Assembly (NCBI GenBank): GCA_947483075.1
Contig: CANKLE010000004.1
Location: forward strand, 62,001-126,000
Reading direction: 5' to 3'
DNA: 64,000 nucleotides
DNA from: Flavobacteriaceae bacterium
GTDB taxonomy: Bacteria > Bacteroidota > Bacteroidia > Flavobacteriales > Flavobacteriaceae
Positions 1 to 64,000 of this stretch are shown one piece after another. The notes beneath the pieces were generated by a model. It had not been told where the DNA came from. It saw only the letters and a program-made list of their open reading frames with translations, and made no database searches. Both the position numbers and the translations under genes were made by a program. Numbering within the stretch: the stretch's first letter is position 1; each line of letters begins with the position of its first letter.

Positions 1-204
1 AATCGTAATGATTTCCATGTTGTCGTGCGGATGGGTTCCAAAGCCCATACCCGGTGCAATCGTGTCGTCATTTAGCACGCGTAACATCCCAAATTGAACA
101 TTTTCAGGATTGAAATAATTGGCAAACGAAAAAGAAAAATTAGCCTTTAACCAACCGTGATCGGCGGTTCCGCGTTCATGGGATTTTCGTACTTGAATAG
201 TCAT
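1..204 (-). CDS. Pirin family protein, N-terminal fragment cut by window edge
   Basis: The reverse strand reads MTIQVRKSHERGTADHGW from an ATG at 204 and stays open for 68 codons to the window edge. It is missing from the ORF track because its stop lies outside. The HERGTADHGWL start and the cupin metal-binding stretch GFGTHPHDNMEI (His, His and Glu ligands) are typical of the N-terminal cupin of pirins (YhhW/YhaK type). Members are bicupin metalloproteins, and some have quercetin dioxygenase activity; the substrate here cannot be told. It is transcribed away from the lytic transglycosylase gene. The C-terminal cupin is not visible. Confidence 0.85.
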   Translation of the reverse strand, partial: MTIQVRKSHERGTADHGWLKANFSFSFANYFNPENVQFGMLRVLNDDTIAPGMGFGTHPHDNMEIITI

Positions 205-397
205 GTCTGTGTGTTACTAATAAACAAAAAAATGCAGGTAAACTAACTGATTTTGGGGAGTGTAAATTTCGACATTATAAATGAGAATTGACTTATAATT
301 TTAGTAAAAGATAGAGATTGCGGGACTATTTAGCCCAGACCCTACCCCAAGCCCGGAGTAAATTTTAATATCGAATAATTTTACTTTCGCAGGCACA

Positions 398-405
398 TAC
401 TTTTG
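398..405 (+). promoter_or_regulatory. Candidate -7 box (TACTTTTG) for the lytic transglycosylase gene
   Basis: TACTTTTG matches the Bacteroidota -7 consensus TAnnTTTG. It lies about 45 nt before the ATG at 450 and only 12 nt before the ATG at 417, which favours the downstream start. No good TTG -33 box was found at 19-20 nt spacing, so support is partial. Confidence 0.4.
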
Positions 406-449
406 GAGTATTTTGTATGTTTATACCTCATAAACTAATGACGTACTTC

Positions 450-1343
450 ATGAAAAAACACACCTATATCGCTTGGTTTGCATTTGTTATTGTAAGCAGC
501 CTCTTTTTATTGTACGCCACATCAGTAGAAAACAAAAACAAAATCACCCGAGAGGGAACTCCCCAATTTTTTCCAGCCAAAATTGATTTTGCCGGCGAAG
601 AAACACCCTTAAACATTACGGATGTTCGCGAACGCTTGGACCGAGAATTGTTGGTGAATGCCAATCTAGACGCCACTACATTACTCATTATCAAAAGAGC
701 CAATCGCGTATTTCCGATCATCGAACCCATCTTGCAGCGCAAAGGCGTACCCGACGATTTCAAATTTTTGGCAGTAATCGAAAGTGGCTTGGTGCATGCG
801 GTATCAGCTGCAGGAGCTCGCGGAATTTGGCAATTCATGCCGCAAACTGCTCGCGAAAAAGGAATGGAAGTAACCGAGTCGGTCGATGAGCGTTACCATT
901 TAGAAAAAGCCACCGAAGCCGCCTGTGATTATTTGTTGCAGGCCAAAGCCAAATTTGGGTCGTGGACCTTGGCTGCAGCGGCCTACAATGGCGGCATGAG
1001 CGGCGTGAGCAAGCAAATCGAAAATCAACAAGTGAGCAACTACTATGATTTATTGCTCAATGACGAAACTTCGCGTTATGTATTTCGCATTTTGGCCTTG
1101 AAAGAAATCATGCAAAACCCAGTAAAATTCGGTTTTGAAATTTCCCCCGATGAACTATATCAAAACCTGCCTTCCAAGAAAATTGTGGTGGACAGTTCCA
1201 TCAGCAACTTGGCTCAATTTGCCAAAAGTCAAGGCATCAATTATAAAATTTTGAAATTGCACAATCCCTGGTTGCGCGACACCAAATTGACCAATCCTGG
1301 CAAGAAGAAATACGAGATTGAGATTCCGTTGGAGGGGTATTGA
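450..1343 (+). CDS. Lytic transglycosylase, SLT family, membrane-anchored
   Basis: A peptidoglycan-cleaving lytic transglycosylase of the MltD/Slt type acting in the periplasm. The N-terminus MKKHTYIAWFAFVIV is a signal or anchor segment. The SLT catalytic Glu sits in AVIESGL (about residue 111), followed by AAGARGIWQFMPQTA and later AAAAYNGG, all hallmark SLT motifs. The ORF track starts at 417, but ATG 438 and 450 are also in frame. I prefer 450 because the hydrophobic segment then begins right after MKK and because the -7 box at 398 would leave almost no leader for 417. No LysM repeats are obvious, so it is shorter than full MltD. Confidence 0.88.
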   Translation: MKKHTYIAWFAFVIVSSLFLLYATSVENKNKITREGTPQFFPAKIDFAGEETPLNITDVRERLDRELLVNANLDATTLLIIKRANRVFPIIEPILQRKGVPDDFKFLAVIESGLVHAVSAAGARGIWQFMPQTAREKGMEVTESVDERYHLEKATEAACDYLLQAKAKFGSWTLAAAAYNGGMSGVSKQIENQQVSNYYDLLLNDETSRYVFRILALKEIMQNPVKFGFEISPDELYQNLPSKKIVVDSSISNLAQFAKSQGINYKILKLHNPWLRDTKLTNPGKKKYEIEIPLEGY

Positions 1344-1456
1344 TTTTAGCTATTTTGGATTGCTAAAAAAACTTTCGCAAACAACAGGATTACTTATCGC
1401 TTACTGTTGGAGAAGAAAGACAAAGAGAGGAGAGACGAAAAGACAACTTTCGATTA

Positions 1457-1542
1457 TGACTTTACCACTTTATGACTTTATGACTTTGCTTCGCCTGTTC
1501 GCTTCGCTCGGGTCGACTTTACGACTTTATGACTTTACGACT
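1457..1542. repeat. Degenerate 8-bp tandem repeat, unit (Y)GACTTTA
   Basis: Four units at 1457-1488 (TGACTTTA, CCACTTTA, TGACTTTA, TGACTTTG) and 3.6 units at 1514-1542 (CGACTTTA, CGACTTTA, TGACTTTA, CGACT) flank a 25-bp GC-richer spacer. The array fills most of the gap between the convergent transglycosylase and mtaB genes, and its last unit touches the mtaB stop codon. The ORF track line 1318-1578 is simply translation through this repeat. Confidence 0.8.
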
Positions 1543-2852
1543 CAAACCCCTCTCACCGACCCATCTTCATCAATATAGCTCAACTGCAGCGTTTGAAGTT
1601 CATTGACCAATTCAGGATTCCAAGGTGCTTTCACTTTCACGTAGTTTTCAGTAAAGCCATACATATAACCGGCTTTGTTTTCGCCTTCAAACAACACCTT
1701 GCGGGTAGTGCCCAATTGGCTTTCATAAAAAGCACGGCGTTTCTTAACCGATAATCCGCGCAGCATTTTACTGCGTTTGGCCCGCACGGCAGAAGGCACT
1801 ACGCCATCCATAGCAGCGGCCTCGGTATTGTCGCGTTCCGAATAGGTAAACACATGCAAATACGAGATCGGTAATTCATTCAAGAAATGATAGGTTTCCA
1901 AAAACAACTCATCGGTTTCACCGGGAAAGCCCACAATCACATCTACGCCTATACAAGCATCGGGCATGTGTTGGCGAATGGCCGCCACCCGATCCACATA
2001 CACGTCACGCAAATAGCGGCGTTTCATTTTTTTCAAAATCACATCACTGCCCGATTGCAACGGAATGTGAAAATGCGGCACAAAGGTTTTGCTTTGCGCT
2101 ACAAACGCGATGGTTTCGTTGCGCAGCAAATTGGGCTCTATCGACGAAATGCGCAGGCGTTCAATCCCGGGCACTTCGTCAAGCGCTTGCACCAAATCCA
2201 AAAAGGTGTGTTCGTGTTTTTTGTTGCCAAATTCTCCTTTGCCGTAATCGCCAATGTTCACGCCAGTAAGCACAATTTCTTTGATTCCTTGGGCGGCAAT
2301 TTCGAAGGCATTTTGCAACACATTTTCTAAAGCATCGCTGCGGGAAATCCCTCGAGCCAAGGGAATCGTACAATACGTACATTTATAATCACAGCCGTCT
2401 TGCACTTTCAAGAAAGCGCGGGTGCGGTCGCCTATCGAGTAGCTTCCCACATAAAAATCGGCTTCTTCGATCTCGCAAGAATGCACTTCGCCTCGATCGT
2501 TTTTGGCTAAATTGTGTATGTAATCGGTAATTTTAAATTTCTCAGTGGCGCCCAACACCAAATCTACACCATCTACTGCCGCCAATTCTTCGGGTTTGAG
2601 TTGCGCATAACAGCCCACGGCCGCCACAAAGGCTTGGTTGTTTTTTTGCAAGGCTTTTTTCACCACCTGCTTAAACTGCTTGTCGGCATTGTCGGTCACC
2701 GAACAGGTATTAATCACATAGATATCGGCAGCTTCTTCAAAATCAACCCGATCAAAACCTTCGTCTTGAAACGAACGGGCAATGGTCGAGGTTTCCGAAA
2801 AATTCAGTTTACAACCTAAGGTATAAAAAGCTACTTTTTTTCTATCAGTCAT
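1542..2852 (-). CDS. mtaB: tRNA (N6-threonylcarbamoyladenosine(37)-C2)-methylthiotransferase MtaB
   Basis: A radical-SAM methylthiotransferase that converts t6A37 to ms2t6A in ANN-decoding tRNAs. The N-terminal UPF0004 domain shows its three cluster cysteines in TLGCKLN, INTCSVT and VGCYAQ. The radical SAM motif is CDYKCTYC (CxxxCxxC), and a TRAM-like C-terminal tail follows. The ORF track extends 58 codons upstream, but that part is the intergenic repeat element. The ATG at 2852 gives MTDRKKVAFYTLGCKLN, the normal MtaB start, and a 436-residue protein of typical length. The upstream gene on the same strand is the GlmU-like protein. Confidence 0.92.
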   Translation of the reverse strand: MTDRKKVAFYTLGCKLNFSETSTIARSFQDEGFDRVDFEEAADIYVINTCSVTDNADKQFKQVVKKALQKNNQAFVAAVGCYAQLKPEELAAVDGVDLVLGATEKFKITDYIHNLAKNDRGEVHSCEIEEADFYVGSYSIGDRTRAFLKVQDGCDYKCTYCTIPLARGISRSDALENVLQNAFEIAAQGIKEIVLTGVNIGDYGKGEFGNKKHEHTFLDLVQALDEVPGIERLRISSIEPNLLRNETIAFVAQSKTFVPHFHIPLQSGSDVILKKMKRRYLRDVYVDRVAAIRQHMPDACIGVDVIVGFPGETDELFLETYHFLNELPISYLHVFTYSERDNTEAAAMDGVVPSAVRAKRSKMLRGLSVKKRRAFYESQLGTTRKVLFEGENKAGYMYGFTENYVKVKAPWNPELVNELQTLQLSYIDEDGSVRGV

Positions 2853-2865
2853 GTTTTGTTTATTT

Positions 2866-2945
2866 GGGCGAATCCCGTTGGGTCGGGCTATCCGCTCTAT
2901 CTGCGTTTGCACGCAGGATGCCGCTGCTATCCCTTTCGCAGCCTC
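2866..2945 (-). repeat. Intergenic hairpin repeat element, copy 1
   Basis: Read on the reverse strand, a conserved left arm GGATAGCAGCGGCATC leads into a short hairpin (CTGCG/CGCAG around a 6-nt loop, 2901-2916). A right arm ATAGAGCGGATAGCCCG follows. The same architecture with matching arms but an unrelated hairpin occurs at 6233-6298. It sits downstream of the GlmU-like gene in the transcribed orientation and was translated in error as the N-terminal extension of mtaB in the ORF track. Elements of this look are, from memory, common between flavobacterial genes; I could not verify this. Confidence 0.7.
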
Positions 2946-2958
2946 AATAGCAACGGTA

Positions 2959-4134
2959 TTAGTCTTTACGCCACTTTTGCGTTTGCTCAAACACCGCTTC
3001 CAAAATACGCGATTCCACCTCATCAAATTCTACCGAACGGCGAGACATCGCAATGCGGGCAGTTTCAAAGGCTTTTTTGGTAAGGTAAGTGGTAAAACCT
3101 TGCGCACCGCCCCAAGTAAAACTGGGTACAAAATTGCGCGGAAATCCACTACCAAAAATATTGGCACTCACCCCAACCACGGTGCCGGTATTAAACATGG
3201 TATTGATCGCACATTTGCTGTGATCCCCCATGATTAAACCACAAAATTGCAGACCTGTTTTGGCAAATCCTTCTTTTTCGTAGCTCCACAATTTTACTTC
3301 TTCGTAATTGTTTTTCAAGTTGGAGTTGTTGCTGTCGGCGCCTAGGTTACACCATTCGCCCAAAACTGCATTGCCCAAAAAGCCATCGTGGCCTTTGTTT
3401 GAATAGGCAAATAGCACCACGTTATTGAGCTCTCCTCCCACGCGACAGTGCGGCCCTACTGTAGTAGCTCCGTATATTTTAGTAGCCAGTTTCACCACGG
3501 CGTGATCACACAACGCAAAAGGCCCACGAATCACAGAACCTTCCATGATTTCGGTATCCTTGCCTATATAAATTGGGCCAGTAGACGCATTTAAAGTGAC
3601 AAATTCGAGTTGTGCTCCTTCTTCTATAAATATATGATCGGGGGCAATTACATTCACACTTTTAGGAATCGGTTGCGAGCTGCGGTCTTCGGTAAGGAAG
3701 GCAAAATCGGCACGCAAGGCCGCATCATTTTTGGCAAAAATGTCCCAAGGATGGGCTATTTGTATGCATTCTCCTGTAAAGTCAGTGATTGCATAGGTAT
3801 CAAAATCTACGGTTTCTTGCGATTCTTGGGTATAAAAAGCAACCACATTTTCTCCATGAAACACCGCCTCATTGGGCCCTAAGTCTTGAATTAACTCTAC
3901 CAATTCAGCCGTAGGCAAATAGGATGCATTAATCATCACATTTTGTTCCATCTCGACCATCGGAAATTTCTCGGACAAATAGTCTTCGGTCAAGGAGGTC
4001 GTGGTGGTCCCTAAATACTTTTCCCATTTTTCGCGGATGGTTAAAATTCCCACACGGATATCGGCAACGGGTCGCGTAAACGTGAGTGGCAATAAAGCTG
4101 TTCGGACGGGGCCGTCAAAAAGAATATAATTCAT
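2959..4134 (-). CDS. GlmU family protein (alternative bacteroidetal GlmU), left-handed beta-helix
   Basis: This matches the Bacteroidota GlmU-like family proposed to act as UDP-GlcNAc diphosphorylase/GlcN-1-P acetyltransferase. The N-terminus MNYILFDGPVRTALLPLTFTRP replaces the usual nucleotidyltransferase loop; the LxAGxGTRM signature is not visible. From about residue 180 to 320 the chain shows hexapeptide-repeat character (EEGAQLEFVTLNAS, IYIGKDTEIMEGSVIRGP, GNAVLGEWCNLGADSNNSN) as in left-handed beta-helix acyltransferases. It probably supplies UDP-GlcNAc for peptidoglycan and LPS, by family inference. A TAACTTTG -7 box lies 26 nt upstream of the ATG. Confidence 0.8.
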   Translation of the reverse strand: MNYILFDGPVRTALLPLTFTRPVADIRVGILTIREKWEKYLGTTTTSLTEDYLSEKFPMVEMEQNVMINASYLPTAELVELIQDLGPNEAVFHGENVVAFYTQESQETVDFDTYAITDFTGECIQIAHPWDIFAKNDAALRADFAFLTEDRSSQPIPKSVNVIAPDHIFIEEGAQLEFVTLNASTGPIYIGKDTEIMEGSVIRGPFALCDHAVVKLATKIYGATTVGPHCRVGGELNNVVLFAYSNKGHDGFLGNAVLGEWCNLGADSNNSNLKNNYEEVKLWSYEKEGFAKTGLQFCGLIMGDHSKCAINTMFNTGTVVGVSANIFGSGFPRNFVPSFTWGGAQGFTTYLTKKAFETARIAMSRRSVEFDEVESRILEAVFEQTQKWRKD

Positions 4135-4159
4135 GGAAGACGTTCTTGGTTAACTGGGC

Positions 4160-4167
4160 CAAAGTTA
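4160..4167 (-). promoter_or_regulatory. Candidate -7 box (TAACTTTG) for the GlmU-like gene
   Basis: On the reverse strand TAACTTTG matches TAnnTTTG, ending 26 nt before the ATG at 4134. It lies downstream of the L31 terminator, so it would give the GlmU-like gene its own promoter. No clear TTG -33 box at the right spacing. Confidence 0.45.
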
Positions 4168-4180
4168 CCAATTTATCGCG

Positions 4181-4215
4181 CAAATAAAAATAAAAAGCCT
4201 CCCGGTTGGGAGGCT
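4181..4215 (-). terminator. Rho-independent terminator of the L31 gene
   Basis: On the reverse strand an 8-bp stem AGCCTCCC/GGGAGGCT with an AACC loop (4196-4215) is followed by TTTTTATTTTTATTT. It lies 25 nt past the L31 stop codon. Confidence 0.9.
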
Positions 4216-4240
4216 TGGTATATTTTGAACACAATAAAAT

Positions 4241-4492
4241 CTATTTGATGTGTTTGGCGTATTTGGTTTTAAATTTATCAATACGTCCTGCTGTATCGAT
4301 CAATTTAGATTTACCAGTGTAAAAAGGGTGAGAAGTTCTAGAAATCTCCATTTTCACTACCGGGTATTCTACGCCGTCGTGCATAATGGTTTCTTTGGTA
4401 TCTGCAGTTGATTTAGTGATGAACACATCTTCGTTTGACATGTCTTTGAAAGCAACTAATCTGTAGTTCTCTGGGTGAATTCCTTTTTTCAT
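4241..4492 (-). CDS. rpmE2: 50S ribosomal protein L31, type B
   Basis: An 83-residue ribosomal protein beginning [17 protein letters not shown], with [20 protein letters not shown] and a basic tail. L31 binds the central protuberance of the 50S subunit and bridges to the 30S head. It lacks the CxxC zinc-ribbon cysteines of type A L31, so it is the zinc-independent (C-minus) form. It is monocistronic, with a strong terminator directly downstream and a candidate promoter about 105 nt upstream, leaving an unusually long leader. Confidence 0.95.
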
Positions 4493-4596
4493 GGTATGTT
4501 TTTTTTCTAATTGAATTATAAGTTGTTTTGAAGCTTTTATTGCAAAAGGTATAAACTCCTTATAACTTTTTATTTTCTACTATTATTTTGAGTGCG

Positions 4597-4626
4597 CAAA
4601 TTTACACTTATTTTTCAAAAAACAAA
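4597..4626 (-). promoter_or_regulatory. Promoter of the L31 gene (TTTG-N18-TAAATTTG)
   Basis: On the reverse strand a -33 TTTG (4626-4623) and a perfect -7 TAAATTTG (4604-4597) are 18 nt apart. The predicted transcript start is near 4590, giving a leader of roughly 100 nt before the L31 ATG at 4492. Confidence 0.6.
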
Positions 4627-4693
4627 TCGAATCACGCTTTTTTTACTTGGCAGCCCAAAATCAAAAATGTTACGGCATTCGAGTGGGTTTTAC

Positions 4694-4701
4694 TATATTT
4701 G
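4694..4701 (+). promoter_or_regulatory. Candidate -7 box (TATATTTG) for the DUF4199 operon
   Basis: TATATTTG fits the Bacteroidota -7 consensus and lies 28 nt before the DUF4199 ATG. It is the expected promoter for the run of forward genes that follows. No convincing -33 box. Confidence 0.5.
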
Positions 4702-4729
4702 TGGCTCATTTTTAAATTGATCGTTCAGC

Positions 4730-5257
4730 ATGGATACACAAAAGAAAATCGCCCTAAACATGGGACTATTCCTGGGCTTAGCGCTCACTTTACTCATTAC
4801 GATGATTTATGTGATCGACCTTAGTTTATTTACCAAATCTTGGATTGGCATACTAAATATGGTATTAATCACTCTTTTTGGAATAATTGCGGCTACGAAT
4901 TACAAAAAAACTTTGGGCGGATTCATCTCGTTTAAATCTGCATTTACTAGCTTTTTTATAGCTGTTGTTGTTGGTTTTTTTATTTCGACCTTGTTTAACA
5001 TCCTGCTTTTTAATCTAATTGATACAGAAGCCAAAGCTATAATCACCGAAAACGTAATTAAATACACGGTAGAAATGATGCAAAAATTTGGCGCCAAAGC
5101 AGCCGACATAAATACGGTAGTCCAAGAAATGCAGAATTCCGATTCCTTTGGGGTGCTTGGACAACTCAAAGGCTTCTTTTTTAACATAATTGTTTATTGC
5201 ATCATTGGCTTAATTGCCTCGCTGGTCATTAAAAGAGAACCGCCACAAAGTCTATAA
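4730..5257 (+). CDS. DUF4199 domain-containing membrane protein
   Basis: A 175-residue inner-membrane protein with about four hydrophobic segments (residues 8-28, 35-55, 65-95, 145-165). It has the DUF4199 look: a short N-terminus with two close membrane spans, the SFKSAFTSFF turn, a soluble loop of about 50 residues, and a last span ending in basic residues (VIKREPP). The function of DUF4199 is unknown. Only 3 nt separate it from the following glycosyltransferase, so the two are almost certainly co-transcribed. This suggests a helper role in membrane-linked glycosylation, but that is inference. Confidence 0.8.
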   Translation: MDTQKKIALNMGLFLGLALTLLITMIYVIDLSLFTKSWIGILNMVLITLFGIIAATNYKKTLGGFISFKSAFTSFFIAVVVGFFISTLFNILLFNLIDTEAKAIITENVIKYTVEMMQKFGAKAADINTVVQEMQNSDSFGVLGQLKGFFFNIIVYCIIGLIASLVIKREPPQSL

Positions 5258-5260
5258 GCA

Positions 5261-6211
5261 ATGAACTTATCCCTCGTTATTCCTTTACTCAACGAACAAG
5301 AATCCCTGCGCGAATTGCACGATTGGATTGTTCAGGTTATGAACACCCACGGCTATTCGTATGAGGTTTTGTTTATTGACGACGGCAGCACCGACAATTC
5401 CTGGCAAATTATCAGCGAGTTGGCTGCTGCAAACCAGAATGTAAAAGGAATTCAGTTTCAAAAAAATTACGGCAAATCGCAGGCCTTGCACGCCGGTTTT
5501 GCCAAAGCTCAAGGCGAGGTAATTATTACCATGGATGCCGACTTGCAAGACAGCCCCGATGAAATTCCGGGATTGTATGAACTCATTACCCAACAACACT
5601 TTGATTTGGTTTCGGGTTGGAAAAAGAAACGCTACGATTCGGTGGTGAGCAAGAATTTACCTTCTAAATTGTTCAATTGGGCGGCCCGTAAAACCTCGGG
5701 GGTGCAACTCAACGATTTCAATTGTGGACTCAAAGCCTATAAAAAAGTAGTAATCAAAAACATCGAAGTCTCGGGCGAAATGCACCGCTACATTCCGGTT
5801 TTGGCCAAAAATGCCGGCTTTTCAAAAATTGGCGAAAAAGTAGTAAAACACCAAGCGCGCAAATACGGCGAAACCAAATTTGGCATGGAACGTTTCATTA
5901 ACGGCTTCTTGGATTTAATCACCATTTGGTTTTTGTCCCGCTTTGGCAAACGCCCCATGCACTTGTTTGGGGCCCTGGGCGTAATCATGTTTTTGATTGG
6001 TTTTGTTTCGACAGGCACAATCATAACCGTAAAACTCATCAAACTCTATGCGGGCTTACCCACCATTTTAGTAACCAACAACCCTTTATTTTATATTGCA
6101 TTAACTACGATGATTATAGGAACACAATTGTTTTTGGCCGGATTTTTGGGCGAAATCATTTTGCGTTCCAAAAACAACGACGACCGCTATAAAATTGCTA
6201 AAGAACTCTAA
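5261..6211 (+). CDS. Family 2 glycosyltransferase with C-terminal membrane anchor (polyprenol-phosphate type)
   Basis: A GT2 enzyme of the DPM1/GtrB/ArnC kind, which transfers a sugar from a nucleotide sugar to undecaprenyl phosphate on the cytoplasmic face. The GT-A fold spans about residues 1-230, with VIPLLNEQESL at the start, FIDDGSTDNSW, and the metal-binding MDADLQD. Two transmembrane helices (about 232-262 and 270-300) anchor the C-terminus. The 316-residue length is normal for the family. It follows DUF4199 by 3 nt and is followed by an intergenic hairpin repeat and then a phosphohexomutase. The sugar donor is not predictable. Confidence 0.87.
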   Translation: MNLSLVIPLLNEQESLRELHDWIVQVMNTHGYSYEVLFIDDGSTDNSWQIISELAAANQNVKGIQFQKNYGKSQALHAGFAKAQGEVIITMDADLQDSPDEIPGLYELITQQHFDLVSGWKKKRYDSVVSKNLPSKLFNWAARKTSGVQLNDFNCGLKAYKKVVIKNIEVSGEMHRYIPVLAKNAGFSKIGEKVVKHQARKYGETKFGMERFINGFLDLITIWFLSRFGKRPMHLFGALGVIMFLIGFVSTGTIITVKLIKLYAGLPTILVTNNPLFYIALTTMIIGTQLFLAGFLGEIILRSKNNDDRYKIAKEL

Positions 6212-6232
6212 AAGTAACATATACTGCTCCCC

Positions 6233-6298
6233 TAGCCCGGATTGCAACGGCAGCTTCCGTTTTTTTTTAAACGGAACTACAGTGGAAAGCCGGAAAAC
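6233..6298 (+). repeat. Intergenic hairpin repeat element, copy 2
   Basis: The left arm GGATTGCAACGGCAGC matches copy 1 at 13 of 16 positions. It is followed by an 8-bp hairpin TTCCGTTT/AAACGGAA with a T6 loop (6255-6276), then a right arm CTACAGTGGAAAGCCGG that again matches copy 1. The hairpin sequences differ while the arms are conserved. It lies downstream of the glycosyltransferase in the sense orientation, as does copy 1 relative to its upstream gene. Confidence 0.7.
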
Positions 6299-6325
6299 GC
6301 TTCAAAAAAATAAAATCATTTCCCC

Positions 6326-8053
6326 ATGAATGTACCTTCTCAAATTTCTGCCGCTGTAAACGAATGGCTTAGCCCGGTTTTTGATGCCGATACGCAGGCG
6401 CACATTCGCGAAATGGCAGCAAGCAATGCAAAAGAACTGGAAGAAAGTTTTTATAAAAATCTTGAATTCGGAACCGGTGGCATGCGCGGGGTGATGGGCG
6501 TAGGAACCAACCGAATTAACAAATATACCTTAGGCAAAAACACCCAAGGCCTTTCTAATTATTTGCAGCAATCGTTTCCGGGCGAAAACCTAAAAGTCGT
6601 GATTGCCTTTGACTGCCGTCACAATAGCCAAAGCTTGGCCAAAGTGGTCGCCGATGTGTTTTCGGCCAACGGAATTCAGGTGTATTTATTCTCTGATTTG
6701 CGTCCTACTCCCGAACTGAGTTTTGCACTAAAACACTTGAAATGTCAGGCGGGAATTGTACTCACGGCCTCACACAATCCGCCCGAATACAACGGCTACA
6801 AAGTGTATTGGCAAGACGGAGGACAACTGGTTCCGCCGCAAGACAAAGAAATCATTCAAGTGATTGAATCGTTGAATTATGCCGACATTCAATTTACAGC
6901 CAAAGAAAATCTCATTACCTATATCGATCAAGAAATTGACGAGGCCTTTATTGCGTCGTCTATTGCCCACGCTGGGTTTAATACCCCGCAAGCCTACAAA
7001 GATAACTTGCAAATTGTATTTACCTCTTTGCACGGCACCTCAATTACAGCCGTTCCGCAAACCTTGGCCCAAGCAGGCTATACGCAAGTACACATTGTGC
7101 CTGAACAAGCCGAACCCAATGGCGATTTCCCGACGGTGATTTCGCCCAATCCCGAAGAACCCGAAGCACTCACCCTGGCCTTGGCCCTGGCCGAGAAAAC
7201 TGGAGCCGATTTGGTGGTGGGTACCGATCCCGACTGCGACCGATTGGGTGTGGCAGTGCGCGATCTAAACGGACAACTGGTTTTGCTCAACGGAAACCAA
7301 ACCATGATCTTGATGACGGGGTTTTTGCTCGAGCAATGGAAAAAACAAGGCAAAATTTCGGGCAAACAATTTGTAGGTTCAACGATCGTTTCTACTCCCA
7401 TGATGTTGGAATTGGCCTCGGCCTATGGTGTGGAATGCAAAGTAGGCTTAACCGGATTTAAATGGATTGCCAAAATGATCAAAGATTTTCCCGAGTTGGA
7501 ATTTATTGGCGGTGGCGAAGAAAGCTTTGGATTTATGGTAGGCGATGCCGTGCGCGACAAAGATGCTGTAGCCGCCACTTTACTCATGTGCGAAGTAGCC
7601 GCCCAAGCCAAGGCGATTGGTAGTTCGGTTTACCGCGAACTGTTAAATTTATATGTAGACCACGGATTTTATAAAGAGCAATTGGTTTCCCTCACCAAAA
7701 AAGGGCGCGAGGGCTTGCAAGAAATTAACCAAATGATGATTGATCTGCGTGAAAACCCAATCAAAACCTTGAACGGTCAACGCGTGATCATGGTAGAAGA
7801 CTACAAAAACAGCACAGCAACCAATTTGTTGGACGGCAGCATTGAAGCCTTATCCATTCCAAAATCGGATGTGTTGATTTATTATACGGAAGACGGGGCC
7901 AAAATTGCGGCACGCCCCAGCGGAACCGAACCGAAGATTAAATTTTACGTGAGCGTGAATGCACCACTAGATCGCATGGAGGATGCGGCCAAAGTAGAAG
8001 CCGAATTGGATATAAAAATTAATACGATTTTAAAAGAACTAAGCATTATTTAA
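6326..8053 (+). CDS. Phospho-sugar mutase (phosphoglucomutase/phosphomannomutase family)
   Basis: An alpha-D-phosphohexomutase interconverting hexose 1- and 6-phosphates in the cytoplasm. All four signature elements are visible: the phosphoserine loop TASHNPPEYNGYKVYW (about residues 149-164), the Mg2+ loop DPDCDRLG, the sugar-binding GGGEESFGF, and the phosphate-binding RPSGTEPKIKFY near the C-terminus. The 575-residue length fits the long PGM/PMM2-like subgroup. The stop codon overlaps the start of the ABC exporter gene (TAATGA), so they are translationally coupled. It probably feeds nucleotide-sugar synthesis. Confidence 0.92.
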   Translation: MNVPSQISAAVNEWLSPVFDADTQAHIREMAASNAKELEESFYKNLEFGTGGMRGVMGVGTNRINKYTLGKNTQGLSNYLQQSFPGENLKVVIAFDCRHNSQSLAKVVADVFSANGIQVYLFSDLRPTPELSFALKHLKCQAGIVLTASHNPPEYNGYKVYWQDGGQLVPPQDKEIIQVIESLNYADIQFTAKENLITYIDQEIDEAFIASSIAHAGFNTPQAYKDNLQIVFTSLHGTSITAVPQTLAQAGYTQVHIVPEQAEPNGDFPTVISPNPEEPEALTLALALAEKTGADLVVGTDPDCDRLGVAVRDLNGQLVLLNGNQTMILMTGFLLEQWKKQGKISGKQFVGSTIVSTPMMLELASAYGVECKVGLTGFKWIAKMIKDFPELEFIGGGEESFGFMVGDAVRDKDAVAATLLMCEVAAQAKAIGSSVYRELLNLYVDHGFYKEQLVSLTKKGREGLQEINQMMIDLRENPIKTLNGQRVIMVEDYKNSTATNLLDGSIEALSIPKSDVLIYYTEDGAKIAARPSGTEPKIKFYVSVNAPLDRMEDAAKVEAELDIKINTILKELSII

Positions 8054-9882
8054 TGACAAATTTCAAAAAAATACTCCCTTATTTACTACCCTATAAAAAG
8101 TATGCCTACCTGAATATCTTTTTTAATATTCTATTTGCGCTTTTTAGCACCCTTTCGTTCGTGGCCTTGATTCCGATGATGCAAGTATTGTTTGATCAAA
8201 CCAAACGCAATACGATCGAACCGGTTTTTCAAGGGATGGGTTCGGCCAAACAATTTTTGGAAGACTACCTGAGTTATTTTATCACCACGACTACCGATAC
8301 CTTCGGGGTGGGTTATACCCTATCGATTATGGTAGCGGTTATCATTAGCATCTTTTTACTGAAAAACTTGAGCGATTACTTTGCTTTGTTTTTCATCACC
8401 TTTTTGCGCAACGGTGTGCTCAAAGACCTGCGCAATGCGATGTATACCAAAACCATCGAGTTGCCCATTTCGTATTATTCAGAAAAACGCAAAGGCGATA
8501 CCATTTCTAGAATTTCGAATGATGTCAACGAGGTACAATCGTCGTTTTTGTCGCTCTTGGAACTCATTGTCAAAGAGCCGCTAACGATAGTCTTTACCAT
8601 TGTGACCATGTTTAGCATCAGTGCCAAACTCACGATTTTCGTCTTTATTTTTATTCCGGTTTCAGGTTATATTATTTCGTTGATTGGCAAACAACTCAAA
8701 AAACAATCTACCAAAGCCCAGCAAGAACAGGGGTTGTTTTTATCGACCATCGAAGAAACCTTGGGCGGATTGAAAGTGGTGAAAGGCTACAACAGCGAAT
8801 CCTATTTCACCAAAAAATTCCAAGCTTCTACCCAACGATTTTTTCAGTTATCCAATTCGATTGGCAACCGTCAAAACTTGGCTTCGCCGGTGAGTGAATT
8901 TATGGGCATTATGGTCATTGCCATTTTATTGTGGTACGGTGGACACATGGTCTTGATCGAAAAAACCCTGAACGGAGCAGCTTTTATTGCCTATATGGGA
9001 TTGGCCTACAACATTTTGACGCCAGCCAAATCGATTTCTAAAGCGTCCTATAACATCAAAAAAGGAACCGCTGCCGCCGAGCGCATCTTGGAGATTTTAG
9101 AACAAGACAACCCCATACAAGATGGTCCAACTGCGATTGAAAAGCACAGTTTTGACCAACAAATCGAATTGAAAGATGTCTCGTTTAGCTACGATTCAGA
9201 ACCCGTTTTGAAACAATTTAACCTCTGCATCCCCAAAGGAAAAACAGTGGCTTTGGTTGGGCAATCGGGCAGCGGAAAAAGTACCATTGCCAATTTATTG
9301 ACCCGTTTTTATGACATCAACCAAGGAACAATAAGCATAGACGGAATCCCTATCAAAGACTTGCAATTGCAATCCTTGCGCGGGTTAATGGGCTTAGTAA
9401 CCCAAGACAGCATTTTATTTAACGATACTATCAAAGAAAACATCTCCTTAGGCAAACTCGACGCCACCGACGACGAAATTATTGAAGCACTCAAAATTGC
9501 CAACGCCTACGAATTTGTGAAAGATTTGCCTTTAGGCATTTACACCAACATTGGCGACAGCGGGAATAAATTATCGGGTGGACAAAAGCAACGTTTGAGT
9601 ATTGCGCGCGCGGTCTTGAAAAACCCACCCATCATGATTTTGGATGAGGCTACATCGGCACTCGATACCGAAAGCGAAAAATTGGTTCAAGTGGCTTTAG
9701 AAAACATGATGCAAAATCGAACTTCTGTGGTGATTGCGCACCGCTTGTCCACCATTCAAAAAGCCGATTTGATTGTGGTGATGCACAAAGGAGAAATAGT
9801 AGAACAAGGCACGCATGATCAATTGATGCAGGCCAACGGCACCTACTACAAATTGGTAAATATGCAATCGTTTGAAGGGTAA
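8053..9882 (+). CDS. ABC exporter, fused membrane and ATPase domains (MsbA-like)
   Basis: A half-transporter of 609 residues with six predicted membrane spans in the first ~330 and an ATPase domain after it. The NBD has Walker A GQSGSGKST, signature LSGGQKQR, Walker B IMILDEATSALD and the H-loop IAHRLST. Family members export lipids, lipid A, glycans or drugs as homodimers. Its ATG shares one base with the mutase stop, and the glycosyltransferase lies upstream. That context makes a glycolipid or lipid-linked sugar flippase plausible, but substrate assignment is inference. It ends 5 nt before the convergent TonB receptor stop. Confidence 0.9.
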   Translation: MTNFKKILPYLLPYKKYAYLNIFFNILFALFSTLSFVALIPMMQVLFDQTKRNTIEPVFQGMGSAKQFLEDYLSYFITTTTDTFGVGYTLSIMVAVIISIFLLKNLSDYFALFFITFLRNGVLKDLRNAMYTKTIELPISYYSEKRKGDTISRISNDVNEVQSSFLSLLELIVKEPLTIVFTIVTMFSISAKLTIFVFIFIPVSGYIISLIGKQLKKQSTKAQQEQGLFLSTIEETLGGLKVVKGYNSESYFTKKFQASTQRFFQLSNSIGNRQNLASPVSEFMGIMVIAILLWYGGHMVLIEKTLNGAAFIAYMGLAYNILTPAKSISKASYNIKKGTAAAERILEILEQDNPIQDGPTAIEKHSFDQQIELKDVSFSYDSEPVLKQFNLCIPKGKTVALVGQSGSGKSTIANLLTRFYDINQGTISIDGIPIKDLQLQSLRGLMGLVTQDSILFNDTIKENISLGKLDATDDEIIEALKIANAYEFVKDLPLGIYTNIGDSGNKLSGGQKQRLSIARAVLKNPPIMILDEATSALDTESEKLVQVALENMMQNRTSVVIAHRLSTIQKADLIVVMHKGEIVEQGTHDQLMQANGTYYKLVNMQSFEG

Positions 9883-9887
9883 ATTCC

Positions 9888-12347
9888 TTATAAACGAACG
9901 GAGAGTTTCAAATTAAATACCCGCGTAGTTAAATAATTGGGCACCGCATATTGACTTTTGGTGTACACGTCTCTCACCCACGTATTAGTGATGGCATTTT
10001 GGTTGTTGAACATATTAAAGATTTCAAAACCTACTGCACAATCTTTGAATTTTTTAAGCCAATGGCCCTCCGGACGTTGGCTGTTTTTTTCGGTTAATAC
10101 ATACGAAAATCCAACATCGGCCCGGCGGTAATCGCGCAATCGGTTTTGGTATTGATACGGATCGGCATAAGAGGGTGAACCTCCGGGCAATCCGGTATTG
10201 TAAACAATATTCAAGTACACTTTTACACTGGGAATATTGGGCATATAATCTTGAAATAAGATACCAAACTTAAGCCGTTGATCGGTAGGGCGTGAAATAT
10301 AGCCCCGATTGTCAATGTTTTCCTCCGTTTTTAAATACCCAAAACTCAACCATGATTCAGTGCCTGGCACAAACTCTCCATTGAGGCGCACGTCTAGTCC
10401 TTGGGCAAAAGCCACCGCGGTATTGCTCGCTGCATAACGAATGCGGACGTTTTCGAGTGTATACGGATTGACATCGGTGAGCGATTTATAATAGGCCTCG
10501 GTAACCATTTTAAACGGTCGGTCCCACATCTTGAAACTGTAATCATTGCTGATCACAAAATGAATGGACTTTTGGGCCTTTACGTTGGGATGCACAATTC
10601 CTAACGAATCACGCAGCTCTCGGTAAAAAGGCGGTTGGTAATAATATCCGCCCGACACACGAAAAATCATGTCGCGATCCCAATCGGGTTTAATAGAAAA
10701 CTGTGCGCGTGGACTTACTACCGTTTGGGCAATTCCTGCTGTTGGTGCTCCGCTAACCTGCCATTGGTGTAGACGTACACCGGCATTGTAGGAAACCTCG
10801 CTCGAACCCAATTTGGTTTTCAGACTCCATTGGGCATACCCAGACAATCGATTGATGTTGATGAAATTTTTAGCTCTTACGTTGTGGTAAGGAACCAAAG
10901 GTCCTACGTAGGGCGTGTAGGGTTGGTTGTTTTCGGGAATAAAATTGCGTGGATTCAAAGAAAAACCAGCCGAATCGATGACTTCCCATTCGATGATGCG
11001 GTCCCGAATGTCTTCTCTGGTGTACTTGAACCCCCATTCTATTTGGTGTTTGCTAATGTCGTGAAACCCTTTTACTTCGGCGTTTACAATCAAGGCGTCC
11101 AAGTCGTTTCGCGCATGATTGAGTTGGGAACCAATGGCGCGACTGTAGGTAACATCGCCAAAAGTTTCAGAACCAATATTGCTGTCAATCTCGCCCAGCG
11201 CATAGGCAGCATCAATGTCATAATACTCTTGCTCTAAGGTATGATAGGCCGAGCCAATGGCTTTTAATGTAAAATTATCACTAGCATTGAAGGTGGTTTT
11301 TAGCGCCCCAAAATAGGTTTCGTACTTGTCTTTTTCTTGTCCTTCGTAAAAAATCAATAAGGCAATTGGATCCGAAAGCGTGCCAAAATTGGTTTGACGC
11401 AGCAGGGGTTTGTAATTGTACTTGTTTTGGGCAATATTCCCTAAAAAACTGAATTGCCATTTGGCCGAAGGCGTAAAATTGATATTGGTTTGCACATCGG
11501 CAAAAGTGGGGTGATAATTGGTAGAAGTCTCTTGGCTATTTACCAGCAAACTGTTGTCGCGGTAACGCAAACCGGCCAATCCTGACCATTTTTTGTTTTT
11601 GGAAACGGCATCAACCGCCACGCTTCCGCCCAAAAAACTGGCTTCGGTAGCCAATCCAAAACGAGAAGGTTTGCGGTATGTGATGTCTAAAACAGAAGAC
11701 AATTTATCGCCGTATTTGGCTTGAAAACCCCCAGCAGAAAAATCAACGTTTTGCACTAAATCGGTGTTGGTGAAACTCAATCCTTCTTGCTGACCCGAAC
11801 GAATCAAAAACGGACGGTAAATTTCAACTTCATTGACGTAGACTAAATTTTCGTCGTAGTTTCCGCCTCGCACCGAATATTGCGTACTCAATTCGTTATT
11901 CGAATTTACACCGGGTAAGGTTTTGATGACATTCTCAATTCCGGCATTGGCTCCCGGAATTTTGCGAATTACTTCGGGTTCAATTACGGTAATGCCTTGA
12001 ATGCGTTTGCGGTTGCCCGAAGTTACTGTAACCTCACCCAGGCTCTCGGCTTTGTCGCTGAGTTGTGGATTGAATTCGTAATCTTCGTTGGGTTTTAATT
12101 CTAAAGAAACCGTGTATTTTTTGAGGGTAACATGGGTAAATACTACTTGTATTTTCTTGTTGGCCGGAACCACCAATTGGTAAAAGCCATTCTCGTTTGA
12201 TTTAGTGTTTTTATCGGCGGCACTAATATTTACTTCGCTTACCGCTTGGCCATTTTCATTGAGAATAACCCCTTTTATTCGGGCATTCTGAGCCAAAGCA
12301 AATTGGCAACTAAAAAAGAAAAACAGCAAGTACTTGTAGGTATTCAA
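9888..12347 (-). CDS. TonB-dependent outer-membrane receptor with carboxypeptidase-regulatory N-terminus
   Basis: An 819-residue receptor that imports an unknown ligand using TonB energy. The signal peptide MNTYKYLLFFFFSCQFALAQ is followed by a CarboxypepD_reg-like domain (about 22-105, ARIKGVILNENGQAVSEVNIS). The plug (about 110-225) contains VRGGNYDENLVYVNEVEIYRP, and a 22-strand type barrel follows, ending in FNLKLSVRL with the expected C-terminal aromatic/hydrophobic pattern. No SusD partner is adjacent, so it is not a typical polysaccharide SusC. The M23 peptidase gene lies 3 nt upstream and is probably co-transcribed with it. Confidence 0.88.
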   Translation of the reverse strand: MNTYKYLLFFFFSCQFALAQNARIKGVILNENGQAVSEVNISAADKNTKSNENGFYQLVVPANKKIQVVFTHVTLKKYTVSLELKPNEDYEFNPQLSDKAESLGEVTVTSGNRKRIQGITVIEPEVIRKIPGANAGIENVIKTLPGVNSNNELSTQYSVRGGNYDENLVYVNEVEIYRPFLIRSGQQEGLSFTNTDLVQNVDFSAGGFQAKYGDKLSSVLDITYRKPSRFGLATEASFLGGSVAVDAVSKNKKWSGLAGLRYRDNSLLVNSQETSTNYHPTFADVQTNINFTPSAKWQFSFLGNIAQNKYNYKPLLRQTNFGTLSDPIALLIFYEGQEKDKYETYFGALKTTFNASDNFTLKAIGSAYHTLEQEYYDIDAAYALGEIDSNIGSETFGDVTYSRAIGSQLNHARNDLDALIVNAEVKGFHDISKHQIEWGFKYTREDIRDRIIEWEVIDSAGFSLNPRNFIPENNQPYTPYVGPLVPYHNVRAKNFININRLSGYAQWSLKTKLGSSEVSYNAGVRLHQWQVSGAPTAGIAQTVVSPRAQFSIKPDWDRDMIFRVSGGYYYQPPFYRELRDSLGIVHPNVKAQKSIHFVISNDYSFKMWDRPFKMVTEAYYKSLTDVNPYTLENVRIRYAASNTAVAFAQGLDVRLNGEFVPGTESWLSFGYLKTEENIDNRGYISRPTDQRLKFGILFQDYMPNIPSVKVYLNIVYNTGLPGGSPSYADPYQYQNRLRDYRRADVGFSYVLTEKNSQRPEGHWLKKFKDCAVGFEIFNMFNNQNAITNTWVRDVYTKSQYAVPNYLTTRVFNLKLSVRL

Positions 12348-12350
12348 GGG

Positions 12351-14048
12351 CTAGGGTTTGGTTTTTTGACTTCTAAAAAATGTGGTTTCAAAGATAGCAG
12401 AATTTCCTACATTATCGGTTACGATGAGTTTTAATTCGTTTTTCCCTTCTAGTAAAAAAGCAGGATCAAAGTAGTGCACCAACTGATCGGATTTGTAATC
12501 GTACTCAAACAAAACCCAAGTAGAATTCAGGTAGCCCATATAGCTTTTAATGCCCGAAGCCGCATCGGTAATCTCAAAATTCAATTGATTTTCTTTGCTT
12601 AGCCAACGCCCTTCGATAGATTTTGGCAACTTTATGGTGGGCGCAATGGTATCAGTATAAAGCAAGTAAGTGCCTAATTTTTTGACGTAGGTTTTGTAGG
12701 TGTTTTTACTAAATTTTGTAGGTGAATAATTGATGTTGCCATTCTCTAACAACCCTAAAAAAGTTTTATCGGGATACTTGTGCAGGCTGTCTGTACAACT
12801 CAACTGAAAATTAGTATGTGCAGGCACAATATCTTCGTGCAATTGCAAGGTGTCTTTCTTGGCGGCAATGCGCAAGTAAAAATCGTCATAAAAAGTTTTG
12901 GCAGGAAAAAAAACGGAAAAATCACCCTGTTCAAAAATGGCATCTTGGTTGGCTTTGACCCATAATTTGGAATCAATTTTTGGGCTGGGAATCACCGCCG
13001 TATCTTTTGCATATTCTATGGGGATTTGAATGCTGGTGGTATTGGCATTGAAATCTGACACTTCTAGGCGGCACAACTGATTCAAATTGGGAACTGGTGT
13101 AAAAATCCCATAGTATTTGTCGGTATGCAACAAACCCCAATTGTTCGGGTTTTTTTGAAATAATTTTTGCACCCGTTGTTTCGTTTTTTTGTAGCGTTCG
13201 TAATCAAGCAACGCATTGACATACCGCATTTCTGCAAAGGGGAAATTATCAAATTGGTAGCCAAAATTGGGTGAACCATTGCTGTAGGTTTGTACTTTAT
13301 ATATTCCATTGGCATTGTAGGAAACATCATCAAAATCATTTGCGGTTATGCCAAAGCCAACGGCTCCATTTACCCGAACATTTTCAGCCAAAAAAGTGCC
13401 GTCTTTTTGTAACGACATATGCAACACAATCGGAACGTTGGATTGATTTACGGTGCTTTCTGCTGTGATTGGATAGGCCAATACACTCGCCACAAAAGGC
13501 CTTTTGGTGTCCTTGAGCAATTTATCAAACCCAAAAAATAAAGGATTGATGATGTTCTCTGTTTTGGTATCGCGGAATTCAAAATGCAAATGAGGGCCAT
13601 CTGATCCGCCTGTATTTCCAGACCAAGCAATCGTGTCGCCTTGAGTAACGACTAGCTCCTTGGCGTTGGGAAAAACTTCTATCTCGAATGACTTTTGATC
13701 GTATTGATTTTTCTTGATGTAGGCTTCTATGGCTCCATTTGCTTTTTGTAAATGTCCATAGACAGTAGTATATCCGTTTGGGTGCGTAATGTAAAGCGCT
13801 TTTCCGTACCCAACAGCTGAAATTTTAATTCGAGACACATAGCCCTCCGCCGAAGCCAATACAGGCAAGCCTTCTTTTTGATTGGTTTTGAAATCGAAAC
13901 CCGAATGAAAATGATTGGGACGTAATTCGCCAAAATTACCCGACAATTGCATGGGAATAGTTAATGGCGATCGAAAATAGTCGGTTGGATAGCTCGATTG
14001 CGCAAAAAATGGCGTAGAAAAAAACAACAACAGAAAGAGGAATCTCAT
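12351..14048 (-). CDS. M23 family metallopeptidase (LytM domain), secreted
   Basis: A periplasmic or surface zinc endopeptidase acting on peptidoglycan cross-links. The signal peptide MRFLFLLLFFSTPFFAQ precedes a LytM domain near residues 35-180. Zinc ligands are visible in HFHSGFDFK (HxxxD) and DGPHLHFEF (HxH). The remaining ~380 residues form a beta-rich region of unknown role. The 565-residue length fits the long bacteroidetal M23 proteins. It starts the two-gene unit with the TonB receptor (3-nt gap). Confidence 0.9.
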   Translation of the reverse strand: MRFLFLLLFFSTPFFAQSSYPTDYFRSPLTIPMQLSGNFGELRPNHFHSGFDFKTNQKEGLPVLASAEGYVSRIKISAVGYGKALYITHPNGYTTVYGHLQKANGAIEAYIKKNQYDQKSFEIEVFPNAKELVVTQGDTIAWSGNTGGSDGPHLHFEFRDTKTENIINPLFFGFDKLLKDTKRPFVASVLAYPITAESTVNQSNVPIVLHMSLQKDGTFLAENVRVNGAVGFGITANDFDDVSYNANGIYKVQTYSNGSPNFGYQFDNFPFAEMRYVNALLDYERYKKTKQRVQKLFQKNPNNWGLLHTDKYYGIFTPVPNLNQLCRLEVSDFNANTTSIQIPIEYAKDTAVIPSPKIDSKLWVKANQDAIFEQGDFSVFFPAKTFYDDFYLRIAAKKDTLQLHEDIVPAHTNFQLSCTDSLHKYPDKTFLGLLENGNINYSPTKFSKNTYKTYVKKLGTYLLYTDTIAPTIKLPKSIEGRWLSKENQLNFEITDAASGIKSYMGYLNSTWVLFEYDYKSDQLVHYFDPAFLLEGKNELKLIVTDNVGNSAIFETTFFRSQKTKP

Positions 14049-14174
14049 GAAAAAAGCTTTGTGCTAAAGTAAAAAAAATAAAGTTTCTATCCTCGTTTTT
14101 AATCAGTTGTAAACGGTTGATTTCGTGTGTAATACCAGTTTACTTCTTGAATTATTTTTTTTTTACCAAAAGTA

Positions 14175-14205
14175 TTGGCATAATTCATTTGTAATGTTAA
14201 CTTTG
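14175..14205 (+). promoter_or_regulatory. Promoter of the zapB-like/zapA unit (TTG-N20-TAACTTTG)
   Basis: A -33 TTG at 14175-14177 and a perfect -7 TAACTTTG at 14198-14205, 20 nt apart, with the first ATG 29 nt further on. This is one of the best matches to the Bacteroidota promoter in the window. Confidence 0.7.
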
Positions 14206-14234
14206 TGGAAATAAGTAAGGAATAGGATTTTCAG

Positions 14235-14525
14235 ATGAGTGAAATTGTAGAAATTATTGATACTCTTGAAGGTAGACTAAAAAAACTAGTAGAAAAAATA
14301 GACTTTTTAGAAAAAACCGCTACCCAATTGACCGTCGATTTGCAAAAATCTACACAAACCATACAAACCCAATCGGAGGAGATGGACCGCTTGAAAAAGC
14401 AGTATGACACCCTAAAAATCGCCAATTCATTACTTGGCAGTGAAGAAAACAAAAGAGAGACCAAGCTGAAAATAAATTCATTAATTCGTGAAATTGATTA
14501 CTGCATAGCCCAGCTAGCAGAGTAA
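14235..14525 (+). CDS. Small coiled-coil protein, ZapB-like
   Basis: A 96-residue protein that is nearly all heptad coiled coil (LEGRLKKLVEKIDFLEKTATQL onward) with no membrane segment. It lies 6 nt before zapA on the same strand. In other bacteria ZapB is a small coiled-coil partner of ZapA at the division ring, so size, fold and position all fit a ZapB-like role. Sequence identity to enterobacterial ZapB cannot be claimed from coiled-coil composition alone. Alternative: an unrelated coiled-coil division protein. Confidence 0.7.
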   Translation: MSEIVEIIDTLEGRLKKLVEKIDFLEKTATQLTVDLQKSTQTIQTQSEEMDRLKKQYDTLKIANSLLGSEENKRETKLKINSLIREIDYCIAQLAE

Positions 14526-14531
14526 AAAAAG

Positions 14532-14834
14532 ATGAACGAAAAGCTAAAAATCAAATTATCAATTGCCGATCGCGTCTATCCCCTCACGGTAGAGATGTCG
14601 CAGGAAGAAGGATTGCGAAGTGCATCTAAGAAAATTGATACGATGATTAAGCAGTTTGAAGAAAATTACGCAGTAAGAGACAAACAAGATGTGTTGGCCA
14701 TGTGTGCCTTGCAATTTGCCTCCCAACTGGAACAAAAACAACAAGAAACATCGATTGATGGTACCGATACCATTGAGCGAATTCAAAAATTGAATGATTT
14801 TGTTGCTCAATATCTCGACAAAAAAGACTGGTAA
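14532..14834 (+). CDS. zapA: Cell division protein ZapA
   Basis: A 100-residue ZapA homologue that binds and bundles FtsZ at mid-cell. The N-terminal globular part (KLKIKLSIADRVYPLTVEMSQEEGLRSASKKID) contains the family Y/FxL...EE..LR.AA..ID pattern, and the C-terminal half (from about residue 55) is a helical dimerisation segment. It is followed by the 6S-type RNA and then rny, an order similar to the zapA-ssrS pairing known from gammaproteobacteria. Confidence 0.88.
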   Translation: MNEKLKIKLSIADRVYPLTVEMSQEEGLRSASKKIDTMIKQFEENYAVRDKQDVLAMCALQFASQLEQKQQETSIDGTDTIERIQKLNDFVAQYLDKKDW

Positions 14835-14882
14835 ACAGTCTAGATTTTATATTATCACGTTCTTAACATAGACTAAAATACT

Positions 14883-15045
14883 GCCTACATTAGTTATTTT
14901 TTTGGTAAACTCAACGCTAACAATTTAGAATGAGCAAATCGTCGCTACTAGAGTATGCCTCGCCTCGGCCAGGAAACTTGAACAGCGAGTTAGCTCAAAA
15001 CTTGTCTTTTCGAGTTTATACATTACACCTAATGTAGGCTTTTTT
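14883..15045 (+). ncRNA. ssrS: 6S RNA (6S-Flavo type), between zapA and rny
   Basis: A ~160-nt element with a long interrupted hairpin. The closing stem GCCTACATTAG (14883-14893) pairs perfectly with CTAATGTAGGC (15029-15039) and is followed by T6. A second stem TAAACTC/GAGTTTA (14906-14912 with 15012-15018) is separated from it by an open bubble. Inner stems GAGC/GCTC and TCGCT/AGCGA (14932-14946 with 14984-14996) lead to an apical part. This stacked-helix-with-bubble shape is that of 6S RNA, which mimics an open promoter and binds RNA polymerase. The position after zapA agrees. The exact 5' end is inferred from the stem. Confidence 0.82.
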
Positions 15046-15067
15046 ATATATAAATACTTAAACAAAC

Positions 15068-16630
15068 ATGGACATTTTAACAATACTTATTTCGGGAATT
15101 GCAGGAATCGCAGGAGGATTTTCGGTAGCCAAAGTGCTAGAAAAGAACAACGTTTCCAACCTCATTAAAAGTGCTAAAAAAGACGCTGCTTCAATTTTGA
15201 AAGACGCCAATTTAGAAGCCGAAAACATCAAAAAAGACAAAATTCTTCAAGCCAAAGAGCGATTTATCGAATTGAAAGCCGAGCACGAAGAAGTAATTTT
15301 GGCGCGTGACCGCAAAGTGAACGAAGTAGAAAAACGCACTCGCGATAAAGAGTCTCAAATCTCGAATGAATTGGCCAAAGCCAAAAAAATCAACGACGAT
15401 TACGAGGCCAAAACCACCGAATACCAAACCAAATTAGAACAGCTCGAGAAAAAACAACAAGAGGTAGACCGCATGCACAAAAGCCAATTGAATCAACTGG
15501 AAGTAATCTCCGGTTTATCGGCAGAAGATGCAAGAGATCAACTGATTGAAGGCTTGAAAGCTGAGGCTAAAACCAAGGCAATGGCGCAAATTCAAGACAC
15601 CATCGAAGAAGCCAAATTGACGGCCCAACAAGAAGCCAAGAAAATCATCATCAACACCATACAACGCATCGGAACCGAAGAAGCGGTAGAAAATTGCGTG
15701 TCGGTTTTCAACATCGAATCAGACGACGTAAAAGGACGCATCATTGGACGTGAAGGTCGAAACATTCGTGCCCTAGAAGCTGCTACTGGTGTAGAAATTA
15801 TTGTAGACGATACTCCTGAAGCGATAATCCTTTCTTGTTTTGACCCGGTGCGAAGAGAAATTGCTCGCTTGGCTTTACACAAATTGGTTACCGACGGTCG
15901 TATTCACCCGGCTCGAATTGAAGAAGTGGTTGCAAAAACAGCCAAACAAATAGAGGACGAAATCATTGAGGTAGGAAAACGTACCGTGATTGATTTAGGC
16001 ATACACGGTTTACATCCTGAATTGATCAAAGTAGTAGGACGTATGAAATACCGTTCGTCTTACGGACAAAACTTGTTGCAACACTCGCGTGAAGTATCCA
16101 AATTGTGTGGCTTAATGGCTGCCGAATTGGGCTTGAACGTAAAACTGGCCAAGCGTGCCGGATTGTTGCACGATATCGGTAAAGTGCCCGATACCGAAAG
16201 TGACTTGCCACACGCACTATTGGGTATGCAATGGGCCGAGAAATATGGCGAAAAAGAAGAGGTGTGCAACGCAATTGGAGCCCACCACGACGAAATTGAA
16301 ATGAAATCCTTGTTGTCGCCAATTATTCAAGTATGTGATGCCATCTCGGGTGCACGTCCGGGAGCAAGACGCCAAGTGTTGGATTCGTACATTCAACGTT
16401 TGAAGGACTTAGAAGAAGTAGCCTACGGGTTTGGCGGCGTGAAAAATGCCTATGCCATTCAAGCCGGGAGAGAATTGCGTGTAATTGTAGAAAGCGAAAA
16501 AGTATCAGATGACAATGCTGCTACCCTATCGTTTGAAATCTCGCAAAAAATTCAAACCGAAATGACCTATCCAGGTCAAGTAAAAGTAACGGTAATACGC
16601 GAAACACGTGCCGTGAATATTGCAAAATAA
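15068..16630 (+). CDS. rny: Ribonuclease Y
   Basis: A membrane-anchored endoribonuclease that initiates mRNA decay. The N-terminal helix [19 protein letters not shown] (about residues 4-25) is the anchor, followed by a long coiled coil to about 200. A KH domain contains [20 protein letters not shown], and the HD domain shows LLHDIGK and GAHHDE metal-binding residues. The 520-residue length is standard for RNase Y. It is terminated by a strong hairpin 24 nt downstream. The preceding 6S RNA has its own terminator, so rny likely needs read-through or a promoter within that region. Confidence 0.96.
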
Positions 16631-16652
16631 TATACTATACAATACGATTGCA

Positions 16653-16680
16653 AAAGACCCTTTTCAGGGTCTTTTTTTTT
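16653..16680 (+). terminator. Rho-independent terminator of rny
   Basis: Stem AAGACCC/GGGTCTT with a TTTTCA loop (16654-16673) followed by an uninterrupted T tract to 16680. Confidence 0.9.
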
Positions 16681-16682
16681 GT

Positions 16683-17147
16683 TTAATTCAATTGATAAAG
16701 CAGACCAATTGTAAATTGTCTAAGTTGGGATTCTTTGTTAAAAAGCACTGCGTAATGGGTGTCAATAGAAAGATGATCATTCAGTTCGTAAGATCCGCCT
16801 AAATTATATCCTATGCGCGTATTCTCGGTTTCGGCGCTATCTAGAGTAAAATCAAAAGCGGGACCGCCTATCAAATAAACTTTCTCTGCCAGGGCAAATT
16901 TTGAGCACAAAGGCACATAGATACTGCTCAATGAACCTTCGTTTCCACTCACCAAAGTATAGTTTACACTCGTTACAAAATGAATAAATTGGTACTGCAT
17001 GCCCACATACAATCCATTGGCTTTGGATGAGACATCTTGAACTGAAATTGATTTGTTTAGCAAACCAGCCCGAACAGAAAAGGCGTGATCTTGGGCTTGA
17101 ACTGCTGTGATAACAAGAAACGTTAAAAAAGTAAAACTAAATTTCAT
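16683..17147 (-). CDS. Small secreted protein, probable outer-membrane beta-barrel
   Basis: A 154-residue protein with signal peptide MKFSFTFLTFLVITAVQA and cleavage before QD. The mature part has alternating hydrophobic strands (GLYVGMQYQFIHFVTSVNYTLV, IGYNLGGSYELNDHLSIDTHYAV) and ends QFTIGLLYQLN, consistent with an 8-stranded barrel. No specific family is recognised. It stands alone between the rny terminator and xerD, with a TATATTTG -7 box 25 nt upstream. Confidence 0.65.
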   Translation of the reverse strand: MKFSFTFLTFLVITAVQAQDHAFSVRAGLLNKSISVQDVSSKANGLYVGMQYQFIHFVTSVNYTLVSGNEGSLSSIYVPLCSKFALAEKVYLIGGPAFDFTLDSAETENTRIGYNLGGSYELNDHLSIDTHYAVLFNKESQLRQFTIGLLYQLN

Positions 17148-17172
17148 GGGATGGGTATATAAAATAAAGGCG

Positions 17173-17180
17173 CAAATATA
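17173..17180 (-). promoter_or_regulatory. Candidate -7 box (TATATTTG) for the small barrel protein
   Basis: A reverse-strand TATATTTG matches TAnnTTTG and lies 25 nt upstream of the ATG at 17147. The -33 box is unclear. Confidence 0.45.
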
Positions 17181-17218
17181 GGAGTATGCCGCACTAATCC
17201 ATAAACCAAACTATAAAA

Positions 17219-18112
17219 TTACTTGCGCGGATGAAACCTTTGCAATACTTGTGTGAGGTGTTTGCGGTCTAGATGCACATAAATCTCGGTAGTTGTAATC
17301 GACTCGTGGCCCAACAGCAGCTGAATGGAACGCAAATCGGCACCATTTTCTAATAAATGCGTGGCAAACGAATGGCGAAAGGTGTGGGGACTAATGGTTT
17401 TGTGCAAGTTGATTTCTTCGGCCAAGGTCTTGATGATGGTGAACACCATGGCCCGGCTAAGTTGTCGGCCGCGGCGATTGAGAAACAAGGTGTCTTCGTG
17501 GCCTTTTTGAATGGGCAAATGGCTGCGCTTTTGTTGGTAAAAACGAATGAATTTTTGGGTATTTGGACCTATAGGGACAAAGCGTTGTTTGTTGCCTTTA
17601 CCGGTCACTTTGATGAATTCTTCGTCAAAAAATAGATCTGATATTTTGAGCGCAATCAATTCGGATACACGCAACCCACAACCGTACAATGTTTCTAGCA
17701 TCGCTCGATTGCGTTCGCCTTCGGGTTTGGACAAATCGATGGCGGCAATCAAGGCATCAATTTCGGAAACGGCCAAGGTATCCGGCAATTTTCGACCTAT
17801 GCGCGGCGCTTCAATCAATTCCATGGGATTGTCTGTGCGGTAATCTTCAAATATTAAATAACTAAAAAAACTTTTCAAGCCCGAAATGATGCGCGATTGC
17901 GAACGCGGATTGACTTCTTTCGAAATGGCATAAATAAATTGTTGTACTTGCTCTTCTGAAATCTTTACGGGAGAAACAAGCACTTGATTTTGTTCCAAAT
18001 AGGCCATCAAACGCTCGATATCGAAAGTGTAATTGTCAATGGTATTTTTTGACAAGCCCCGTTCGATGCGCAAATAGGATTGAAAATGCTTGAGTAAAGT
18101 GATCCAGTTCAT
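17219..18112 (-). CDS. xerD: Site-specific tyrosine recombinase XerD
   Basis: A tyrosine recombinase that, in the XerCD system, resolves chromosome dimers at dif. The N-terminal SAM-like core-binding domain covers about 1-85 (FQSYLRIERGLSKNTIDNYTFD). The catalytic domain shows Arg in CGLRVSEL, HTFRHSFATHLLENGADL, LLGHESITTTEIY with the His and the nucleophilic Tyr. The ATG at 18112 gives MNWITLLKHFQSYL and 297 residues. The longer ORF in the track would run into the upstream gene's terminator, so I reject it. It is a chromosomal housekeeping-type XerD rather than a mobile-element integrase, judging by length. Confidence 0.9.
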   Translation of the reverse strand: MNWITLLKHFQSYLRIERGLSKNTIDNYTFDIERLMAYLEQNQVLVSPVKISEEQVQQFIYAISKEVNPRSQSRIISGLKSFFSYLIFEDYRTDNPMELIEAPRIGRKLPDTLAVSEIDALIAAIDLSKPEGERNRAMLETLYGCGLRVSELIALKISDLFFDEEFIKVTGKGNKQRFVPIGPNTQKFIRFYQQKRSHLPIQKGHEDTLFLNRRGRQLSRAMVFTIIKTLAEEINLHKTISPHTFRHSFATHLLENGADLRSIQLLLGHESITTTEIYVHLDRKHLTQVLQRFHPRK

Positions 18113-18141
18113 TGAAGCAAAGTAACAGTAAAATATAGACA

Positions 18142-18166
18142 TAAAAAAAGCCCCGATTAAGGGGCT
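18142..18166 (-). terminator. Rho-independent terminator of the SBBP/T9SS gene
   Basis: On the reverse strand AGCCCC/GGGGCT with a 6-nt loop (18149-18166) is followed by seven T. It lies between the T9SS gene and xerD and supports the downstream xerD start. Confidence 0.85.
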
Positions 18167-18207
18167 CCTAAATAGGTAATTTCATAATCAATCAATTGAT
18201 AAAAATT

Positions 18208-19929
18208 TTAGTGTTTTATCAGTTTTTGTGTATGTATACCGTTTTCACTTTTCAAGTGTAAAACATAGGTGCCTTTTGCCAATGCAGAAGTTTGTACCAG
18301 GGTTGTATTTGACAATAACGAAATGCGCTGCAACAGTTGCCCTTGTAAAGAATAGAGTTCTGCAACCGTGTTTTGGTAGTTTGTACATGTAATTGTAAAC
18401 TGCTCACGCACAGGGTTGGGGTAAATGCTAAAGCTAGTTTGTGCACTCACCTCTTCGGTGCCAAGTAGCCCACCTAATTTGCAAATAAAACTATCGTTTT
18501 GACCCACCGGAGTCATGTTGAATACAGCAGAATCAGGATCAAAGTCTACAGTCGACGCAAAACGACCTGCTACATAAAGGTTGTTACCCATCACTTTTAT
18601 CGATCGTCCGTCTTCATAATTCGTAAAGCCGCCCATACACCTCGCCCATACAAAATTGCCTGATGCGTCTAATTTAGAAACGTAAATATCACCTCCCCCA
18701 ACTGTTTCTAAATCATAAACACCAATCCCTGGATCAAAATCAATAGTTCCTCCTCCTTGAATTTCGCCTGTAGTATAAATATTACCAAAAGTATCAACTG
18801 CAATGGCTTGGCCAAAATCAGCGCCTATACCTCCTAATACTTTTGCCCAAATAAAGTTACCGTCTGCATCCAACTTGAGTACAAAAGTGTCATAAAAACC
18901 AACCGTAGGAACATTATAAACTGCTACTCCTGGATCAAAATCGATTTGTGTATCATTGATATAACAGATATACCCAGTTATGCATACATTTCCTGAAGAA
19001 TCGACAACCAAATCTTTTCCTGCGTCATTCCCGTCCATGCCTATTTTCTTGGCCCAAACAAAATTTCCACTTGCATTTAATTTTAATATAAATATATCTG
19101 CCTCATTGTTGGTAGCCGATAGAGAATACACACCAATACCCGGATCAAAATCGCAGGCCTCTGGACCATGAAATTCACCGGTTGTAAAAACTTCACCAAA
19201 AGTATTAATGGCAATTGAATAAGCCGCTTCATTGCTTGTACCACCCATTGTTTTAGCCCAAATATAATTTCCGGAGGATGATAATTTCAATACAAAAACA
19301 TCTGAAGATCCAGCGCTAGCTATATTAACTACTCCAGTACCCGGATCAAAGTCTACCGTGTTATAAAAATAACCCGTCAGGAAAATTTCACCCGCTAAAT
19401 TGGTGGCAATAGAAGTTCCACGATCGGTATTATTTGATCCTATTTTCTTCGCCCAAACATAATTTCCAACGGTATCAAATTTGGCAATAAACACATCGTT
19501 ATCTCCTGCAGATGTTATATTTACTACTGCAGCACCTGGATCAAAATCAGCGGTCGAAGAAAACCAGCCCGTGAGCACCACTTCACCCGTTGGGGTAATT
19601 GCGATAGAAAAGCCCAAATCGCTGCCTACTCCACCGATACGTTTGGCCCACACCAAATTCCCGGAAGTATCTAATTTGGAAATAAAAATATCATCGAGAC
19701 CTGCAGACGTTAGATTAAAAACACCAGGTCCTGGATCAAAGTCTGCAGTGCCCGAAAAAGCACCAGTGCTGTAAACATTTCCTGTGTTATCTACTGCAAT
19801 AGAATTGCAAGAATCATCACCCGTTCCACCCTGTTGCTTGGCCCATAGTAAGTTTTGTGCATGCGCAGGCAGTTGTCCAAGGAATAAAAAACAAAAAAAG
19901 GGTAGAGTGAATAGCGTATTTTTTTTCAT
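18208..19929 (-). CDS. T9SS-secreted SBBP beta-propeller repeat protein
   Basis: A 573-residue secreted protein. The signal peptide MKKNTLFTLPFFCFLFLGQLPAHAQ is followed by seven repeats of ~50-58 residues, each carrying a DFDPG-type motif and a GN(x)xWAK strand, the SBBP (seven-bladed propeller) pattern. A C-terminal type A sorting domain (about 495-573: FSIYPNPVREQFTITC ... KGTYVLHLKSENG) directs export by T9SS. Function is unknown; such propellers often bind proteins or glycans at the cell surface. The ATG at 19929 is preferred over the track start because the signal peptide starts there. It has its own terminator downstream. Confidence 0.87.
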   Translation of the reverse strand: MKKNTLFTLPFFCFLFLGQLPAHAQNLLWAKQQGGTGDDSCNSIAVDNTGNVYSTGAFSGTADFDPGPGVFNLTSAGLDDIFISKLDTSGNLVWAKRIGGVGSDLGFSIAITPTGEVVLTGWFSSTADFDPGAAVVNITSAGDNDVFIAKFDTVGNYVWAKKIGSNNTDRGTSIATNLAGEIFLTGYFYNTVDFDPGTGVVNIASAGSSDVFVLKLSSSGNYIWAKTMGGTSNEAAYSIAINTFGEVFTTGEFHGPEACDFDPGIGVYSLSATNNEADIFILKLNASGNFVWAKKIGMDGNDAGKDLVVDSSGNVCITGYICYINDTQIDFDPGVAVYNVPTVGFYDTFVLKLDADGNFIWAKVLGGIGADFGQAIAVDTFGNIYTTGEIQGGGTIDFDPGIGVYDLETVGGGDIYVSKLDASGNFVWARCMGGFTNYEDGRSIKVMGNNLYVAGRFASTVDFDPDSAVFNMTPVGQNDSFICKLGGLLGTEEVSAQTSFSIYPNPVREQFTITCTNYQNTVAELYSLQGQLLQRISLLSNTTLVQTSALAKGTYVLHLKSENGIHTQKLIKH

Positions 19930-19978
19930 TTGTGTAAGAGGAATTAGTCTATTTGAATACAATAATTGGGTGTTAAAC

Positions 19979-20010
19979 AAAAAAAACTTGGATAAAAATT
20001 ACCCAAGTTT
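19979..20010 (-). terminator. Rho-independent terminator of the DUF2135-like lipoprotein operon
   Basis: Stem AAACTTGG/CCAAGTTT (19984-19991 with 20003-20010). On the reverse strand it is followed by a T run. It lies 21 nt past the stop of the downstream lipoprotein gene. Confidence 0.75.
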
Positions 20011-20030
20011 TTGCCTTCTAACCAATTTAT

Positions 20031-20492
20031 TTAGTTTGTATACGTCCAGTGAGTAGTGTTTCCTTGCGCGCTTAAGGTTCCGGTTTGTGTAGTAATTATC
20101 GTTCCGTTTTTTATTACTCGTAACGTAAAACTTGAAGCTGATCCGCTGGTACCACAATTGTTGTAGTAGTTTACCCAATATTCGTATTGGCCCGTTGGAG
20201 CCGTTCCATTTACCCAAAATATATTCTCGTTAGGACCACTCGCACAACTGCCACAAAGACAATCTACATCTAGTGTTCCGGCATCTGCCGTGCGGTTAGA
20301 GTATGAAATAATTGCACCAGAGGGAGTTTTTACATACAAATCCAAATCAACATTTTCGGAATTGGTAAACTGCAAATTAAAACGAGGATTTCCGTCTTGA
20401 CCCGCTAGATTGTTTGTGTCTGAAGTTGTTGAATCAGAACTACAGGAAATTACAATCCCGCTCACAAATAGAAATAAAAGTAGTTTTTTCAT
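20031..20492 (-). CDS. Lipoprotein with YfaP/DUF2135-like domain, short paralogue
   Basis: A 153-residue lipoprotein: MKKLLLFLFVSGIVISC is a type II signal with lipidated Cys 17. The rest is one domain with DLDLYVKTPSGAIISYSNR, LDVDCLCGSC, NIFW and GQYEYWVNYYNNCG. That pattern resembles YfaP/DUF2135 domains (D-x-DLYV-xP-G, YxNR, LDVD, xxxW, GxYxYxVxYY). The ATG at 20492 is chosen because the lipobox then fits. The last third of the upstream gene is a clear paralogue (GNPRFNLQFT shared). The 13-nt gap and shared terminator indicate an operon. Role unknown; probably envelope-associated. Confidence 0.75.
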   Translation of the reverse strand: MKKLLLFLFVSGIVISCSSDSTTSDTNNLAGQDGNPRFNLQFTNSENVDLDLYVKTPSGAIISYSNRTADAGTLDVDCLCGSCASGPNENIFWVNGTAPTGQYEYWVNYYNNCGTSGSASSFTLRVIKNGTIITTQTGTLSAQGNTTHWTYTN

Positions 20493-20505
20493 AATTAGGT
20501 TTTTT

Positions 20506-21714
20506 TTAGTTTTTAATATAAGTCCACGTAGGTGTTGTACCACCTGTAGTAAGTGTACCCGTATGCGATTGTACAATTGTAGAATTGTTCATGACACGCA
20601 CCGTGTAGTTGGCGTTCGGGTTGGAACTCGAACAACTGCTGTAAAATTTCACATAATATTGATAGGTTCCTGCTGGTCCAGTTTGCCAAAATACATTTTC
20701 ACCCGTGCCATTTGATGTGCTGCTCCCGCATTGACAATCTACATCCAATTCTCCGCCTTGGCCTGTTCGGTTGCCATAATAAATCAATGTGCCGTCTGGT
20801 GTTTTAACGTATAAATCCAAATCATATCCGGCAGTGAATTGCAAATTAAAACGCGGATTTCCGGCGCTACCAACCAAACCGCCTCCCGTACCATCGCATT
20901 CTGGTCCTTCATTTGACGGACAAATTGCCAACGTACCACCCCCATCAGGCGTAGTAAAACTACCTGTGCTTACTTGGCCATTTTCCCAATTTACGGTATA
21001 GGTATGTTGGGTGTTTTTGGGTAAAATATACTGCACAGTACTGCAATCTGTAAATGCTACCGGGTTTCCATCAAGACCAACTAAGGTTCCAGAATTACAG
21101 AAAATTTGAGATTGTATGTTATCATAATTAAATGGAATGGTGTTCCATAAAGCATAATAGGAATCACATCGCCCACCTGGATGATAAAATTTATTTAAAC
21201 CACTAAACGAGACACCATCTACGGTCACTGTAGCTTTACAAGATTCGTCATGCGTAAAAATCACTGAGGAATTCAATAGATTTTCCCACCCACCAGTGGT
21301 TTGTAATTCGGGCACATCACCCCCAACGGTCATGGAAGAGCCATCGGGATTGGTTCCGCTCAAATAAATAGAACGTGTAGTCGTATCAATTGAACCAGTG
21401 ATATTGGTAATATTCGCAAATGCTCCTTCCGTTTGAGTAATATTGATGGCATAACTATTTCCTTGCTTTACAGAGATGCCTCTCATATTACCCGAAAGTA
21501 AATTTAAATCGGTTGATCCATTGGCGGCAATCGTAATATACCCTTCTAAAGGTGAGGTTGTCCCGTTGTTGTACAAGGTGCCTGTGAAGATTCCCGAAAA
21601 TTCAAAATCGGATAAAGAAGGTGTTTTTGCTCCGTCGTCCTTGCTACAACTCACACAGAGCAATAAAATACCGACATAGAAAAAGTGTACGGATTTAGTG
21701 AATAGTGTTTTCAT
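20506..21714 (-). CDS. Lipoprotein with C-terminal YfaP/DUF2135-like domain, long paralogue
   Basis: A 402-residue lipoprotein (lipobox LLLCVSC, Cys 23). Residues about 30-150 form a beta-rich region (SGIFTGTLYNNG ... MTVGGDVPEL). About 150-270 is a Cys-containing region of unknown fold (ESCKATVTVDG, HPGGRCDSYY). The C-terminal ~120 residues repeat the domain of the neighbouring short lipoprotein (DLDLYVKTPDGTLIYYGNR, LDVDCQCGS, VFW, GTYQYYVKFYSSCSSS). The track start is a TTG; ATG 21714 is used. A NarL-type palindrome and promoter lie directly upstream, linking it to the adjacent two-component system. Its predicted leader is only about 7 nt. Confidence 0.72.
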   Translation of the reverse strand: MKTLFTKSVHFFYVGILLLCVSCSKDDGAKTPSLSDFEFSGIFTGTLYNNGTTSPLEGYITIAANGSTDLNLLSGNMRGISVKQGNSYAINITQTEGAFANITNITGSIDTTTRSIYLSGTNPDGSSMTVGGDVPELQTTGGWENLLNSSVIFTHDESCKATVTVDGVSFSGLNKFYHPGGRCDSYYALWNTIPFNYDNIQSQIFCNSGTLVGLDGNPVAFTDCSTVQYILPKNTQHTYTVNWENGQVSTGSFTTPDGGGTLAICPSNEGPECDGTGGGLVGSAGNPRFNLQFTAGYDLDLYVKTPDGTLIYYGNRTGQGGELDVDCQCGSSTSNGTGENVFWQTGPAGTYQYYVKFYSSCSSSNPNANYTVRVMNNSTIVQSHTGTLTTGGTTPTWTYIKN

Positions 21715-21726
21715 TAGTTTTTTTAA

Positions 21727-21757
21727 CAAATAAACTGCATACTACAACTTATGTCAA
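21727..21757 (-). promoter_or_regulatory. Promoter of the lipoprotein operon (TTG-N20-TTTATTTG)
   Basis: On the reverse strand the -33 TTG begins at 21757, the base after the palindrome. The -7 TTTATTTG spans 21734-21727 (one mismatch to TAnnTTTG). The start codon is only 13 nt beyond the -7 box. Confidence 0.6.
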
Positions 21758-21773
21758 TACCCATTTGTGGGTA
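21758..21773. promoter_or_regulatory. NarL-like 7-2-7 operator TACCCATTTGTGGGTA (lipoprotein operon)
   Basis: Inverted heptamers TACCCAT and TACCCAC (reverse strand) are separated by 2 nt, the 7-2-7 arrangement bound by NarL-type regulators (TACYYMT). The -7 octamer of the lipoprotein promoter starts exactly 23 nt after it. A one-base variant with the same spacing precedes the response regulator gene. Confidence 0.65.
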
Positions 21774-21789
21774 AATCACAATGATACTA

Positions 21790-23565
21790 TTATTTTATTG
21801 GGAGATTAATTTGCACGACAGTGCCCTGATTTAAAGTACTGGTAATTTCAAAACTGCCTCGATAATTCTGGATGCGTTTTTGGCTATTCTCTAACCCAAA
21901 CCCAAAAGGCACCTGGTCGGTATTAAACCCTACCCCATCATCAGTAATTTGAACTAAATAATGTGTCGGATATGCATAAAATTCAACCATTACAGCTTGA
22001 GCTTTTCCGTGATTGCTCGCGTTATTAATGAGTTCTAAGACAATTAAATACACATCATAAATCCATTCCTCTTCAATTATCTCGGGAAAATTGTAAGTAT
22101 ATAGCTCAATTTTAGGAATTGCCACGGTGCGCGAACGGCTCTCAATTTGGTTATGTAAACTGGCATATAACGCGCCTTCATCGAGCGATTTGGGAAGAAT
22201 TTGGTGGGAAATCATACGAATATCATTTGACAATTCGGCCATGGAATCATTAACCTGTTGATATTGCTTAAGTTGGATGAGTTGCCTGATGTAGGCCAAT
22301 TGACTGCCAATATTATCGTGAATTAAATTGGCAATAGAGCGGCGTTCACGCACTTGGGTTTGCGAGATGACTTGGATGGTTTTGTAGCGTTCGTCTATTA
22401 AATCGATAACCAGTTGCGAGTTCTCTTTATGAGTATTCATGTATTTGTTGGTGAGGATATACCCAAACAATAGTGCCTCATACAAAAAGACAAAGACCAA
22501 CAAATTCTCCGGAAAACTGGCTTGTATCACTTTAAAAGATCGCAATAAAATGGCATGACCCCATAACAAATGAGGCCAAAAAGTGAGCAACATTAAATAA
22601 GACGGTTTAGATTCGTAGCGAATGTTGCGAAAAACGGCAAATACCATATAAATAAAACTCAACGTGATGGCAGAAAAGACCAAGTAAAAACAAATCTTTA
22701 AAATAAAATTCCATTCTAATGCATAGAAAAAAAGAGAGAGAAAAATAATTGATGTCGTTACCCACAAACTCAATAGTATGTGTCTAAATGGCTTGGGTTG
22801 GTAATTTTTTAAATTGGTAAAACTGCAAATAAGCCTCGTTAAGATCACAAACCAAATTGTTGAGGCGTAAATGTGCAGCTCACTAAAGTATAAGAAATGA
22901 GGAAACAGGGTGAATTTGGCATAATTAGAATAACTCACTATGTACAGAATCGAGCAAATTGAATACAAGGTGTAGTAAAAGTAAACCGGTCGTTTAGTGA
23001 TTCGATATAAGCTAATATTGAGCAACATTAAAATTAATATAACCCCTATAAATACCGAGATTACAATCAATTTAGCATTCGAAAGTTTTACCAACTCGGT
23101 TACCGATTCTAGACCATACGAAAACTCAAAAAAAGAAGTGGTTTTCTTTAATTTCACCAAACAGCTTTTTTGTTCCTTAGCTTTCAGCTCAAAAACAAAC
23201 GAATGATAAGATAAAAACTGAGCTTCATTGGCAGTTCGATCGCCCAGCATTCGGATGCGATTGGGTTCGTAACACACCAAACTGTCTATGTTGTTGTTGT
23301 AGAAGGATAATCCGAAGCGTTGGGTATGTGCGGTGGTATTGGTAAACCTAAAACGGCACCAAACCGTGGCGTTTTCATTGTAACCAATATTGATGTGCCG
23401 ATCTGCTGGCAACGTTTTCCAAGCCGATTTAGGTAAATTTGTTGGCGTATATTGCGAGGTAGAATCAACCAAATACTGCGCTGACTGGCGCACAGCAGGA
23501 AAATCAAATTGCGCTTGAGCAGTGAAACTCAGTATGAGTAAACTAAGAAAATAAATTATTCTCAT
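21790..23565 (-). CDS. Sensor histidine kinase, 7TM-DISM type with HisKA_3/NarX-like core
   Basis: A 591-residue sensor kinase. The signal peptide MRIIYFLSLLILSFTAQAQ precedes a periplasmic beta-sandwich (about 20-165, 7TMR-DISMED2-like). Seven hydrophobic helices follow (about 170-375) and a short coiled coil. The transmitter has the phospho-acceptor in RRSIANLIHDNIGSQ (His about 416), N-box ELINNASNHG, G1 DDGVGFN and G2 GFGLENSQKRI. All catalytic motifs look intact. The track start is a TTG; the ATG at 23565 overlaps the regulator gene by 23 nt, so translation is coupled. The periplasmic ligand is unknown. Confidence 0.88.
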   Translation of the reverse strand: MRIIYFLSLLILSFTAQAQFDFPAVRQSAQYLVDSTSQYTPTNLPKSAWKTLPADRHINIGYNENATVWCRFRFTNTTAHTQRFGLSFYNNNIDSLVCYEPNRIRMLGDRTANEAQFLSYHSFVFELKAKEQKSCLVKLKKTTSFFEFSYGLESVTELVKLSNAKLIVISVFIGVILILMLLNISLYRITKRPVYFYYTLYSICSILYIVSYSNYAKFTLFPHFLYFSELHIYASTIWFVILTRLICSFTNLKNYQPKPFRHILLSLWVTTSIIFLSLFFYALEWNFILKICFYLVFSAITLSFIYMVFAVFRNIRYESKPSYLMLLTFWPHLLWGHAILLRSFKVIQASFPENLLVFVFLYEALLFGYILTNKYMNTHKENSQLVIDLIDERYKTIQVISQTQVRERRSIANLIHDNIGSQLAYIRQLIQLKQYQQVNDSMAELSNDIRMISHQILPKSLDEGALYASLHNQIESRSRTVAIPKIELYTYNFPEIIEEEWIYDVYLIVLELINNASNHGKAQAVMVEFYAYPTHYLVQITDDGVGFNTDQVPFGFGLENSQKRIQNYRGSFEITSTLNQGTVVQINLPIK

Positions 23566-24175
23566 GCGCAAATTTAATGAGCGAACTGCTGTTGGATATT
23601 TCTAGCTTTTTGTTGATGTTTTTGCGGTGTGTATCTACGGTGGTTTTACTGATAAATAATTCGGAAGCAATTTCCTTGCTGGTTTTTCCTTCAATAATCA
23701 ACCGAATGATTTGTTTTTCTTGGGCCGAAAGAGAAAATTTCTTGAGTTGGGCTTTGTCCTTGTTGTCAAAATCGGGGATGCCTTTTTTGGTAGTACTGGC
23801 CTGGTAAAAGTCGTGTGATTTAGACTCAATTACTGCTATCAATTCTTCAATGGGGGTTTCTTTGGGCAAAAATGCATCTACACCAAGCCGAGCAGCTTTA
23901 TTTACCAGAAATTCCTCAAAATAGGCCGAGAGAATAATGACTTTGGCTTTGGGATGAATTTTTTTGAACTGCTGAATCAATTGAAAACCGTCGCGTTCGT
24001 CAATATTCAAATCACAGAGAAACACATCTACCGCTGCCGATGTAAAGTAATTTTGGCATTGATCGGAATCGCTAAACAAGGTGATGTCGTAATCCGTGCC
24101 AAATTTCTTTAACACCTCTGACAGTCCATTCAAAAACAGCAAATGATCATCACAAATAAGAATTTTTTTATGCAT
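23543..24175 (-). CDS. LuxR/NarL-family response regulator
   Basis: A 210-residue response regulator. The receiver domain (1-120) has the acidic pair DD at 9-10, phospho-acceptor Asp 55 in FLCDLNIDE, the switch Ser in IILSAYF and the Lys in FLPKE. The GerE-type HTH (about 145-205) reads LSAQEKQIIRLIIEGKTSKEIASELFISKTTVDTHRKNI. It is the first gene of a two-gene operon with the kinase. A 7-2-7 palindrome followed by a consensus promoter lies upstream, which suggests autoregulation. Confidence 0.92.
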   Translation of the reverse strand: MHKKILICDDHLLFLNGLSEVLKKFGTDYDITLFSDSDQCQNYFTSAAVDVFLCDLNIDERDGFQLIQQFKKIHPKAKVIILSAYFEEFLVNKAARLGVDAFLPKETPIEELIAVIESKSHDFYQASTTKKGIPDFDNKDKAQLKKFSLSAQEKQIIRLIIEGKTSKEIASELFISKTTVDTHRKNINKKLEISNSSSLIKFAHENNLFS

Positions 24176-24286
24176 CAGGTGTAGTTTTAGAATTACATTG
24201 GCTATAGCATCGTACTAATTAACTTTCTAGCCAAAAAGCAGAACTAAAGTAGGCAAATAAAGTTGATTTGAAGAAATAACGAAATA

Positions 24287-24317
24287 CAAACATACTCGCA
24301 AATAAAAAGCAAACAAA
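24287..24317 (-). promoter_or_regulatory. Promoter of the two-component operon (TTTG-N19-TATGTTTG)
   Basis: On the reverse strand a -33 TTTG (24317-24314) immediately follows the palindrome, and a perfect -7 TATGTTTG spans 24294-24287. It predicts a leader of about 105 nt before the regulator ATG at 24175. Confidence 0.65.
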
Positions 24318-24333
24318 TACCTATTTGTGGGTA
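24318..24333. promoter_or_regulatory. NarL-like 7-2-7 operator TACCTATTTGTGGGTA (two-component operon)
   Basis: It differs from the site at 21758-21773 at one of 16 positions; TACCTAT matches the TACYYMT heptamer. The distance from the palindrome to the -7 box is 23 nt, the same as at the lipoprotein promoter. Confidence 0.65.
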
Positions 24334-24344
24334 TATTACCCCAT

Positions 24345-24370
24345 AAAAAAAGCCTCCCAGTGGGAGGCTT
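24345..24370 (-). terminator. Rho-independent terminator of outer-membrane protein gene 1
   Basis: Hairpin AGCCTCCCAGTGGGAGGCT (24351-24369) flanked by A6 on the left and T on the right, so it can work on both strands. An identical 19-bp hairpin ends the next upstream gene. Confidence 0.85.
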
Positions 24371-24387
24371 TTTAAAGATATATTCGA

Positions 24388-24927
24388 TTAGAATTTGTAA
24401 CCAAAAGAAACAGAAATCACATTATTTTTATACGTTTCATAAGTAGTGTCTTTATTTAAAGCCGACATACCCATATTGTAACGCAAGTCTAACATCATGT
24501 TTTCGTTTAAATCATACCCAGCGCCTAAATTCAAACCAAAATCAGTAGTGTTGTATCCGTCTTTTACATCAGCTCCACCTTCTTTAGCCGACATTAACAA
24601 ACCAATTTGAGGTCCCGCTTGAATGTTGAACGTTTCACCTACATAATACTTGGCCATTACAGGGATATTAATGTACGTTAAGTCTATAGATCCACCTGTA
24701 TAAGTACATCCTTGATTCGAGTACACCAACTCCGGTTGGATGGCAAATTTGTCAGAGGCTTTGAACTCTAATAAACCACCAATGTGAAATGTGGTTTTGG
24801 CTGAAGTTCCAGTAGCTCCTGCAATAGAAGCAGAATTGATTCCCCCTTTAACTCCAAATTTCATGTCTTGCGCGTTTGCAAAACCGAATGCACCTACTGC
24901 GATAGCAGCTAAAATAATTTTTTTCAT
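24388..24927 (-). CDS. Outer-membrane beta-barrel protein (PorT-like family), paralogue 1
   Basis: A 179-residue barrel protein with signal peptide MKKIILAAIAVGAFGFANAQ. The mature part begins MKFGVKGGINSASI, contains FAIQPELVYSNQG, INIPVMAKYYVGETFNIQAGPQIGLL and LNLGAGYDLNENMMLDLRYNMGMS, and ends VISVSFGYKF with the C-terminal Phe used by the BAM machinery. This is the bacteroidetal outer-membrane beta-barrel (OMP_b-brl_2/PorT-like) pattern. Its signal peptide, C-terminus and terminator closely match those of the next gene, which suggests tandem duplication. Ligand or role unknown. Confidence 0.82.
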   Translation of the reverse strand: MKKIILAAIAVGAFGFANAQDMKFGVKGGINSASIAGATGTSAKTTFHIGGLLEFKASDKFAIQPELVYSNQGCTYTGGSIDLTYINIPVMAKYYVGETFNIQAGPQIGLLMSAKEGGADVKDGYNTTDFGLNLGAGYDLNENMMLDLRYNMGMSALNKDTTYETYKNNVISVSFGYKF

Positions 24928-25022
24928 ACTAAATGTTTGTTATGATTAATAATAGTTAAATGTAAAATTACCTCTTTATTTATTTTGCTTCTGTAGTTAT
25001 TCTTATAAACAAAACTATTAAC

Positions 25023-25047
25023 AAAAAAAGCCTCCCAGTGGGAGGCT
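25023..25047 (-). terminator. Rho-independent terminator of outer-membrane protein gene 2
   Basis: AGCCTCCCAGTGGGAGGCT (25029-25047) is identical to the hairpin at 24351-24369; on the reverse strand it is followed by T7. Confidence 0.85.
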
Positions 25048-25070
25048 TTCTTATGCAATAATAAATTCGA

Positions 25071-25694
25071 TTAGAATTTGTAGATCAAACCAACTTTAGC
25101 AGCAGCAAAAATGTTGTTGTATTGTTTGTTGATGTCCAAGGTCATAGAAGTAGTTTTTACGTCGCCAGTTTTTGAAGTATTGTAGCTAAACACATCGTTC
25201 AAACCAAAATCTACAGCCCATTTAGAAGTAATCCAGTAGTTTACTCCAATACCAGCACCTAAACCAAGTGTAGCAGTTTTTTCTGCACCATTACCACCGT
25301 TGTCATTTGAACCAGAAACTAATCCAAAGTTTGTATAGGTTTTGAAACGCTCACCTACATTTAAAAAGTAGTATCTACCACCAATTTTGATGTTAGTCTG
25401 TTTTGATTTATCAGCATCTACTGCAGGAGTTGTTCCAACAGCTGGTTTTGCAGCTAAATCATTTGCAGTTAATTCTAACCCAACTGTCAAAGCCAAATTG
25501 TCAGATAAAAAATAACCAAATTCTGGAGCAATTGTGTTTGAAGTAGATTTTACACCTCCATTATCTTCAGAAAAATAGTGAATTGTACCACCTAAATACA
25601 TGTCTCCTGAGGCGAAACCATAAGACTCTTTGTCTTGCGCGTTAGCAAAACCGAATGCACATACTGCAATTGCAGATAAAATAATTTTTTTCAT
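25071..25694 (-). CDS. Outer-membrane beta-barrel protein, paralogue 2
   Basis: A 207-residue barrel with signal peptide MKKIILSAIAVCAFGFANAQ, nearly identical to that of the neighbouring gene. Strand-like segments include IAPEFGYFLSDNLALTVGLEL, IKIGGRYYFL and LGAGIGVNYWITSKWAVDFGL, ending in AAKVGLIYKF. It belongs to the generic bacteroidetal 8-stranded barrel class (OMP_b-brl). The barrel sequences diverge more than the signal peptides and 3' ends, so this is an old or recombined duplication. A TACTTTTG -7 box lies 29 nt upstream and tandem 12-mers lie further upstream. Confidence 0.8.
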   Translation of the reverse strand: MKKIILSAIAVCAFGFANAQDKESYGFASGDMYLGGTIHYFSEDNGGVKSTSNTIAPEFGYFLSDNLALTVGLELTANDLAAKPAVGTTPAVDADKSKQTNIKIGGRYYFLNVGERFKTYTNFGLVSGSNDNGGNGAEKTATLGLGAGIGVNYWITSKWAVDFGLNDVFSYNTSKTGDVKTTSMTLDINKQYNNIFAAAKVGLIYKF

Positions 25695-25722
25695 AATTAA
25701 AGTTTGTTTAAAATTAGTATGT

Positions 25723-25730
25723 CAAAAGTA
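25723..25730 (-). promoter_or_regulatory. Candidate -7 box (TACTTTTG) for outer-membrane protein gene 2
   Basis: A reverse-strand TACTTTTG matches TAnnTTTG, 29 nt before the ATG at 25694. No good -33 box at standard spacing. Confidence 0.5.
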
Positions 25731-25769
25731 TAGGGAACAAAAACGTTTTCGTTAAAATGAAATCTGCAG

Positions 25770-25793
25770 TTATTAACAAAGTTATTAACAAAG
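25770..25793. repeat. Tandem 12-bp direct repeat GTTATTAACAAA x2
   Basis: Two exact copies sit 40-63 nt upstream of the -7 box of the barrel gene. The core GTTATTAAC is nearly palindromic. It may be a regulator site. The rest of the 335-nt gap (25695-26029) is AT-rich and holds no ORF, only the terminator of the lipoprotein gene and a 7-bp inverted pair ACCCCAA/TTGGGGT at 25866 and 25922. Confidence 0.6.
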
Positions 25794-25975
25794 AATAATA
25801 GCTGAGTAGAATAAAACCCCATAAATAGTACTAAACCTCAGCCGCGGCACAAAAAAATGTTGATAACCCCAACTGTTTCTATAAATTGGTTCGTAGTTGA
25901 ATTGGTTTTATTCTCTCTCATTTGGGGTAAAGAGATTAAAAATTAGTATGGTTTACCATAATAAAAAAACTGCTA

Positions 25976-26010
25976 AATAAAAAAAGCCCTTATGCAATGC
26001 AAAAGGGCTT
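25976..26010 (-). terminator. Rho-independent terminator of the lipoprotein/barrel operon
   Basis: Stem AAGCCCTT/AAGGGCTT (25984-25991 with 26003-26010); on the reverse strand it is followed by a T tract. It lies 20 nt past the stop of the gene at 26030. Confidence 0.85.
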
Positions 26011-26029
26011 TGAGTTTATTCAAGTAGAA

Positions 26030-26497
26030 TTATTTTCTGATTAATTTAATGTAAGTATCGACAAGAGTTATATTATCCATATCATAAACTTGTCCAATTA
26101 ATTCTGAGCCAGAAAGTGAGACGATGTGAAATTTGCTTTCCCCCGTAGTTGGTGGCGTTGTGGAATCATCAACATAAGTAAAGATTAGATCATCCCCTTC
26201 TTTCCGCCATGTACTCGAAAAGCTTGATGGTGCATTGCTTTGTAACTCACAAACATTTGTTTGTGTATTGACAGAATAACTCTCTGAGTATATACTGCCA
26301 TCGGCATTATATTGTTCAAAACTTTGAGCCTCACAAGCATCATCTGTATTCGTGGCCCAAACGATAGTTGTTCCACTTCCTTTTGCACCATCTGTATAAA
26401 AGTGCCATTTTCCTACTACACTGGGTGCGCTTTCTTTGCTGCACGAAAGAGTAATCACGGCGGCTATTAAGCCTAAAATCAATGTTATTTTTTTCAT
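26030..26497 (-). CDS. Lipocalin-like lipoprotein
   Basis: A 155-residue lipoprotein (MKKITLILGLIAAVITLSC, Cys 19). The mature part starts VVGKWHFYTDG and contains STWRKEGDDLIFTYVDD and LIGQVYDMDN, resembling the lipocalin-like domains common in Bacteroidota. It is last in a three-gene reverse-strand run with a barrel protein (26-nt gap) and another lipoprotein. Function unknown; probably faces the periplasm or surface. Confidence 0.7.
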   Translation of the reverse strand: MKKITLILGLIAAVITLSCSKESAPSVVGKWHFYTDGAKGSGTTIVWATNTDDACEAQSFEQYNADGSIYSESYSVNTQTNVCELQSNAPSSFSSTWRKEGDDLIFTYVDDSTTPPTTGESKFHIVSLSGSELIGQVYDMDNITLVDTYIKLIRK

Positions 26498-26523
26498 TTT
26501 GTTTTAGTTTAGATCGGGATTAA

Positions 26524-27048
26524 TTAAAATACGATATATCCTATTGAAACCGAAAGATTACGCGTAGCATTTCCTTCATAGATCAATTCAGAACCTAAAT
26601 AATAACGTGCACCAATGTTTAATTTATCCATTTGATAAGAGAAATCCAACAACATTCCTTGGTCGTTTGCAGGGGTTAATTTAGTAGTTCCAAAATCTGA
26701 TTTTTGTTGACCACCCCAACCATATGCATATTGGTATCCGAAACCTAAAGCTAAATCGCCAAATTTGCGTTTCAAAATAACAGGAATATCAATAAAGGTA
26801 TAATCTGTAGTTGTTCTACCAATTTCATAGGAAATCGTGTTGTAGTTTAATTCCCCTTGAAGGGCAACATTATCACTGATGTCCATGTTTTCGAAATAAC
26901 CTATTCCGAAATTTAATTTTCCTTTGGCATCATTTTTTACATCATCTGTAAAGGCCGGTGAGTTCAAAATAAACTTAAATCCGCCTTGTATATCTTGTGC
27001 TTGCATACTGATCGTAAACAAAGCAAAAATTGCTATAATTTTTTTCAT
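26524..27048 (-). CDS. Outer-membrane beta-barrel protein
   Basis: A 174-residue protein with a short signal peptide MKKIIAIFALFTISMQAQ. Barrel-like strands (LNFGIGYFENMDISDNVALQGELNY, FIDIPVILKRKFGDLALGFGYQYAYGW, LNIGARYYLGSELIY) end in LSVSIGYIVF. It is the same general class as the two barrels at 24388 and 25071 but not a close paralogue. It lies between two lipoprotein genes with short gaps (26 and 32 nt), so it is probably in one operon with them. Confidence 0.75.
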   Translation of the reverse strand: MKKIIAIFALFTISMQAQDIQGGFKFILNSPAFTDDVKNDAKGKLNFGIGYFENMDISDNVALQGELNYNTISYEIGRTTTDYTFIDIPVILKRKFGDLALGFGYQYAYGWGGQQKSDFGTTKLTPANDQGMLLDFSYQMDKLNIGARYYLGSELIYEGNATRNLSVSIGYIVF

Positions 27049-27080
27049 GTTATCTCTATTATACTAGTGTTAAACTTGGG

Positions 27081-27566
27081 TTATCTGGCGATAAAATCAC
27101 CTTTGTAATTTGGACTGCAATGGTCACAATACTCTTGTTGGTAAATTTTGTTAATTGTACCCGCATATCCATTTACTTTCACGTGTATTCTTTTGAAGAA
27201 TACCCATCTTTCAATATCAACAACATAATTTGGATGAACAATCAAATCCGTTTTAGAATCAATCACCGCTTTGTAGGCAGCTGCAGATTTGGCACGATTC
27301 ACTTTTGAAGAGAATAAGCCCGATTTGGCTGAATAGTCTACACCCTCGGCATAACTTTTGTCTCCAGAAAGTCTAAAGCATAAAAAATAAAGCGCATTAG
27401 ATTCTCCAGCGATTTTCTTAGTCACATCTACAGTAATATCTGCATCGAGTGGTCTAATGTTTTCTCCTACCGAAATAGGGGTAGAAATTGTACCCGCTAA
27501 AGTTGATTTACAACTTGTGGTCATTAATGCCAAGGCAAGGATTGGCAATAAAAGCATTTTTTTCAT
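27081..27566 (-). CDS. Uncharacterised lipoprotein, possibly TRL-like
   Basis: A 161-residue lipoprotein with type II signal MKKMLLLPILALALMTTSC (Cys 19). The mature region contains AKSAAAYKAVIDSKTDLIVHPNYVV, a pattern seen in bacterial TRL-like lipoproteins, and a C-terminal CDHC pair. I do not assign a function. It is the first gene of the three-gene unit and has a -7 box TATTTTTG about 26 nt upstream. Confidence 0.65.
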   Translation of the reverse strand: MKKMLLLPILALALMTTSCKSTLAGTISTPISVGENIRPLDADITVDVTKKIAGESNALYFLCFRLSGDKSYAEGVDYSAKSGLFSSKVNRAKSAAAYKAVIDSKTDLIVHPNYVVDIERWVFFKRIHVKVNGYAGTINKIYQQEYCDHCSPNYKGDFIAR

Positions 27567-27591
27567 AATTAGTTATTTAATGTTTATTTTT

Positions 27592-27625
27592 CAAAAATAG
27601 GATTTTTCACATGTACTATCGCCAA
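27592..27625 (-). promoter_or_regulatory. Promoter of the lipoprotein/barrel operon (TTG-N23-TATTTTTG)
   Basis: A reverse-strand -33 TTG (27625-27623) and -7 TATTTTTG (27599-27592). The 23-nt spacer is at the upper end of the accepted range. Confidence 0.45.
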
Positions 27626-27671
27626 GTGGTATTATGATTTTATTAACATTTTAAGCTCCCCAATTATTTGT

Positions 27672-27679
27672 TACTTTTG
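27672..27679 (+). promoter_or_regulatory. Candidate -7 box (TACTTTTG) for aroQ
   Basis: TACTTTTG lies 18 nt before the aroQ ATG at 27698 and overlaps the extended ORF of the track, arguing for the ATG start. The -33 box is not evident. Confidence 0.5.
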
Positions 27680-27697
27680 TTTTCAAATAAACGATCC

Positions 27698-28126
27698 ATG
27701 CAATCCAAAAAAATCCTGATCATCAACGGCCCGAATTTAAACTTATTAGGTGTGCGTGAGCCTTCTATATATGGAGCTGAAACTTTTGAATCCTTTTTGG
27801 CGCAATTGCAAACAAACCATCCGGCGGCTGCGCTTTCTTATTTTCAGAGCAATATAGAAGGAGAACTTATAAACAAAATTCAAGAAGCCGGTTTTGGCGC
27901 AGTAGATGGCATCATACTCAACGCCGCCGCCTACACCCACACCTCGGTAGGTATAGCCGATGCAGTAAAAGCAATCTCCTGTCCGGTGATAGAAGTACAC
28001 ATCTCCAACACCTATGCCCGCGAGAGCTTTCGCCATCATTCCTATATCGCGCCGCATGCCAAAGGTGTAATCGTGGGTTTCGGATTACACAGTTATACCT
28101 TGGCCTTGCAATCGTTTTTACTTTAA
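27698..28126 (+). CDS. aroQ: 3-dehydroquinate dehydratase, type II
   Basis: Catalyses dehydration of 3-dehydroquinate to 3-dehydroshikimate in the shikimate pathway, as a cytoplasmic dodecamer. Motifs: INGPNLNLLGVREPSIYG with the catalytic Tyr, ILNAAAYTHTSVGIADA, EVHISNTYARESFRHHSY and a final GFGLHSYTLAL. The track ORF starts at a TTG; the ATG at 27698 gives MQSKKILIINGPN and a normal 142 residues. A TACTTTTG box sits 18 nt upstream. The DUF5686 gene follows after 9 nt. Confidence 0.95.
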   Translation: MQSKKILIINGPNLNLLGVREPSIYGAETFESFLAQLQTNHPAAALSYFQSNIEGELINKIQEAGFGAVDGIILNAAAYTHTSVGIADAVKAISCPVIEVHISNTYARESFRHHSYIAPHAKGVIVGFGLHSYTLALQSFLL

Positions 28127-28135
28127 TAATAAGAT

Positions 28136-30592
28136 ATGAAAAATAGTCTATTACTTTGGGTTTGCCTGATGGGAATCACTGCTTTTGCCCAACTCAAAGG
28201 AACCGTGCGCGACGAAAAAGGCCTCCCGTTGCCGCAAGTTTCGGTCTACTACGAAAACACCTATACTGGCACCACGACCAACGACAAAGGCCAATTTGAA
28301 ATTGGCAAGCAAACCAAAACTTTGGTATTTCAGTACTTGGGCTACCAAACCAAAAAAATAGTGATCTCAGCCGAAACCAATTCCCCACTGGAAGTTATTC
28401 TTGCCGAAGCTAATATTACCCTCAACGAAGTGGTCATCAACACCAAAATTAATCCGGCCAATGCCATTATCAAAGCGGCCATTGCGGCACGCAAAGTCAA
28501 TGCCATCAAAAACGAAAATTACAGCACCGATTTTTATTCTCGTGGGCTATTTAAAATAAACAAAGCGCCAAAAAAAATATTGGGCCAAAAATTTGATGCC
28601 TTTGATGAAATCCTAGACTCCACGCGCAGCGGCATTTTATATTTGTCAGAAACGGTTTCAAAACTCACCTACAGCAAACCCAATCGCCTTGACGAAGTAA
28701 TTGTAGCCTCAAAAGTGAGCGGCAACGACAACGGCTTTAGCTTCAATACCGCCGCCTCGGCCGAATTTGATTTTTATGCCAACTCCCTGCCTTTTCAGGT
28801 GGATGTCATTTCGCCCATTGCCCAAAATGCTTTCAATTATTACAAATACCAATTGGAAGGCACTTTTTTTGACGACCAAAATCACCAAATCAACAAAATC
28901 AAAATAACCCCCAAACGCGATACCGAACCCACTTTTACCGGCTACATTTATATTGCCGATGACAGCTGGGCGATCTATGCGGTCGATGTGCACATAGCCG
29001 GAAATCTCATCCAATTTCCCGCGTTGACTAGCTTGAGCATTAACCAAAGTTTTAGCTTTAACAGCACCGACAATCGCTGGACGAAAAACACGCAAAAATT
29101 AAGCTTCGAAGCGGGCATGTTGCAAATAAAAATTGCAGGCGGATTTACCTATGTCTACTCAAACTATAATTTTGAACCGGTAGAAGCCAAAAAAACCAAC
29201 AAACGTGAAGTATTGCGTTTTGAACTCAATGCCAACAAAAAAGATGTGACTTACTGGAACAACGCCCGTCCGGTGCCACTCACCGAAGAAGAAGGCAAAG
29301 ATTACCTAAAGAAAGAGGTTTTGCAGACCAAGAAAAAATCAAAGACCTATTTGGATTCAATTGATCACAAAAGCAATAAATTTGAATTGCTTGATCTCAT
29401 CACGGGCTACACCTACAAAAATTCGTTTGCCAAAAAACAGATTGAATACGCCGGATTTTTAAAAGGCGTCGAATACAATACCGTGCAGGGCTGGAACCTC
29501 AGCACCGAATTGAGTTACCGCAAACGCAGTGCCGAAGAACGCACCTATTATTATATTGGCAGCAAACTCAATTATGGCATAGCCGATGCAAAATTTAGAG
29601 GGGTGCTTTTTTACAACCAAAAATTCAGCACCCAAACCCAAGCCAAATTAGGAATTGCAGGCGGAAGTGAATTGGCTCAATTTAATGGCGAAAATCCCAT
29701 TTCTGGCTTGGTCAATTCGGTGAGTACTTTGTTTTTTAAAGACAATTACGCCAAATACTACGCCAAAAATTTTGTGGAGTTGCGCTACGAACAAGAAGTA
29801 GTGAATGGGGTTTTTCTAACAGGCAAATTTGAATTTTCCGAACGCAAACCCGAATTCAACCATGCCGATTATGTAGTCTACAACAAAGAAATTCCGTATA
29901 CCTCAAACAACCCGTTAGATCCCACCAATTATACTTCGGCCGCTATTGAACGGCACCAATTGGGCAAACTTCAGGTGCAAGCCAAGTTTCGTATAAATCA
30001 GGAATATTGGTCGCGTCCAGACGGAAAATTCAATCTACCCAACGACAACTACCCCGAACTGGGCTTACAATGGGAACAAGGCGTTTTGGGCACAGACAAA
30101 AAATACAATTTCAGTTTGGTGAGCAGCACCCTAGATTACCAGCTGTCGCTTCACAACAAAGGAGTGATGAGCCTGCACGCTGAAGCCGGAAAATTTCTCC
30201 ATGCCAAACAAATTGCCTTTGTCGATTTTAAACACTTTAACGGCAACCAAACGCATTTTGGCAACCAAGAGCAGTACCTAAATCGATTTAATTTACTGCC
30301 CTATTACAGCAGCAGTACCAACGATGCGTTCGTACAAGTACATGCCGAACACGACGACCAAGGCTATGTAATGAATAAAATTCCCCTACTCAAAAAGTTG
30401 CAGTCAACTCTCATTGTAGGCTACCATATTTTGAGTATTCCCAACCAATTGCCCTACCAAGAAATAAGCGTAGGCTTGAATAATTTGGGCTACGGAAAAG
30501 TAAAATTCTTTCGAATCGATTACGTGCGCAATTACCAAAACGGCTACTTGGGCGACGGGGTAATTTTTGGTGTGAAAATTCTAAATTTATAA
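28136..30592 (+). CDS. DUF5686 outer-membrane protein with carboxypeptidase-regulatory domain
   Basis: An 818-residue protein with signal peptide MKNSLLLWVCLMGITAFAQ. Residues about 20-100 are a CarboxypepD_reg-like domain (LKGTVRDEKGLPLPQVSVYYENTYTG). Then comes the DUF5686 region (NPANAIIKAAIAARKVN, NYSTDFYSRGLF) and a long beta-rich C-terminal half compatible with a barrel, ending GDGVIFGVKILNL. The function of this Bacteroidota-specific family is not established. It is probably co-transcribed with aroQ, 9 nt upstream, and ends 5 nt before the convergent CDF gene. Confidence 0.85.
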   Translation: MKNSLLLWVCLMGITAFAQLKGTVRDEKGLPLPQVSVYYENTYTGTTTNDKGQFEIGKQTKTLVFQYLGYQTKKIVISAETNSPLEVILAEANITLNEVVINTKINPANAIIKAAIAARKVNAIKNENYSTDFYSRGLFKINKAPKKILGQKFDAFDEILDSTRSGILYLSETVSKLTYSKPNRLDEVIVASKVSGNDNGFSFNTAASAEFDFYANSLPFQVDVISPIAQNAFNYYKYQLEGTFFDDQNHQINKIKITPKRDTEPTFTGYIYIADDSWAIYAVDVHIAGNLIQFPALTSLSINQSFSFNSTDNRWTKNTQKLSFEAGMLQIKIAGGFTYVYSNYNFEPVEAKKTNKREVLRFELNANKKDVTYWNNARPVPLTEEEGKDYLKKEVLQTKKKSKTYLDSIDHKSNKFELLDLITGYTYKNSFAKKQIEYAGFLKGVEYNTVQGWNLSTELSYRKRSAEERTYYYIGSKLNYGIADAKFRGVLFYNQKFSTQTQAKLGIAGGSELAQFNGENPISGLVNSVSTLFFKDNYAKYYAKNFVELRYEQEVVNGVFLTGKFEFSERKPEFNHADYVVYNKEIPYTSNNPLDPTNYTSAAIERHQLGKLQVQAKFRINQEYWSRPDGKFNLPNDNYPELGLQWEQGVLGTDKKYNFSLVSSTLDYQLSLHNKGVMSLHAEAGKFLHAKQIAFVDFKHFNGNQTHFGNQEQYLNRFNLLPYYSSSTNDAFVQVHAEHDDQGYVMNKIPLLKKLQSTLIVGYHILSIPNQLPYQEISVGLNNLGYGKVKFFRIDYVRNYQNGYLGDGVIFGVKILNL

Positions 30593-30596
30593 GAAC

Positions 30597-31472
30597 CTAA
30601 TTTTCGTGGTGGGGTTCAATGTGAATGAGTACATGTCCCAACTCGGGTAGTTCAGCACGCAAAGTATCTTTGAGTTGGTGTGCAATATCGTGGCCTTCTC
30701 GCACAGGAATTTGACCATCGACCACGGCATGTAAATCAACGTGGTATTTCATGCCCGATTTTCGGATAAAACACTTTTCGGTATCCCGCACGCCAGGTAC
30801 ACGATGTGCGACGACTCTAATTTTGTCAATTAAATCGTCGTATACATGTTCATCCATAATTTCGCCCAAAGCCGGTCGAAAAATTAAATAACTGTTGTAT
30901 AAAATAAAGCCAGCAGCAAACAAAGCCGCCCAATCATCGGCAGATTCGTAGCCCTTTCCCATGAGTAAAGCAACCGAAATTCCGATAAAAGCGGCTATCG
31001 AGGTAATTGCATCACTGCGGTGGTGCCATGCGTCGGCTTTCAATGCCGAACTGTTGGATTGATTGGCGCGCAACATTACTTTGCGGAAGGAAAATTCTTT
31101 CCATAAAATGATCACACCCAAGAAAAGTAAAGTCCACGATTTGGGCAAGGCATGGGGTGTTCCAATATTCAAGATACTTTCGTAGGCAATTATTGTTGCA
31201 GAGGTTATTAAAAAACCCACCACCAAAAAGGTAATGAGTGGTTCTGCCCTTCCGTGTCCATAGGGATGATTCTCGTCGGCGGGTTTGTTGGAATATTTAA
31301 TGCCAAACAATACCAAAAAAGAAGAGAAAATATCGGTTGTCGACTCAATGGCATCGGCTATTAAGGCATACGAATTTCCAAAATACCCGGCCACTCCTTT
31401 TACGAGTGCCAAGCAAGCATTGCTTATGATGCTGAAATAAGTCGCATTAATAGCGGTTTGCTGGTTTGACAT
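30597..31472 (-). CDS. Cation diffusion facilitator (CDF) transporter
   Basis: A divalent metal/proton antiporter of 291 residues in the inner membrane, exporting Zn2+, Fe2+, Mn2+ or similar. Six hydrophobic helices fit about residues 10-215, with metal-site residues in LIADAIESTTDIFSS (helix 2), ENHPYGHGRAEP and KADAWHHRSDAITS (helix 5). A cytoplasmic C-terminal domain follows (KYHVDLHAVVDGQIPVREGHDIA). Metal specificity is not predictable. It is last in the murA transcription unit (3-nt gap). Confidence 0.9.
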   Translation of the reverse strand: MSNQQTAINATYFSIISNACLALVKGVAGYFGNSYALIADAIESTTDIFSSFLVLFGIKYSNKPADENHPYGHGRAEPLITFLVVGFLITSATIIAYESILNIGTPHALPKSWTLLFLGVIILWKEFSFRKVMLRANQSNSSALKADAWHHRSDAITSIAAFIGISVALLMGKGYESADDWAALFAAGFILYNSYLIFRPALGEIMDEHVYDDLIDKIRVVAHRVPGVRDTEKCFIRKSGMKYHVDLHAVVDGQIPVREGHDIAHQLKDTLRAELPELGHVLIHIEPHHEN

Positions 31473-31475
31473 GAT

Positions 31476-32786
31476 TTAGACGCGAACAATATTAGCGCCC
31501 AAGGCACGCAAACGTTCGTCAATGCGTTCGTAACCGCGGTCAATTTGTTCGATGTTTTGTATGGTGCTGGTACCTTTGGCTGATAGGGCGGCGATTAACA
31601 ACGAAATTCCCGCACGAATATCGGGCGAAGACATGGTGGTTGCTTTGAGCTGGGATTTGAAATTGTGTCCCATCACTACCGCACGGTGCGGATCACACAA
31701 CATGATTTTGGCGCCCATATCGATTAGTTTATCGACAAAGAACAATCGACTTTCGAACATTTTTTGGTGAATCAACACATCGCCATTGGCTTGGGTAGCC
31801 ACCACCAAAACGATGCTCAGTAAATCGGGAGTAAATCCGGGCCAGGGCGCATCGGCTATGGTTAGGATCGATCCGTCGATGTCGGTTTTAATTTCGTAGC
31901 CGTCTTTGTGTTCGGGAATATAAATGTCGTCGCCGCGTCGCTCTAAGGTAATTCCCAGTTTGCGGAAGGTATTGGGAATTACACCCAAATTGTCCCAACT
32001 CACATTTTTGATGGTAATTTCACTTCTTGTCATGGCAGCCAATCCAATCCAGCTGCCTATCTCGATCATGTCGGGCAAAATGCGGTGTTCGCAGCCGCCC
32101 AATTGATTTACACCTTCTATTGTAAGCATGTTTGATCCTACTCCACTGATGTTGGCCCCCATGCTGTTGAGCATTTTGCACAATTGTTGCAAATAGGGTT
32201 CGCAAGCGGCATTGTAGATGGTAGTTGTGCCTTTGGCTAATACCGCCGCCATCACAATATTGGCTGTTCCGGTTACTGAGGCTTCGTCGAGTAACATATA
32301 GGTTCCGGTGAGGCCATTGGGCGCTTCAACGCCATAAAAATGGTCTTCGCGGTTGTATCGAAAAGCAGCGCCCAAATTGATGAACCCTTCAAAGTGCGTA
32401 TCCAAACGTCTGCGACCAATTTTGTCCCCTCCGGGTTTCGGAATGTATCCTTTGCCAAAACGCGCCAATAAAGGCCCTACGATCATGATTGATCCACGCA
32501 GGGAACCGCCTTCTTTTTTAAAGGCTTCGGTTTCTAAGTAGCCCACATTTACTTCGTCGGCTTGAAAGGTGATCGAACCGGGTCCGTTTTTTTGAATTTT
32601 AACGCCCAAATTACCCAATAAAGTAATGAGTTTATTGACGTCAATAATATCGGGTATGTTGTTGATTGTTACTTTTTCGGGGGTCAATAAAACCGCGCAC
32701 AAAATTTGCAATGCTTCGTTTTTGGCCCCTTGTGGACTGATCTCGCCTTTGAGTCTGATGCCTCCTTCTATTTTAAAAGTTCCCAT
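31476..32786 (-). CDS. murA: UDP-N-acetylglucosamine 1-carboxyvinyltransferase MurA, Asp variant
   Basis: The first committed enzyme of peptidoglycan synthesis: it transfers enolpyruvate from PEP to UDP-GlcNAc. 436 residues with GAKNEALQ (Lys/Asn pair at 22-23), PGGDKIGRRRLDTHF, MIEIGSWIGLAAMT and FPTD-equivalent PWPGFTPDLLS. The catalytic loop reads GGD (Asp 121) where the E. coli enzyme has GGC (Cys 115), the residue alkylated by fosfomycin. It is preceded by DUF4290 (28 nt) and DUF493 genes and followed by the CDF gene. Confidence 0.95.
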   Translation of the reverse strand: MGTFKIEGGIRLKGEISPQGAKNEALQILCAVLLTPEKVTINNIPDIIDVNKLITLLGNLGVKIQKNGPGSITFQADEVNVGYLETEAFKKEGGSLRGSIMIVGPLLARFGKGYIPKPGGDKIGRRRLDTHFEGFINLGAAFRYNREDHFYGVEAPNGLTGTYMLLDEASVTGTANIVMAAVLAKGTTTIYNAACEPYLQQLCKMLNSMGANISGVGSNMLTIEGVNQLGGCEHRILPDMIEIGSWIGLAAMTRSEITIKNVSWDNLGVIPNTFRKLGITLERRGDDIYIPEHKDGYEIKTDIDGSILTIADAPWPGFTPDLLSIVLVVATQANGDVLIHQKMFESRLFFVDKLIDMGAKIMLCDPHRAVVMGHNFKSQLKATTMSSPDIRAGISLLIAALSAKGTSTIQNIEQIDRGYERIDERLRALGANIVRV

Positions 32787-32814
32787 ATGCTTTGGTATTT
32801 TGACTGCTTAGTTG

Positions 32815-33528
32815 CTATTGGTTTTGTTTAAAATTGTTGTTTTTTTGAAAAGGTTTTGGTTTCTTTTTGTTTTGAATTTTTCCGGGTATGGCGGTCACAA
32901 TTTTGTTGGACATGCGTTTGTTGGTGCGCATCAAATCGGTAGTGTTCACTAACTCTTCGGCACCGTGTATCAGATTCAATTTGCCGTCGGACAATTCGTA
33001 TAAATGTTCGAAAATTACGTCGTCTTTTACGGTGTCTTTGTTCCAACTCAAATAGGATTTCTTCATGTGGTTGGCAATCACCTTAACCAAAGCACTTTTC
33101 ATTTCGCCTTCTTCCCAGTTGTTGGCTACATCGATCATGTACTTGATGTTGTTGCCATAAAAACGGTACTTCGGAAAATTTTGTGGGTAATTGAGCGGAT
33201 CGGGTTTAAGCTGCAGCACCTCGCGTGAAGGAATGGGATAGGGTGAATCTACGTCTAATTTAAAATCAGACATGATAAACAACTGATCCCATAATTTGTG
33301 CTGAAAATCGAGCACGTCCCGCAGATGCGGATTCAAACTGCCCATCACTTGAATAATGTGCTTGGCCACTTTGTTTCGCTCTTCGCGATCGGCAATTTCA
33401 GTAACTTGATCGATGAGTTTTTGCAAATGACGTCCGTATTCGGGGATAATGAGGGGATTGCGCTCCGAATTGTATTCTAAATTGCCCACCACGTCATTGG
33501 CGTTTTCTTTGATGTATTTTGAAACCAT
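32815..33528 (-). CDS. DUF4290 domain-containing protein
   Basis: A 237-residue cytoplasmic protein of the Bacteroidota family DUF4290. Characteristic stretches are LEYNSERNPLIIPEYGRHLQ, IIQVMGSLNPHLRDVLDFQHKLWDQLFIMS and YRFYGNNIKYMIDVANNWEEGEM. The C-terminal ~30 residues are a basic low-complexity tail (KIQNKKKPKPFQKNNNFK), perhaps nucleic-acid binding. Function unknown. Its place between DUF493 and murA in one tight unit suggests co-expression with cell wall synthesis. Confidence 0.85.
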   Translation of the reverse strand: MVSKYIKENANDVVGNLEYNSERNPLIIPEYGRHLQKLIDQVTEIADREERNKVAKHIIQVMGSLNPHLRDVLDFQHKLWDQLFIMSDFKLDVDSPYPIPSREVLQLKPDPLNYPQNFPKYRFYGNNIKYMIDVANNWEEGEMKSALVKVIANHMKKSYLSWNKDTVKDDVIFEHLYELSDGKLNLIHGAEELVNTTDLMRTNKRMSNKIVTAIPGKIQNKKKPKPFQKNNNFKQNQ

Positions 33529-33531
33529 AAT

Positions 33532-33828
33532 TTAAAGGGAGATGATGCCTTCTACAGAAGACACTTCTATGTATTTATCGATTACTTCTTGGGAATTTTT
33601 TACGAGTACATCTACCGATAAACTCGTGTATTTTCCGGTTTTGGATTGGGTAGTTTTGATGACCGCACCCATGCAATCAAAAGCATTCGCCACAGTGGCT
33701 ATTTTCTTCGGATCGGTGGGTACAATAAATTTAAATAAATATTCTGATGGAAAGGCCGTATTCATGTCTAATTCAACTTTGAGTCGTTCAAAAAATTCGG
33801 CTGTTTTTTGGGCTTTTTCGCTGTCCAT
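33532..33828 (-). CDS. DUF493 family protein (YbeD-like)
   Basis: A 98-residue alpha/beta protein similar to YbeD/DUF493: YLFKFIVPTDPKKIATVANAF, then KTGKYTSLSVDVLVKNSQEVIDKYIEVS, the usual ferredoxin-like beta-alpha pattern. The family is thought to be an ACT-like regulatory fold; its function is not settled. The track start is a TTG; the ATG at 33828 (MDSEKAQKTAEFF) is used. It is the first gene of the DUF493-DUF4290-murA-CDF unit. Confidence 0.82.
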   Translation of the reverse strand: MDSEKAQKTAEFFERLKVELDMNTAFPSEYLFKFIVPTDPKKIATVANAFDCMGAVIKTTQSKTGKYTSLSVDVLVKNSQEVIDKYIEVSSVEGIISL

Positions 33829-33845
33829 TTTCTGCAAAATAAAAG

Positions 33846-33853
33846 CAAATATA
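33846..33853 (-). promoter_or_regulatory. -7 box (TATATTTG) of the DUF493-DUF4290-murA-CDF operon
   Basis: A reverse-strand TATATTTG, 18 nt before the ATG at 33828. The best -33 TTG is 23 nt upstream at 33877-33879 and lies inside the inverted repeat spacer. Confidence 0.55.
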
Positions 33854-33856
33854 GGG

Positions 33857-33890
33857 TTTCAATTGGGATTTATGTACAAGCCAATTGAAA
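33857..33890. promoter_or_regulatory. Perfect 10-bp inverted repeat at the murA-operon promoter
   Basis: TTTCAATTGG (33857-33866) and CCAATTGAAA (33881-33890) with a 14-nt spacer, starting 3 nt upstream of the -7 box. Because it lies outside the predicted transcript it looks like an operator rather than an RNA hairpin. The regulator is unknown. Confidence 0.5.
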
Positions 33891-33949
33891 TTTTCGGAAT
33901 CCTTCTTTTTTTAATTCGAGTCATTTTTTTAATTCCAAAATAGTTTGCC

Positions 33950-33957
33950 TAAGTTTG
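33950..33957 (+). promoter_or_regulatory. Candidate -7 box (TAAGTTTG) for the AAA ATPase gene
   Basis: TAAGTTTG matches TAnnTTTG and lies 17 nt before the ATG at 33975; it falls inside the TTG-started ORF extension of the track. Confidence 0.5.
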
Positions 33958-33974
33958 CCGCTCATTCCAACAAA

Positions 33975-34508
33975 ATGAACAACCAACTCATCGTAATCAT
34001 CGGAGGTCCTGGCACTGGCAAAACCACTATCATAGAGGGATTGCAGTTACAAGGGTATTGTTGTTATCCCGAGATTTCTCGTCAGGTTACCTTAGAGGCC
34101 CGCAAACAAGGTATAGAACAATTGTTTTTAGAAAAACCACTCTTGTTTAGCGAGTTGTTGTTGGAAGGCCGCATTAGCCAACATAAAAATGCGCTGCAAG
34201 AATCGCAAAAACATGTTTTTTTAGACCGCGGAATACCCGATGTATTGGCTTATATGCATTACATTGGCGACAGTTACCCCGTGCATTTTGATGCAGCATG
34301 CAAAACCTACACCTACTCCAAAATATTCATTTTACCCCCTTGGGAAGCCATATACGAATCGGATGAGGCACGCTACGAAAATTTTGAGCAAGCTACACTG
34401 ATCCATGATCATTTGGTAGAAACCTATCAAAATTATGGCTATGAATTAATCGAAGTTCCCAAAGCCTCCTTAGCTGATCGCATCAAATTTATCTTGGGTT
34501 CGCTCTAG
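33975..34508 (+). CDS. P-loop ATPase, AAA_28/NadR-like
   Basis: A 177-residue nucleotide-binding protein with Walker A GGPGTGKTT near the N-terminus. It also has YPEISRQVTLEARKQG and VFLDRGIPDVLAYMHY (Walker B-like DRG), the pattern of AAA_28 proteins related to the kinase part of NadR. The substrate is unknown; nucleoside or small-metabolite phosphorylation is possible. The ATG at 33975 (MNNQLIVIIGGPG) is used because the track start is a TTG. It is divergent from the murA operon. Confidence 0.8.
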   Translation: MNNQLIVIIGGPGTGKTTIIEGLQLQGYCCYPEISRQVTLEARKQGIEQLFLEKPLLFSELLLEGRISQHKNALQESQKHVFLDRGIPDVLAYMHYIGDSYPVHFDAACKTYTYSKIFILPPWEAIYESDEARYENFEQATLIHDHLVETYQNYGYELIEVPKASLADRIKFILGSL

Positions 34509-34593
34509 TTATTATTTGGTGTCGCAACTGCAAAAGCTGAATTTTATTTTTTACTTTTAAGGGGTCGAAACTAAATTTCTATACCTTATTTAT

Positions 34594-36486
34594 ATGCCAA
34601 ATGCACTTTCTATCCTCAAAAAACACTGGAATCACGACGCATTCCGCAATCCGCAAGGACAGATTATCGAAGCCGTACTGGCTCAAAAAGATTGCCTGGC
34701 CCTCTTGCCTACTGGCGGGGGAAAATCAATTTGTTTTCAGGTTCCCACCCTGCTGCAAGAAGGCATTTGCTTGGTCATTTCTCCGCTCGTGGCCCTGATG
34801 AAAGACCAGGTTGAAAACTTGCAAAAACGCAACATCAAAGCGCTGGCCCTCACCGGCGGACTTTCGACCAATGACCTCATCGATCTACTCGATAATTGTC
34901 AATTTGGCAACTATAAATTTTTGTATCTCTCGCCCGAACGCTTGCAAATAGCCTGGATTGTAGAACGGTTAGAAAAATTGCCCATCTCACTGATAGCGGT
35001 CGATGAAGCACACTGCATCTCGCAATGGGGACATGATTTTCGTCCGGCTTATCTGAAGATTGGTTTGCTGCGGCATTCGTTTCCAAAAACGCCTGTTATC
35101 GCCCTTACTGCTTCGGCCACGGCTCGAGTACAAGAAGATATAGTTGCTCAGTTAGGGCTTCGCCAACCGGAAATTTTCAAGCAATCTTTTGTGCGACCCA
35201 ACTTGAGTTACCAAATTGTGCAAACGAACGACAAACTGTATTCCCTCGAACAGCTGTTTGCCAAAAATACCGAACCGGCAATCATTTATGTGCGCAACCG
35301 TAAATCCTGTTATGATTATTCGGCGCAATTAACTGCATTGGGATACTCTGCCACCTTCTATCACGGCGGCCTTTCGACCAAAGAAAAAGAAAAAAACCGC
35401 CAAGATTGGATGCAGGCCAAAGCCCAAATTATGGTGGCTACCAACGCCTTTGGTATGGGCATTGACCGCCCCGATGTAAAAACGGTAGTGCACGTGCAGC
35501 TGCCCGATAGCCTCGAAAATTATTACCAAGAAGCGGGTCGTGCAGGTCGAGACGGAAACGAAGCCCAAGCCATTTTACTCGCAGGTCCTTCTGATCAGAT
35601 TCAAGCAGAAAGTCAATTTTTGGCGCACTTGCCCGACAAAGCCTTTTTGGGTTTGGTGTATAAAAAACTCAACGCCTATTTTCAGATTGCCTATGGCGAA
35701 GGTCTGAACGAGCAATTTCGATTTAATCTGCAGCAATTTTGCCTGAAATATGATTTACCTACCCTAAAAACGTATAGTTGTTTGCAGTTTCTGGATCGGC
35801 AAGGGGTGTTGCAATTGTCGTCGGAATTTTCCCAAAAAGTGCAGCTGCAATTCACTATACCCTCCAAAGAGGTGCTGCGCTATTGCAGTCTAAACCCCAA
35901 AGACGAACCGATTGTAAGTACCCTGATGCGCTTGTATCCCGGAATTTACGAAATGAGTGTGCCGTTGAACATTCCATTCCTTGCCAAAAAAGCCGAATGC
36001 ACCGAAGCTCGGGTAGAGCAATTGCTAGAAAAACTGCTGCAAAAAGAAATGGTGGTGTATCAAGCCCATAAAAATGATACTTCGATTGTGTTTATGGAAG
36101 TGCGTGATGAAGACCACCTCATCAACCGAATTGCCAAATACTTGGCTACACAAAACGAAATCAAAACCAATCAATTAAGGGCCGTGCTGAAATATGTTTC
36201 GCAAACCCACCGCTGCTGTTCACAGTTTTTGGCGGCCTATTTTGGCGATACTACGACCCAAGCCTGCGGCAAATGTTCGGGTTGTACAACACAATCGTCA
36301 AACACCCAAAACAGCCACAACCTAGCCCAAGCCATTTTGGACGAATTGCAAGCAGCAGCTTTTAGCTCCAGAGATTTGGCCATAAAATTAGCTTGTGAAG
36401 AAGCAAGCCTTATCTTTGCGCTGCAAACCTTATTAGAAAACAAACAAATTAAGCTTACCGCAACTAACCGCTATACCTTATACTAA
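34594..36486 (+). CDS. recQ: RecQ family ATP-dependent DNA helicase
   Basis: A 3'-5' superfamily 2 helicase of 630 residues. Visible motifs: I LLPTGGGKSICFQVP, II DEAHCISQWGHDFRPAY, III LTASATA, IV YVRNRKSC, V ATNAFGMGIDRPDVKTVVH and VI YYQEAGRAGRDG. A RecQ-Ct zinc site is suggested by HRCCSQFLAAYFGD and CGKCSGC. The C-terminus is short with no clear HRDC domain, which is common for the second type of RecQ in Bacteroidota. Its stop overlaps the fmt start by one base (TAATG), so they are coupled. Confidence 0.92.
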   Translation: MPNALSILKKHWNHDAFRNPQGQIIEAVLAQKDCLALLPTGGGKSICFQVPTLLQEGICLVISPLVALMKDQVENLQKRNIKALALTGGLSTNDLIDLLDNCQFGNYKFLYLSPERLQIAWIVERLEKLPISLIAVDEAHCISQWGHDFRPAYLKIGLLRHSFPKTPVIALTASATARVQEDIVAQLGLRQPEIFKQSFVRPNLSYQIVQTNDKLYSLEQLFAKNTEPAIIYVRNRKSCYDYSAQLTALGYSATFYHGGLSTKEKEKNRQDWMQAKAQIMVATNAFGMGIDRPDVKTVVHVQLPDSLENYYQEAGRAGRDGNEAQAILLAGPSDQIQAESQFLAHLPDKAFLGLVYKKLNAYFQIAYGEGLNEQFRFNLQQFCLKYDLPTLKTYSCLQFLDRQGVLQLSSEFSQKVQLQFTIPSKEVLRYCSLNPKDEPIVSTLMRLYPGIYEMSVPLNIPFLAKKAECTEARVEQLLEKLLQKEMVVYQAHKNDTSIVFMEVRDEDHLINRIAKYLATQNEIKTNQLRAVLKYVSQTHRCCSQFLAAYFGDTTTQACGKCSGCTTQSSNTQNSHNLAQAILDELQAAAFSSRDLAIKLACEEASLIFALQTLLENKQIKLTATNRYTLY

Positions 36487-37433
36487 TGGAACCGTTACGC
36501 ATCGTATTTATGGGCACGCCCGATTTTGCCGTAGGCATCTTAGACTGCATACTGCAAAACCACTATACTGTTGTGGGTGTCATTACGGTGGCCGATAAAC
36601 CTGCTGGTAGAGGACAAAAGGTAAAATACTCGGCGGTAAAAGAATATGCCTTAGCGCAGCAATTACCTCTTTTGCAACCCACCAACTTAAAAGACGAAAC
36701 TTTTCTAGCCGAATTGGCAGCCTTACAAGCCAACTTGCAAGTGGTCGTGGCGTTTAGAATGTTACCCAAAGTAGTCTGGGAAATGCCACAATACGGCACT
36801 TTTAATTTGCATGCGTCCTTATTGCCCAATTACCGTGGGGCAGCGCCCATCAATTGGGCCATTATTAATGGAGAAACCGAGACCGGTGTAACCTCCTTTT
36901 TTATCGATGATAAAATAGATACCGGCGCCATGTTGTTGCAGGCCAAAACGCCCATTGATGCGCAAGAATCAGCTGGAGAATTGCACGACCGCCTGATGCA
37001 ACTCGGGGCAAAAACCGTGATAGAAACCCTGCAACTCATTGAGCAAGGAAATCCTAGTACCTACATACAAGAAGATCAGCCCGATTTAAAAACGGCCTAT
37101 AAACTCAACAAGGAGAATTGTAAAATAGATTGGACCCAATCGGGAGCAACTATTCACAACCAAATCCGTGGGCTTTCGCCCTATCCTGCCGCTTGGTGCA
37201 ATTTATTAAACAACGGCCAAGAAAGCATAATCAAAGTATACGAAGCAAAATTTGAGCAACTTGCGCAGCAGAATGCAATTGGAACAATTGAGTCGAATAA
37301 AAAAGAATTGAAGGTGGCTGTTGCCGATGGCTATGTACAATTAACCCAAATTCAATTGCCCGGCAAGAACAAAATGAAGGTGTCCGACCTACTCAATGGC
37401 TTCACTTTTGCTGAAAATGCAATCCTTTATTAG
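36486..37433 (+). CDS. fmt: Methionyl-tRNA formyltransferase
   Basis: Formylates initiator Met-tRNA using 10-formyl-THF. 315 residues. The N-terminal formyltransferase domain shows IVFMGTPDFAVGIL, HASLLPNYRGAAPINWAI (the catalytic SLLP...G region) and DTGAMLL. The C-terminal OB-like domain begins near 205 (NCKIDWTQSGATIHNQIRGLSPYPAAW). Length and motifs are standard. It is translated from an ATG overlapping the recQ stop. No strong terminator follows; a small GGCT/AGCC stem at the end is weak. Confidence 0.96.
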   Translation: MEPLRIVFMGTPDFAVGILDCILQNHYTVVGVITVADKPAGRGQKVKYSAVKEYALAQQLPLLQPTNLKDETFLAELAALQANLQVVVAFRMLPKVVWEMPQYGTFNLHASLLPNYRGAAPINWAIINGETETGVTSFFIDDKIDTGAMLLQAKTPIDAQESAGELHDRLMQLGAKTVIETLQLIEQGNPSTYIQEDQPDLKTAYKLNKENCKIDWTQSGATIHNQIRGLSPYPAAWCNLLNNGQESIIKVYEAKFEQLAQQNAIGTIESNKKELKVAVADGYVQLTQIQLPGKNKMKVSDLLNGFTFAENAILY

Positions 37434-37535
37434 GGCTGAAGCCTTTATTTGTGGTGTTTTTAGCATGAAAATCAATTCCTTTATTAACAAAACAGTTGAG
37501 TTATCAACAAAACTGCCGAAATCATCGCTTAAGCC

Positions 37536-37565
37536 TTGCGCAGTATGTAATTCCTACTAAATTTG
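37536..37565 (+). promoter_or_regulatory. Promoter of the HU gene (TTG-N19-TAAATTTG)
   Basis: TTG at 37536-37538 and a perfect TAAATTTG at 37558-37565 separated by 19 nt, with the HU ATG 44 nt after the -7 box. An excellent consensus match, as expected for an abundant protein. Confidence 0.75.
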
Positions 37566-37609
37566 TTTTCAATAACAGAATGTTTAACCAATCATTTAAT
37601 ACTTTAATT

Positions 37610-37882
37610 ATGAACAAATCAGAATTAATCGATGCTATTGCTGCTGACGCAGGAATTACAAAAGCGGCTGCAAAATCAGCTTTAGAGTCATTTTTAGGAA
37701 ACGTAGGTGCTACTTTGAAAAAAGGTGGTAGAGTTTCTTTAGTAGGTTTTGGATCTTGGTCAGTTTCTAAAAGAGCTGCAAGAGACGGAAGAAACCCACA
37801 AACTGGAAAAACTATCAAAATCGCTGCAAAAAATGTAGTGAAATTTAAAGCTGGTGCTGATTTAGAAGGATCAGTAAACTAG
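37610..37882 (+). CDS. hup: HU family DNA-binding protein
   Basis: A 90-residue nucleoid protein that bends DNA as a dimer. MNKSELIDAIAADAGITKAAAK is the helical N-terminus, GGRVSLVGFGSWSVSKRAARDGRNPQTGK is the HU signature and the beta-ribbon arm, and NVVKFKAGADL is the C-terminal part. The track ORF starts 38 codons upstream in frame, but the consensus promoter lies inside that extension, so ATG 37610 is the start. Codon use is biased to AAA, GGT and GCT compared with neighbours, typical for a highly expressed gene. Confidence 0.95.
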   Translation: MNKSELIDAIAADAGITKAAAKSALESFLGNVGATLKKGGRVSLVGFGSWSVSKRAARDGRNPQTGKTIKIAAKNVVKFKAGADLEGSVN

Positions 37883-37905
37883 TTTTTAGTTTAGAAAATA
37901 AAATT

Positions 37906-37931
37906 AAGTCTCCCTAGTGGAGACTTTTTTT
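37906..37931 (+). terminator. Rho-independent terminator of the HU gene
   Basis: Stem AAGTCTCC/GGAGACTT with a 5-nt loop (37906-37926), followed by T7. Confidence 0.88.
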
Positions 37932-37977
37932 ATGGATACAACTTCATTTTTAGTATTTTTATGTTCAAATCGAGCCA

Positions 37978-38538
37978 ATGACTATAGAACAAATAGAAAA
38001 AGGTAGCCTGCTACTCGCCGAACCTGCTATTTTGGGTGATTCGACTTTTGCCCGCGCGGTTATTTTACTGGCCGATCATTCGGCAGCTGGCTCTATTGGG
38101 TTTATGCTCAATAAACCGTTCCCCTTTACCTTAAATGAATTGGTGCCAGAAATTACTTCGGCGTTCAACTTATACAATGGCGGACCTGTAGAAGAAGACA
38201 ACCTGTATTTTATTCACAACGTACCCCTGCTTATTCCAAACAGTGTCGAAATTTCGAAGGGCATCTATTGGGGTGGAGACTTTGAACGCACCAAAAACTT
38301 GTTGAACACCGGCCAACTTGGCGCTAAGAACATTCGCTTTTTTCTTGGGTATAGCGGTTGGGCTGCCAATCAGTTGGAAGAAGAATTGGCCGAAAATTCG
38401 TGGATCGTTACCAAAAACAACTACGACAATGCCTTAATCGGGCAATCGGCAACCGATTTTTGGAAAAAACAACTCGTTCTATTGGGTGGCGATTACCTCA
38501 TCTGGGCCAATGCTCCCGAAAACCCCCTGTTTAACTAA
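37978..38538 (+). CDS. YqgE/AlgH family protein
   Basis: A 186-residue cytoplasmic protein of the YqgE/AlgH (DUF179) family: GSLLLAEPAILGDSTFARAVILL at the start, GSIGFMLNKP, YNGGPVEEDNLYFIH and FFLGYSGWAANQLEEEL. The biochemical function of the family is unknown. Its last 8 nt overlap the 3' end of the convergent aminotransferase gene. Confidence 0.9.
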   Translation: MTIEQIEKGSLLLAEPAILGDSTFARAVILLADHSAAGSIGFMLNKPFPFTLNELVPEITSAFNLYNGGPVEEDNLYFIHNVPLLIPNSVEISKGIYWGGDFERTKNLLNTGQLGAKNIRFFLGYSGWAANQLEEELAENSWIVTKNNYDNALIGQSATDFWKKQLVLLGGDYLIWANAPENPLFN

Positions 38539-39364
38539 GTGATTTTGTGAGTTCTTCTACCAAGAAAGAAGCCAACTCACTACTAAAATTTTTCTTGCGG
38601 TAGCACGTTACCGGCTGTATACCTCGAATTACATTGGTTACAAACAATTCGTCGGCTTTTTGCAAATCAAAAGGAGAAATGGGCTGCTCCAGCAACGTAT
38701 AGGCAGTTTGTTTGCCCAAAATGCGAATCAATTGCTTGCGCATAATTCCGTTCAAGCAGCCTTCGCTTATGGGTGGCGTAATTACCGTAGAACCTGTTCG
38801 TAAAAAAATATTGCCGTGCAGGGCTTCAATCACATTTTTGTCGTCGTTGAGCAACAAGCAATTTTGCAGACCATTTTCTTGTGCGTAAATACTGCCCGTA
38901 ATGTGCAGCATTTTGTTGGTGGTTTTTAAAGTAGATAGCAGCTGTTTGGACACATAAAAATCTTTGTACAAATCGACCTCGTAGGGCTCGGTATTGAGGA
39001 CATAGGCTGGCGTGGGCAAAGCGGTTGCTTGTATGAGGTAACTCACCGTATTGGTCTCGGGCAAGTAATATCCGCCAGAATTTCGATAGACGGTACAGCG
39101 CACACGAGCAGAATTAGTGCAAGCATTGGCTTCAGCAGTTTTGAGCAATTCGGCTTCAAAAAATTCCAAGGTGAAATTTAGGGGGATTTTCATCCGAACA
39201 ATGCGCATCGACGACAAAAGCCGAAAGTAATGGTCTTCTAAAAAGAGTACCTTCCCCTCGACCACTTTGATGGTTTCAAACACCCCATCACCATACAAAA
39301 AGGCACGATTTTCCTGCAAATTTGCAGGCGTTGTAGTCACTAATTCACCGTTGTAGTTGATCAT
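38531..39364 (-). CDS. Class IV aminotransferase (PLP-dependent, PabC/IlvE/DAAT fold)
   Basis: A 277-residue fold-type IV PLP enzyme. It has RAFLYGDGVFETIKV at the start, the presumed PLP lysine in LKTTNKMLHI and the phosphate-binding ISEGCLNGIMRK, with ADELFVTNVIRGIQPV near the end. This region can be branched-chain aminotransferase, aminodeoxychorismate lyase or D-amino acid aminotransferase; small size and a lone context favour a PabC-like role, but this is not certain. The track start is a TTG; the ATG at 39364 is used. A terminator hairpin ends one base before this ATG. Confidence 0.82.
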   Translation of the reverse strand: MINYNGELVTTTPANLQENRAFLYGDGVFETIKVVEGKVLFLEDHYFRLLSSMRIVRMKIPLNFTLEFFEAELLKTAEANACTNSARVRCTVYRNSGGYYLPETNTVSYLIQATALPTPAYVLNTEPYEVDLYKDFYVSKQLLSTLKTTNKMLHITGSIYAQENGLQNCLLLNDDKNVIEALHGNIFLRTGSTVITPPISEGCLNGIMRKQLIRILGKQTAYTLLEQPISPFDLQKADELFVTNVIRGIQPVTCYRKKNFSSELASFLVEELTKSLS

Positions 39365-39397
39365 AAAAAAACCGCCCAATCGTTATGAAAAGGCGGT
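39365..39397 (-). terminator. Terminator hairpin between the START-domain gene and the aminotransferase
   Basis: On the reverse strand ACCGCC/GGCGGT (39371-39376 with 39392-39397, 15-nt loop) is followed by TTTTTT, running directly into the ATG of the aminotransferase at 39364. It would end the START-domain transcript. Confidence 0.65.
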
Positions 39398-39421
39398 GCA
39401 AATATAAGGTGTTCGTGTGAT

Positions 39422-39814
39422 TTATACCGAACCTATTACGTGTTTTAAATCAGAAATTTGATTTTCCCAAAGCAATTTAGCCTGATCAACTTCATCTGCA
39501 AAAGCAAAATCGACCACAACTAAAGAAACATCTTTGGTAATTTCGTCTTCGAGGATGCGCATCTCAAAATAATATTCGGTGTCTTTCTTGTTGTCATCTA
39601 CCCATCGAAATTTAATTTTTTCGCCCGATTTTTTGGATGACTGTCGAGCCACTTCTTCTGAATCGTCCCAAATGAATGTGAAGAATTCTCCACGGGAGTT
39701 TACATTGTCGGCAAACCACTCCGAAAGCCCTGATGGTGAGGAGATATATTGGTATAATAACTGCGGGGAAGAGTTTATCGGAAACTCTAATTCGTAACGT
39801 ATTTTGGCGTCCAT
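39422..39814 (-). CDS. START-like domain protein
   Basis: A 130-residue protein of the START/Bet v1-like superfamily as seen in Bacteroidota: RYELEFPINSSPQLLYQYISSPSGLSEWFADNV, FTFIWDDSEEVA, IKFRWVDD and YFEMRI. It resembles AHSA1-like proteins with a hydrophobic ligand pocket; the ligand is unknown. It is transcribed away from the tRNA-Met gene and followed by the hairpin that precedes the aminotransferase. Confidence 0.82.
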   Translation of the reverse strand: MDAKIRYELEFPINSSPQLLYQYISSPSGLSEWFADNVNSRGEFFTFIWDDSEEVARQSSKKSGEKIKFRWVDDNKKDTEYYFEMRILEDEITKDVSLVVVDFAFADEVDQAKLLWENQISDLKHVIGSV

Positions 39815-39893
39815 TGTGTGTACTAATTTTTTGGAAATATATAGAATATAAAGGCAATAAAAAAAGAAAAATTAAAGTATTTTTTTTGTCAGA

Positions 39894-39934
39894 TTATATT
39901 TGCAGCCGTAACTATTTATTTTATATTTGCAGCC
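39894..39934 (+). promoter_or_regulatory. Tandem promoter boxes of tRNA-Met (two copies of TTATATTTGCAGCC)
   Basis: The 14-mer TTATATTTGCAGCC occurs at 39894 and again at 39921, 27 bp apart. Each contains the -7 consensus TATATTTG (39895-39902 and 39922-39929). The TTTG of the first copy also sits 19 nt before the second box, so it can serve as its -33 element. Confidence 0.6.
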
Positions 39935-39961
39935 TCCAAAAGAGAAAATAACCAATAGCCT

Positions 39962-40035
39962 GGCGAGGTAGCTCAGTTGGTTAGAGCGCAGGATTCATAA
40001 CCCTGAGGTCACGGGTTCAACTCCCGTCCTCGCTA
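39962..40035 (+). tRNA. tRNA-Met (anticodon CAT)
   Basis: A complete 74-nt cloverleaf without encoded CCA. Acceptor GGCGAGG pairs with CCTCGCT (first pair G-U), D arm GCTC/GAGC, anticodon loop TTCATAA, variable AGGTC, and T arm ACGGG-TTCAACT-CCCGT. The top anticodon-stem pair next to the loop is an A-C mismatch. It lacks the three G-C pairs of an initiator anticodon stem, so elongator Met is likely. A lysidine-modified Ile-tRNA (CAT) cannot be fully excluded by eye. Confidence 0.93.
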
Positions 40036-40040
40036 CAAAC

Positions 40041-40077
40041 AAAAACCCCTTACTAACAGACCAGTAAGGGGTTTTTT
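40041..40077. terminator. Bidirectional terminator after tRNA-Met
   Basis: A long stem AAAAACCCCTTACT/AGTAAGGGGTTTTTT (40041-40054 with 40063-40077) with an 8-nt loop, A-rich on one side and T-rich on the other. It ends tRNA-Met and can also end the reverse-strand T9SS gene at 40121. Confidence 0.9.
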
Positions 40078-40120
40078 ATTGCTTTTGGCTACAAAAACAG
40101 AAGGCTGCTTTTACAGTAAT

Positions 40121-41425
40121 TTATAGTTTCACAAACTTCATGGTATTTACCGCTTTGCTGCTGAATACTTTTAAGAAATAAAGGCCTGAAACCAAGGTAT
40201 TCATTTCGATCGCATCGGCCACCGATTCGCTACTCATTACCAACATTCCATTGGAGCTGTATACCTCAACTCGAGCAATATCAAAATTGGCCGACAGGTG
40301 CAGTCTATCGCTCACCGGATTGGGGTACATCGAAATTCGATTGGCATCGTCAATTGGTGCACAATTTCCGTTTACCAAGGTGGCTTCGTTGTTGTATTGG
40401 TTGCACAAGTTTTGCATATAAACCACTTCATTGGCATCGCAACAAACCGATTCTAGGCTTGGATTTTCGGAGAAATCAAGGTATTCCTCAATGATGCCGT
40501 TGTTGGTGTTTAAACTGGTTAATTGGTTGTTGCGGCAATTGAAGTTTTTTAGATTAAATAGTTTACTCACATCCAAAGTGGTTAGTAAATTATTTTCACA
40601 AAAAAACTGGCGCACATATTTTACATTGGTCAAATTGAGCTCAGAAATGCCGTTGTTTGCAATATTCAATACCTCCAAATTTGGGCAATTGCTAAGGTCT
40701 AAACTGGGAATTAAATTTCCTGTCAAATCCAAATAGCTCAGCTTGGTTTGGTTGCTTAAATCGAGTGAAGTAAGCAAATTTTCATTGGGGTAGCTGAAAT
40801 TGGGAGAGGATCCAATACAAGATAATTTCAACAAATTCACCGCATCTGATAAATCAATCGTGGGAAGAGCTCCCAAATAACTCAAGTTTTTCAAATTGGA
40901 CAAGTTGGTTAAATTGAGCGAAATCAATGCCGGACAATACAAATCTACATCGCGCAATTGGGTATTCGCAGACAAATCAAGACTGGTGATTTGATGGCTG
41001 TTGCATTGAAATTTTTTGAGATTCAAATTGGGGGAAATATCAACCGCAGTTAAGGAGGAAGATCCTACCGAATTGAGCAAACTTAACTGCTCCAAATTGA
41101 CCAAAGTGGGTTGGTAAAAATTGGGGAAATTGGCATAATAGGTGCTAATTTTTTTAACATTGGTAAAGTACTGCAACCCCTCCAAATTGGTAATGCCCGC
41201 ATAGCCTAAATCTAAGCCCTCAACTGCCAATGCTTCAACAAAGCTAATTTCGCCATCTAGATTGGTATCTATGCGCGGATACACCACAAAATTGTTGGCA
41301 TCCCCACTAAAATTGATGTATGAAATGGACAGTAAATTCTTGAAAACGGGATCTGGAATAGTAATGTTTTGGGCAGTTGCCGAAGCCGAAAACGCAAAGA
41401 AAAACAAGAGTAATTTTATTTTCAT
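40121..41425 (-). CDS. T9SS-secreted leucine-rich-repeat protein
   Basis: A 434-residue surface or secreted protein. Signal peptide MKIKLLLFFFAFSASATAQ, then PDPVFKNLLS and an EF-hand-like DTNLDGEIS. About ten irregular leucine-rich repeats follow (LTAVDISPNLNLKKFQC, ITSLDLSANTQLRDVDL, LTSLDLSNQTKLSYLDL). The C-terminal type A sorting domain (ISMYPNPVSDRLHLSAN ... LVSGLYFLKVFSS) ends at Leu. Such LRR-T9SS proteins are common in Flavobacteria and probably bind proteins or glycans. The ATG at 41425 fits the signal peptide; the track start is further upstream. Confidence 0.88.
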   Translation of the reverse strand: MKIKLLLFFFAFSASATAQNITIPDPVFKNLLSISYINFSGDANNFVVYPRIDTNLDGEISFVEALAVEGLDLGYAGITNLEGLQYFTNVKKISTYYANFPNFYQPTLVNLEQLSLLNSVGSSSLTAVDISPNLNLKKFQCNSHQITSLDLSANTQLRDVDLYCPALISLNLTNLSNLKNLSYLGALPTIDLSDAVNLLKLSCIGSSPNFSYPNENLLTSLDLSNQTKLSYLDLTGNLIPSLDLSNCPNLEVLNIANNGISELNLTNVKYVRQFFCENNLLTTLDVSKLFNLKNFNCRNNQLTSLNTNNGIIEEYLDFSENPSLESVCCDANEVVYMQNLCNQYNNEATLVNGNCAPIDDANRISMYPNPVSDRLHLSANFDIARVEVYSSNGMLVMSSESVADAIEMNTLVSGLYFLKVFSSKAVNTMKFVKL

Positions 41426-41837
41426 ATAAAAACTGTTTAGCGTTATTTGATATTCGTTAAACAAAAAAGGTGCTAATGTAGAGTATAAAACCATTTAAAT
41501 TTTCAAATACACTAGCTTTTTTTAAAAAATAACACTTGTTGAACCAAAATCCTGATCCTTTTGGGTAAACAACTAAAAATCTGCTAGCGATATTATTTGC
41601 ATTTACTTGTATCTCCCTATTCACCAGCCAAACCATTGAGTCAGATTGCGTTGTAGAAGAAAATAGAGGAACAAACAACTGGCAATAAAAAAACGCAACA
41701 AAAAACTCACTTTCCTCAACCTATAAATAATTTCCTACAAGACTAAAAATCAAGCGGTTTTAGGGTGCAAAAAAGTAGCATCTTGAAAAACACTTAAACA
41801 TATTTATTTTCTTACTTTTTTGCTGTTTTTATGTATT
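41426..41837. other. Long AT-rich intergenic region, no gene seen
   Basis: Between the divergent T9SS genes. The reverse ORF at 41457-41678 has no recognisable protein features and looks like chance. Near 41435-41462 there is an imperfect inverted repeat GTTTAGCG/CGTTAAAC just upstream of the LRR gene. Nothing else is evident until the inverted repeat and promoter of the giant gene. Confidence 0.5.
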
Positions 41838-41867
41838 TCATCGATATTGTTAGTATTTAATCGATGA
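41838..41867. promoter_or_regulatory. Inverted repeat TCATCGAT-N14-ATCGATGA upstream of the giant T9SS gene
   Basis: A perfect 8-bp inverted repeat (41838-41845 with 41860-41867) ending 5 nt before the -33 TTG of the promoter. The position fits an activator site. The regulator is unknown. Confidence 0.5.
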
Positions 41868-41872
41868 TTTTC

Positions 41873-41903
41873 TTGTGGTGTTCTAATTTAAAATATAGTT
41901 TTG
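41873..41903 (+). promoter_or_regulatory. Promoter of the giant T9SS gene (TTG-N20-TAGTTTTG)
   Basis: TTG at 41873-41875 and TAGTTTTG at 41896-41903, 20 nt apart. The ATG at 41955 is 51 nt downstream. The box overlaps the TTG-started ORF extension and supports the ATG start. Confidence 0.65.
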
Positions 41904-41954
41904 AAACGTCTAAAACAACTCACTTATTTGTTCATTCATAAAAGCATCTCGATT

Positions 41955-44900
41955 ATGAAAAAAATTACTCTACACAAAACCACGCATCTCTTTGCCTTGC
42001 TCGGTCTATTGCTCTCCACAATAGCCTGGCCGCAATCGCAACGTTTTACCACCAACGGCAGCTTTACCGTACCGGCTGGTATAACCTCAATCACGGTTGA
42101 AGTATGGGGAGCTGGCGGAAAAGGCAGCACACTTACCACCAACACAGGAGGTGGCGGAGGCGGAGGCGGAGCGTATGCCAAAAAAACGATTGCAACCACA
42201 CCCGGTACAACCTACACGGTAACCGTAGGAGCGGGCGCCACTACTACTGCCGCAGGCGGAGATTCTTGGTTTGCAACTACAGCAACGGTATTGGCCAAAG
42301 GCGGCAACAGTGCAGCCGACAATAGCAATGTTGGAGCCAACGGTGGTGCAGGAGCACCTACTAGCATTGGCGATGTAGGCTTTGTGTTTGCTGGCGGAAA
42401 AGGAGCCAATGGCGTAGCAGGAAGCTACGGCGGCGGCGGCGGATCATCGGCTGGAAATTCTGCTGGAACCCCAGCAACGTCTGCAACTGGAGCCACTGCA
42501 CCAAGCAACGGAGGAAACGGAGGAAACGGACGAAGCACTACACAAGGAAACGGATCTATCGCCACAGTATTATTGGGCGGAGGCGGAGGCGGTGCTTTGC
42601 GTACTTCTTCGGGCTCACGAATTGGTGGTTCTGGAGTAGCAGGCCAAGTACTGGTAAGCTGGTCGGCACCAGAAATTAATTTGGTAGGAAACACCAACAA
42701 CATTCTAGACGGAGACACTACTCCTAGCACCGTAGATTTTACCGATTTTAGTACCGTAGCAGCTACCCGAACTTATACCATTCAAAATACCGGAACGATC
42801 GATTTACTCATTAGCTCAGTAACCCTTACAGGAATAAACGCCGCCGAATTTTCTATTTTGAGTGCGCCTGCCAGTAACATAGCTGCTGGAAGTTCCTCTA
42901 CAGTAGTAGTGCAATTTAATCCGGCTTCGATTGGAGTAAAAACGGCTATACTCAACATATTCTCGAACGACGCCGACGAAAGCACTTATGATGTTGCCCT
43001 ACAAGCAACCGGAGTAGCAGCCAACATGAGCGTGAAAGGAAACAGCAACGTGATTGCCGATGGCGACCTCATTCCTATAAACATAGACTGGACCGATTTT
43101 GGAGCAACCAATATATTCTCTCCTATTTCGAGAACCTATACGATTTCTAACTTAGGAAATTTTAACTTAAACCTTACCGGCTCGCCCATTGTGAGCATCA
43201 GCGGAACAGATTTTACCATCAGCAGTCAACCCTCAACTACCCTAGTGGCAGGATTGGGGACTACCTCATTTACAGTTACGTTCAATCCAACAACTGTGGG
43301 CACAAAAACAGCCGACATTTCTATCGCCAACAACGACGCAGCTGCCGGAAAAAACCCTTACAATTTTAGAATCACCGGAACGGGCATACAAGCTTTTCCT
43401 GATACCGATTTTGACGAAGTATTTGACAATGTCGATCTAGACGACGACAACGACGGCATTCCTGATAGCATCGAATTGAGTAATTCTGGGGTATACGGAT
43501 CTACCTATGCTACCCAGGTATATATGCTCAACGAAACTTTTGGCACCGGAACAACACGTGCCCGAATCAATGTAGATGTACCTACTGCAACAACGACCAA
43601 TTGCTACGAAGACGGAACCACAGCGATGGCTGCCGACGAATGCGATACCGTGGCCGACTTAAATGACGGTCAATACACCATCTGCAATACGGCGCAAATT
43701 GCCTCTTGGGCTGCCACACACTGGCATATGGGTCCTGATCATACGCCTGGAGACACCAACGGAAGAATGGCCTTGTTTAATGCCACCAACAACATTACCG
43801 ACGAATTTTACCGCACCGCGATTCAGGGCGTAATCATGAATGTTCCCCTCACCTATAGTTTTTGGATCTTAAATTTAGACCGCACCAACGCACCTGGTAT
43901 TGCCACTCGAAATCGTCCCAACATTACGGTTGAGTTTCGAGACATGAGCAACAACCTCATCAGCACCATTGCTACCGATGACATTGCGCCTACTACCGCG
44001 ACCAACTTAGCGGGAGATTGGTACCAATTTTCGGCTACTTTTACGCCGCTCACTTCTGGGTTTACCATTGTGTTCAAAAACAACCAACCCGGTGGAGCCG
44101 GAAATGACTTGGCCCTTGACGACATTCAAATTGTGCAAACGCTGCCCGATTTTGACCAAGATGGCGTGGCCGATGTCTACGATTTAGATTCAGACAACGA
44201 CGGTCTTGGCGATATCATCGAAGACCGTTGGCAAAATTACACCGATGGTTATGACACCATGGACATAGCCTCAGGCACTTGGGTTGATGCCAACAACAAC
44301 GGTTGGTTGGATGCCGCCGAAGCCTATTATACCGAAAACCTTCCCAAAGATTTTGACGGTGATTTGGTTCCCAATTATGTAGATCTAGATTCAGATAATG
44401 ATGCCTTGTTTGATGTAGACGAAGCAGGTCTTTATAATGGAGACGGCGACGTGAACTGTGATGGCGAAGGCGATGGACTAGACAGCGACAACGACGGAAT
44501 TTTGAATGCATTTGATCAATTAGATGGTTTTGCCAATACAGGGAAAGCCTTGCCAGACAATACTTCGGTAACGGGCGAGCCCAACTTTATCAATGTACAA
44601 TCTAATGGCGTAAGCACCGATATTTCAGCCACTTTATTTGCCAATTTAGACGGCAACGGCGACGGAATTATCAGCGGGACTGATGCCGACAAAGACGGAA
44701 TTGTAGACAGCTTTGACTCTAATACTGCATTTTTTGGTTCACCGCGTGATTTAGACCGCAAATTATTCCTTGATTTTGACGGACGCAACGATTACGGTCA
44801 GGCTAGTGGAGTTTTGAGCGGATTGGGATCGGCCTCGATCATGGCTTGGATCGATTTGCACAACAGCTTTGCTACAGACGGCGTAGTGGTGGGACAAGAC

Positions 44901-47243
44901 AAGTTTTTTATTCAGATTACAAGTGCCAAAAAACTAGCCGTAATTGCAAACGGCTATACCTTATCATACAATGTACCGCTCAACACGGCACAATGGTACC
45001 ACGTAGCTGCCGTATTCGGAAATGGGCAACTGCAGTTGTTCCTAAACGGGCAACTCGTCAATTCAACCTCCTTATCGGGTAGCATTGCCACCGATGTAAC
45101 GCCTTTAACCTTGGGAAAAAGTCCTTCGGCCATGGCCCGTTTCTTTAACGGAAAAATAGACGAGGTGCGCGTATTCAAAACAGCCCTTTCTGTAACGCAA
45201 TTGCAACGCATGGTGTACCAAGAAATCAAAGATTTTGGCGGACAAGTGCGAGGAGAAATTGTGCCCAAAGACATTGAAGTATTGCCTTTTGCTAATCTAT
45301 TGCGCTATTACCGCATGGATGTGTACAAAAATGACATCATCGATGACTTAACAACTCCTGCAACAGATTTAGGTACAGGGATGCAAATCTTTAATAATAA
45401 AGTGATTGCTGTTCAACAAGCTCCGCTGCCTTTTGTAACCCTCCAAGCTGGAGATTTTGCCGGAGCGGTAAACGACACAGCCAATGACGTACGCGGATTG
45501 GATATTGACGAACAAGATTGGTCTATCGTTCAAGTAAAACACAACATCACAGCTACGGCAAATAATGTTGACCTAGGCATGATCGTTGACCCAGGCGTAC
45601 AAATCGTAATGAACAACGACAGTAAAATTCAAAACGATTGGTACTTAAAATTAGACGGTTCAATAGATTTGCAAGGAAAATCACAATTGGTTCAATCGGC
45701 CAAAAGTGAGTTGGATGTAACCAGTGCGGGAACCATACAACGCGACCAAGCCGGACAATCCAATGGGTTCAACTACAATTACTGGTCTTCGCCAGTGGGT
45801 GTGAGCAATACTTCTAGCAACAACAACGACTACAGCATTTCAGCTGTGATGCGCGACGGAACAGATACAGCCAATCCACAAATTTTAAATTGGACTTCGG
45901 GCTTAAATGGCTCACCAACTAGCCCGATTACCTTGAGCTCCTATTGGATTTTTAGATTCCAAAACGTAACCCCTTTGTACGCCAACTGGCAAGCTGTAGG
46001 TCCTACAGGCAACTTATCAGCCGGACAAGGATTTACGCTAAAAGGAAGCAATGCCGCAAGCAGCACGCAAAACTATACATTTGTTGGCAAACCCAATAAC
46101 GGTACAATTACAAGCCCGATTGCAGGAGGCAACCTCAACTTGAGCGGAAACCCCTACTCTTCTGCCGTCGACGCCGATTTGTTTATCTCACAAAACCTAG
46201 CTGCTACCACGGGAACTTTGTATTTCTGGGAACATTACACCACCAACATGACCCACAATTTGGCCCAATACCAAGGAGGTTATGCAACACGAAACCTTGT
46301 AGGTGGCGTTCCGCCTGTATCGCCAGCCGGCATTAGCGGTTTGGGAACAAGCACACGAACTCCAGGCCGATTTATTCCGGTTGGTCAAGGATTCTTCGTG
46401 AGTGCCAATGCTACCGGAGGAAACATTGAATTCAACAACAGCCAACGGGCCTTTGTAAAAGAAGACAGCGCTGGTTCTAATCCGATATTTCGTCAAAACA
46501 GCCCGGCCGCAGTGGTTGCCAACAGCACCAATGCCGAAGACACTTACGCCAGTACTGCTTTTGAAAAAATTAGATTGGGATTCAATTCGAATAATAATTT
46601 CCACCGCGAATTACTAATCGGATTCATGAACGAAAACGCCAGCTCGGCCATTGATGCGGGCTATGATGCGGTTTGCATGGACAACTTGCCAAACGACATG
46701 TATTTTGTGAACGAAGGTGTCAAATTGGTTATCAATGGCGAAGGCTATTTTGATGAGCACGCCTCCTATCCGTTGAGCATCAAAACCAACAGCGAAGGAC
46801 CCGTGAGCATTGTATTAGACGGCACCGAAAATTTCAATCCCGATCAATCCATTTACATTTATGATGCCGCCGATGCAACCTACCACGATTTGCGTTACGA
46901 TACGCTAGCGGTGACTTTAGCAGCAGGCGAAACCAACGATCGTTTCTCCTTGCGTTTCAACAAAGGTGGGGCATTAGCAGTAGGAAGTGTAGATTCAGTT
47001 GCTTTGGTTGGCGTGAGCTACTCGGCTGCAACAAATGCAATTCGCATCAACAATGCAACAGCGGCTACACAAATAGAAGAAGTAACCTTATACAGTATAG
47101 TAGGGCAAGCGGTAGCCAATTGGAAAGTGAATTCAAATCAGGCAACAATCGAATTAGCAGTTCCACAATTGAGCGCCGGAACCTACATTGTGCGCACCAA
47201 AACCAGTGAAGGTGTAAGCAGTAAAAAAATACTTATTCCTTAA
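41955..47243 (+). CDS. Giant multidomain T9SS-secreted cell-surface protein (LamG, choice-of-anchor D)
   Basis: A 1762-residue secreted protein. After a signal peptide (ending near WPQS) come, in order: a glycine-rich region (about 48-228, VEVWGAGGKG then GGGGGGGAY) and two choice-of-anchor D/ASH-like domains (about 240-352 and 355-478, RTYTIQNTG and FNPTTVGTKTADISI). Calcium-binding TSP3-like stretches follow (DLDDDNDGIPDS; also 732-922), around a jellyroll-like segment (about 520-730). Then a LamG/concanavalin domain (about 935-1082, WYHVAAVFGNGQLQLFLNGQ), a beta-rich region, and a type A sorting domain (about 1680-1762, LSAGTYIVRTKTSEG). Likely an adhesin or matrix protein; the ligand is unknown. 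Confidence 0.88.
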   Translation: MKKITLHKTTHLFALLGLLLSTIAWPQSQRFTTNGSFTVPAGITSITVEVWGAGGKGSTLTTNTGGGGGGGGAYAKKTIATTPGTTYTVTVGAGATTTAAGGDSWFATTATVLAKGGNSAADNSNVGANGGAGAPTSIGDVGFVFAGGKGANGVAGSYGGGGGSSAGNSAGTPATSATGATAPSNGGNGGNGRSTTQGNGSIATVLLGGGGGGALRTSSGSRIGGSGVAGQVLVSWSAPEINLVGNTNNILDGDTTPSTVDFTDFSTVAATRTYTIQNTGTIDLLISSVTLTGINAAEFSILSAPASNIAAGSSSTVVVQFNPASIGVKTAILNIFSNDADESTYDVALQATGVAANMSVKGNSNVIADGDLIPINIDWTDFGATNIFSPISRTYTISNLGNFNLNLTGSPIVSISGTDFTISSQPSTTLVAGLGTTSFTVTFNPTTVGTKTADISIANNDAAAGKNPYNFRITGTGIQAFPDTDFDEVFDNVDLDDDNDGIPDSIELSNSGVYGSTYATQVYMLNETFGTGTTRARINVDVPTATTTNCYEDGTTAMAADECDTVADLNDGQYTICNTAQIASWAATHWHMGPDHTPGDTNGRMALFNATNNITDEFYRTAIQGVIMNVPLTYSFWILNLDRTNAPGIATRNRPNITVEFRDMSNNLISTIATDDIAPTTATNLAGDWYQFSATFTPLTSGFTIVFKNNQPGGAGNDLALDDIQIVQTLPDFDQDGVADVYDLDSDNDGLGDIIEDRWQNYTDGYDTMDIASGTWVDANNNGWLDAAEAYYTENLPKDFDGDLVPNYVDLDSDNDALFDVDEAGLYNGDGDVNCDGEGDGLDSDNDGILNAFDQLDGFANTGKALPDNTSVTGEPNFINVQSNGVSTDISATLFANLDGNGDGIISGTDADKDGIVDSFDSNTAFFGSPRDLDRKLFLDFDGRNDYGQASGVLSGLGSASIMAWIDLHNSFATDGVVVGQDKFFIQITSAKKLAVIANGYTLSYNVPLNTAQWYHVAAVFGNGQLQLFLNGQLVNSTSLSGSIATDVTPLTLGKSPSAMARFFNGKIDEVRVFKTALSVTQLQRMVYQEIKDFGGQVRGEIVPKDIEVLPFANLLRYYRMDVYKNDIIDDLTTPATDLGTGMQIFNNKVIAVQQAPLPFVTLQAGDFAGAVNDTANDVRGLDIDEQDWSIVQVKHNITATANNVDLGMIVDPGVQIVMNNDSKIQNDWYLKLDGSIDLQGKSQLVQSAKSELDVTSAGTIQRDQAGQSNGFNYNYWSSPVGVSNTSSNNNDYSISAVMRDGTDTANPQILNWTSGLNGSPTSPITLSSYWIFRFQNVTPLYANWQAVGPTGNLSAGQGFTLKGSNAASSTQNYTFVGKPNNGTITSPIAGGNLNLSGNPYSSAVDADLFISQNLAATTGTLYFWEHYTTNMTHNLAQYQGGYATRNLVGGVPPVSPAGISGLGTSTRTPGRFIPVGQGFFVSANATGGNIEFNNSQRAFVKEDSAGSNPIFRQNSPAAVVANSTNAEDTYASTAFEKIRLGFNSNNNFHRELLIGFMNENASSAIDAGYDAVCMDNLPNDMYFVNEGVKLVINGEGYFDEHASYPLSIKTNSEGPVSIVLDGTENFNPDQSIYIYDAADATYHDLRYDTLAVTLAAGETNDRFSLRFNKGGALAVGSVDSVALVGVSYSAATNAIRINNATAATQIEEVTLYSIVGQAVANWKVNSNQATIELAVPQLSAGTYIVRTKTSEGVSSKKILIP

Positions 47244-47267
47244 GTAAATAACCCCCAAATGAACGAA

Positions 47268-47297
47268 AAAAGCTTCCCTAAAAAGGAAGCTTTTTTT
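47268..47297. terminator. Bidirectional terminator between the giant T9SS gene and hisS
   Basis: Stem AAGCTTCC/GGAAGCTT (47270-47277 with 47285-47292) with A-rich and T-rich flanks, placed between convergent stops. Confidence 0.88.
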
Positions 47298-47316
47298 ATA
47301 TCCGCTCTGTTTAATA

Positions 47317-48690
47317 TTAGTTTGCTAACAGCACAATCAATTGGTCTAAAGTAAGGACTTCTTGGGTGCCTGCCGCTAAATTTTTTAAGGCATAGGTGCC
47401 GTTTTGCATCTCGTCTGAACCGGCAATAACCACATACGGGATTTCGCGTTTATCGGCATGAGCAAATTGCTTGCCCATCTTTACTGCATCAGGATACAAT
47501 TCTACAGCAATATTCTTGTCGCGCAATTGTTTAATGGCCTGCAAGGCATATAAGGCTTCGGCTGGACCATAATTTACAAACAAGGCTTTGCAGCTCGTCG
47601 CTAGCGATTCAGGAAATAAATTCAATTCTTCGAGCACCAAATAAATGCGATCCAAGCCAAAGGAAATCCCAACTCCGCTCACGTTTGGCAATCCAAAAAT
47701 TCCGGTTAGATCGTCGTAACGTCCACCGCCTCCTATTGATCCCATAGCGACTTGCTTGGGCGCCGCTACTTCAAAAATAGCACCGGTATAGTAATTTAAT
47801 CCGCGGGCTAAGGTCACATCGAGCTCTAATTGAGCCGTTTGCAAACCTAGCGTTTCAATTGCTGAACCAATGGTTTCTAATTCGGCAATTCCTTGAAGTC
47901 CTTCGGCAGAATCTGCCAATAACACCTTAAGTTGTGCGAGTTTTTCGGACCAAGTTCCGGCAAAATGAAACAAGGGTGACACTTTATCAATTGCCGCTTG
48001 GCTTAGGCCTTTTTCGCGCATTTCTTGTTGCACACCGGCCTCACCTATTTTGTCTAATTTGTCTAAAGCCACCGTAAAATCGATGAGTTTATCGGCAGCG
48101 CCAATTGCCTCGGCCAGCCCAGACAATATTTTTCGGTTGTTGATTTTTATGGTGGTTCCAACTAATCCCAAGGCAGTAAATACTGCATCATACAATTGAA
48201 TAAACTCTACTTCTTGCCACAACGATTGCGAACCTACTACATCGGCATCACATTGGTAAAACTCTCGGTAGCGGCCTTTTTGCGGACGATCGGCACGCCA
48301 CACGGGTTGAATTTGGTAGCGTTTGAACGGGAATTCCAATTCGTTTTGGTGTTGCACTACATAGCGCGCAAAAGGAACGGTCAAATCATAGCGCAGGGCC
48401 TTTTCTGAGATTTTAGAGCCCAATTGTTTGGCCGTTGTATTGGCCAATTCATCGGGAGAAATTTTGTCTAAAAAATCGCCCGAGTTCAAGATTTTAAAAA
48501 TTAACCGATCGCCTTCTTCACCGTATTTGCCCATGAGCGTCTCCGAATTTTCAAACGAAGGGGTTTCGATGGGTTGAAAACCAAATTTTTCAAAATTGCG
48601 TTGAATAACCCCCATGATGTGACGACGTTTGAGGACTTCAAGCGGTGAAAAATCGCGGGTGCCTTTTGGAACACTTGGTTTTGCTGCCAT
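47317..48690 (-). CDS. hisS: Histidyl-tRNA synthetase
   Basis: A class II aminoacyl-tRNA synthetase of 457 residues. It has [18 protein letters not shown] at the start and motif 2 [27 protein letters not shown]. The His-specific [12 protein letters not shown] follows, then [13 protein letters not shown], and motif 3 [14 protein letters not shown]. The anticodon-binding domain covers about residues 355-457 ([23 protein letters not shown]). Length and motifs are standard. It is monocistronic with a bidirectional terminator downstream. Confidence 0.97.
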
Positions 48691-48807
48691 ATTGCTGGTA
48701 TAGATGGGAAATAAATCTGAGTTGCAAATATCTTATTTTTATGCTAAATACACACCCTATCGGTCAAACTTGTTTCAATTATTGTAAATTCGTGCCAAAT
48801 TAGCAGC

Positions 48808-50049
48808 ATGTTCAAACTACTCCGCGAAAACATTCGCATTGCCTTGGGTTCCATTAAAACTCAATTGCTGCGCACCATTCTTACGGTGCTCATCATTGCT
48901 ATTGGAATTACGGCTTTGGTATGCATCCTCACGGTAGTGGCAGCCTTAGAAAATACGGTTTCGACTGATTTTGCCTCGATGGGCGCCAATACGTTCAACA
49001 TCAACCAATATCCTTTTGAGATGCAACGCCACGGGGGCGGCGAACGCGAAGTCATCAACCCCATTATTTCCTACCCAGAAGCGGTTGGATTTAAAGAAAA
49101 ATACCAGTTTCCGCTCACCCAAACTTCCTTGTCATTTACCGCGGTATCGAATGCCGAAGTGAAATTTGAATCCAAAAAAACCGATCCCGAAATTTCGGTA
49201 TTGGGGGTCGATGAAAATTTTATGGTAAATTCTGGTCTTGAAACAACTGCTGGGCATAATTTCACCTCTTTTGACATCAAAAACAATACGGCTACTTGCA
49301 TCGTGGGCTCTGATTTTTTGAAAGATTTGCTCAAAGATGTAAATCCCATTGGGAAAACCATTTCTATTCGCGGAGCCAAATTCAAAGTGATTGGCGTACT
49401 CAAAGAAAAAGGATCCACCTTTGGCAACAGCCAAGATTTGCGCGTTTTACTTCCTATACAAGTTGCGCGCTCTTTATTTACAGCACCCAACATCAATTAT
49501 ACGTTGAGCGTTATGGTAAACAAAAAAGAGGTGCTCGATGCTGCCTTAGATCACGCCAACAGTGCCATGCGCCGCATACGTAAACTGAGTCCTATACAAG
49601 AAGACAATTTTGGGGTATCCCGCAGCGACGATTTGATCAATAAAATCTTGAACATCACCCAATATTTAGGAATTTCGGCCTGGGTAATAGGCATCATCAC
49701 CATCTTTGGTTCCTCGATAGCGTTGATGAATATCATGTTGGTTTCGGTTACCGAACGCACCAGAGAAATTGGCGTTCGCAAAGCCTTGGGCGCCAAAAAA
49801 AGCACCATTGCGGTTCAGTTTTTTATTGAAACAATCGTGATTGGACAGCTGGGAGGATTGTTGGGGATACTCATCGGAATTTCTGCCGGTTACGGCATCG
49901 CATCGCTACTTAGCTTTGCCTTTGTAATCCCTTGGTCGGCAATAACAGCCGCTTTTATCACCACCTTTATTGTTGCGGTGATTTCGGGTTCTTATCCCGC
50001 CATGAAGGCCGCGCAACTCGATCCGATTGAAGCCTTGCGCTACGAATAA
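48808..50049 (+). CDS. MacB/FtsX-type ABC transporter permease
   Basis: A 413-residue inner-membrane permease. It has one N-terminal helix (about 17-45), a large periplasmic MacB-like domain (about 45-275) and three C-terminal helices (FtsX domain, about 285-405) containing RTREIGVRKALGAKKSTI and the terminal SYPAMKAAQLDPIEALRYE, both family hallmarks. The partner ATPase is not adjacent and must be elsewhere. Likely substrates are lipoproteins, peptides or drugs; unknown. It abuts the prmC stop at 50049/50050. Confidence 0.9.
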   Translation: MFKLLRENIRIALGSIKTQLLRTILTVLIIAIGITALVCILTVVAALENTVSTDFASMGANTFNINQYPFEMQRHGGGEREVINPIISYPEAVGFKEKYQFPLTQTSLSFTAVSNAEVKFESKKTDPEISVLGVDENFMVNSGLETTAGHNFTSFDIKNNTATCIVGSDFLKDLLKDVNPIGKTISIRGAKFKVIGVLKEKGSTFGNSQDLRVLLPIQVARSLFTAPNINYTLSVMVNKKEVLDAALDHANSAMRRIRKLSPIQEDNFGVSRSDDLINKILNITQYLGISAWVIGIITIFGSSIALMNIMLVSVTERTREIGVRKALGAKKSTIAVQFFIETIVIGQLGGLLGILIGISAGYGIASLLSFAFVIPWSAITAAFITTFIVAVISGSYPAMKAAQLDPIEALRYE

Positions 50050-50922
50050 TTACCTACTGGCGCATATCATGCGATGGTTCCCGTACAAGTCTTTTTTGAG
50101 TTCTACTTGAGTAAAGCCAATTTGCTGAAATAACTGCGCGGTGGCTTCTCCCAAATATTGATTGATTTCTACAAATAAATTTCCATTAGGGGTTAAGGCT
50201 TTGAAGGCCAACTCCCCAATTTTTCGATAAAACAACAACGGATCCTCATCGGCTACAAACAAAGCCAAATGCGGTTCGTGTTTTAATACATTGGGTAGAA
50301 TTTCGTGTTTCTCTAATTCCCTTACATAGGGTGGATTGGACACGATTACATCATACAATTGGTCTAACACCTTTGTTTCCAAGATATTTTGATGAATAAA
50401 CTTGAGCTGTACGCCATTATGTTTGGCATTCAAACGGGCCGCTTCTAAAGCTGATGCTGACACATCCAAGGCAAAGACTTCCACGCCAGGTAGGTTTTTA
50501 GCCAAGGCGATTGCGATGCAACCACTGCCGGTGCCGATGTCTAGAAGACGTTGTCGGTTGTCGGTTGTTGGTTGTTGGTTGTTGGAAACCGAAAAACGTT
50601 CTATGACCCAAGCTACTAATTCTTCGGTCTCCGGACGCGGAATGAGCACCGCAGGATTAACTAGAAAAGGTAAATCATAAAAGGTAGTGCTCCCCAATAT
50701 ATATTGTATGGGTTCTTGGTTGAGAAGTCGAAGGCGAATAGTTTCCCACTCCTGCCATTGGGCCTCAGAAATTTTGTAAGCAGGAGCTAACGCCAAGTCA
50801 ATTCTTCTCAGTTGGTGAAGGTTTTCTAAAATCAAATAAAAAAAGGACTGTGCTTCTGCTTCGCCAACTAGAGGAAGCAAACTGGTTACAAATTGTGTTT
50901 TATATGGTTGAAGTAGCATCAT
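50050..50922 (-). CDS. prmC: Peptide chain release factor N5-glutamine methyltransferase (contains repeat insert)
   Basis: Methylates the GGQ glutamine of RF1/RF2. 290 residues: N-terminal helical domain about 1-85, then RPETEELVAWVIERF, SAM motif LLDIGTGSGCIAIALAK, and the catalytic VSNPPYVRE. Between WVIERF and LLDIG lies the extra stretch SVSNNQQPTTDNRQ, encoded by a five-unit heptanucleotide repeat that is absent from normal PrmC at this place. The start is one of two adjacent ATGs (50922 or 50919); the first overlaps the GNAT stop as ATGA, so the genes are coupled. Confidence 0.93.
   Translation of the reverse strand: MMLLQPYKTQFVTSLLPLVGEAEAQSFFYLILENLHQLRRIDLALAPAYKISEAQWQEWETIRLRLLNQEPIQYILGSTTFYDLPFLVNPAVLIPRPETEELVAWVIERFSVSNNQQPTTDNRQRLLDIGTGSGCIAIALAKNLPGVEVFALDVSASALEAARLNAKHNGVQLKFIHQNILETKVLDQLYDVIVSNPPYVRELEKHEILPNVLKHEPHLALFVADEDPLLFYRKIGELAFKALTPNGNLFVEINQYLGEATAQLFQQIGFTQVELKKDLYGNHRMICASR
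50551..50585. repeat. Heptanucleotide tandem repeat inside prmC, 5 units
   Basis: Two TTGTCGG units followed by three TTGTTGG units without gaps (plus strand). Seven is not a multiple of three, so gain or loss of one or two units would shift the prmC frame; changes by three units would not. Confidence 0.9.
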
Positions 50923-51404
50923 AACTTTTTAAGCATCCAAACCGGACAAGAGGTGTGACCGGTGTTTCCCATCGGGGCATCAATATAAGCAAAACCGGCA
51001 TTGGTATATAATTTTTGTGCAGCGAGCATATAGGGCATGGTCTCAATATAACAGTGTGTAAATCCCTGCGCTTGAGCAAATTCTAGACAGCTTTGCATCA
51101 AGGCACTGCCTATGCCTTTTCCTCTGGCTAGGGGTAAAAAATACATTTTCTGCAATTCACAAATCGTTTCGGCTTCGTTTTCCAATTGCTGAATACCTGC
51201 GCCACCTACTACCTCGCCATCCAGTTCAACCACAAAATAACACGCACGCGCAATGGCATAGGTTTGCTGCATATAATCCAACTGCGGATCGGCATAGGCT
51301 GTTCCTACTTTGGGTACGTTATGTTCTACCAAGACCGATCGGATTACGGCGGCAATGGTGGCATTATCTCTTAATTCTATAGGTCGTAAACGATAGGAAT
51401 ACAT
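50919..51404 (-). CDS. GNAT family N-acetyltransferase
   Basis: A 161-residue acetyltransferase using acetyl-CoA. The motif A loop LARGKGIGSALMQ is the pyrophosphate-binding site, followed by CYIETMPYMLAAQKLYTNAGF (motif B). The substrate is unknown. ATG 51404 (MYSYRLRPIELRD) is used; the track start is a TTG overlapping the -7 box. The stop overlaps the prmC start, so the two form an operon. Confidence 0.85.
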   Translation of the reverse strand: MYSYRLRPIELRDNATIAAVIRSVLVEHNVPKVGTAYADPQLDYMQQTYAIARACYFVVELDGEVVGGAGIQQLENEAETICELQKMYFLPLARGKGIGSALMQSCLEFAQAQGFTHCYIETMPYMLAAQKLYTNAGFAYIDAPMGNTGHTSCPVWMLKKL

Positions 51405-51428
51405 GAAATTTTGATAAAAAATACCCCG

Positions 51429-51436
51429 CAAATTTA
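51429..51436 (-). promoter_or_regulatory. Candidate -7 box (TAAATTTG) of the GNAT-prmC operon
   Basis: A reverse-strand TAAATTTG is a perfect TAnnTTTG match, 25 nt before the ATG at 51404. No good -33 TTG. Confidence 0.5.
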
Positions 51437-51541
51437 CTATAAAAAAAAGGGAACCCTACCATAAAACAATGGCCGAAAGTGGTGCTTTATTTTTACTGCC
51501 TTTGCACACTTTGAAATACAGAATATCCGTATTTTTACTCC

Positions 51542-52561
51542 ATGAATACGCACGAAAAATACATGGCGCGTTGCTTGGAATTGGCCCAAAAAGGGCTGGG
51601 AACTACCTACCCGAATCCGTTGGTGGGCAGCGTGATTGTGCATCAGGATCGAATTATTGGCGAAGGCTGGCACCACAAAGCCGGCGAAGCCCATGCCGAA
51701 GTGAACGCCATCAATTCGGTGAAAGACAAAAATTTACTCTCCGAATCTACTATTTATGTAAACTTAGAACCCTGCAGTCATTTTGGCAAAACGCCGCCCT
51801 GTTGCGATTTGCTTCTTGATTGGCAAATTCCAAAAGTGGTTATTGGAAATGTTGACCCGAATGCAAAGGTAAATGGCACAGGAATTGGCCGATTACGACA
51901 AGCCGGCACAGAAGTGATTGTGGGTGTTTTGGCCGACGAATGTACCCAGATGAATCGCCGTTTTTTTAGCTTTCACCAAAAGAAACGACCGTATATTATT
52001 TTAAAATGGGCCCAATCGGCCGACGGATTTATTGCTCCTCTCACAAAAGAAGAACGCAAACCGGTATGGATTAGCAATCAGCTGTCCCGGCAAGTGGCGC
52101 ATAAGTGGCGCAGCCAAGAACAAGCAATTTTGGTGGGTACACAAACCGTAATCGACGACAATCCTCAACTGAACTTACGCGATTGGCCAGGCACAACTCC
52201 CATACGAATCGTATTAGATCAGCAGCAGCGTATTCCCAAAACCAGCGCGGTGTTTAATTCGGCAGCAGAGACGATTGTCATTAGCAAAAACGAAATTGAT
52301 TTCACGCAACAGGTAGCCACTCAAATTGCTGATTTTTTATACCAAAAAAATATTCAATCGGTCATTGTTGAAGGGGGACGACAAACCCTGCAAACTTTTA
52401 TCGACGAGAATTGCTGGGATGAAGCCCGCGTATTTACTGGTAATACACCCCTACATACCGGAATAGTTGCTCCAAAGTTGAATTCCATTCCTGTTTCCCA
52501 AACCAAATTAGCCACCGACAACCTAACCTATTACTCCCATGATCAACACCCTCCTCTTTGA
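51542..52561 (+). CDS. ribD: Bifunctional riboflavin deaminase/reductase RibD
   Basis: Carries out two steps of riboflavin synthesis: deamination of the pyrimidine and reduction of its ribosyl side chain. The deaminase domain (about 1-145) has TTYPNPLVGSVIV, AHAEVNAI and EPCSHFGKTPPCCD (zinc site). The reductase domain (about 150-339) has YIILKWAQSADGFI and VIVEGGRQTLQTFI. 339 residues is normal. The last 23 nt overlap the following HAD gene in another frame, which indicates translational coupling. Confidence 0.94.
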   Translation: MNTHEKYMARCLELAQKGLGTTYPNPLVGSVIVHQDRIIGEGWHHKAGEAHAEVNAINSVKDKNLLSESTIYVNLEPCSHFGKTPPCCDLLLDWQIPKVVIGNVDPNAKVNGTGIGRLRQAGTEVIVGVLADECTQMNRRFFSFHQKKRPYIILKWAQSADGFIAPLTKEERKPVWISNQLSRQVAHKWRSQEQAILVGTQTVIDDNPQLNLRDWPGTTPIRIVLDQQQRIPKTSAVFNSAAETIVISKNEIDFTQQVATQIADFLYQKNIQSVIVEGGRQTLQTFIDENCWDEARVFTGNTPLHTGIVAPKLNSIPVSQTKLATDNLTYYSHDQHPPL

Positions 52562-53141
52562 TTTTGGCGACATTTTTGTAAACCTGCGTAAAGAAGCTAC
52601 ACATAAGGCTTTTGAACAATTAGGCCTAAAAACATTTACGCCCGATTTAGACGAATTAAACCGGGCCTTTGAAGTGGGTGCCTTATCCGAATTGCAATTT
52701 TTAGAAGGCTTTCAGAAACACTTGCCCGGGAGTGATTTGCAAACCATTCGCGCAGCATGGAATGAAATTATTGGCGAATTTCCGCTCTACCGCTTGGAGT
52801 TTTTACAACTGCTCAAACCCAAATACCGCTTGTTTTTATTGTCGAATACCGATGCCATACACATCGCCCACTTTGAACAAAAGGTGGGATTGAGTTTTGC
52901 GCGAGACTTTTATAATTGTTTCGAAAAAGTATATTTTTCGTACGAGATGGGCCTGCGTAAACCCGATCCCAGCTGTTTTAAAACGGTACTTTCTCGGCAT
53001 GATTTACAGCCCAAAAACACCTTATTTATAGATGATAAAAAAGAGAATACGGCTGCGGCTGCGGCCTTAGGCATATCAATTTGGCATTTGCAAGTAGGCC
53101 AAGAAGATGTAGTTGAATTACTAGACAAAAAAATACTTTAA
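52539..53141 (+). CDS. HAD-superfamily hydrolase, subfamily IA
   Basis: A 200-residue phosphatase-like HAD protein. Motif I is LLFDFGDIFVN (nucleophile Asp 8 with Asp 11), motif II LLSNTDA, the Lys in GLRKPDPSCF, and motif IV FIDDKKENTAAAAALG. The helical cap lies between motifs I and II. By position it might supply the missing dephosphorylation step of riboflavin synthesis, since it overlaps ribD by 23 nt. That is inference; YihX-like FMN or sugar phosphatases are the closest known types. Confidence 0.85.
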   Translation: MINTLLFDFGDIFVNLRKEATHKAFEQLGLKTFTPDLDELNRAFEVGALSELQFLEGFQKHLPGSDLQTIRAAWNEIIGEFPLYRLEFLQLLKPKYRLFLLSNTDAIHIAHFEQKVGLSFARDFYNCFEKVYFSYEMGLRKPDPSCFKTVLSRHDLQPKNTLFIDDKKENTAAAAALGISIWHLQVGQEDVVELLDKKIL

Positions 53142-53146
53142 GCCTT

Positions 53147-53758
53147 TTGCAAATAAACGACACCTACAAAACCCTAGCCGAACCGGCAGAAGAACAACTG
53201 TACAAAGAGAAAAACAGTAAGTTTCTGGGCTATGCCTTTCCCCTCGTTTCTGAAGAAGAAGTTAAGCCTATACTACTGACGCTTCGCAAACAACACCCCA
53301 ATGCGGTTCATTTTTGTTACGCCTACCAGCTGGGTGCTGAGAAAATTAGCTACAGAGCCAATGACGACGGCGAACCCAGCGGTAGTGCCGGAATTCCTAT
53401 ATACGGACAAATTCAGTCGTTTGGAATTACCAACTGTTTGGTAGTAATAGTGCGTTATTTTGGGGGAGTAAAACTGGGAGTTGGCGGATTGATTAGTGCC
53501 TACAAAACAGCCGCACAACTGAGCTTGGAAGCTGCAACAATTATTCAAAAAACCATAGATGTGGTCTATATAGCTCAATTTGACTATGCTCACCTCAATA
53601 AAGTCATGCGGGTAATCAAGGAAAGAAATCTCGAAATTTTGGAACAAAAAATGGATATGCAATGTGAAATTTGCCTGTCAACTCGGCAAAGTAATGAAGA
53701 AAAATTATTGGCTGCCTTCGAGAATTTGTATGAAATAAAACTCAAAAAAAGAGCCTAA
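53147..53758 (+). CDS. YigZ/IMPACT family protein, TTG start
   Basis: A 203-residue YigZ-type protein: DTYKTLAEPAEEQLYKEKNS, KFLGYAFPLVSEEEV, HFCYAYQLG, then the UPF0029 signature NDDGEPSGSAGIPIYGQI and VRYFGGVKLGVGGLISAY. The C-terminal ferredoxin-like domain follows from about 138. Family function is unclear (possible translation-related role). No ATG exists upstream in frame before a TGA at 53114, so the TTG at 53147 is the likely start; the residues that follow match the family's usual N-terminus. It lies 5 nt after the HAD stop. Confidence 0.87.
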   Translation: MQINDTYKTLAEPAEEQLYKEKNSKFLGYAFPLVSEEEVKPILLTLRKQHPNAVHFCYAYQLGAEKISYRANDDGEPSGSAGIPIYGQIQSFGITNCLVVIVRYFGGVKLGVGGLISAYKTAAQLSLEAATIIQKTIDVVYIAQFDYAHLNKVMRVIKERNLEILEQKMDMQCEICLSTRQSNEEKLLAAFENLYEIKLKKRA

Positions 53759-53759
53759 A

Positions 53760-54158
53760 CTAGCTCGAAATGATGGCCAAAAGATCTGCCGGAGGCACGA
53801 TGGCTTTACCCAATTTTATATCCACAAAGACCAATATAAATTGAGCCGTTGTTAATAACTCATTTTCTTCACTCCAAATCTCACAATCAAATTCGATCTT
53901 TACCGAACTGTATTGTTTAAAGGTTGTTTTTACCGTAAGCAAGTCATCATATCGTGCCGGCTTTTTGTAATTGAGCGTCATTGATACAATGGGCAACGCA
54001 ATCCCGCTTTCTTCCAGGCTTTTGTAGGAAACCCCTTTATTCCTTAACCATTCTACTCGTCCAATTTCAAAATAGGGAATGTAATTTCCGTGATAAACCA
54101 CCCCCATTTGATCGGTTTCCGAATAACGAACGCGTACTTGTATCTGATGTTCTGACAT
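53760..54158 (-). CDS. Acyl-CoA thioesterase, YbgC/4HBT family
   Basis: A 132-residue hotdog-fold thioesterase. VRVRYSETDQMGVVYHGNYIPYFEIGRVEWLR contains the family Asp (TDQMG) and the HGNY motif, and SMTLNYKKPARYDDLLTV follows. It hydrolyses acyl-CoA thioesters in the cytoplasm; chain-length preference is unknown. It is divergent from dnaA. The 198 nt between them show no clear DnaA boxes. Confidence 0.9.
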   Translation of the reverse strand: MSEHQIQVRVRYSETDQMGVVYHGNYIPYFEIGRVEWLRNKGVSYKSLEESGIALPIVSMTLNYKKPARYDDLLTVKTTFKQYSSVKIEFDCEIWSEENELLTTAQFILVFVDIKLGKAIVPPADLLAIISS

Positions 54159-54356
54159 ACTTATTTGAAGAGGTAAATTGATTTATTTAATATAATATTA
54201 ACTTTCGTTACAACAATAATTTTTAAAAATCAACTTAAAAAATATTTTTTTTTAACGATTTTTGTTCACATATTTGTTACCCCAAAAAACAAGGACAAAC
54301 TAGCTGTTTTTCCTCGTAGAATAACACAAACAAAAAACGCAAATTTAACCAAATTT

Positions 54357-55784
54357 ATGAGCAAAACTGTACAATCGGTATGGGAAAATTGTCTTTTATT
54401 TATAAAGGATAACATCTCTGATCAAGCCTACAAAACTTGGTTTGAGCCGATAAAATCAGTGAAGCTTACTGATAATGCCCTATACATTCAAGTTCCAAGT
54501 AAATTTTTCTACGAATGGCTAGAAGAGCATTACGTTAAATTACTCAAAGTTGCCCTCACCAAAGAACTAGGCGTGAATGCTCAGTTGATATACAAAATCA
54601 ACATGGAGAACACCTATGGCAACAAACAACCCTTCACCGAGCAATTGCCTAGCGCACACCGCAGCTCGATGAAACCACAAGAGGTAGATGCGCCGTTTAA
54701 AAACCTCAACCCCGAATTAAAAAACCCGTTCATCATACCCGGTATTCGCAACCTAAAAATCGAATCCCAACTGAATGCAAATTACAGTTTTGAAAATTTC
54801 TTAGAAGGTGATTCCAACAGATTGGCCCGTTCGGCTGGTATGGCTGTAGCCAACAAACCTGGCGGCACTTCGTTCAACCCCCTCTTGATTTTTGGCGGTG
54901 TTGGATTAGGAAAAACCCACTTGGCTCATGCCATTGGCGTTGAAATTAAAGACAAATACCCCGAAAAAACAGTATTGTACATCTCTGCTGAAATTTTCAC
55001 CCAACAATACATTGACTCGGTAAAGAAAAACAACCGCAACGACTTCATTCACTTCTATCAATTGATTGATGTGTTAATCATAGACGACGTACAGTTTTTA
55101 TCGGGCAAAACCGGAACCCAAGACGTGTTTTTCCACATTTTTAATTACTTGCACCAAAACGGAAAACAAGTAATTTTAACTTCAGACAAAGCACCGGTAG
55201 ACATGCAAGACATCGAACAACGTTTGTTGTCGCGCTTCAAATGGGGATTGTCGGCCGAGTTACACCAACCCGATTACGAAACCCGTATTTCGATTTTGAA
55301 AAACATCTTGTACCGCGACGGTGTAGAGATGCCAGATGAAATCATCGAATACGTGGCCCGCAACATCAAAACCAATGTGCGTGAATTAGAAGGCGCGATC
55401 ATTTCCTTGATTGCTCAATCGTCTTTCAACAAAAAAGAAGTGACCATTGAATTGGCCAAACACGTGGTAGAGAAATTTGTAAAAAACGTGAAACGCGAAA
55501 TCTCTATCGACTACATCCAGAAAATTGTTTCCGATTACTTTCAATTGGACATCGATACCTTACAATCTAAAACCCGCAAGCGCCATGTGGTGCAAGCCCG
55601 CCAATTGGCTATGTTTTTTGCCAAAAAATTCACCAAGGCTTCCTTAGCCAATATTGGTTCTCAGATTGGCGACCGCGATCACGCTACGGTATTGCACGCT
55701 TGTAAAACGGTAGACAATTTGGTATCTACCGATAAACAATTCAAAAAATTTGTTGAGGACATCAACAAAAAATTATCCTTGTAG
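54357..55784 (+). CDS. dnaA: Chromosomal replication initiator protein DnaA
   Basis: The AAA+ replication initiator, 475 residues. Domain I (1-90, VWENCLLFIKDNISDQAYKTWFEP) is followed by a linker and then domain III with FNPLLIFGGVGLGKTHLAHAIG (Walker A), DVLIIDDVQFLSGK (Walker B) and LLSRFKWGLSAEL (box VII/arginine finger region). Domain IV has the DnaA signature IGDRDHATVLHACKTV. The LMW phosphatase gene starts 2 nt after its stop, so dnaA leads a small operon. Confidence 0.98.
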   Translation: MSKTVQSVWENCLLFIKDNISDQAYKTWFEPIKSVKLTDNALYIQVPSKFFYEWLEEHYVKLLKVALTKELGVNAQLIYKINMENTYGNKQPFTEQLPSAHRSSMKPQEVDAPFKNLNPELKNPFIIPGIRNLKIESQLNANYSFENFLEGDSNRLARSAGMAVANKPGGTSFNPLLIFGGVGLGKTHLAHAIGVEIKDKYPEKTVLYISAEIFTQQYIDSVKKNNRNDFIHFYQLIDVLIIDDVQFLSGKTGTQDVFFHIFNYLHQNGKQVILTSDKAPVDMQDIEQRLLSRFKWGLSAELHQPDYETRISILKNILYRDGVEMPDEIIEYVARNIKTNVRELEGAIISLIAQSSFNKKEVTIELAKHVVEKFVKNVKREISIDYIQKIVSDYFQLDIDTLQSKTRKRHVVQARQLAMFFAKKFTKASLANIGSQIGDRDHATVLHACKTVDNLVSTDKQFKKFVEDINKKLSL

Positions 55785-55786
55785 AC

Positions 55787-56257
55787 ATGCCCGTAAAAAT
55801 TGTGATGGTTTGTTTGGGCAATATTTGCCGATCGCCATTAGCAGAAGGTATTTTGCGATCTAAACTTCCAAGTGCTGGGTTTACAGTAGATTCTGCTGGA
55901 ACAGGAAACTGGCATATTGGTAAAAAACCAGACGATCGTTCGATTGCTGTAGCCAAAAAAAATGGGCTCGAGATTAGCAACCAAAGAGGACAACAATTTA
56001 CCACAGCTTTTTTTGACGCCTTCGACTACATTTTTGTGATGGATCAATCGAACTTTGATGACGTGATTAAAATTGCCCAGACCCCCGAACACAAACAAAA
56101 AGTACAACTCTTATTGAACGAGATTTTTCCTGGAGAAAATGTAGATGTGCCAGATCCCTTCTACGGATTAGCCAATGGATTTGACCTCGTATACCAAATG
56201 TTGGACCAGGCCTGTGAAGCGCTTTCGATACGTTTGCAGCAAACCCATCCCCACTAA
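55787..56257 (+). CDS. Low-molecular-weight protein tyrosine phosphatase
   Basis: A 156-residue phosphatase with the P-loop VCLGNICRSPLAEG (CX5R) near the N-terminus and the catalytic acid in VPDPFYG. It removes phosphate from tyrosine residues, possibly those of exopolysaccharide kinases, though no such kinase is nearby. It follows dnaA by 2 nt and ends directly against the methylase gene. Confidence 0.92.
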   Translation: MPVKIVMVCLGNICRSPLAEGILRSKLPSAGFTVDSAGTGNWHIGKKPDDRSIAVAKKNGLEISNQRGQQFTTAFFDAFDYIFVMDQSNFDDVIKIAQTPEHKQKVQLLLNEIFPGENVDVPDPFYGLANGFDLVYQMLDQACEALSIRLQQTHPH

Positions 56258-56980
56258 ATGAATTCCTCAGCACCCAAAGGCAAATTGTATCTTATTCCCA
56301 CTACACTTGGTGAATGTGATCCCCTTTCTGTATTGCCTTATACGGTGCAACGAACCGTTGAACTCCTTGACGATTACATCGTTGAAAACGAGAAAACGGC
56401 ACGCAAATTCATCAAGAGCATTTGTCCAGAAAAAGTACAGGCCAGTTTGCGGCTAATGTCTTTAAATAAACATACCCAAATTAGCGAACACAACGGCATG
56501 ATTCAAGCCTGCTTAGAAGGAAAAAACATAGGACTCATGAGCGAAGCCGGCTGTCCGGGCATTGCCGATCCGGGAGCAGTTATTGTAAAATTGGCTCACG
56601 AAAAAGGAATTACTGTGGTACCGTTGGTAGGTCCGTCTTCTATCACTTTAGCGATTATGGCTTCGGGAATGAACGGCCAAAGTTTTGCCTTTAATGGGTA
56701 TTTGCCCATAGAAAAATCTGAGAAAAAAACAGCCCTCAAACAATTGGAGCGCTTGGCTCAAGATAAAAATCAATCCCAATTGTTTATTGAAACGCCCTAC
56801 CGTAACAACAAATTAGTAGAAGATTTACTGGCCTGCTTGCAACCCAGCACCTATTTGTGTATTGCCTGCGACCTAACCCTGCCTACCGAATACGTAAAAA
56901 CAATGCGCGTGCAAGATTGGAAAAAAGTAAAACTCGATTTACACAACCGACCTACCCTATTTATCCTGCACCGGATGTAA
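56258..56980 (+). CDS. SAM-dependent methyltransferase, tetrapyrrole methylase/RsmI-like
   Basis: A 240-residue class III methylase. KLYLIPTTLGECDPLSVLPYTV at the start, LMSEAGCPGIADPGAVIVKLAHEKGI and VVPLVGPSSITLAIMASGMNGQSFAFNGYLP are RsmI-like motifs. True RsmI methylates the ribose of C1402 in 16S rRNA; this short bacteroidetal form lacks the usual C-terminal extension, so the substrate is inferred. Third gene of the dnaA operon. The U tract of the convergent gene's terminator overlaps its stop codon. Confidence 0.85.
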   Translation: MNSSAPKGKLYLIPTTLGECDPLSVLPYTVQRTVELLDDYIVENEKTARKFIKSICPEKVQASLRLMSLNKHTQISEHNGMIQACLEGKNIGLMSEAGCPGIADPGAVIVKLAHEKGITVVPLVGPSSITLAIMASGMNGQSFAFNGYLPIEKSEKKTALKQLERLAQDKNQSQLFIETPYRNNKLVEDLLACLQPSTYLCIACDLTLPTEYVKTMRVQDWKKVKLDLHNRPTLFILHRM

Positions 56981-57007
56981 AAAAGCCCGTTCGAAATCAA
57001 ACAGGCT
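56979..57007 (-). terminator. Rho-independent terminator of the lysozyme-like gene
   Basis: On the reverse strand AGCCTGTT/AACGGGCT (57007-57000 with 56991-56984) forms an 8-bp stem with one U-G pair, followed by six T. On the forward strand that pair is a C-A mismatch, so it acts mainly in reverse. Confidence 0.75.
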
Positions 57008-57030
57008 CTTCCTATATTCTTTGTTCTTCG

Positions 57031-57666
57031 TTACTTTACTTTTGGATTGTTTTGGGCTACAATGCTGTTGGTTTCAAACCCACCAAAATCGCGCATATAC
57101 GTTCGAACGCTAGCGCCGTATCGATCTCTGCATTTGCGTTTTCCCTTGCTGTACAAAAACCGTTTTACCGAACGAACACCCCCCAAATGGGCCGCTGCTA
57201 AAATGCCCGATTCGGTGACGCGAACCCCAGCAATGGTTTTGCCAGAAAAAGTATCAATTTCATCTTGTAAATCCCATTTGTTTTTGGCCAATAAAGCCAA
57301 AAAAGCTTGCTCTTGCAGGTGGGGATTTTGCAAAAATTGTTGCGAATTGAAAATTCCAATTTCACGCAAGGTTTCTGCGCCAAATTGGTACTTTCCTATA
57401 TAACCCAAGGTATTGATTTTATGGTATTTGCCCTGCGATTCTTTGTATGCTAAGGCATTTTTGAATCCTATAAAGAACTTTCCGGTATACGGAGCGCTCA
57501 AGATTTGGTATTCGAGTGGGTTTTGAGAGGGGAAAAAATAAGCCGATTCCGACTTAATTAATAGCGATTTGGAGTATTTACTGCTCGGTTTAAAAGAATT
57601 AAAACCAGAAGTAAAATAAAGAATTGTTGCAAAGATTACGGTGATTAATGCCCATCTTTTTATCAT
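57031..57666 (-). CDS. Lysozyme-like (transglycosylase-fold) secreted protein
   Basis: A 211-residue protein with an N-terminal hydrophobic segment (MIKRWALITVIFATILYFTSG). The core FKNALAYKESQGKYHKINTLGYIGKYQFG has the catalytic-Glu ES and GxYQFG pattern of lysozyme-like transglycosylases, followed by GVRVTESGILAAAHLGGVRSVKRFL. It probably cleaves or binds peptidoglycan. ATG 57666 is chosen because a promoter (TTG-N21-TATATTTG, 57744-57713) lies upstream within the track's extended ORF. mltG is two genes upstream on the same strand. Confidence 0.78.
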   Translation of the reverse strand: MIKRWALITVIFATILYFTSGFNSFKPSSKYSKSLLIKSESAYFFPSQNPLEYQILSAPYTGKFFIGFKNALAYKESQGKYHKINTLGYIGKYQFGAETLREIGIFNSQQFLQNPHLQEQAFLALLAKNKWDLQDEIDTFSGKTIAGVRVTESGILAAAHLGGVRSVKRFLYSKGKRKCRDRYGASVRTYMRDFGGFETNSIVAQNNPKVK

Positions 57667-57712
57667 AAATTGTTTTTCTTCTCGGCTGTCACCCTGAGAA
57701 ATTTCTACGGGC

Positions 57713-57744
57713 CAAATATACAAAAAATAGTATAAAACTGACAA
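57713..57744 (-). promoter_or_regulatory. Promoter of the lysozyme-like gene (TTG-N21-TATATTTG)
   Basis: A reverse-strand -33 TTG (57744-57742) and perfect -7 TATATTTG (57720-57713). The predicted 40-nt leader contains a near-palindrome CCCGTAGAAATTTCTCAGGG. Confidence 0.6.
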
Positions 57745-57762
57745 TCAGACAATTATAATTTT

Positions 57763-58671
57763 CTAAAAATAAATTGGCCACCATTTAATAGGACCCGACT
57801 CCTTGTATTCTAGGGTTGGAGCGGGAATTTTTATGGTATTGAAAACCGAGAAAAGGGTCTTAAAAATGGACGATTTTGTTTTGATTTTGGTTAAATCGAC
57901 GTCAAAACTGAAGTAAAATTGTCTCGTACGAGCTGCCGGCAAAAGCGAAGAATTAACAGAAAGTGCATTGGCCGATAGCATTCCTTCGGCCCCATAACCG
58001 AGTGCCAGATTCAACCAAGCTGGAATGGCATTCGATTTTACAAAAGAGCGCACATTCACAGAAAGCCAATAGGTTTGTCCGTTGTAATCCTTGAGTCCTT
58101 GTTCTTGCAAAGATGAACCCAATAACTCCGGACGTTGCGCTGCATAAGCGGTAGTATGAAACGAATATTTGGGAATGATGCGCTGCTCTTTCCAACACAA
58201 TTCTTGAGAAACATAGAGCGCCGTTCCGGTAGCATTGGCGGCCACATCAGACCAAGAGGCACCCCATTGGGCCGAATAGCCATCCAACACCTCAACGGCG
58301 GTCAGAAAGGCAAAACCAAAGGTAGCGCCATACAGCAATTGATCCTTACGGGAAACTCCACTCCAAGCTAAGGCCTCTTTGCTTAATCGGCCGAGGTGAT
58401 AACTCGAAAACAGATGTCCTGCTTTGTCGAGTTGCAGCCATTCGCTAGAATCGTCAATAAAATGGAAATTGGAATGGGGATAATCGGCGTACCACAACTG
58501 AGACAAGCCAATGATTGCAGCCGAAGAAACAGCAGCTTCAGTGATAAGCACTGTATTTCTGCGGCTTGTTTGCAGGGTATCAGTAGGGGTTAAAAAGGAT
58601 TCAAATTGGCTTTGGGCCGAAAGGTGTAAAGTCAGTCCGAAACAAAAAAAAGTCAGAAAAATGCGCAGCAT
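57763..58671 (-). CDS. DUF2279 domain-containing protein
   Basis: A 302-residue envelope protein with signal peptide MLRIFLTFFCFGLTLHLSAQ. The DUF2279 region reads WYADYPHSNFHFIDDSSEWLQLDKAGHLFSSYHLG, then FAFLTAVEVLDGYSAQWGASWSDVAANATG, with hydrophobic helices typical of this family of lipid-phosphatase-like integral proteins. Function unknown. The C-terminal third resembles outer-membrane strands (RQFYFSFDVDLTKIK). 3 nt downstream of mltG. Confidence 0.82.
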   Translation of the reverse strand: MLRIFLTFFCFGLTLHLSAQSQFESFLTPTDTLQTSRRNTVLITEAAVSSAAIIGLSQLWYADYPHSNFHFIDDSSEWLQLDKAGHLFSSYHLGRLSKEALAWSGVSRKDQLLYGATFGFAFLTAVEVLDGYSAQWGASWSDVAANATGTALYVSQELCWKEQRIIPKYSFHTTAYAAQRPELLGSSLQEQGLKDYNGQTYWLSVNVRSFVKSNAIPAWLNLALGYGAEGMLSANALSVNSSLLPAARTRQFYFSFDVDLTKIKTKSSIFKTLFSVFNTIKIPAPTLEYKESGPIKWWPIYF

Positions 58672-58674
58672 CGC

Positions 58675-59721
58675 TTAGCGTTTTATTCCTTGTTTGCTTA
58701 CCCATGCCACATATTTCTGACGATTTACTTCGTGTTGGGCTGGCGTAACAGCAAATTCGTGGTAGCCAAACCGAGTTACGCTGGCGCAAAAATAGATGTA
58801 GTGGTGTTGGGCTGGGTTTAATACCGCATCAATGGCTGATATGTCGGGCATGGCAATAGGGCCCGGAGGCAAACCATTAAATTTATAGGTGTTGTACAGC
58901 GAATTGGTTTCTAAATCCTTATACAATACCCGTTTGATTACCCGGTTAAAATCATTCGAAACTAACTTAACGGCATAGATAACCGTAGGATCTGCTTCTA
59001 ATTTCATTCCGATGTGCAAGCGATTCAAATAGACGCCAGCCACAATAGGACGTTCATCGGCTTTTACAGTTTCTTTGTGCACAATAGAAGCCAAAGTGAT
59101 TACTTCTTCTGGGTTTAATTGCAGTTTTTTTGCTTTTTCTAATCGAGCGGGAGTCCAGAATTTATGGTATTCTTTGGCCATTTTATCGCGAAACGCCACC
59201 GCCGAGGTGTTCCAAAAAAATTCATAGGAATTCGGAATAAACAACGCCAACACATTGTTTTTGGTCATGCCATTTTCGGCCAAAAATTGGGGATCCAAAC
59301 AGGCGTTCATCACCGACAAGCTATCGGCTTCTAATTGTTCCCCGATGCGTCCGGCAAAATTCTCCAAACGTTCTTGGTTGTTAAAGGCCAACTTTACCGG
59401 TAAATTTTGACGCAAGGCATTGACAATTTCGTTGCTGTTCATTCCGTTTTTTACTAAAAAACGACCGGCTTTATCTTTTCTATCTGGGTAAGATTTTTTT
59501 TGCGCCACCCGATCAAATTTGTCGAGGTCATCTACATAGGGAGCTACAGCTGCTTTAACCTGCTCATAGCTGGCGCCTGTTGGAATTTTTACATACACTT
59601 CGCTTTCGGCAAATTTGGTATTGGAAGCGAAAATGGTGCGGTACAAATAAATGCCGTATCCAACCAAGCCTATTAAAACAAAGGCTGATAGACTATAAAT
59701 GATTTTTTTTGTGTTCAACAT
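58675..59721 (-). CDS. mltG: Endolytic murein transglycosylase MltG
   Basis: Cleaves nascent glycan strands and so sets their length; anchored in the inner membrane by one N-terminal helix (MLNTKKIIYSLSAFVLIGLVGYGIY). The YceG core shows FIPNSYEFFWNTSA, then LASIVHKET with the catalytic Glu, YLNRLHIGMKLEADPTVIYA, SLYNTYKFNGLPPGPIAMP and YIYFCAS. 348 residues is standard. It is third in the dapF-GNAT-mltG-DUF2279 run (6-nt gap). Confidence 0.95.
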   Translation of the reverse strand: MLNTKKIIYSLSAFVLIGLVGYGIYLYRTIFASNTKFAESEVYVKIPTGASYEQVKAAVAPYVDDLDKFDRVAQKKSYPDRKDKAGRFLVKNGMNSNEIVNALRQNLPVKLAFNNQERLENFAGRIGEQLEADSLSVMNACLDPQFLAENGMTKNNVLALFIPNSYEFFWNTSAVAFRDKMAKEYHKFWTPARLEKAKKLQLNPEEVITLASIVHKETVKADERPIVAGVYLNRLHIGMKLEADPTVIYAVKLVSNDFNRVIKRVLYKDLETNSLYNTYKFNGLPPGPIAMPDISAIDAVLNPAQHHYIYFCASVTRFGYHEFAVTPAQHEVNRQKYVAWVSKQGIKR

Positions 59722-59727
59722 GCTAAA

Positions 59728-60258
59728 CTATTTAGTAAAAATATATTGGTACATCGCTTCGTCTTTGTATTCGCCACAAACGAGGTTCCATTGTTTTTTG
59801 ACGCCAATCTCGTGAAAGCCAAATTTAGTAAAAAGGGCTGTGCTGGCCGTATTATCAGAACCAATATTGGCATACAATTGATGTAAATTTAAATGGGTTT
59901 GGGCATACTGCATCAACAAAGCCAGGGCGCCCGATCCGATTCCTGTATTGCGGCACAGTTTGTCATAAATGAGCACGCCTACTCCTGCTCGGTGATGGGC
60001 GGGTTCAAAATCAAACAAATCGATCATGCCAATGGGAAGTTCGTTTGATTTGAGGCAAATCACAAAACGCAGTTGCTTGGTTTCATAAATATCTTGATGG
60101 GCATTCTCTAGGTATTGACGAATCAAAAAACGACTGTAAGGGGTTTTCGTATGGCTAATTTCCCAAACCGTTTCGTCATTTTCGATTTCGTAAATGAAAT
60201 CTAAATCTTCGGGTTCGAGGGCGCGGAGAAATAAGGTCTGGTTTTCTAGTGTTTTCAT
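59728..60258 (-). CDS. GNAT family N-acetyltransferase (RimJ/RimL-like)
   Basis: A 176-residue acetyltransferase with TLFLRALEPEDLDFIYEIEND at the start, the acetyl-CoA loop CRNTGIGSGALALLMQYA, and NIGSDNTASTALFTKFGFHEIG. This is the RimJ/RimL/SpeG-like pattern; polyamine or protein N-termini are possible substrates. It abuts the dapF stop with no gap and precedes mltG by 6 nt. Confidence 0.87.
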   Translation of the reverse strand: MKTLENQTLFLRALEPEDLDFIYEIENDETVWEISHTKTPYSRFLIRQYLENAHQDIYETKQLRFVICLKSNELPIGMIDLFDFEPAHHRAGVGVLIYDKLCRNTGIGSGALALLMQYAQTHLNLHQLYANIGSDNTASTALFTKFGFHEIGVKKQWNLVCGEYKDEAMYQYIFTK

Positions 60259-61047
60259 TTATTCGGGAATTGAAAGTTCACCTGAAAACACAAACTGGGC
60301 GGGTCCTGTAAGCAGTACTTCTTGGTAGGTGCCGTCAATTTCAATAAAGGATACCGTTAAATTACCGCCAGGAGTATGTAACTCAACAGCCGTTGCGGTT
60401 GTGTGCTGCAATTTATGCATGGCTATGGCTACGGCGGTTACCCCAGTGCCACAAGACAAGGTTTCATTTTCAACCCCACGTTCGTAGGTGCGCACCGCAA
60501 ACGTATTGGCCGAAATGGGCTCAACAAAATTGACATTTGAACCCGCAGATCCGTACAATTCACCATAGCGAATGGCAGCACCGGCTTTATTTACCGGATA
60601 TGCAGCTAATTCTGTAACGACTTGCACATGATGCGGCGAACCAGTATTTAAAAAGACATAATCGGGGTGTACGGCAACTTCAGATACTGATTTCATTTGC
60701 AAGGCAATTTCCCCTTGCGCGGTATATTGTGCAAAATGGGGGCCGTCGGGGGCCTCAAAGTTCATTTCCTGATCTATCAACCCCAATTTTTTGGCAAAGG
60801 CCACAAAGCATCGCCCGCCATTGCCGCACATCGAACTCAAATTGCCATCAGAATTGTAATACACCATGCTGTATTGGCCTGGAAAATTTTCTTCCAACAA
60901 AATTAATCCATCGGCGCCAATGCCAAAATTGCGATGGCACAGTTGGGCTACCGCACGGGCATTTGATTTAGGAAATAGGGCTGTTCTATTATCAATCAGG
61001 ATAAAATCGTTGCCCGTGCCGTGGTATTTATAAAAAGGGATAGTCAT
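60259..61047 (-). CDS. dapF: Diaminopimelate epimerase
   Basis: Converts LL- to meso-diaminopimelate for lysine and peptidoglycan. 262 residues with YKYHGTGNDFILID, the two catalytic cysteines in MCGNGGRCF and LSCGTGVTAVA, and YERGVENETLSCG. The track start is a TTG; ATG 61047 (MTIPFYKYHGTGND) is the normal start. It leads the operon dapF-GNAT-mltG-DUF2279, tying precursor supply to glycan processing. A TACATTTG box and an inverted repeat lie upstream. Confidence 0.96.
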   Translation of the reverse strand: MTIPFYKYHGTGNDFILIDNRTALFPKSNARAVAQLCHRNFGIGADGLILLEENFPGQYSMVYYNSDGNLSSMCGNGGRCFVAFAKKLGLIDQEMNFEAPDGPHFAQYTAQGEIALQMKSVSEVAVHPDYVFLNTGSPHHVQVVTELAAYPVNKAGAAIRYGELYGSAGSNVNFVEPISANTFAVRTYERGVENETLSCGTGVTAVAIAMHKLQHTTATAVELHTPGGNLTVSFIEIDGTYQEVLLTGPAQFVFSGELSIPE

Positions 61048-61065
61048 GCTTTGTTTTAACGAAAA

Positions 61066-61073
61066 CAAATGTA
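61066..61073 (-). promoter_or_regulatory. -7 box (TACATTTG) of the dapF operon
   Basis: A reverse-strand TACATTTG, 19 nt before the dapF ATG. No TTG lies at -33; that region is occupied by the inverted repeat at 61081-61099. Confidence 0.5.
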
Positions 61074-61080
61074 CAAATTA

Positions 61081-61099
61081 TACCCAAACCGCTTGGGTA
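61081..61099. promoter_or_regulatory. Inverted repeat TACCCAA-N5-TTGGGTA at the dapF promoter
   Basis: A perfect 7-bp inverted repeat ending 7 nt upstream of the -7 box, so it covers the spacer and -33 region. That position suits an operator. The half-site resembles the TACCCAT heptamer of the two-component sites but the spacing differs (5 instead of 2). Confidence 0.45.
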
Positions 61100-61131
61100 A
61101 AAATACCACAATCCAAAACTATTAATAAAAC

Positions 61132-61157
61132 GTTAAGGGCTGTTAAACGAGCGTTAA
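61132..61157. repeat. Three phased GTTAA motifs upstream of the HtrA gene
   Basis: GTTAA at 61132, 61142 and 61153, spaced 10 and 11 bp, one helical turn. They lie 73-98 nt upstream of the HtrA ATG. Followed by a weak promoter-like TTG-N17-TATTTTTA. Confidence 0.35.
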
Positions 61158-61229
61158 ACTGTTTTTGGCCAATCATATCTTTTCTATTTTTACGTTCATT
61201 AAATTACCAATAACCTAAAATACATTCGT

Positions 61230-62630
61230 ATGAACAACAATTCAAAATTAGTTTTAGTAGCCCTGTTAAGCGGTGTGACTACCTTGGCTGGGTACAAAGT
61301 ATTTCTGGACGACAACAGCATATTTGCTAAAAAAAGTATTGTGACACAAGCGCCTGCCCAATTCGGCAGAACGGTAGGTTTAGGCACCGAAGTGCTCGAT
61401 TTTACAGCCGCCGCCGACAAAACCATACATACGGTAGTGCACGTAAAAAATGTATCCTTTCGGACGGTTTCCAATCCGTTGATGGATTTTTTCTACGGAT
61501 TTCAGGGTGGACAAATGCAACAGCAAGAACAAGTAGGTACCGGTTCTGGCGTAATCATTTCAGAAGACGGCTATATCGTAACCAATAACCACGTGGTAAA
61601 AGACGCCTCAGAAATTGAAATCACGTTGAATAACAAAAAAACATTCAAAGCCAAACTGGTGGGTACGGATTCAAAAATGGATATTGCCCTATTAAAAATT
61701 GACAGCAACGAAAAATTACCCTACTCGGTTTTTGCCGATTCGGATGCCGTAAAAATTGGCGAATGGGTATTGGCCGTTGGAAATCCGTACAACTTAACCT
61801 CAACAGTAACCGCAGGGATTGTATCGGCCAAAGCCAGAAACCTAGACACCAATGGCATTCAATCATTTATTCAGACCGATGCGGCAGTAAACCCCGGAAA
61901 CAGTGGAGGAGCCTTAGTGAACACCCGAGGCGAATTGATTGGGATCAACACGATGATTTCTTCACAAACCGGTTCTTATATTGGGTATTCGTTTGCAGTA
62001 CCTTCAAACATAACCCGAAAAATAATTGAAGACATCATGGAGTTTGGGAATGTACAACGGGGAATTCTAGGTGTAGAAGGCGGAGAACTCAACGGCAATG
62101 CTTCTAAAGATTTGGGCATCAGCGAGACCGAAGGATTTTACATCAAAAAAGTAAATAAAAATTCGGGAGCAGAAAAAGCCGGATTGACCAAAGGCGACAT
62201 CATCAAAAAAATTGATAACCAAACCGTATCAACCTATGCCGAACTTTCGGGCTACATCAACACCAAACGACCCAATGATAAAGTTGTCGTTACTTTTGTT
62301 CGAGACGGAAAAACAATAACTGCCAGCGTAGTTTTAACCAAAAACGAGCTGTTTAATACCGAATTTAAGGGCATTGAAATGGAAAACATAGATGCTTCAG
62401 ACAAGAAAAAGTTCCGCATTGATTCGGGTGTAAAAATCAAAGAAATCACCAATGAAAATTTGAAACCCTACTACGAAGAATTAAAAGGAAACATTATTAT
62501 CAGCATTGACAACGTGCCGGTAAATGACGTAGAATCGGCTTCTAGAATTTTGAACAAGAAAGACGAAAACCAAAGCATCAGCATCGAAATGCTCAACAAA
62601 ATTGGGCAACGCATTCGCATTATTATTTAA
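61230..62630 (+). CDS. HtrA/DegP-type serine protease with two PDZ domains
   Basis: A periplasmic quality-control protease of 466 residues, anchored or exported by MNNNSKLVLVALLSGVTTLAG. The trypsin-like domain has His in VTNNHVVKD, Asp in MDIALLKI and Ser in NPGNSGGALV. PDZ1 lies about 270-365 (GFYIKKVNKNSGAEKAGLTKGDIIKKI) and a second, shorter PDZ about 380-466. The triad is complete. Monocistronic with a strong terminator. Confidence 0.95.
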   Translation: MNNNSKLVLVALLSGVTTLAGYKVFLDDNSIFAKKSIVTQAPAQFGRTVGLGTEVLDFTAAADKTIHTVVHVKNVSFRTVSNPLMDFFYGFQGGQMQQQEQVGTGSGVIISEDGYIVTNNHVVKDASEIEITLNNKKTFKAKLVGTDSKMDIALLKIDSNEKLPYSVFADSDAVKIGEWVLAVGNPYNLTSTVTAGIVSAKARNLDTNGIQSFIQTDAAVNPGNSGGALVNTRGELIGINTMISSQTGSYIGYSFAVPSNITRKIIEDIMEFGNVQRGILGVEGGELNGNASKDLGISETEGFYIKKVNKNSGAEKAGLTKGDIIKKIDNQTVSTYAELSGYINTKRPNDKVVVTFVRDGKTITASVVLTKNELFNTEFKGIEMENIDASDKKKFRIDSGVKIKEITNENLKPYYEELKGNIIISIDNVPVNDVESASRILNKKDENQSISIEMLNKIGQRIRIII

Positions 62631-62651
62631 GGTTATTTTTTATTGTTTCGG

Positions 62652-62684
62652 AAAAGCCTGTTGCCTGTCAACAGGCTTTTTTTT
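62652..62684 (+). terminator. Rho-independent terminator of the HtrA gene
   Basis: A 12-bp stem AAAAGCCTGTTG/CAACAGGCTTTT (62652-62663 with 62669-62680), CCTGT loop, followed by more T. Confidence 0.93.
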
Positions 62685-62743
62685 GTAGAAAAGTAAGCCT
62701 AAAAAAAAACACCAAAATCCTTTACGAAATCGATTGAAATGGG

Positions 62744-62751
62744 TACTTTTG
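62744..62751 (+). promoter_or_regulatory. Candidate -7 box (TACTTTTG) for the GAPDH gene
   Basis: TACTTTTG, 41 nt before the ATG at 62793. A TTTAC about 18 nt upstream is only a partial -33 match. Confidence 0.5.
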
Positions 62752-62792
62752 CCGCATTCTAACACAAAACAAACCAACAATTTTTATCCTTT

Positions 62793-64000
62793 ATGAGTAC
62801 ACTTAGTGCCTACGAAAAAGAAATTGCCTTTCAGTCTAGTCGACGACGAGCTGGCGTAGAATTAATTAAAATCATCAGCGATTTGTGGTACGACAAATCG
62901 ATCGAAATGGTGTTGTTTCGCAATCAATTACTCAACCTCAACGTGAGTGAAATTTTGAACTTACATGATTATGCGGGGGAATTTGTGGGAAAACCCATTT
63001 CAATTTTTGATTCGGTCGAAATTGGCAATGCCATTTATTCTATGAATTTACCGCCAGCCAAATTGGATATTGGAAAATTAACCTATGAATTTCACAAAGG
63101 AGATAACAAGCACAATAACGCAACCGCCTTTGTGTTGAACAAATTAAAAAAGGCACAGGATTTTAAAAATAACGAACCCAAAGATGTGGTCTTGTATGGG
63201 TTTGGGCGTATTGGCCGATTGTTGGCCCGTGAATTGCTTTCTAAAACAGGCAAAGGCACACAATTGCGACTTCGGGCTATTGTGACCCGAGATAAAAACG
63301 ATGCGGTTACCCTAGAAAAAAGAGCTTCTTTGTTGCGTTATGATTCGATTCATGGAGATTTTCAAGGATCTGTTGTGGCAGATGCAGAAAACAACACCTT
63401 ATTGATTAATGGCACAACGGTACATATGATTGCCGCAGCGGCTCCCGAAGAAATTGATTATACCATTTATGGTTTTGACAATGCGTTAGTCATTGATAAT
63501 ACAGGAGCATTTACAAATGACGAAGCACTTTCGCGTCATCTTAAATCGAAAGGAGTTTCTAAAGTATTGCTTACGGCTCCGGGTAAAGGCATGCCCAACA
63601 TTGTACACGGCGTAAACCACTTGGACTACAATCCAGATGAGCTCGATTTATTCTCGGCTGCATCCTGTACGACCAATGCGATTACCCCTATTTTGAAAGC
63701 AATCGAAGATACATTAGTGGTGGTAAAAGGTCATTTAGAAACGATACACGCCTACACCAATGACCAAAATTTGGTCGACAACATGCACAAAAAATACCGA
63801 CGCGGAAGAGCAGCGGGATTAAACATGGTAATCACCGAAACGGGCGCTGGTGCTGCGGTGGCCAAAGCTTTGCCTTCCTTGGCCGGAAAACTCACTTCGA
63901 ATGCCATACGCGTGCCGGTTCCAAACGGCTCTTTGGTGGTGCTAAATTTGGAAGTTTCACGAGCTACTTCTGTAAAAGAGATCAATTCGATCATGAAAAA
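62793..64000 (+). CDS. Glyceraldehyde-3-phosphate dehydrogenase, long form (3' end cut)
   Basis: Open from ATG 62793 to the window end (402 codons), so it is absent from the ORF track. After an N-terminal extension of about 130 residues (MSTLSAYEKEIAFQSSRR ...) the NAD-binding VVLYGFGRIGRLLAREL begins. The catalytic Cys lies in FSAASCTTNAITPI, followed by HAYTNDQNLVDN and the RRGRAAGLNMV substrate loop. It oxidises glyceraldehyde 3-phosphate to 1,3-bisphosphoglycerate or runs the reverse. The extension marks the long bacteroidetal GAPDH type, possibly the gluconeogenic paralogue; that is inference. Confidence 0.93.
   Translation, partial: MSTLSAYEKEIAFQSSRRRAGVELIKIISDLWYDKSIEMVLFRNQLLNLNVSEILNLHDYAGEFVGKPISIFDSVEIGNAIYSMNLPPAKLDIGKLTYEFHKGDNKHNNATAFVLNKLKKAQDFKNNEPKDVVLYGFGRIGRLLARELLSKTGKGTQLRLRAIVTRDKNDAVTLEKRASLLRYDSIHGDFQGSVVADAENNTLLINGTTVHMIAAAAPEEIDYTIYGFDNALVIDNTGAFTNDEALSRHLKSKGVSKVLLTAPGKGMPNIVHGVNHLDYNPDELDLFSAASCTTNAITPILKAIEDTLVVVKGHLETIHAYTNDQNLVDNMHKKYRRGRAAGLNMVITETGAGAAVAKALPSLAGKLTSNAIRVPVPNGSLVVLNLEVSRATSVKEINSIMK

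Follow-up and report, generated by a model that had tools for sequence, protein, structure and literature searches.

A probable two-component regulon with NarL-like operators in a Flavobacteriaceae genome

Described systems and their likeness to the locus

NarL favours inverted heptamers with a spacing of 2 bp, as in the engineered site TACCCCTAAAGGGGTA, and its 7-2-7 sites at −40 to −49 (napF) and −38 to −47 (yeaR) upstream of the transcription starts activate (PMC4549865). For Bacteroidota promoters the sigma-A −7 box of F. psychrophilum was mapped to −12 to −5; the main text of that start-site paper mentions neither a palindrome nor a LuxR regulator (PMC9723704). Operators of LuxR-type response regulators in Bacteroidota seem to be poorly known, and a limited search of the open-access literature found no published description of the present operator. 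The locus is very likely a two-component regulon with a NarL-like operator; the operator kind itself is known.

We analysed a stretch of 64,000 nucleotides from a Flavobacteriaceae genome, here called the window. Its two sites resemble the E. coli NarL operators of napF and yeaR in that they are 16 bp long, with inverted heptamers on either side of a 2-bp centre, are centred near −43 and go together with a GerE-domain response regulator. As in NarL sites, the heptamers TACCCAT and TACCTAT conform to TACYYMT. Unlike E. coli NarL, the system belongs to another phylum, works with a sigma-A (−33/−7) promoter and a 7TMR-DISM sensor, and has different targets and different recognition-helix residues. 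The base-contact residues K188 and V189 of NarL presumably correspond to D and T in the window regulator, and because these residues differ, NarL-like recognition is proposed here by analogy. VraR and EvgA-type response regulators, which have the closest solved structures, are similar over the full length (REC and GerE) but differ in kinase class and gene neighbourhood. The window sites share their −7 boxes and the TTG at −33 with Bacteroidota sigma-A promoters (−33 TTTG / −7 TAnnTTTG), from which they differ by a putative activator palindrome at −51 to −36 with fixed spacing.

Palindromes, promoters and the encoded two-component system

The features are listed in Table 1. On the minus strand they follow each other in the order palindrome 2, response regulator, sensor kinase, palindrome 1, lipoprotein 1 and lipoprotein 2. 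The original prediction had placed two palindromes with a single-base difference at these positions, one before the lipoprotein genes and one before the response-regulator/kinase genes, with the regulator gene beside both. Coordinates, sequences and placement were all found to be correct, and the regulator encoded between the palindromes is a response regulator of the REC+GerE type.

Table 1. Coordinates of the palindromes, promoter elements and genes in the window.
Feature	Positions	Strand	Remarks
Lipoprotein 2, 153 aa	20031..20492	-	lipobox ...VISC-SSD; beta-sandwich-like model
Lipoprotein 1, 402 aa	20506..21714	-	lipobox ...VSC-SKDD; C-terminal domain common to lipoprotein 2
-7 box TTTATTTG	21727..21734	-	5/6 of TAnnTTTG (A of TA absent); begins 23 nt past palindrome 1
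-33 region TTG	21755..21757	-	abuts palindrome 1; TTGAC kept in relatives
Palindrome 1 TACCCATTTGTGGGTA (7-2-7)	21758..21773	.	upstream of lipoprotein genes; about -51 to -36 of predicted promoter; kept in orthologous promoters
Sensor histidine kinase, 7TMR-DISMED2 + 7TMR-DISM_7TM + HATPase_c	21790..23571	-	H-box ERRSIANLIHD
NarL/FixJ-type response regulator (Response_reg + GerE), 210 aa	23543..24175	-	recognition helix SKTTVDTHRKNI
-7 box TATGTTTG	24287..24294	-	6/6 of TAnnTTTG; begins 23 nt past palindrome 2
Palindrome 2 TACCTATTTGTGGGTA	24318..24333	.	upstream of response-regulator/kinase operon

Both domains of the regulator scored above their cut-offs (PF00072 with E 1.2e-20, PF00196 with E 1.6e-18), giving a receiver followed by a GerE HTH, and the receiver residues D9, D10, D55 and K105 are all present at the sequence level. 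The best full-length PDB matches were 5hev, 7ve6, 4gvp and 5f64, with VraR, EvgA and NarL among the matches. The regulator is not NarL itself, as it reached 70.7 bits against the NF007935 cut-off of 250. The kinase has an intact H-box and matches PF07696, PF07695 and PF02518 above cut-off, the domains that identify a 7TMR-DISM sensor kinase. Four GerE proteins are encoded in the genome: a pair of short response regulators, and two more within open frames of ∼950 aa.

The palindrome is not abundant at random genomic positions. A search of the whole genome (2,396,807 bases) for the strict form TACCYAN4TRGGTA returned two copies, namely palindromes 1 and 2, compared to an expected count of 0.24 under a dinucleotide model. 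In the 64-kb window two matches to the strict form with at most one mismatch were reached in 2/100 shuffles. For the loose form with up to three mismatches, 25/100 shuffles of the window contained at least two matches, and the pair is unremarkable at that stringency. When palindrome and −7 box were searched together and three mismatches were allowed, the next-best places in the genome carried three mismatches. The 16-bp layout agrees with the 7-2-7 array of NarL that had been proposed for the sites: in TACCCAT-TT-GTGGGTA one arm fits TACYYMT at 7/7 positions and the other arm (TACCCAC) at 6/7, and both arms fit in the related genomes G132 and G030 (TACCCATTTATGGGTA and TACCCATTAATGGGTA).

The two promoters have the identical geometry that had been claimed for them. 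On the minus strand TTGAC lies directly 3′ of palindrome 1 and TTTG directly 3′ of palindrome 2, and the −7 octamer follows at exactly 23 nt in both cases. If the −7 box occupies −12 to −5, as mapped in F. psychrophilum (PMC9723704), this gap puts the palindromes at −51 to −36 with their centre at −43.5; with the same placement of the −7 box a gap of 22 nt would move the centre to −42.5. A site that adjoins or overlaps the −35/−33 element at fixed spacing is one mark of a class II-type activator promoter, and this is the arrangement found here. The imperfect −7 box of the window lipoprotein promoter would fit activator dependence, short of proof. A scan for sigma-70-type promoters gave nothing above shuffles, as expected for Bacteroidota.

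Occurrence in related genomes

A close kinase was found in 8/400 genomes of the same genus, the window genome included. In the relatives that bear the palindrome the identity of the kinase ranges from 39 to 77% (G132 77%, G167 76%, G283 72%, G030 39%). In G132 the palindrome precedes lipoprotein 1, the regulator and an OMP gene downstream of lipoprotein 2, and all three strict sites of the genome are in the kinase cluster. The same is true for all four strict sites of G167, which stand before genes non-homologous to the window lipoproteins. The non-homologous genes behind the cluster sites of these two genomes encode a 617-aa Fib_succ_major lipoprotein, a 554-aa protein and an OMP, and the pattern suggests that the site tracks the regulator rather than the downstream gene. 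G283 has a palindrome before lipoprotein 1. G030 has both palindromes at the same places as the window despite its 39% kinase identity; the −7 box of its regulator promoter is weak (4/6). In G167 the regulator and a divergently oriented lipoprotein gene are separated by a palindrome (L117:10265-10280) with plausible −7 boxes on both sides, and this putative operator could serve both directions.

Comparison of the orthologous loci showed that the palindrome recurs before the transcription units of the cluster while the flanks have diverged. Across the lipoprotein promoters of the window, G132 and G283 the half-sites are 100% identical, and the 40 bp upstream are 28–65% identical. For the regulator promoters of the window, G132 and G030 the half-sites are 92–100% identical compared to 25–80% upstream. 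Among the tabulated clade sites 16/18 have a −7 box of 5 or 6/6 at 22–24 nt, counted on one strand, where random positions give ∼3%. Loss of the sites alongside a retained regulator and retained lipoproteins was seen in none of the relatives; G132 and G283, both of which retain the lipoproteins, also retain the site.

Three genomes (G001, G230 and G391) have no site upstream of the regulator, though it is 57–59% identical and its recognition helix is nearly identical. G391 has a palindrome downstream of the kinase, two sites of G001 are at other places, in front of genes for likely secreted proteins, and no exact site occurs anywhere in the 92%-complete assembly of G230. Regulator and site are therefore not strictly coupled, and the missing upstream sites together with the relocated sites of G001 indicate that autoregulation varies and that targets move.

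To survey the spacing across the genus we left the gap between palindrome and TAnnTTTG free over 10–38 nt (29 lengths) in 400 genomes. The 84 matches comprised 48 with a gap of 23 nt, 23 with one of 22 nt and 13 across the other 27 lengths; with near-duplicates removed, 52/65 were located at 22–23 nt (P ∼3e-48 under a uniform model). Promoter-type sites were present in 51/400 genomes. Across the phylum (248 genomes) 13 of 19 further matches had a gap of 22 or 23 nt. GerE genes were found within 5 kb of 22/60 sites compared to 1/40 control regions on the same contigs (Fisher p = 2.6e-5), and the response-regulator-type proteins near the sites have the common recognition helix [SG]K.TV[DN]THRKNI. 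On these motif matches the palindrome class evidently serves several LuxR-type regulators from related genomes besides the local one. Heuristically predicted signal peptides were weakly enriched among the genes downstream of sites (26/66 versus 76/310, p = 0.02). Exact-site pairs in G040 were dropped, as they are inside repeats of coding genes, and the sites at L097, L100 and L102 were taken as chance occurrences because they are located in coding sequence.

We consider it probable that these promoters represent a general Bacteroidota class of LuxR/NarL-type activator promoters, in which a gap of 22–23 nt separates TACCYA-N4-TRGGTA from the TAnnTTTG −7 box downstream of it. Many paralogous regulators that share the helix [SG]K.TVDTHRKNI would use this class to control themselves and adjacent genes for surface proteins, and the central four bases would perhaps discriminate between them. 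The transferable result is the operator with its spacing rule, probably a general one for LuxR-type regulators of Bacteroidota. It would make the regulons of many uncharacterised sensor/regulator pairs predictable from sequence, and it offers a direct test of activator action on the unusual −33/−7 promoters of this phylum.

Several other loci were noted during the survey. G016 has two LuxR-regulator loci, L093 (4190, 11785) and L094 (7293, 10180), each with an identical pair of palindromes; their centres, CTTC and CAAG, are locus-specific and hint at specificity by the central bases. A central-base specificity code was left as an idea, since the centres are mixed in the clade of the window itself. 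Proteins of 69–76 aa with little beyond the GerE domain are encoded at L167:4809-5018, L168:4705-4914 and L169:5382-5612. Their promoters are of the TACCTA type with a −7 box ending ∼44 nt before the start, which suggests that they are putative autoregulated minimal LuxR proteins. At L101, L163, L166, L187 and L189 one operon type recurs, made up of genes for a small protein (M..YDVKGILLEGKKAVIAV...), a kinase and a response regulator; close to its first gene is a palindrome with a gap of 22 or 23 nt.

Proposed regulation and neighbouring genes

The palindromes are very likely the operators of the response regulator encoded between them, which would activate its own operon and the adjoining surface-lipoprotein genes. 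The membrane kinase of the 7TMR-DISM type would sense a signal and phosphorylate the regulator. A dimer of the regulator would then occupy the 7-2-7 palindrome, roughly from −51 to −36, beside sigma-A at the −33/−7 promoter, and activate its own operon through palindrome 2 and the lipoprotein genes through palindrome 1. On the simplest reading the local regulator, once phosphorylated, would activate in a class II-like manner; within this reading we infer the binding of the regulator, activation over repression, the transcription starts and the signal. In the window genome the regulon appears to consist of just the two promoters behind palindromes 1 and 2. The original prediction of autoregulation plus lipoprotein activation gains support from the rarity of the sites, their geometry and the conserved footprint; its autoregulatory part would have to be read as dependent on lineage, given the three relatives that lack a site upstream of the regulator.

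The local regulator might also act on these operators as a repressor that sits over the −33 element and blocks sigma-A; the kinase signal would then relieve or strengthen the repression. We regard this as unlikely. The palindrome does abut the −33 element, a position used by many repressing regulators, and the consensus −7 box of the regulator promoter might manage without an activator. However, the palindrome stops just upstream of −33 and leaves the −7 box and the start uncovered, the −7 boxes of the lipoprotein promoters are weakened, and a spacing held at 22–23 nt throughout the genus is typical of activators that contact the polymerase and needless for a repressor. At the equivalent position of napF and yeaR NarL activates (PMC4549865). 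It is slightly less probable still that another transcription factor binds the palindromes and that the nearby two-component system is incidental or itself under the control of that factor. Promoter-type sites are found in far more genomes of the genus than the kinase (51/400 versus 8/400), so other proteins bind such sequences, and the second short GerE response regulator of the genome is encoded at C16. Yet the region around the C16 regulator contained no palindrome of this kind, even at three mismatches, and every site of the window genome, G132 and G167 belongs to the kinase locus. The regulators near sites are LuxR-type, and those of the response-regulator kind have the helix given above.

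Chance matches or structural elements without a regulator, such as transcript hairpins or repeats, are a very improbable explanation of the palindromes. Two matches per 64-kb window are not unusual when three mismatches are tolerated, but the sites are scarce genome-wide, their footprint is kept amid diverged flanks and they keep the 22–23-nt spacing to the −7 box. Furthermore the palindromes are upstream of the predicted transcription starts and thus outside the transcripts that they precede.

For lipoprotein 1 the open reading frame list gave a TTG start at 21729. We consider the ATG at 21714 the likelier start; it gives MKTLFTKS...LLCVSCSKDD with a lipobox. With this ATG, and the −7 box positioned as in F. 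psychrophilum, the predicted 5′ leader would be ∼8 nt long. The SKDD after the cysteine region presumably resembles the surface-export signal of flavobacterial lipoproteins. Lipoprotein 2 and the C-terminal domain of lipoprotein 1 share ∼52% identity, and neither lipoprotein matched any Pfam or NCBIfam family. The model of the domain has modest confidence (pLDDT 63.7); its best fold match, DUF4425, had an E value of 1.4e-3 on this model and was not relied on.

The gene downstream of lipoprotein 2 (18208-19980) codes for an SBBP beta-propeller protein bearing a sorting tail for type IX secretion, and it may be in the same transcript as the lipoproteins. On the other side of the locus a hairpin, GCCTCCCAGTGGGAGGC, occurs near 24346-24372, just upstream of palindrome 2, and again at 25024-25050. 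The adjoining genes at 24388-24927 and 25071-25694 encode outer-membrane proteins with almost identical signal peptides.
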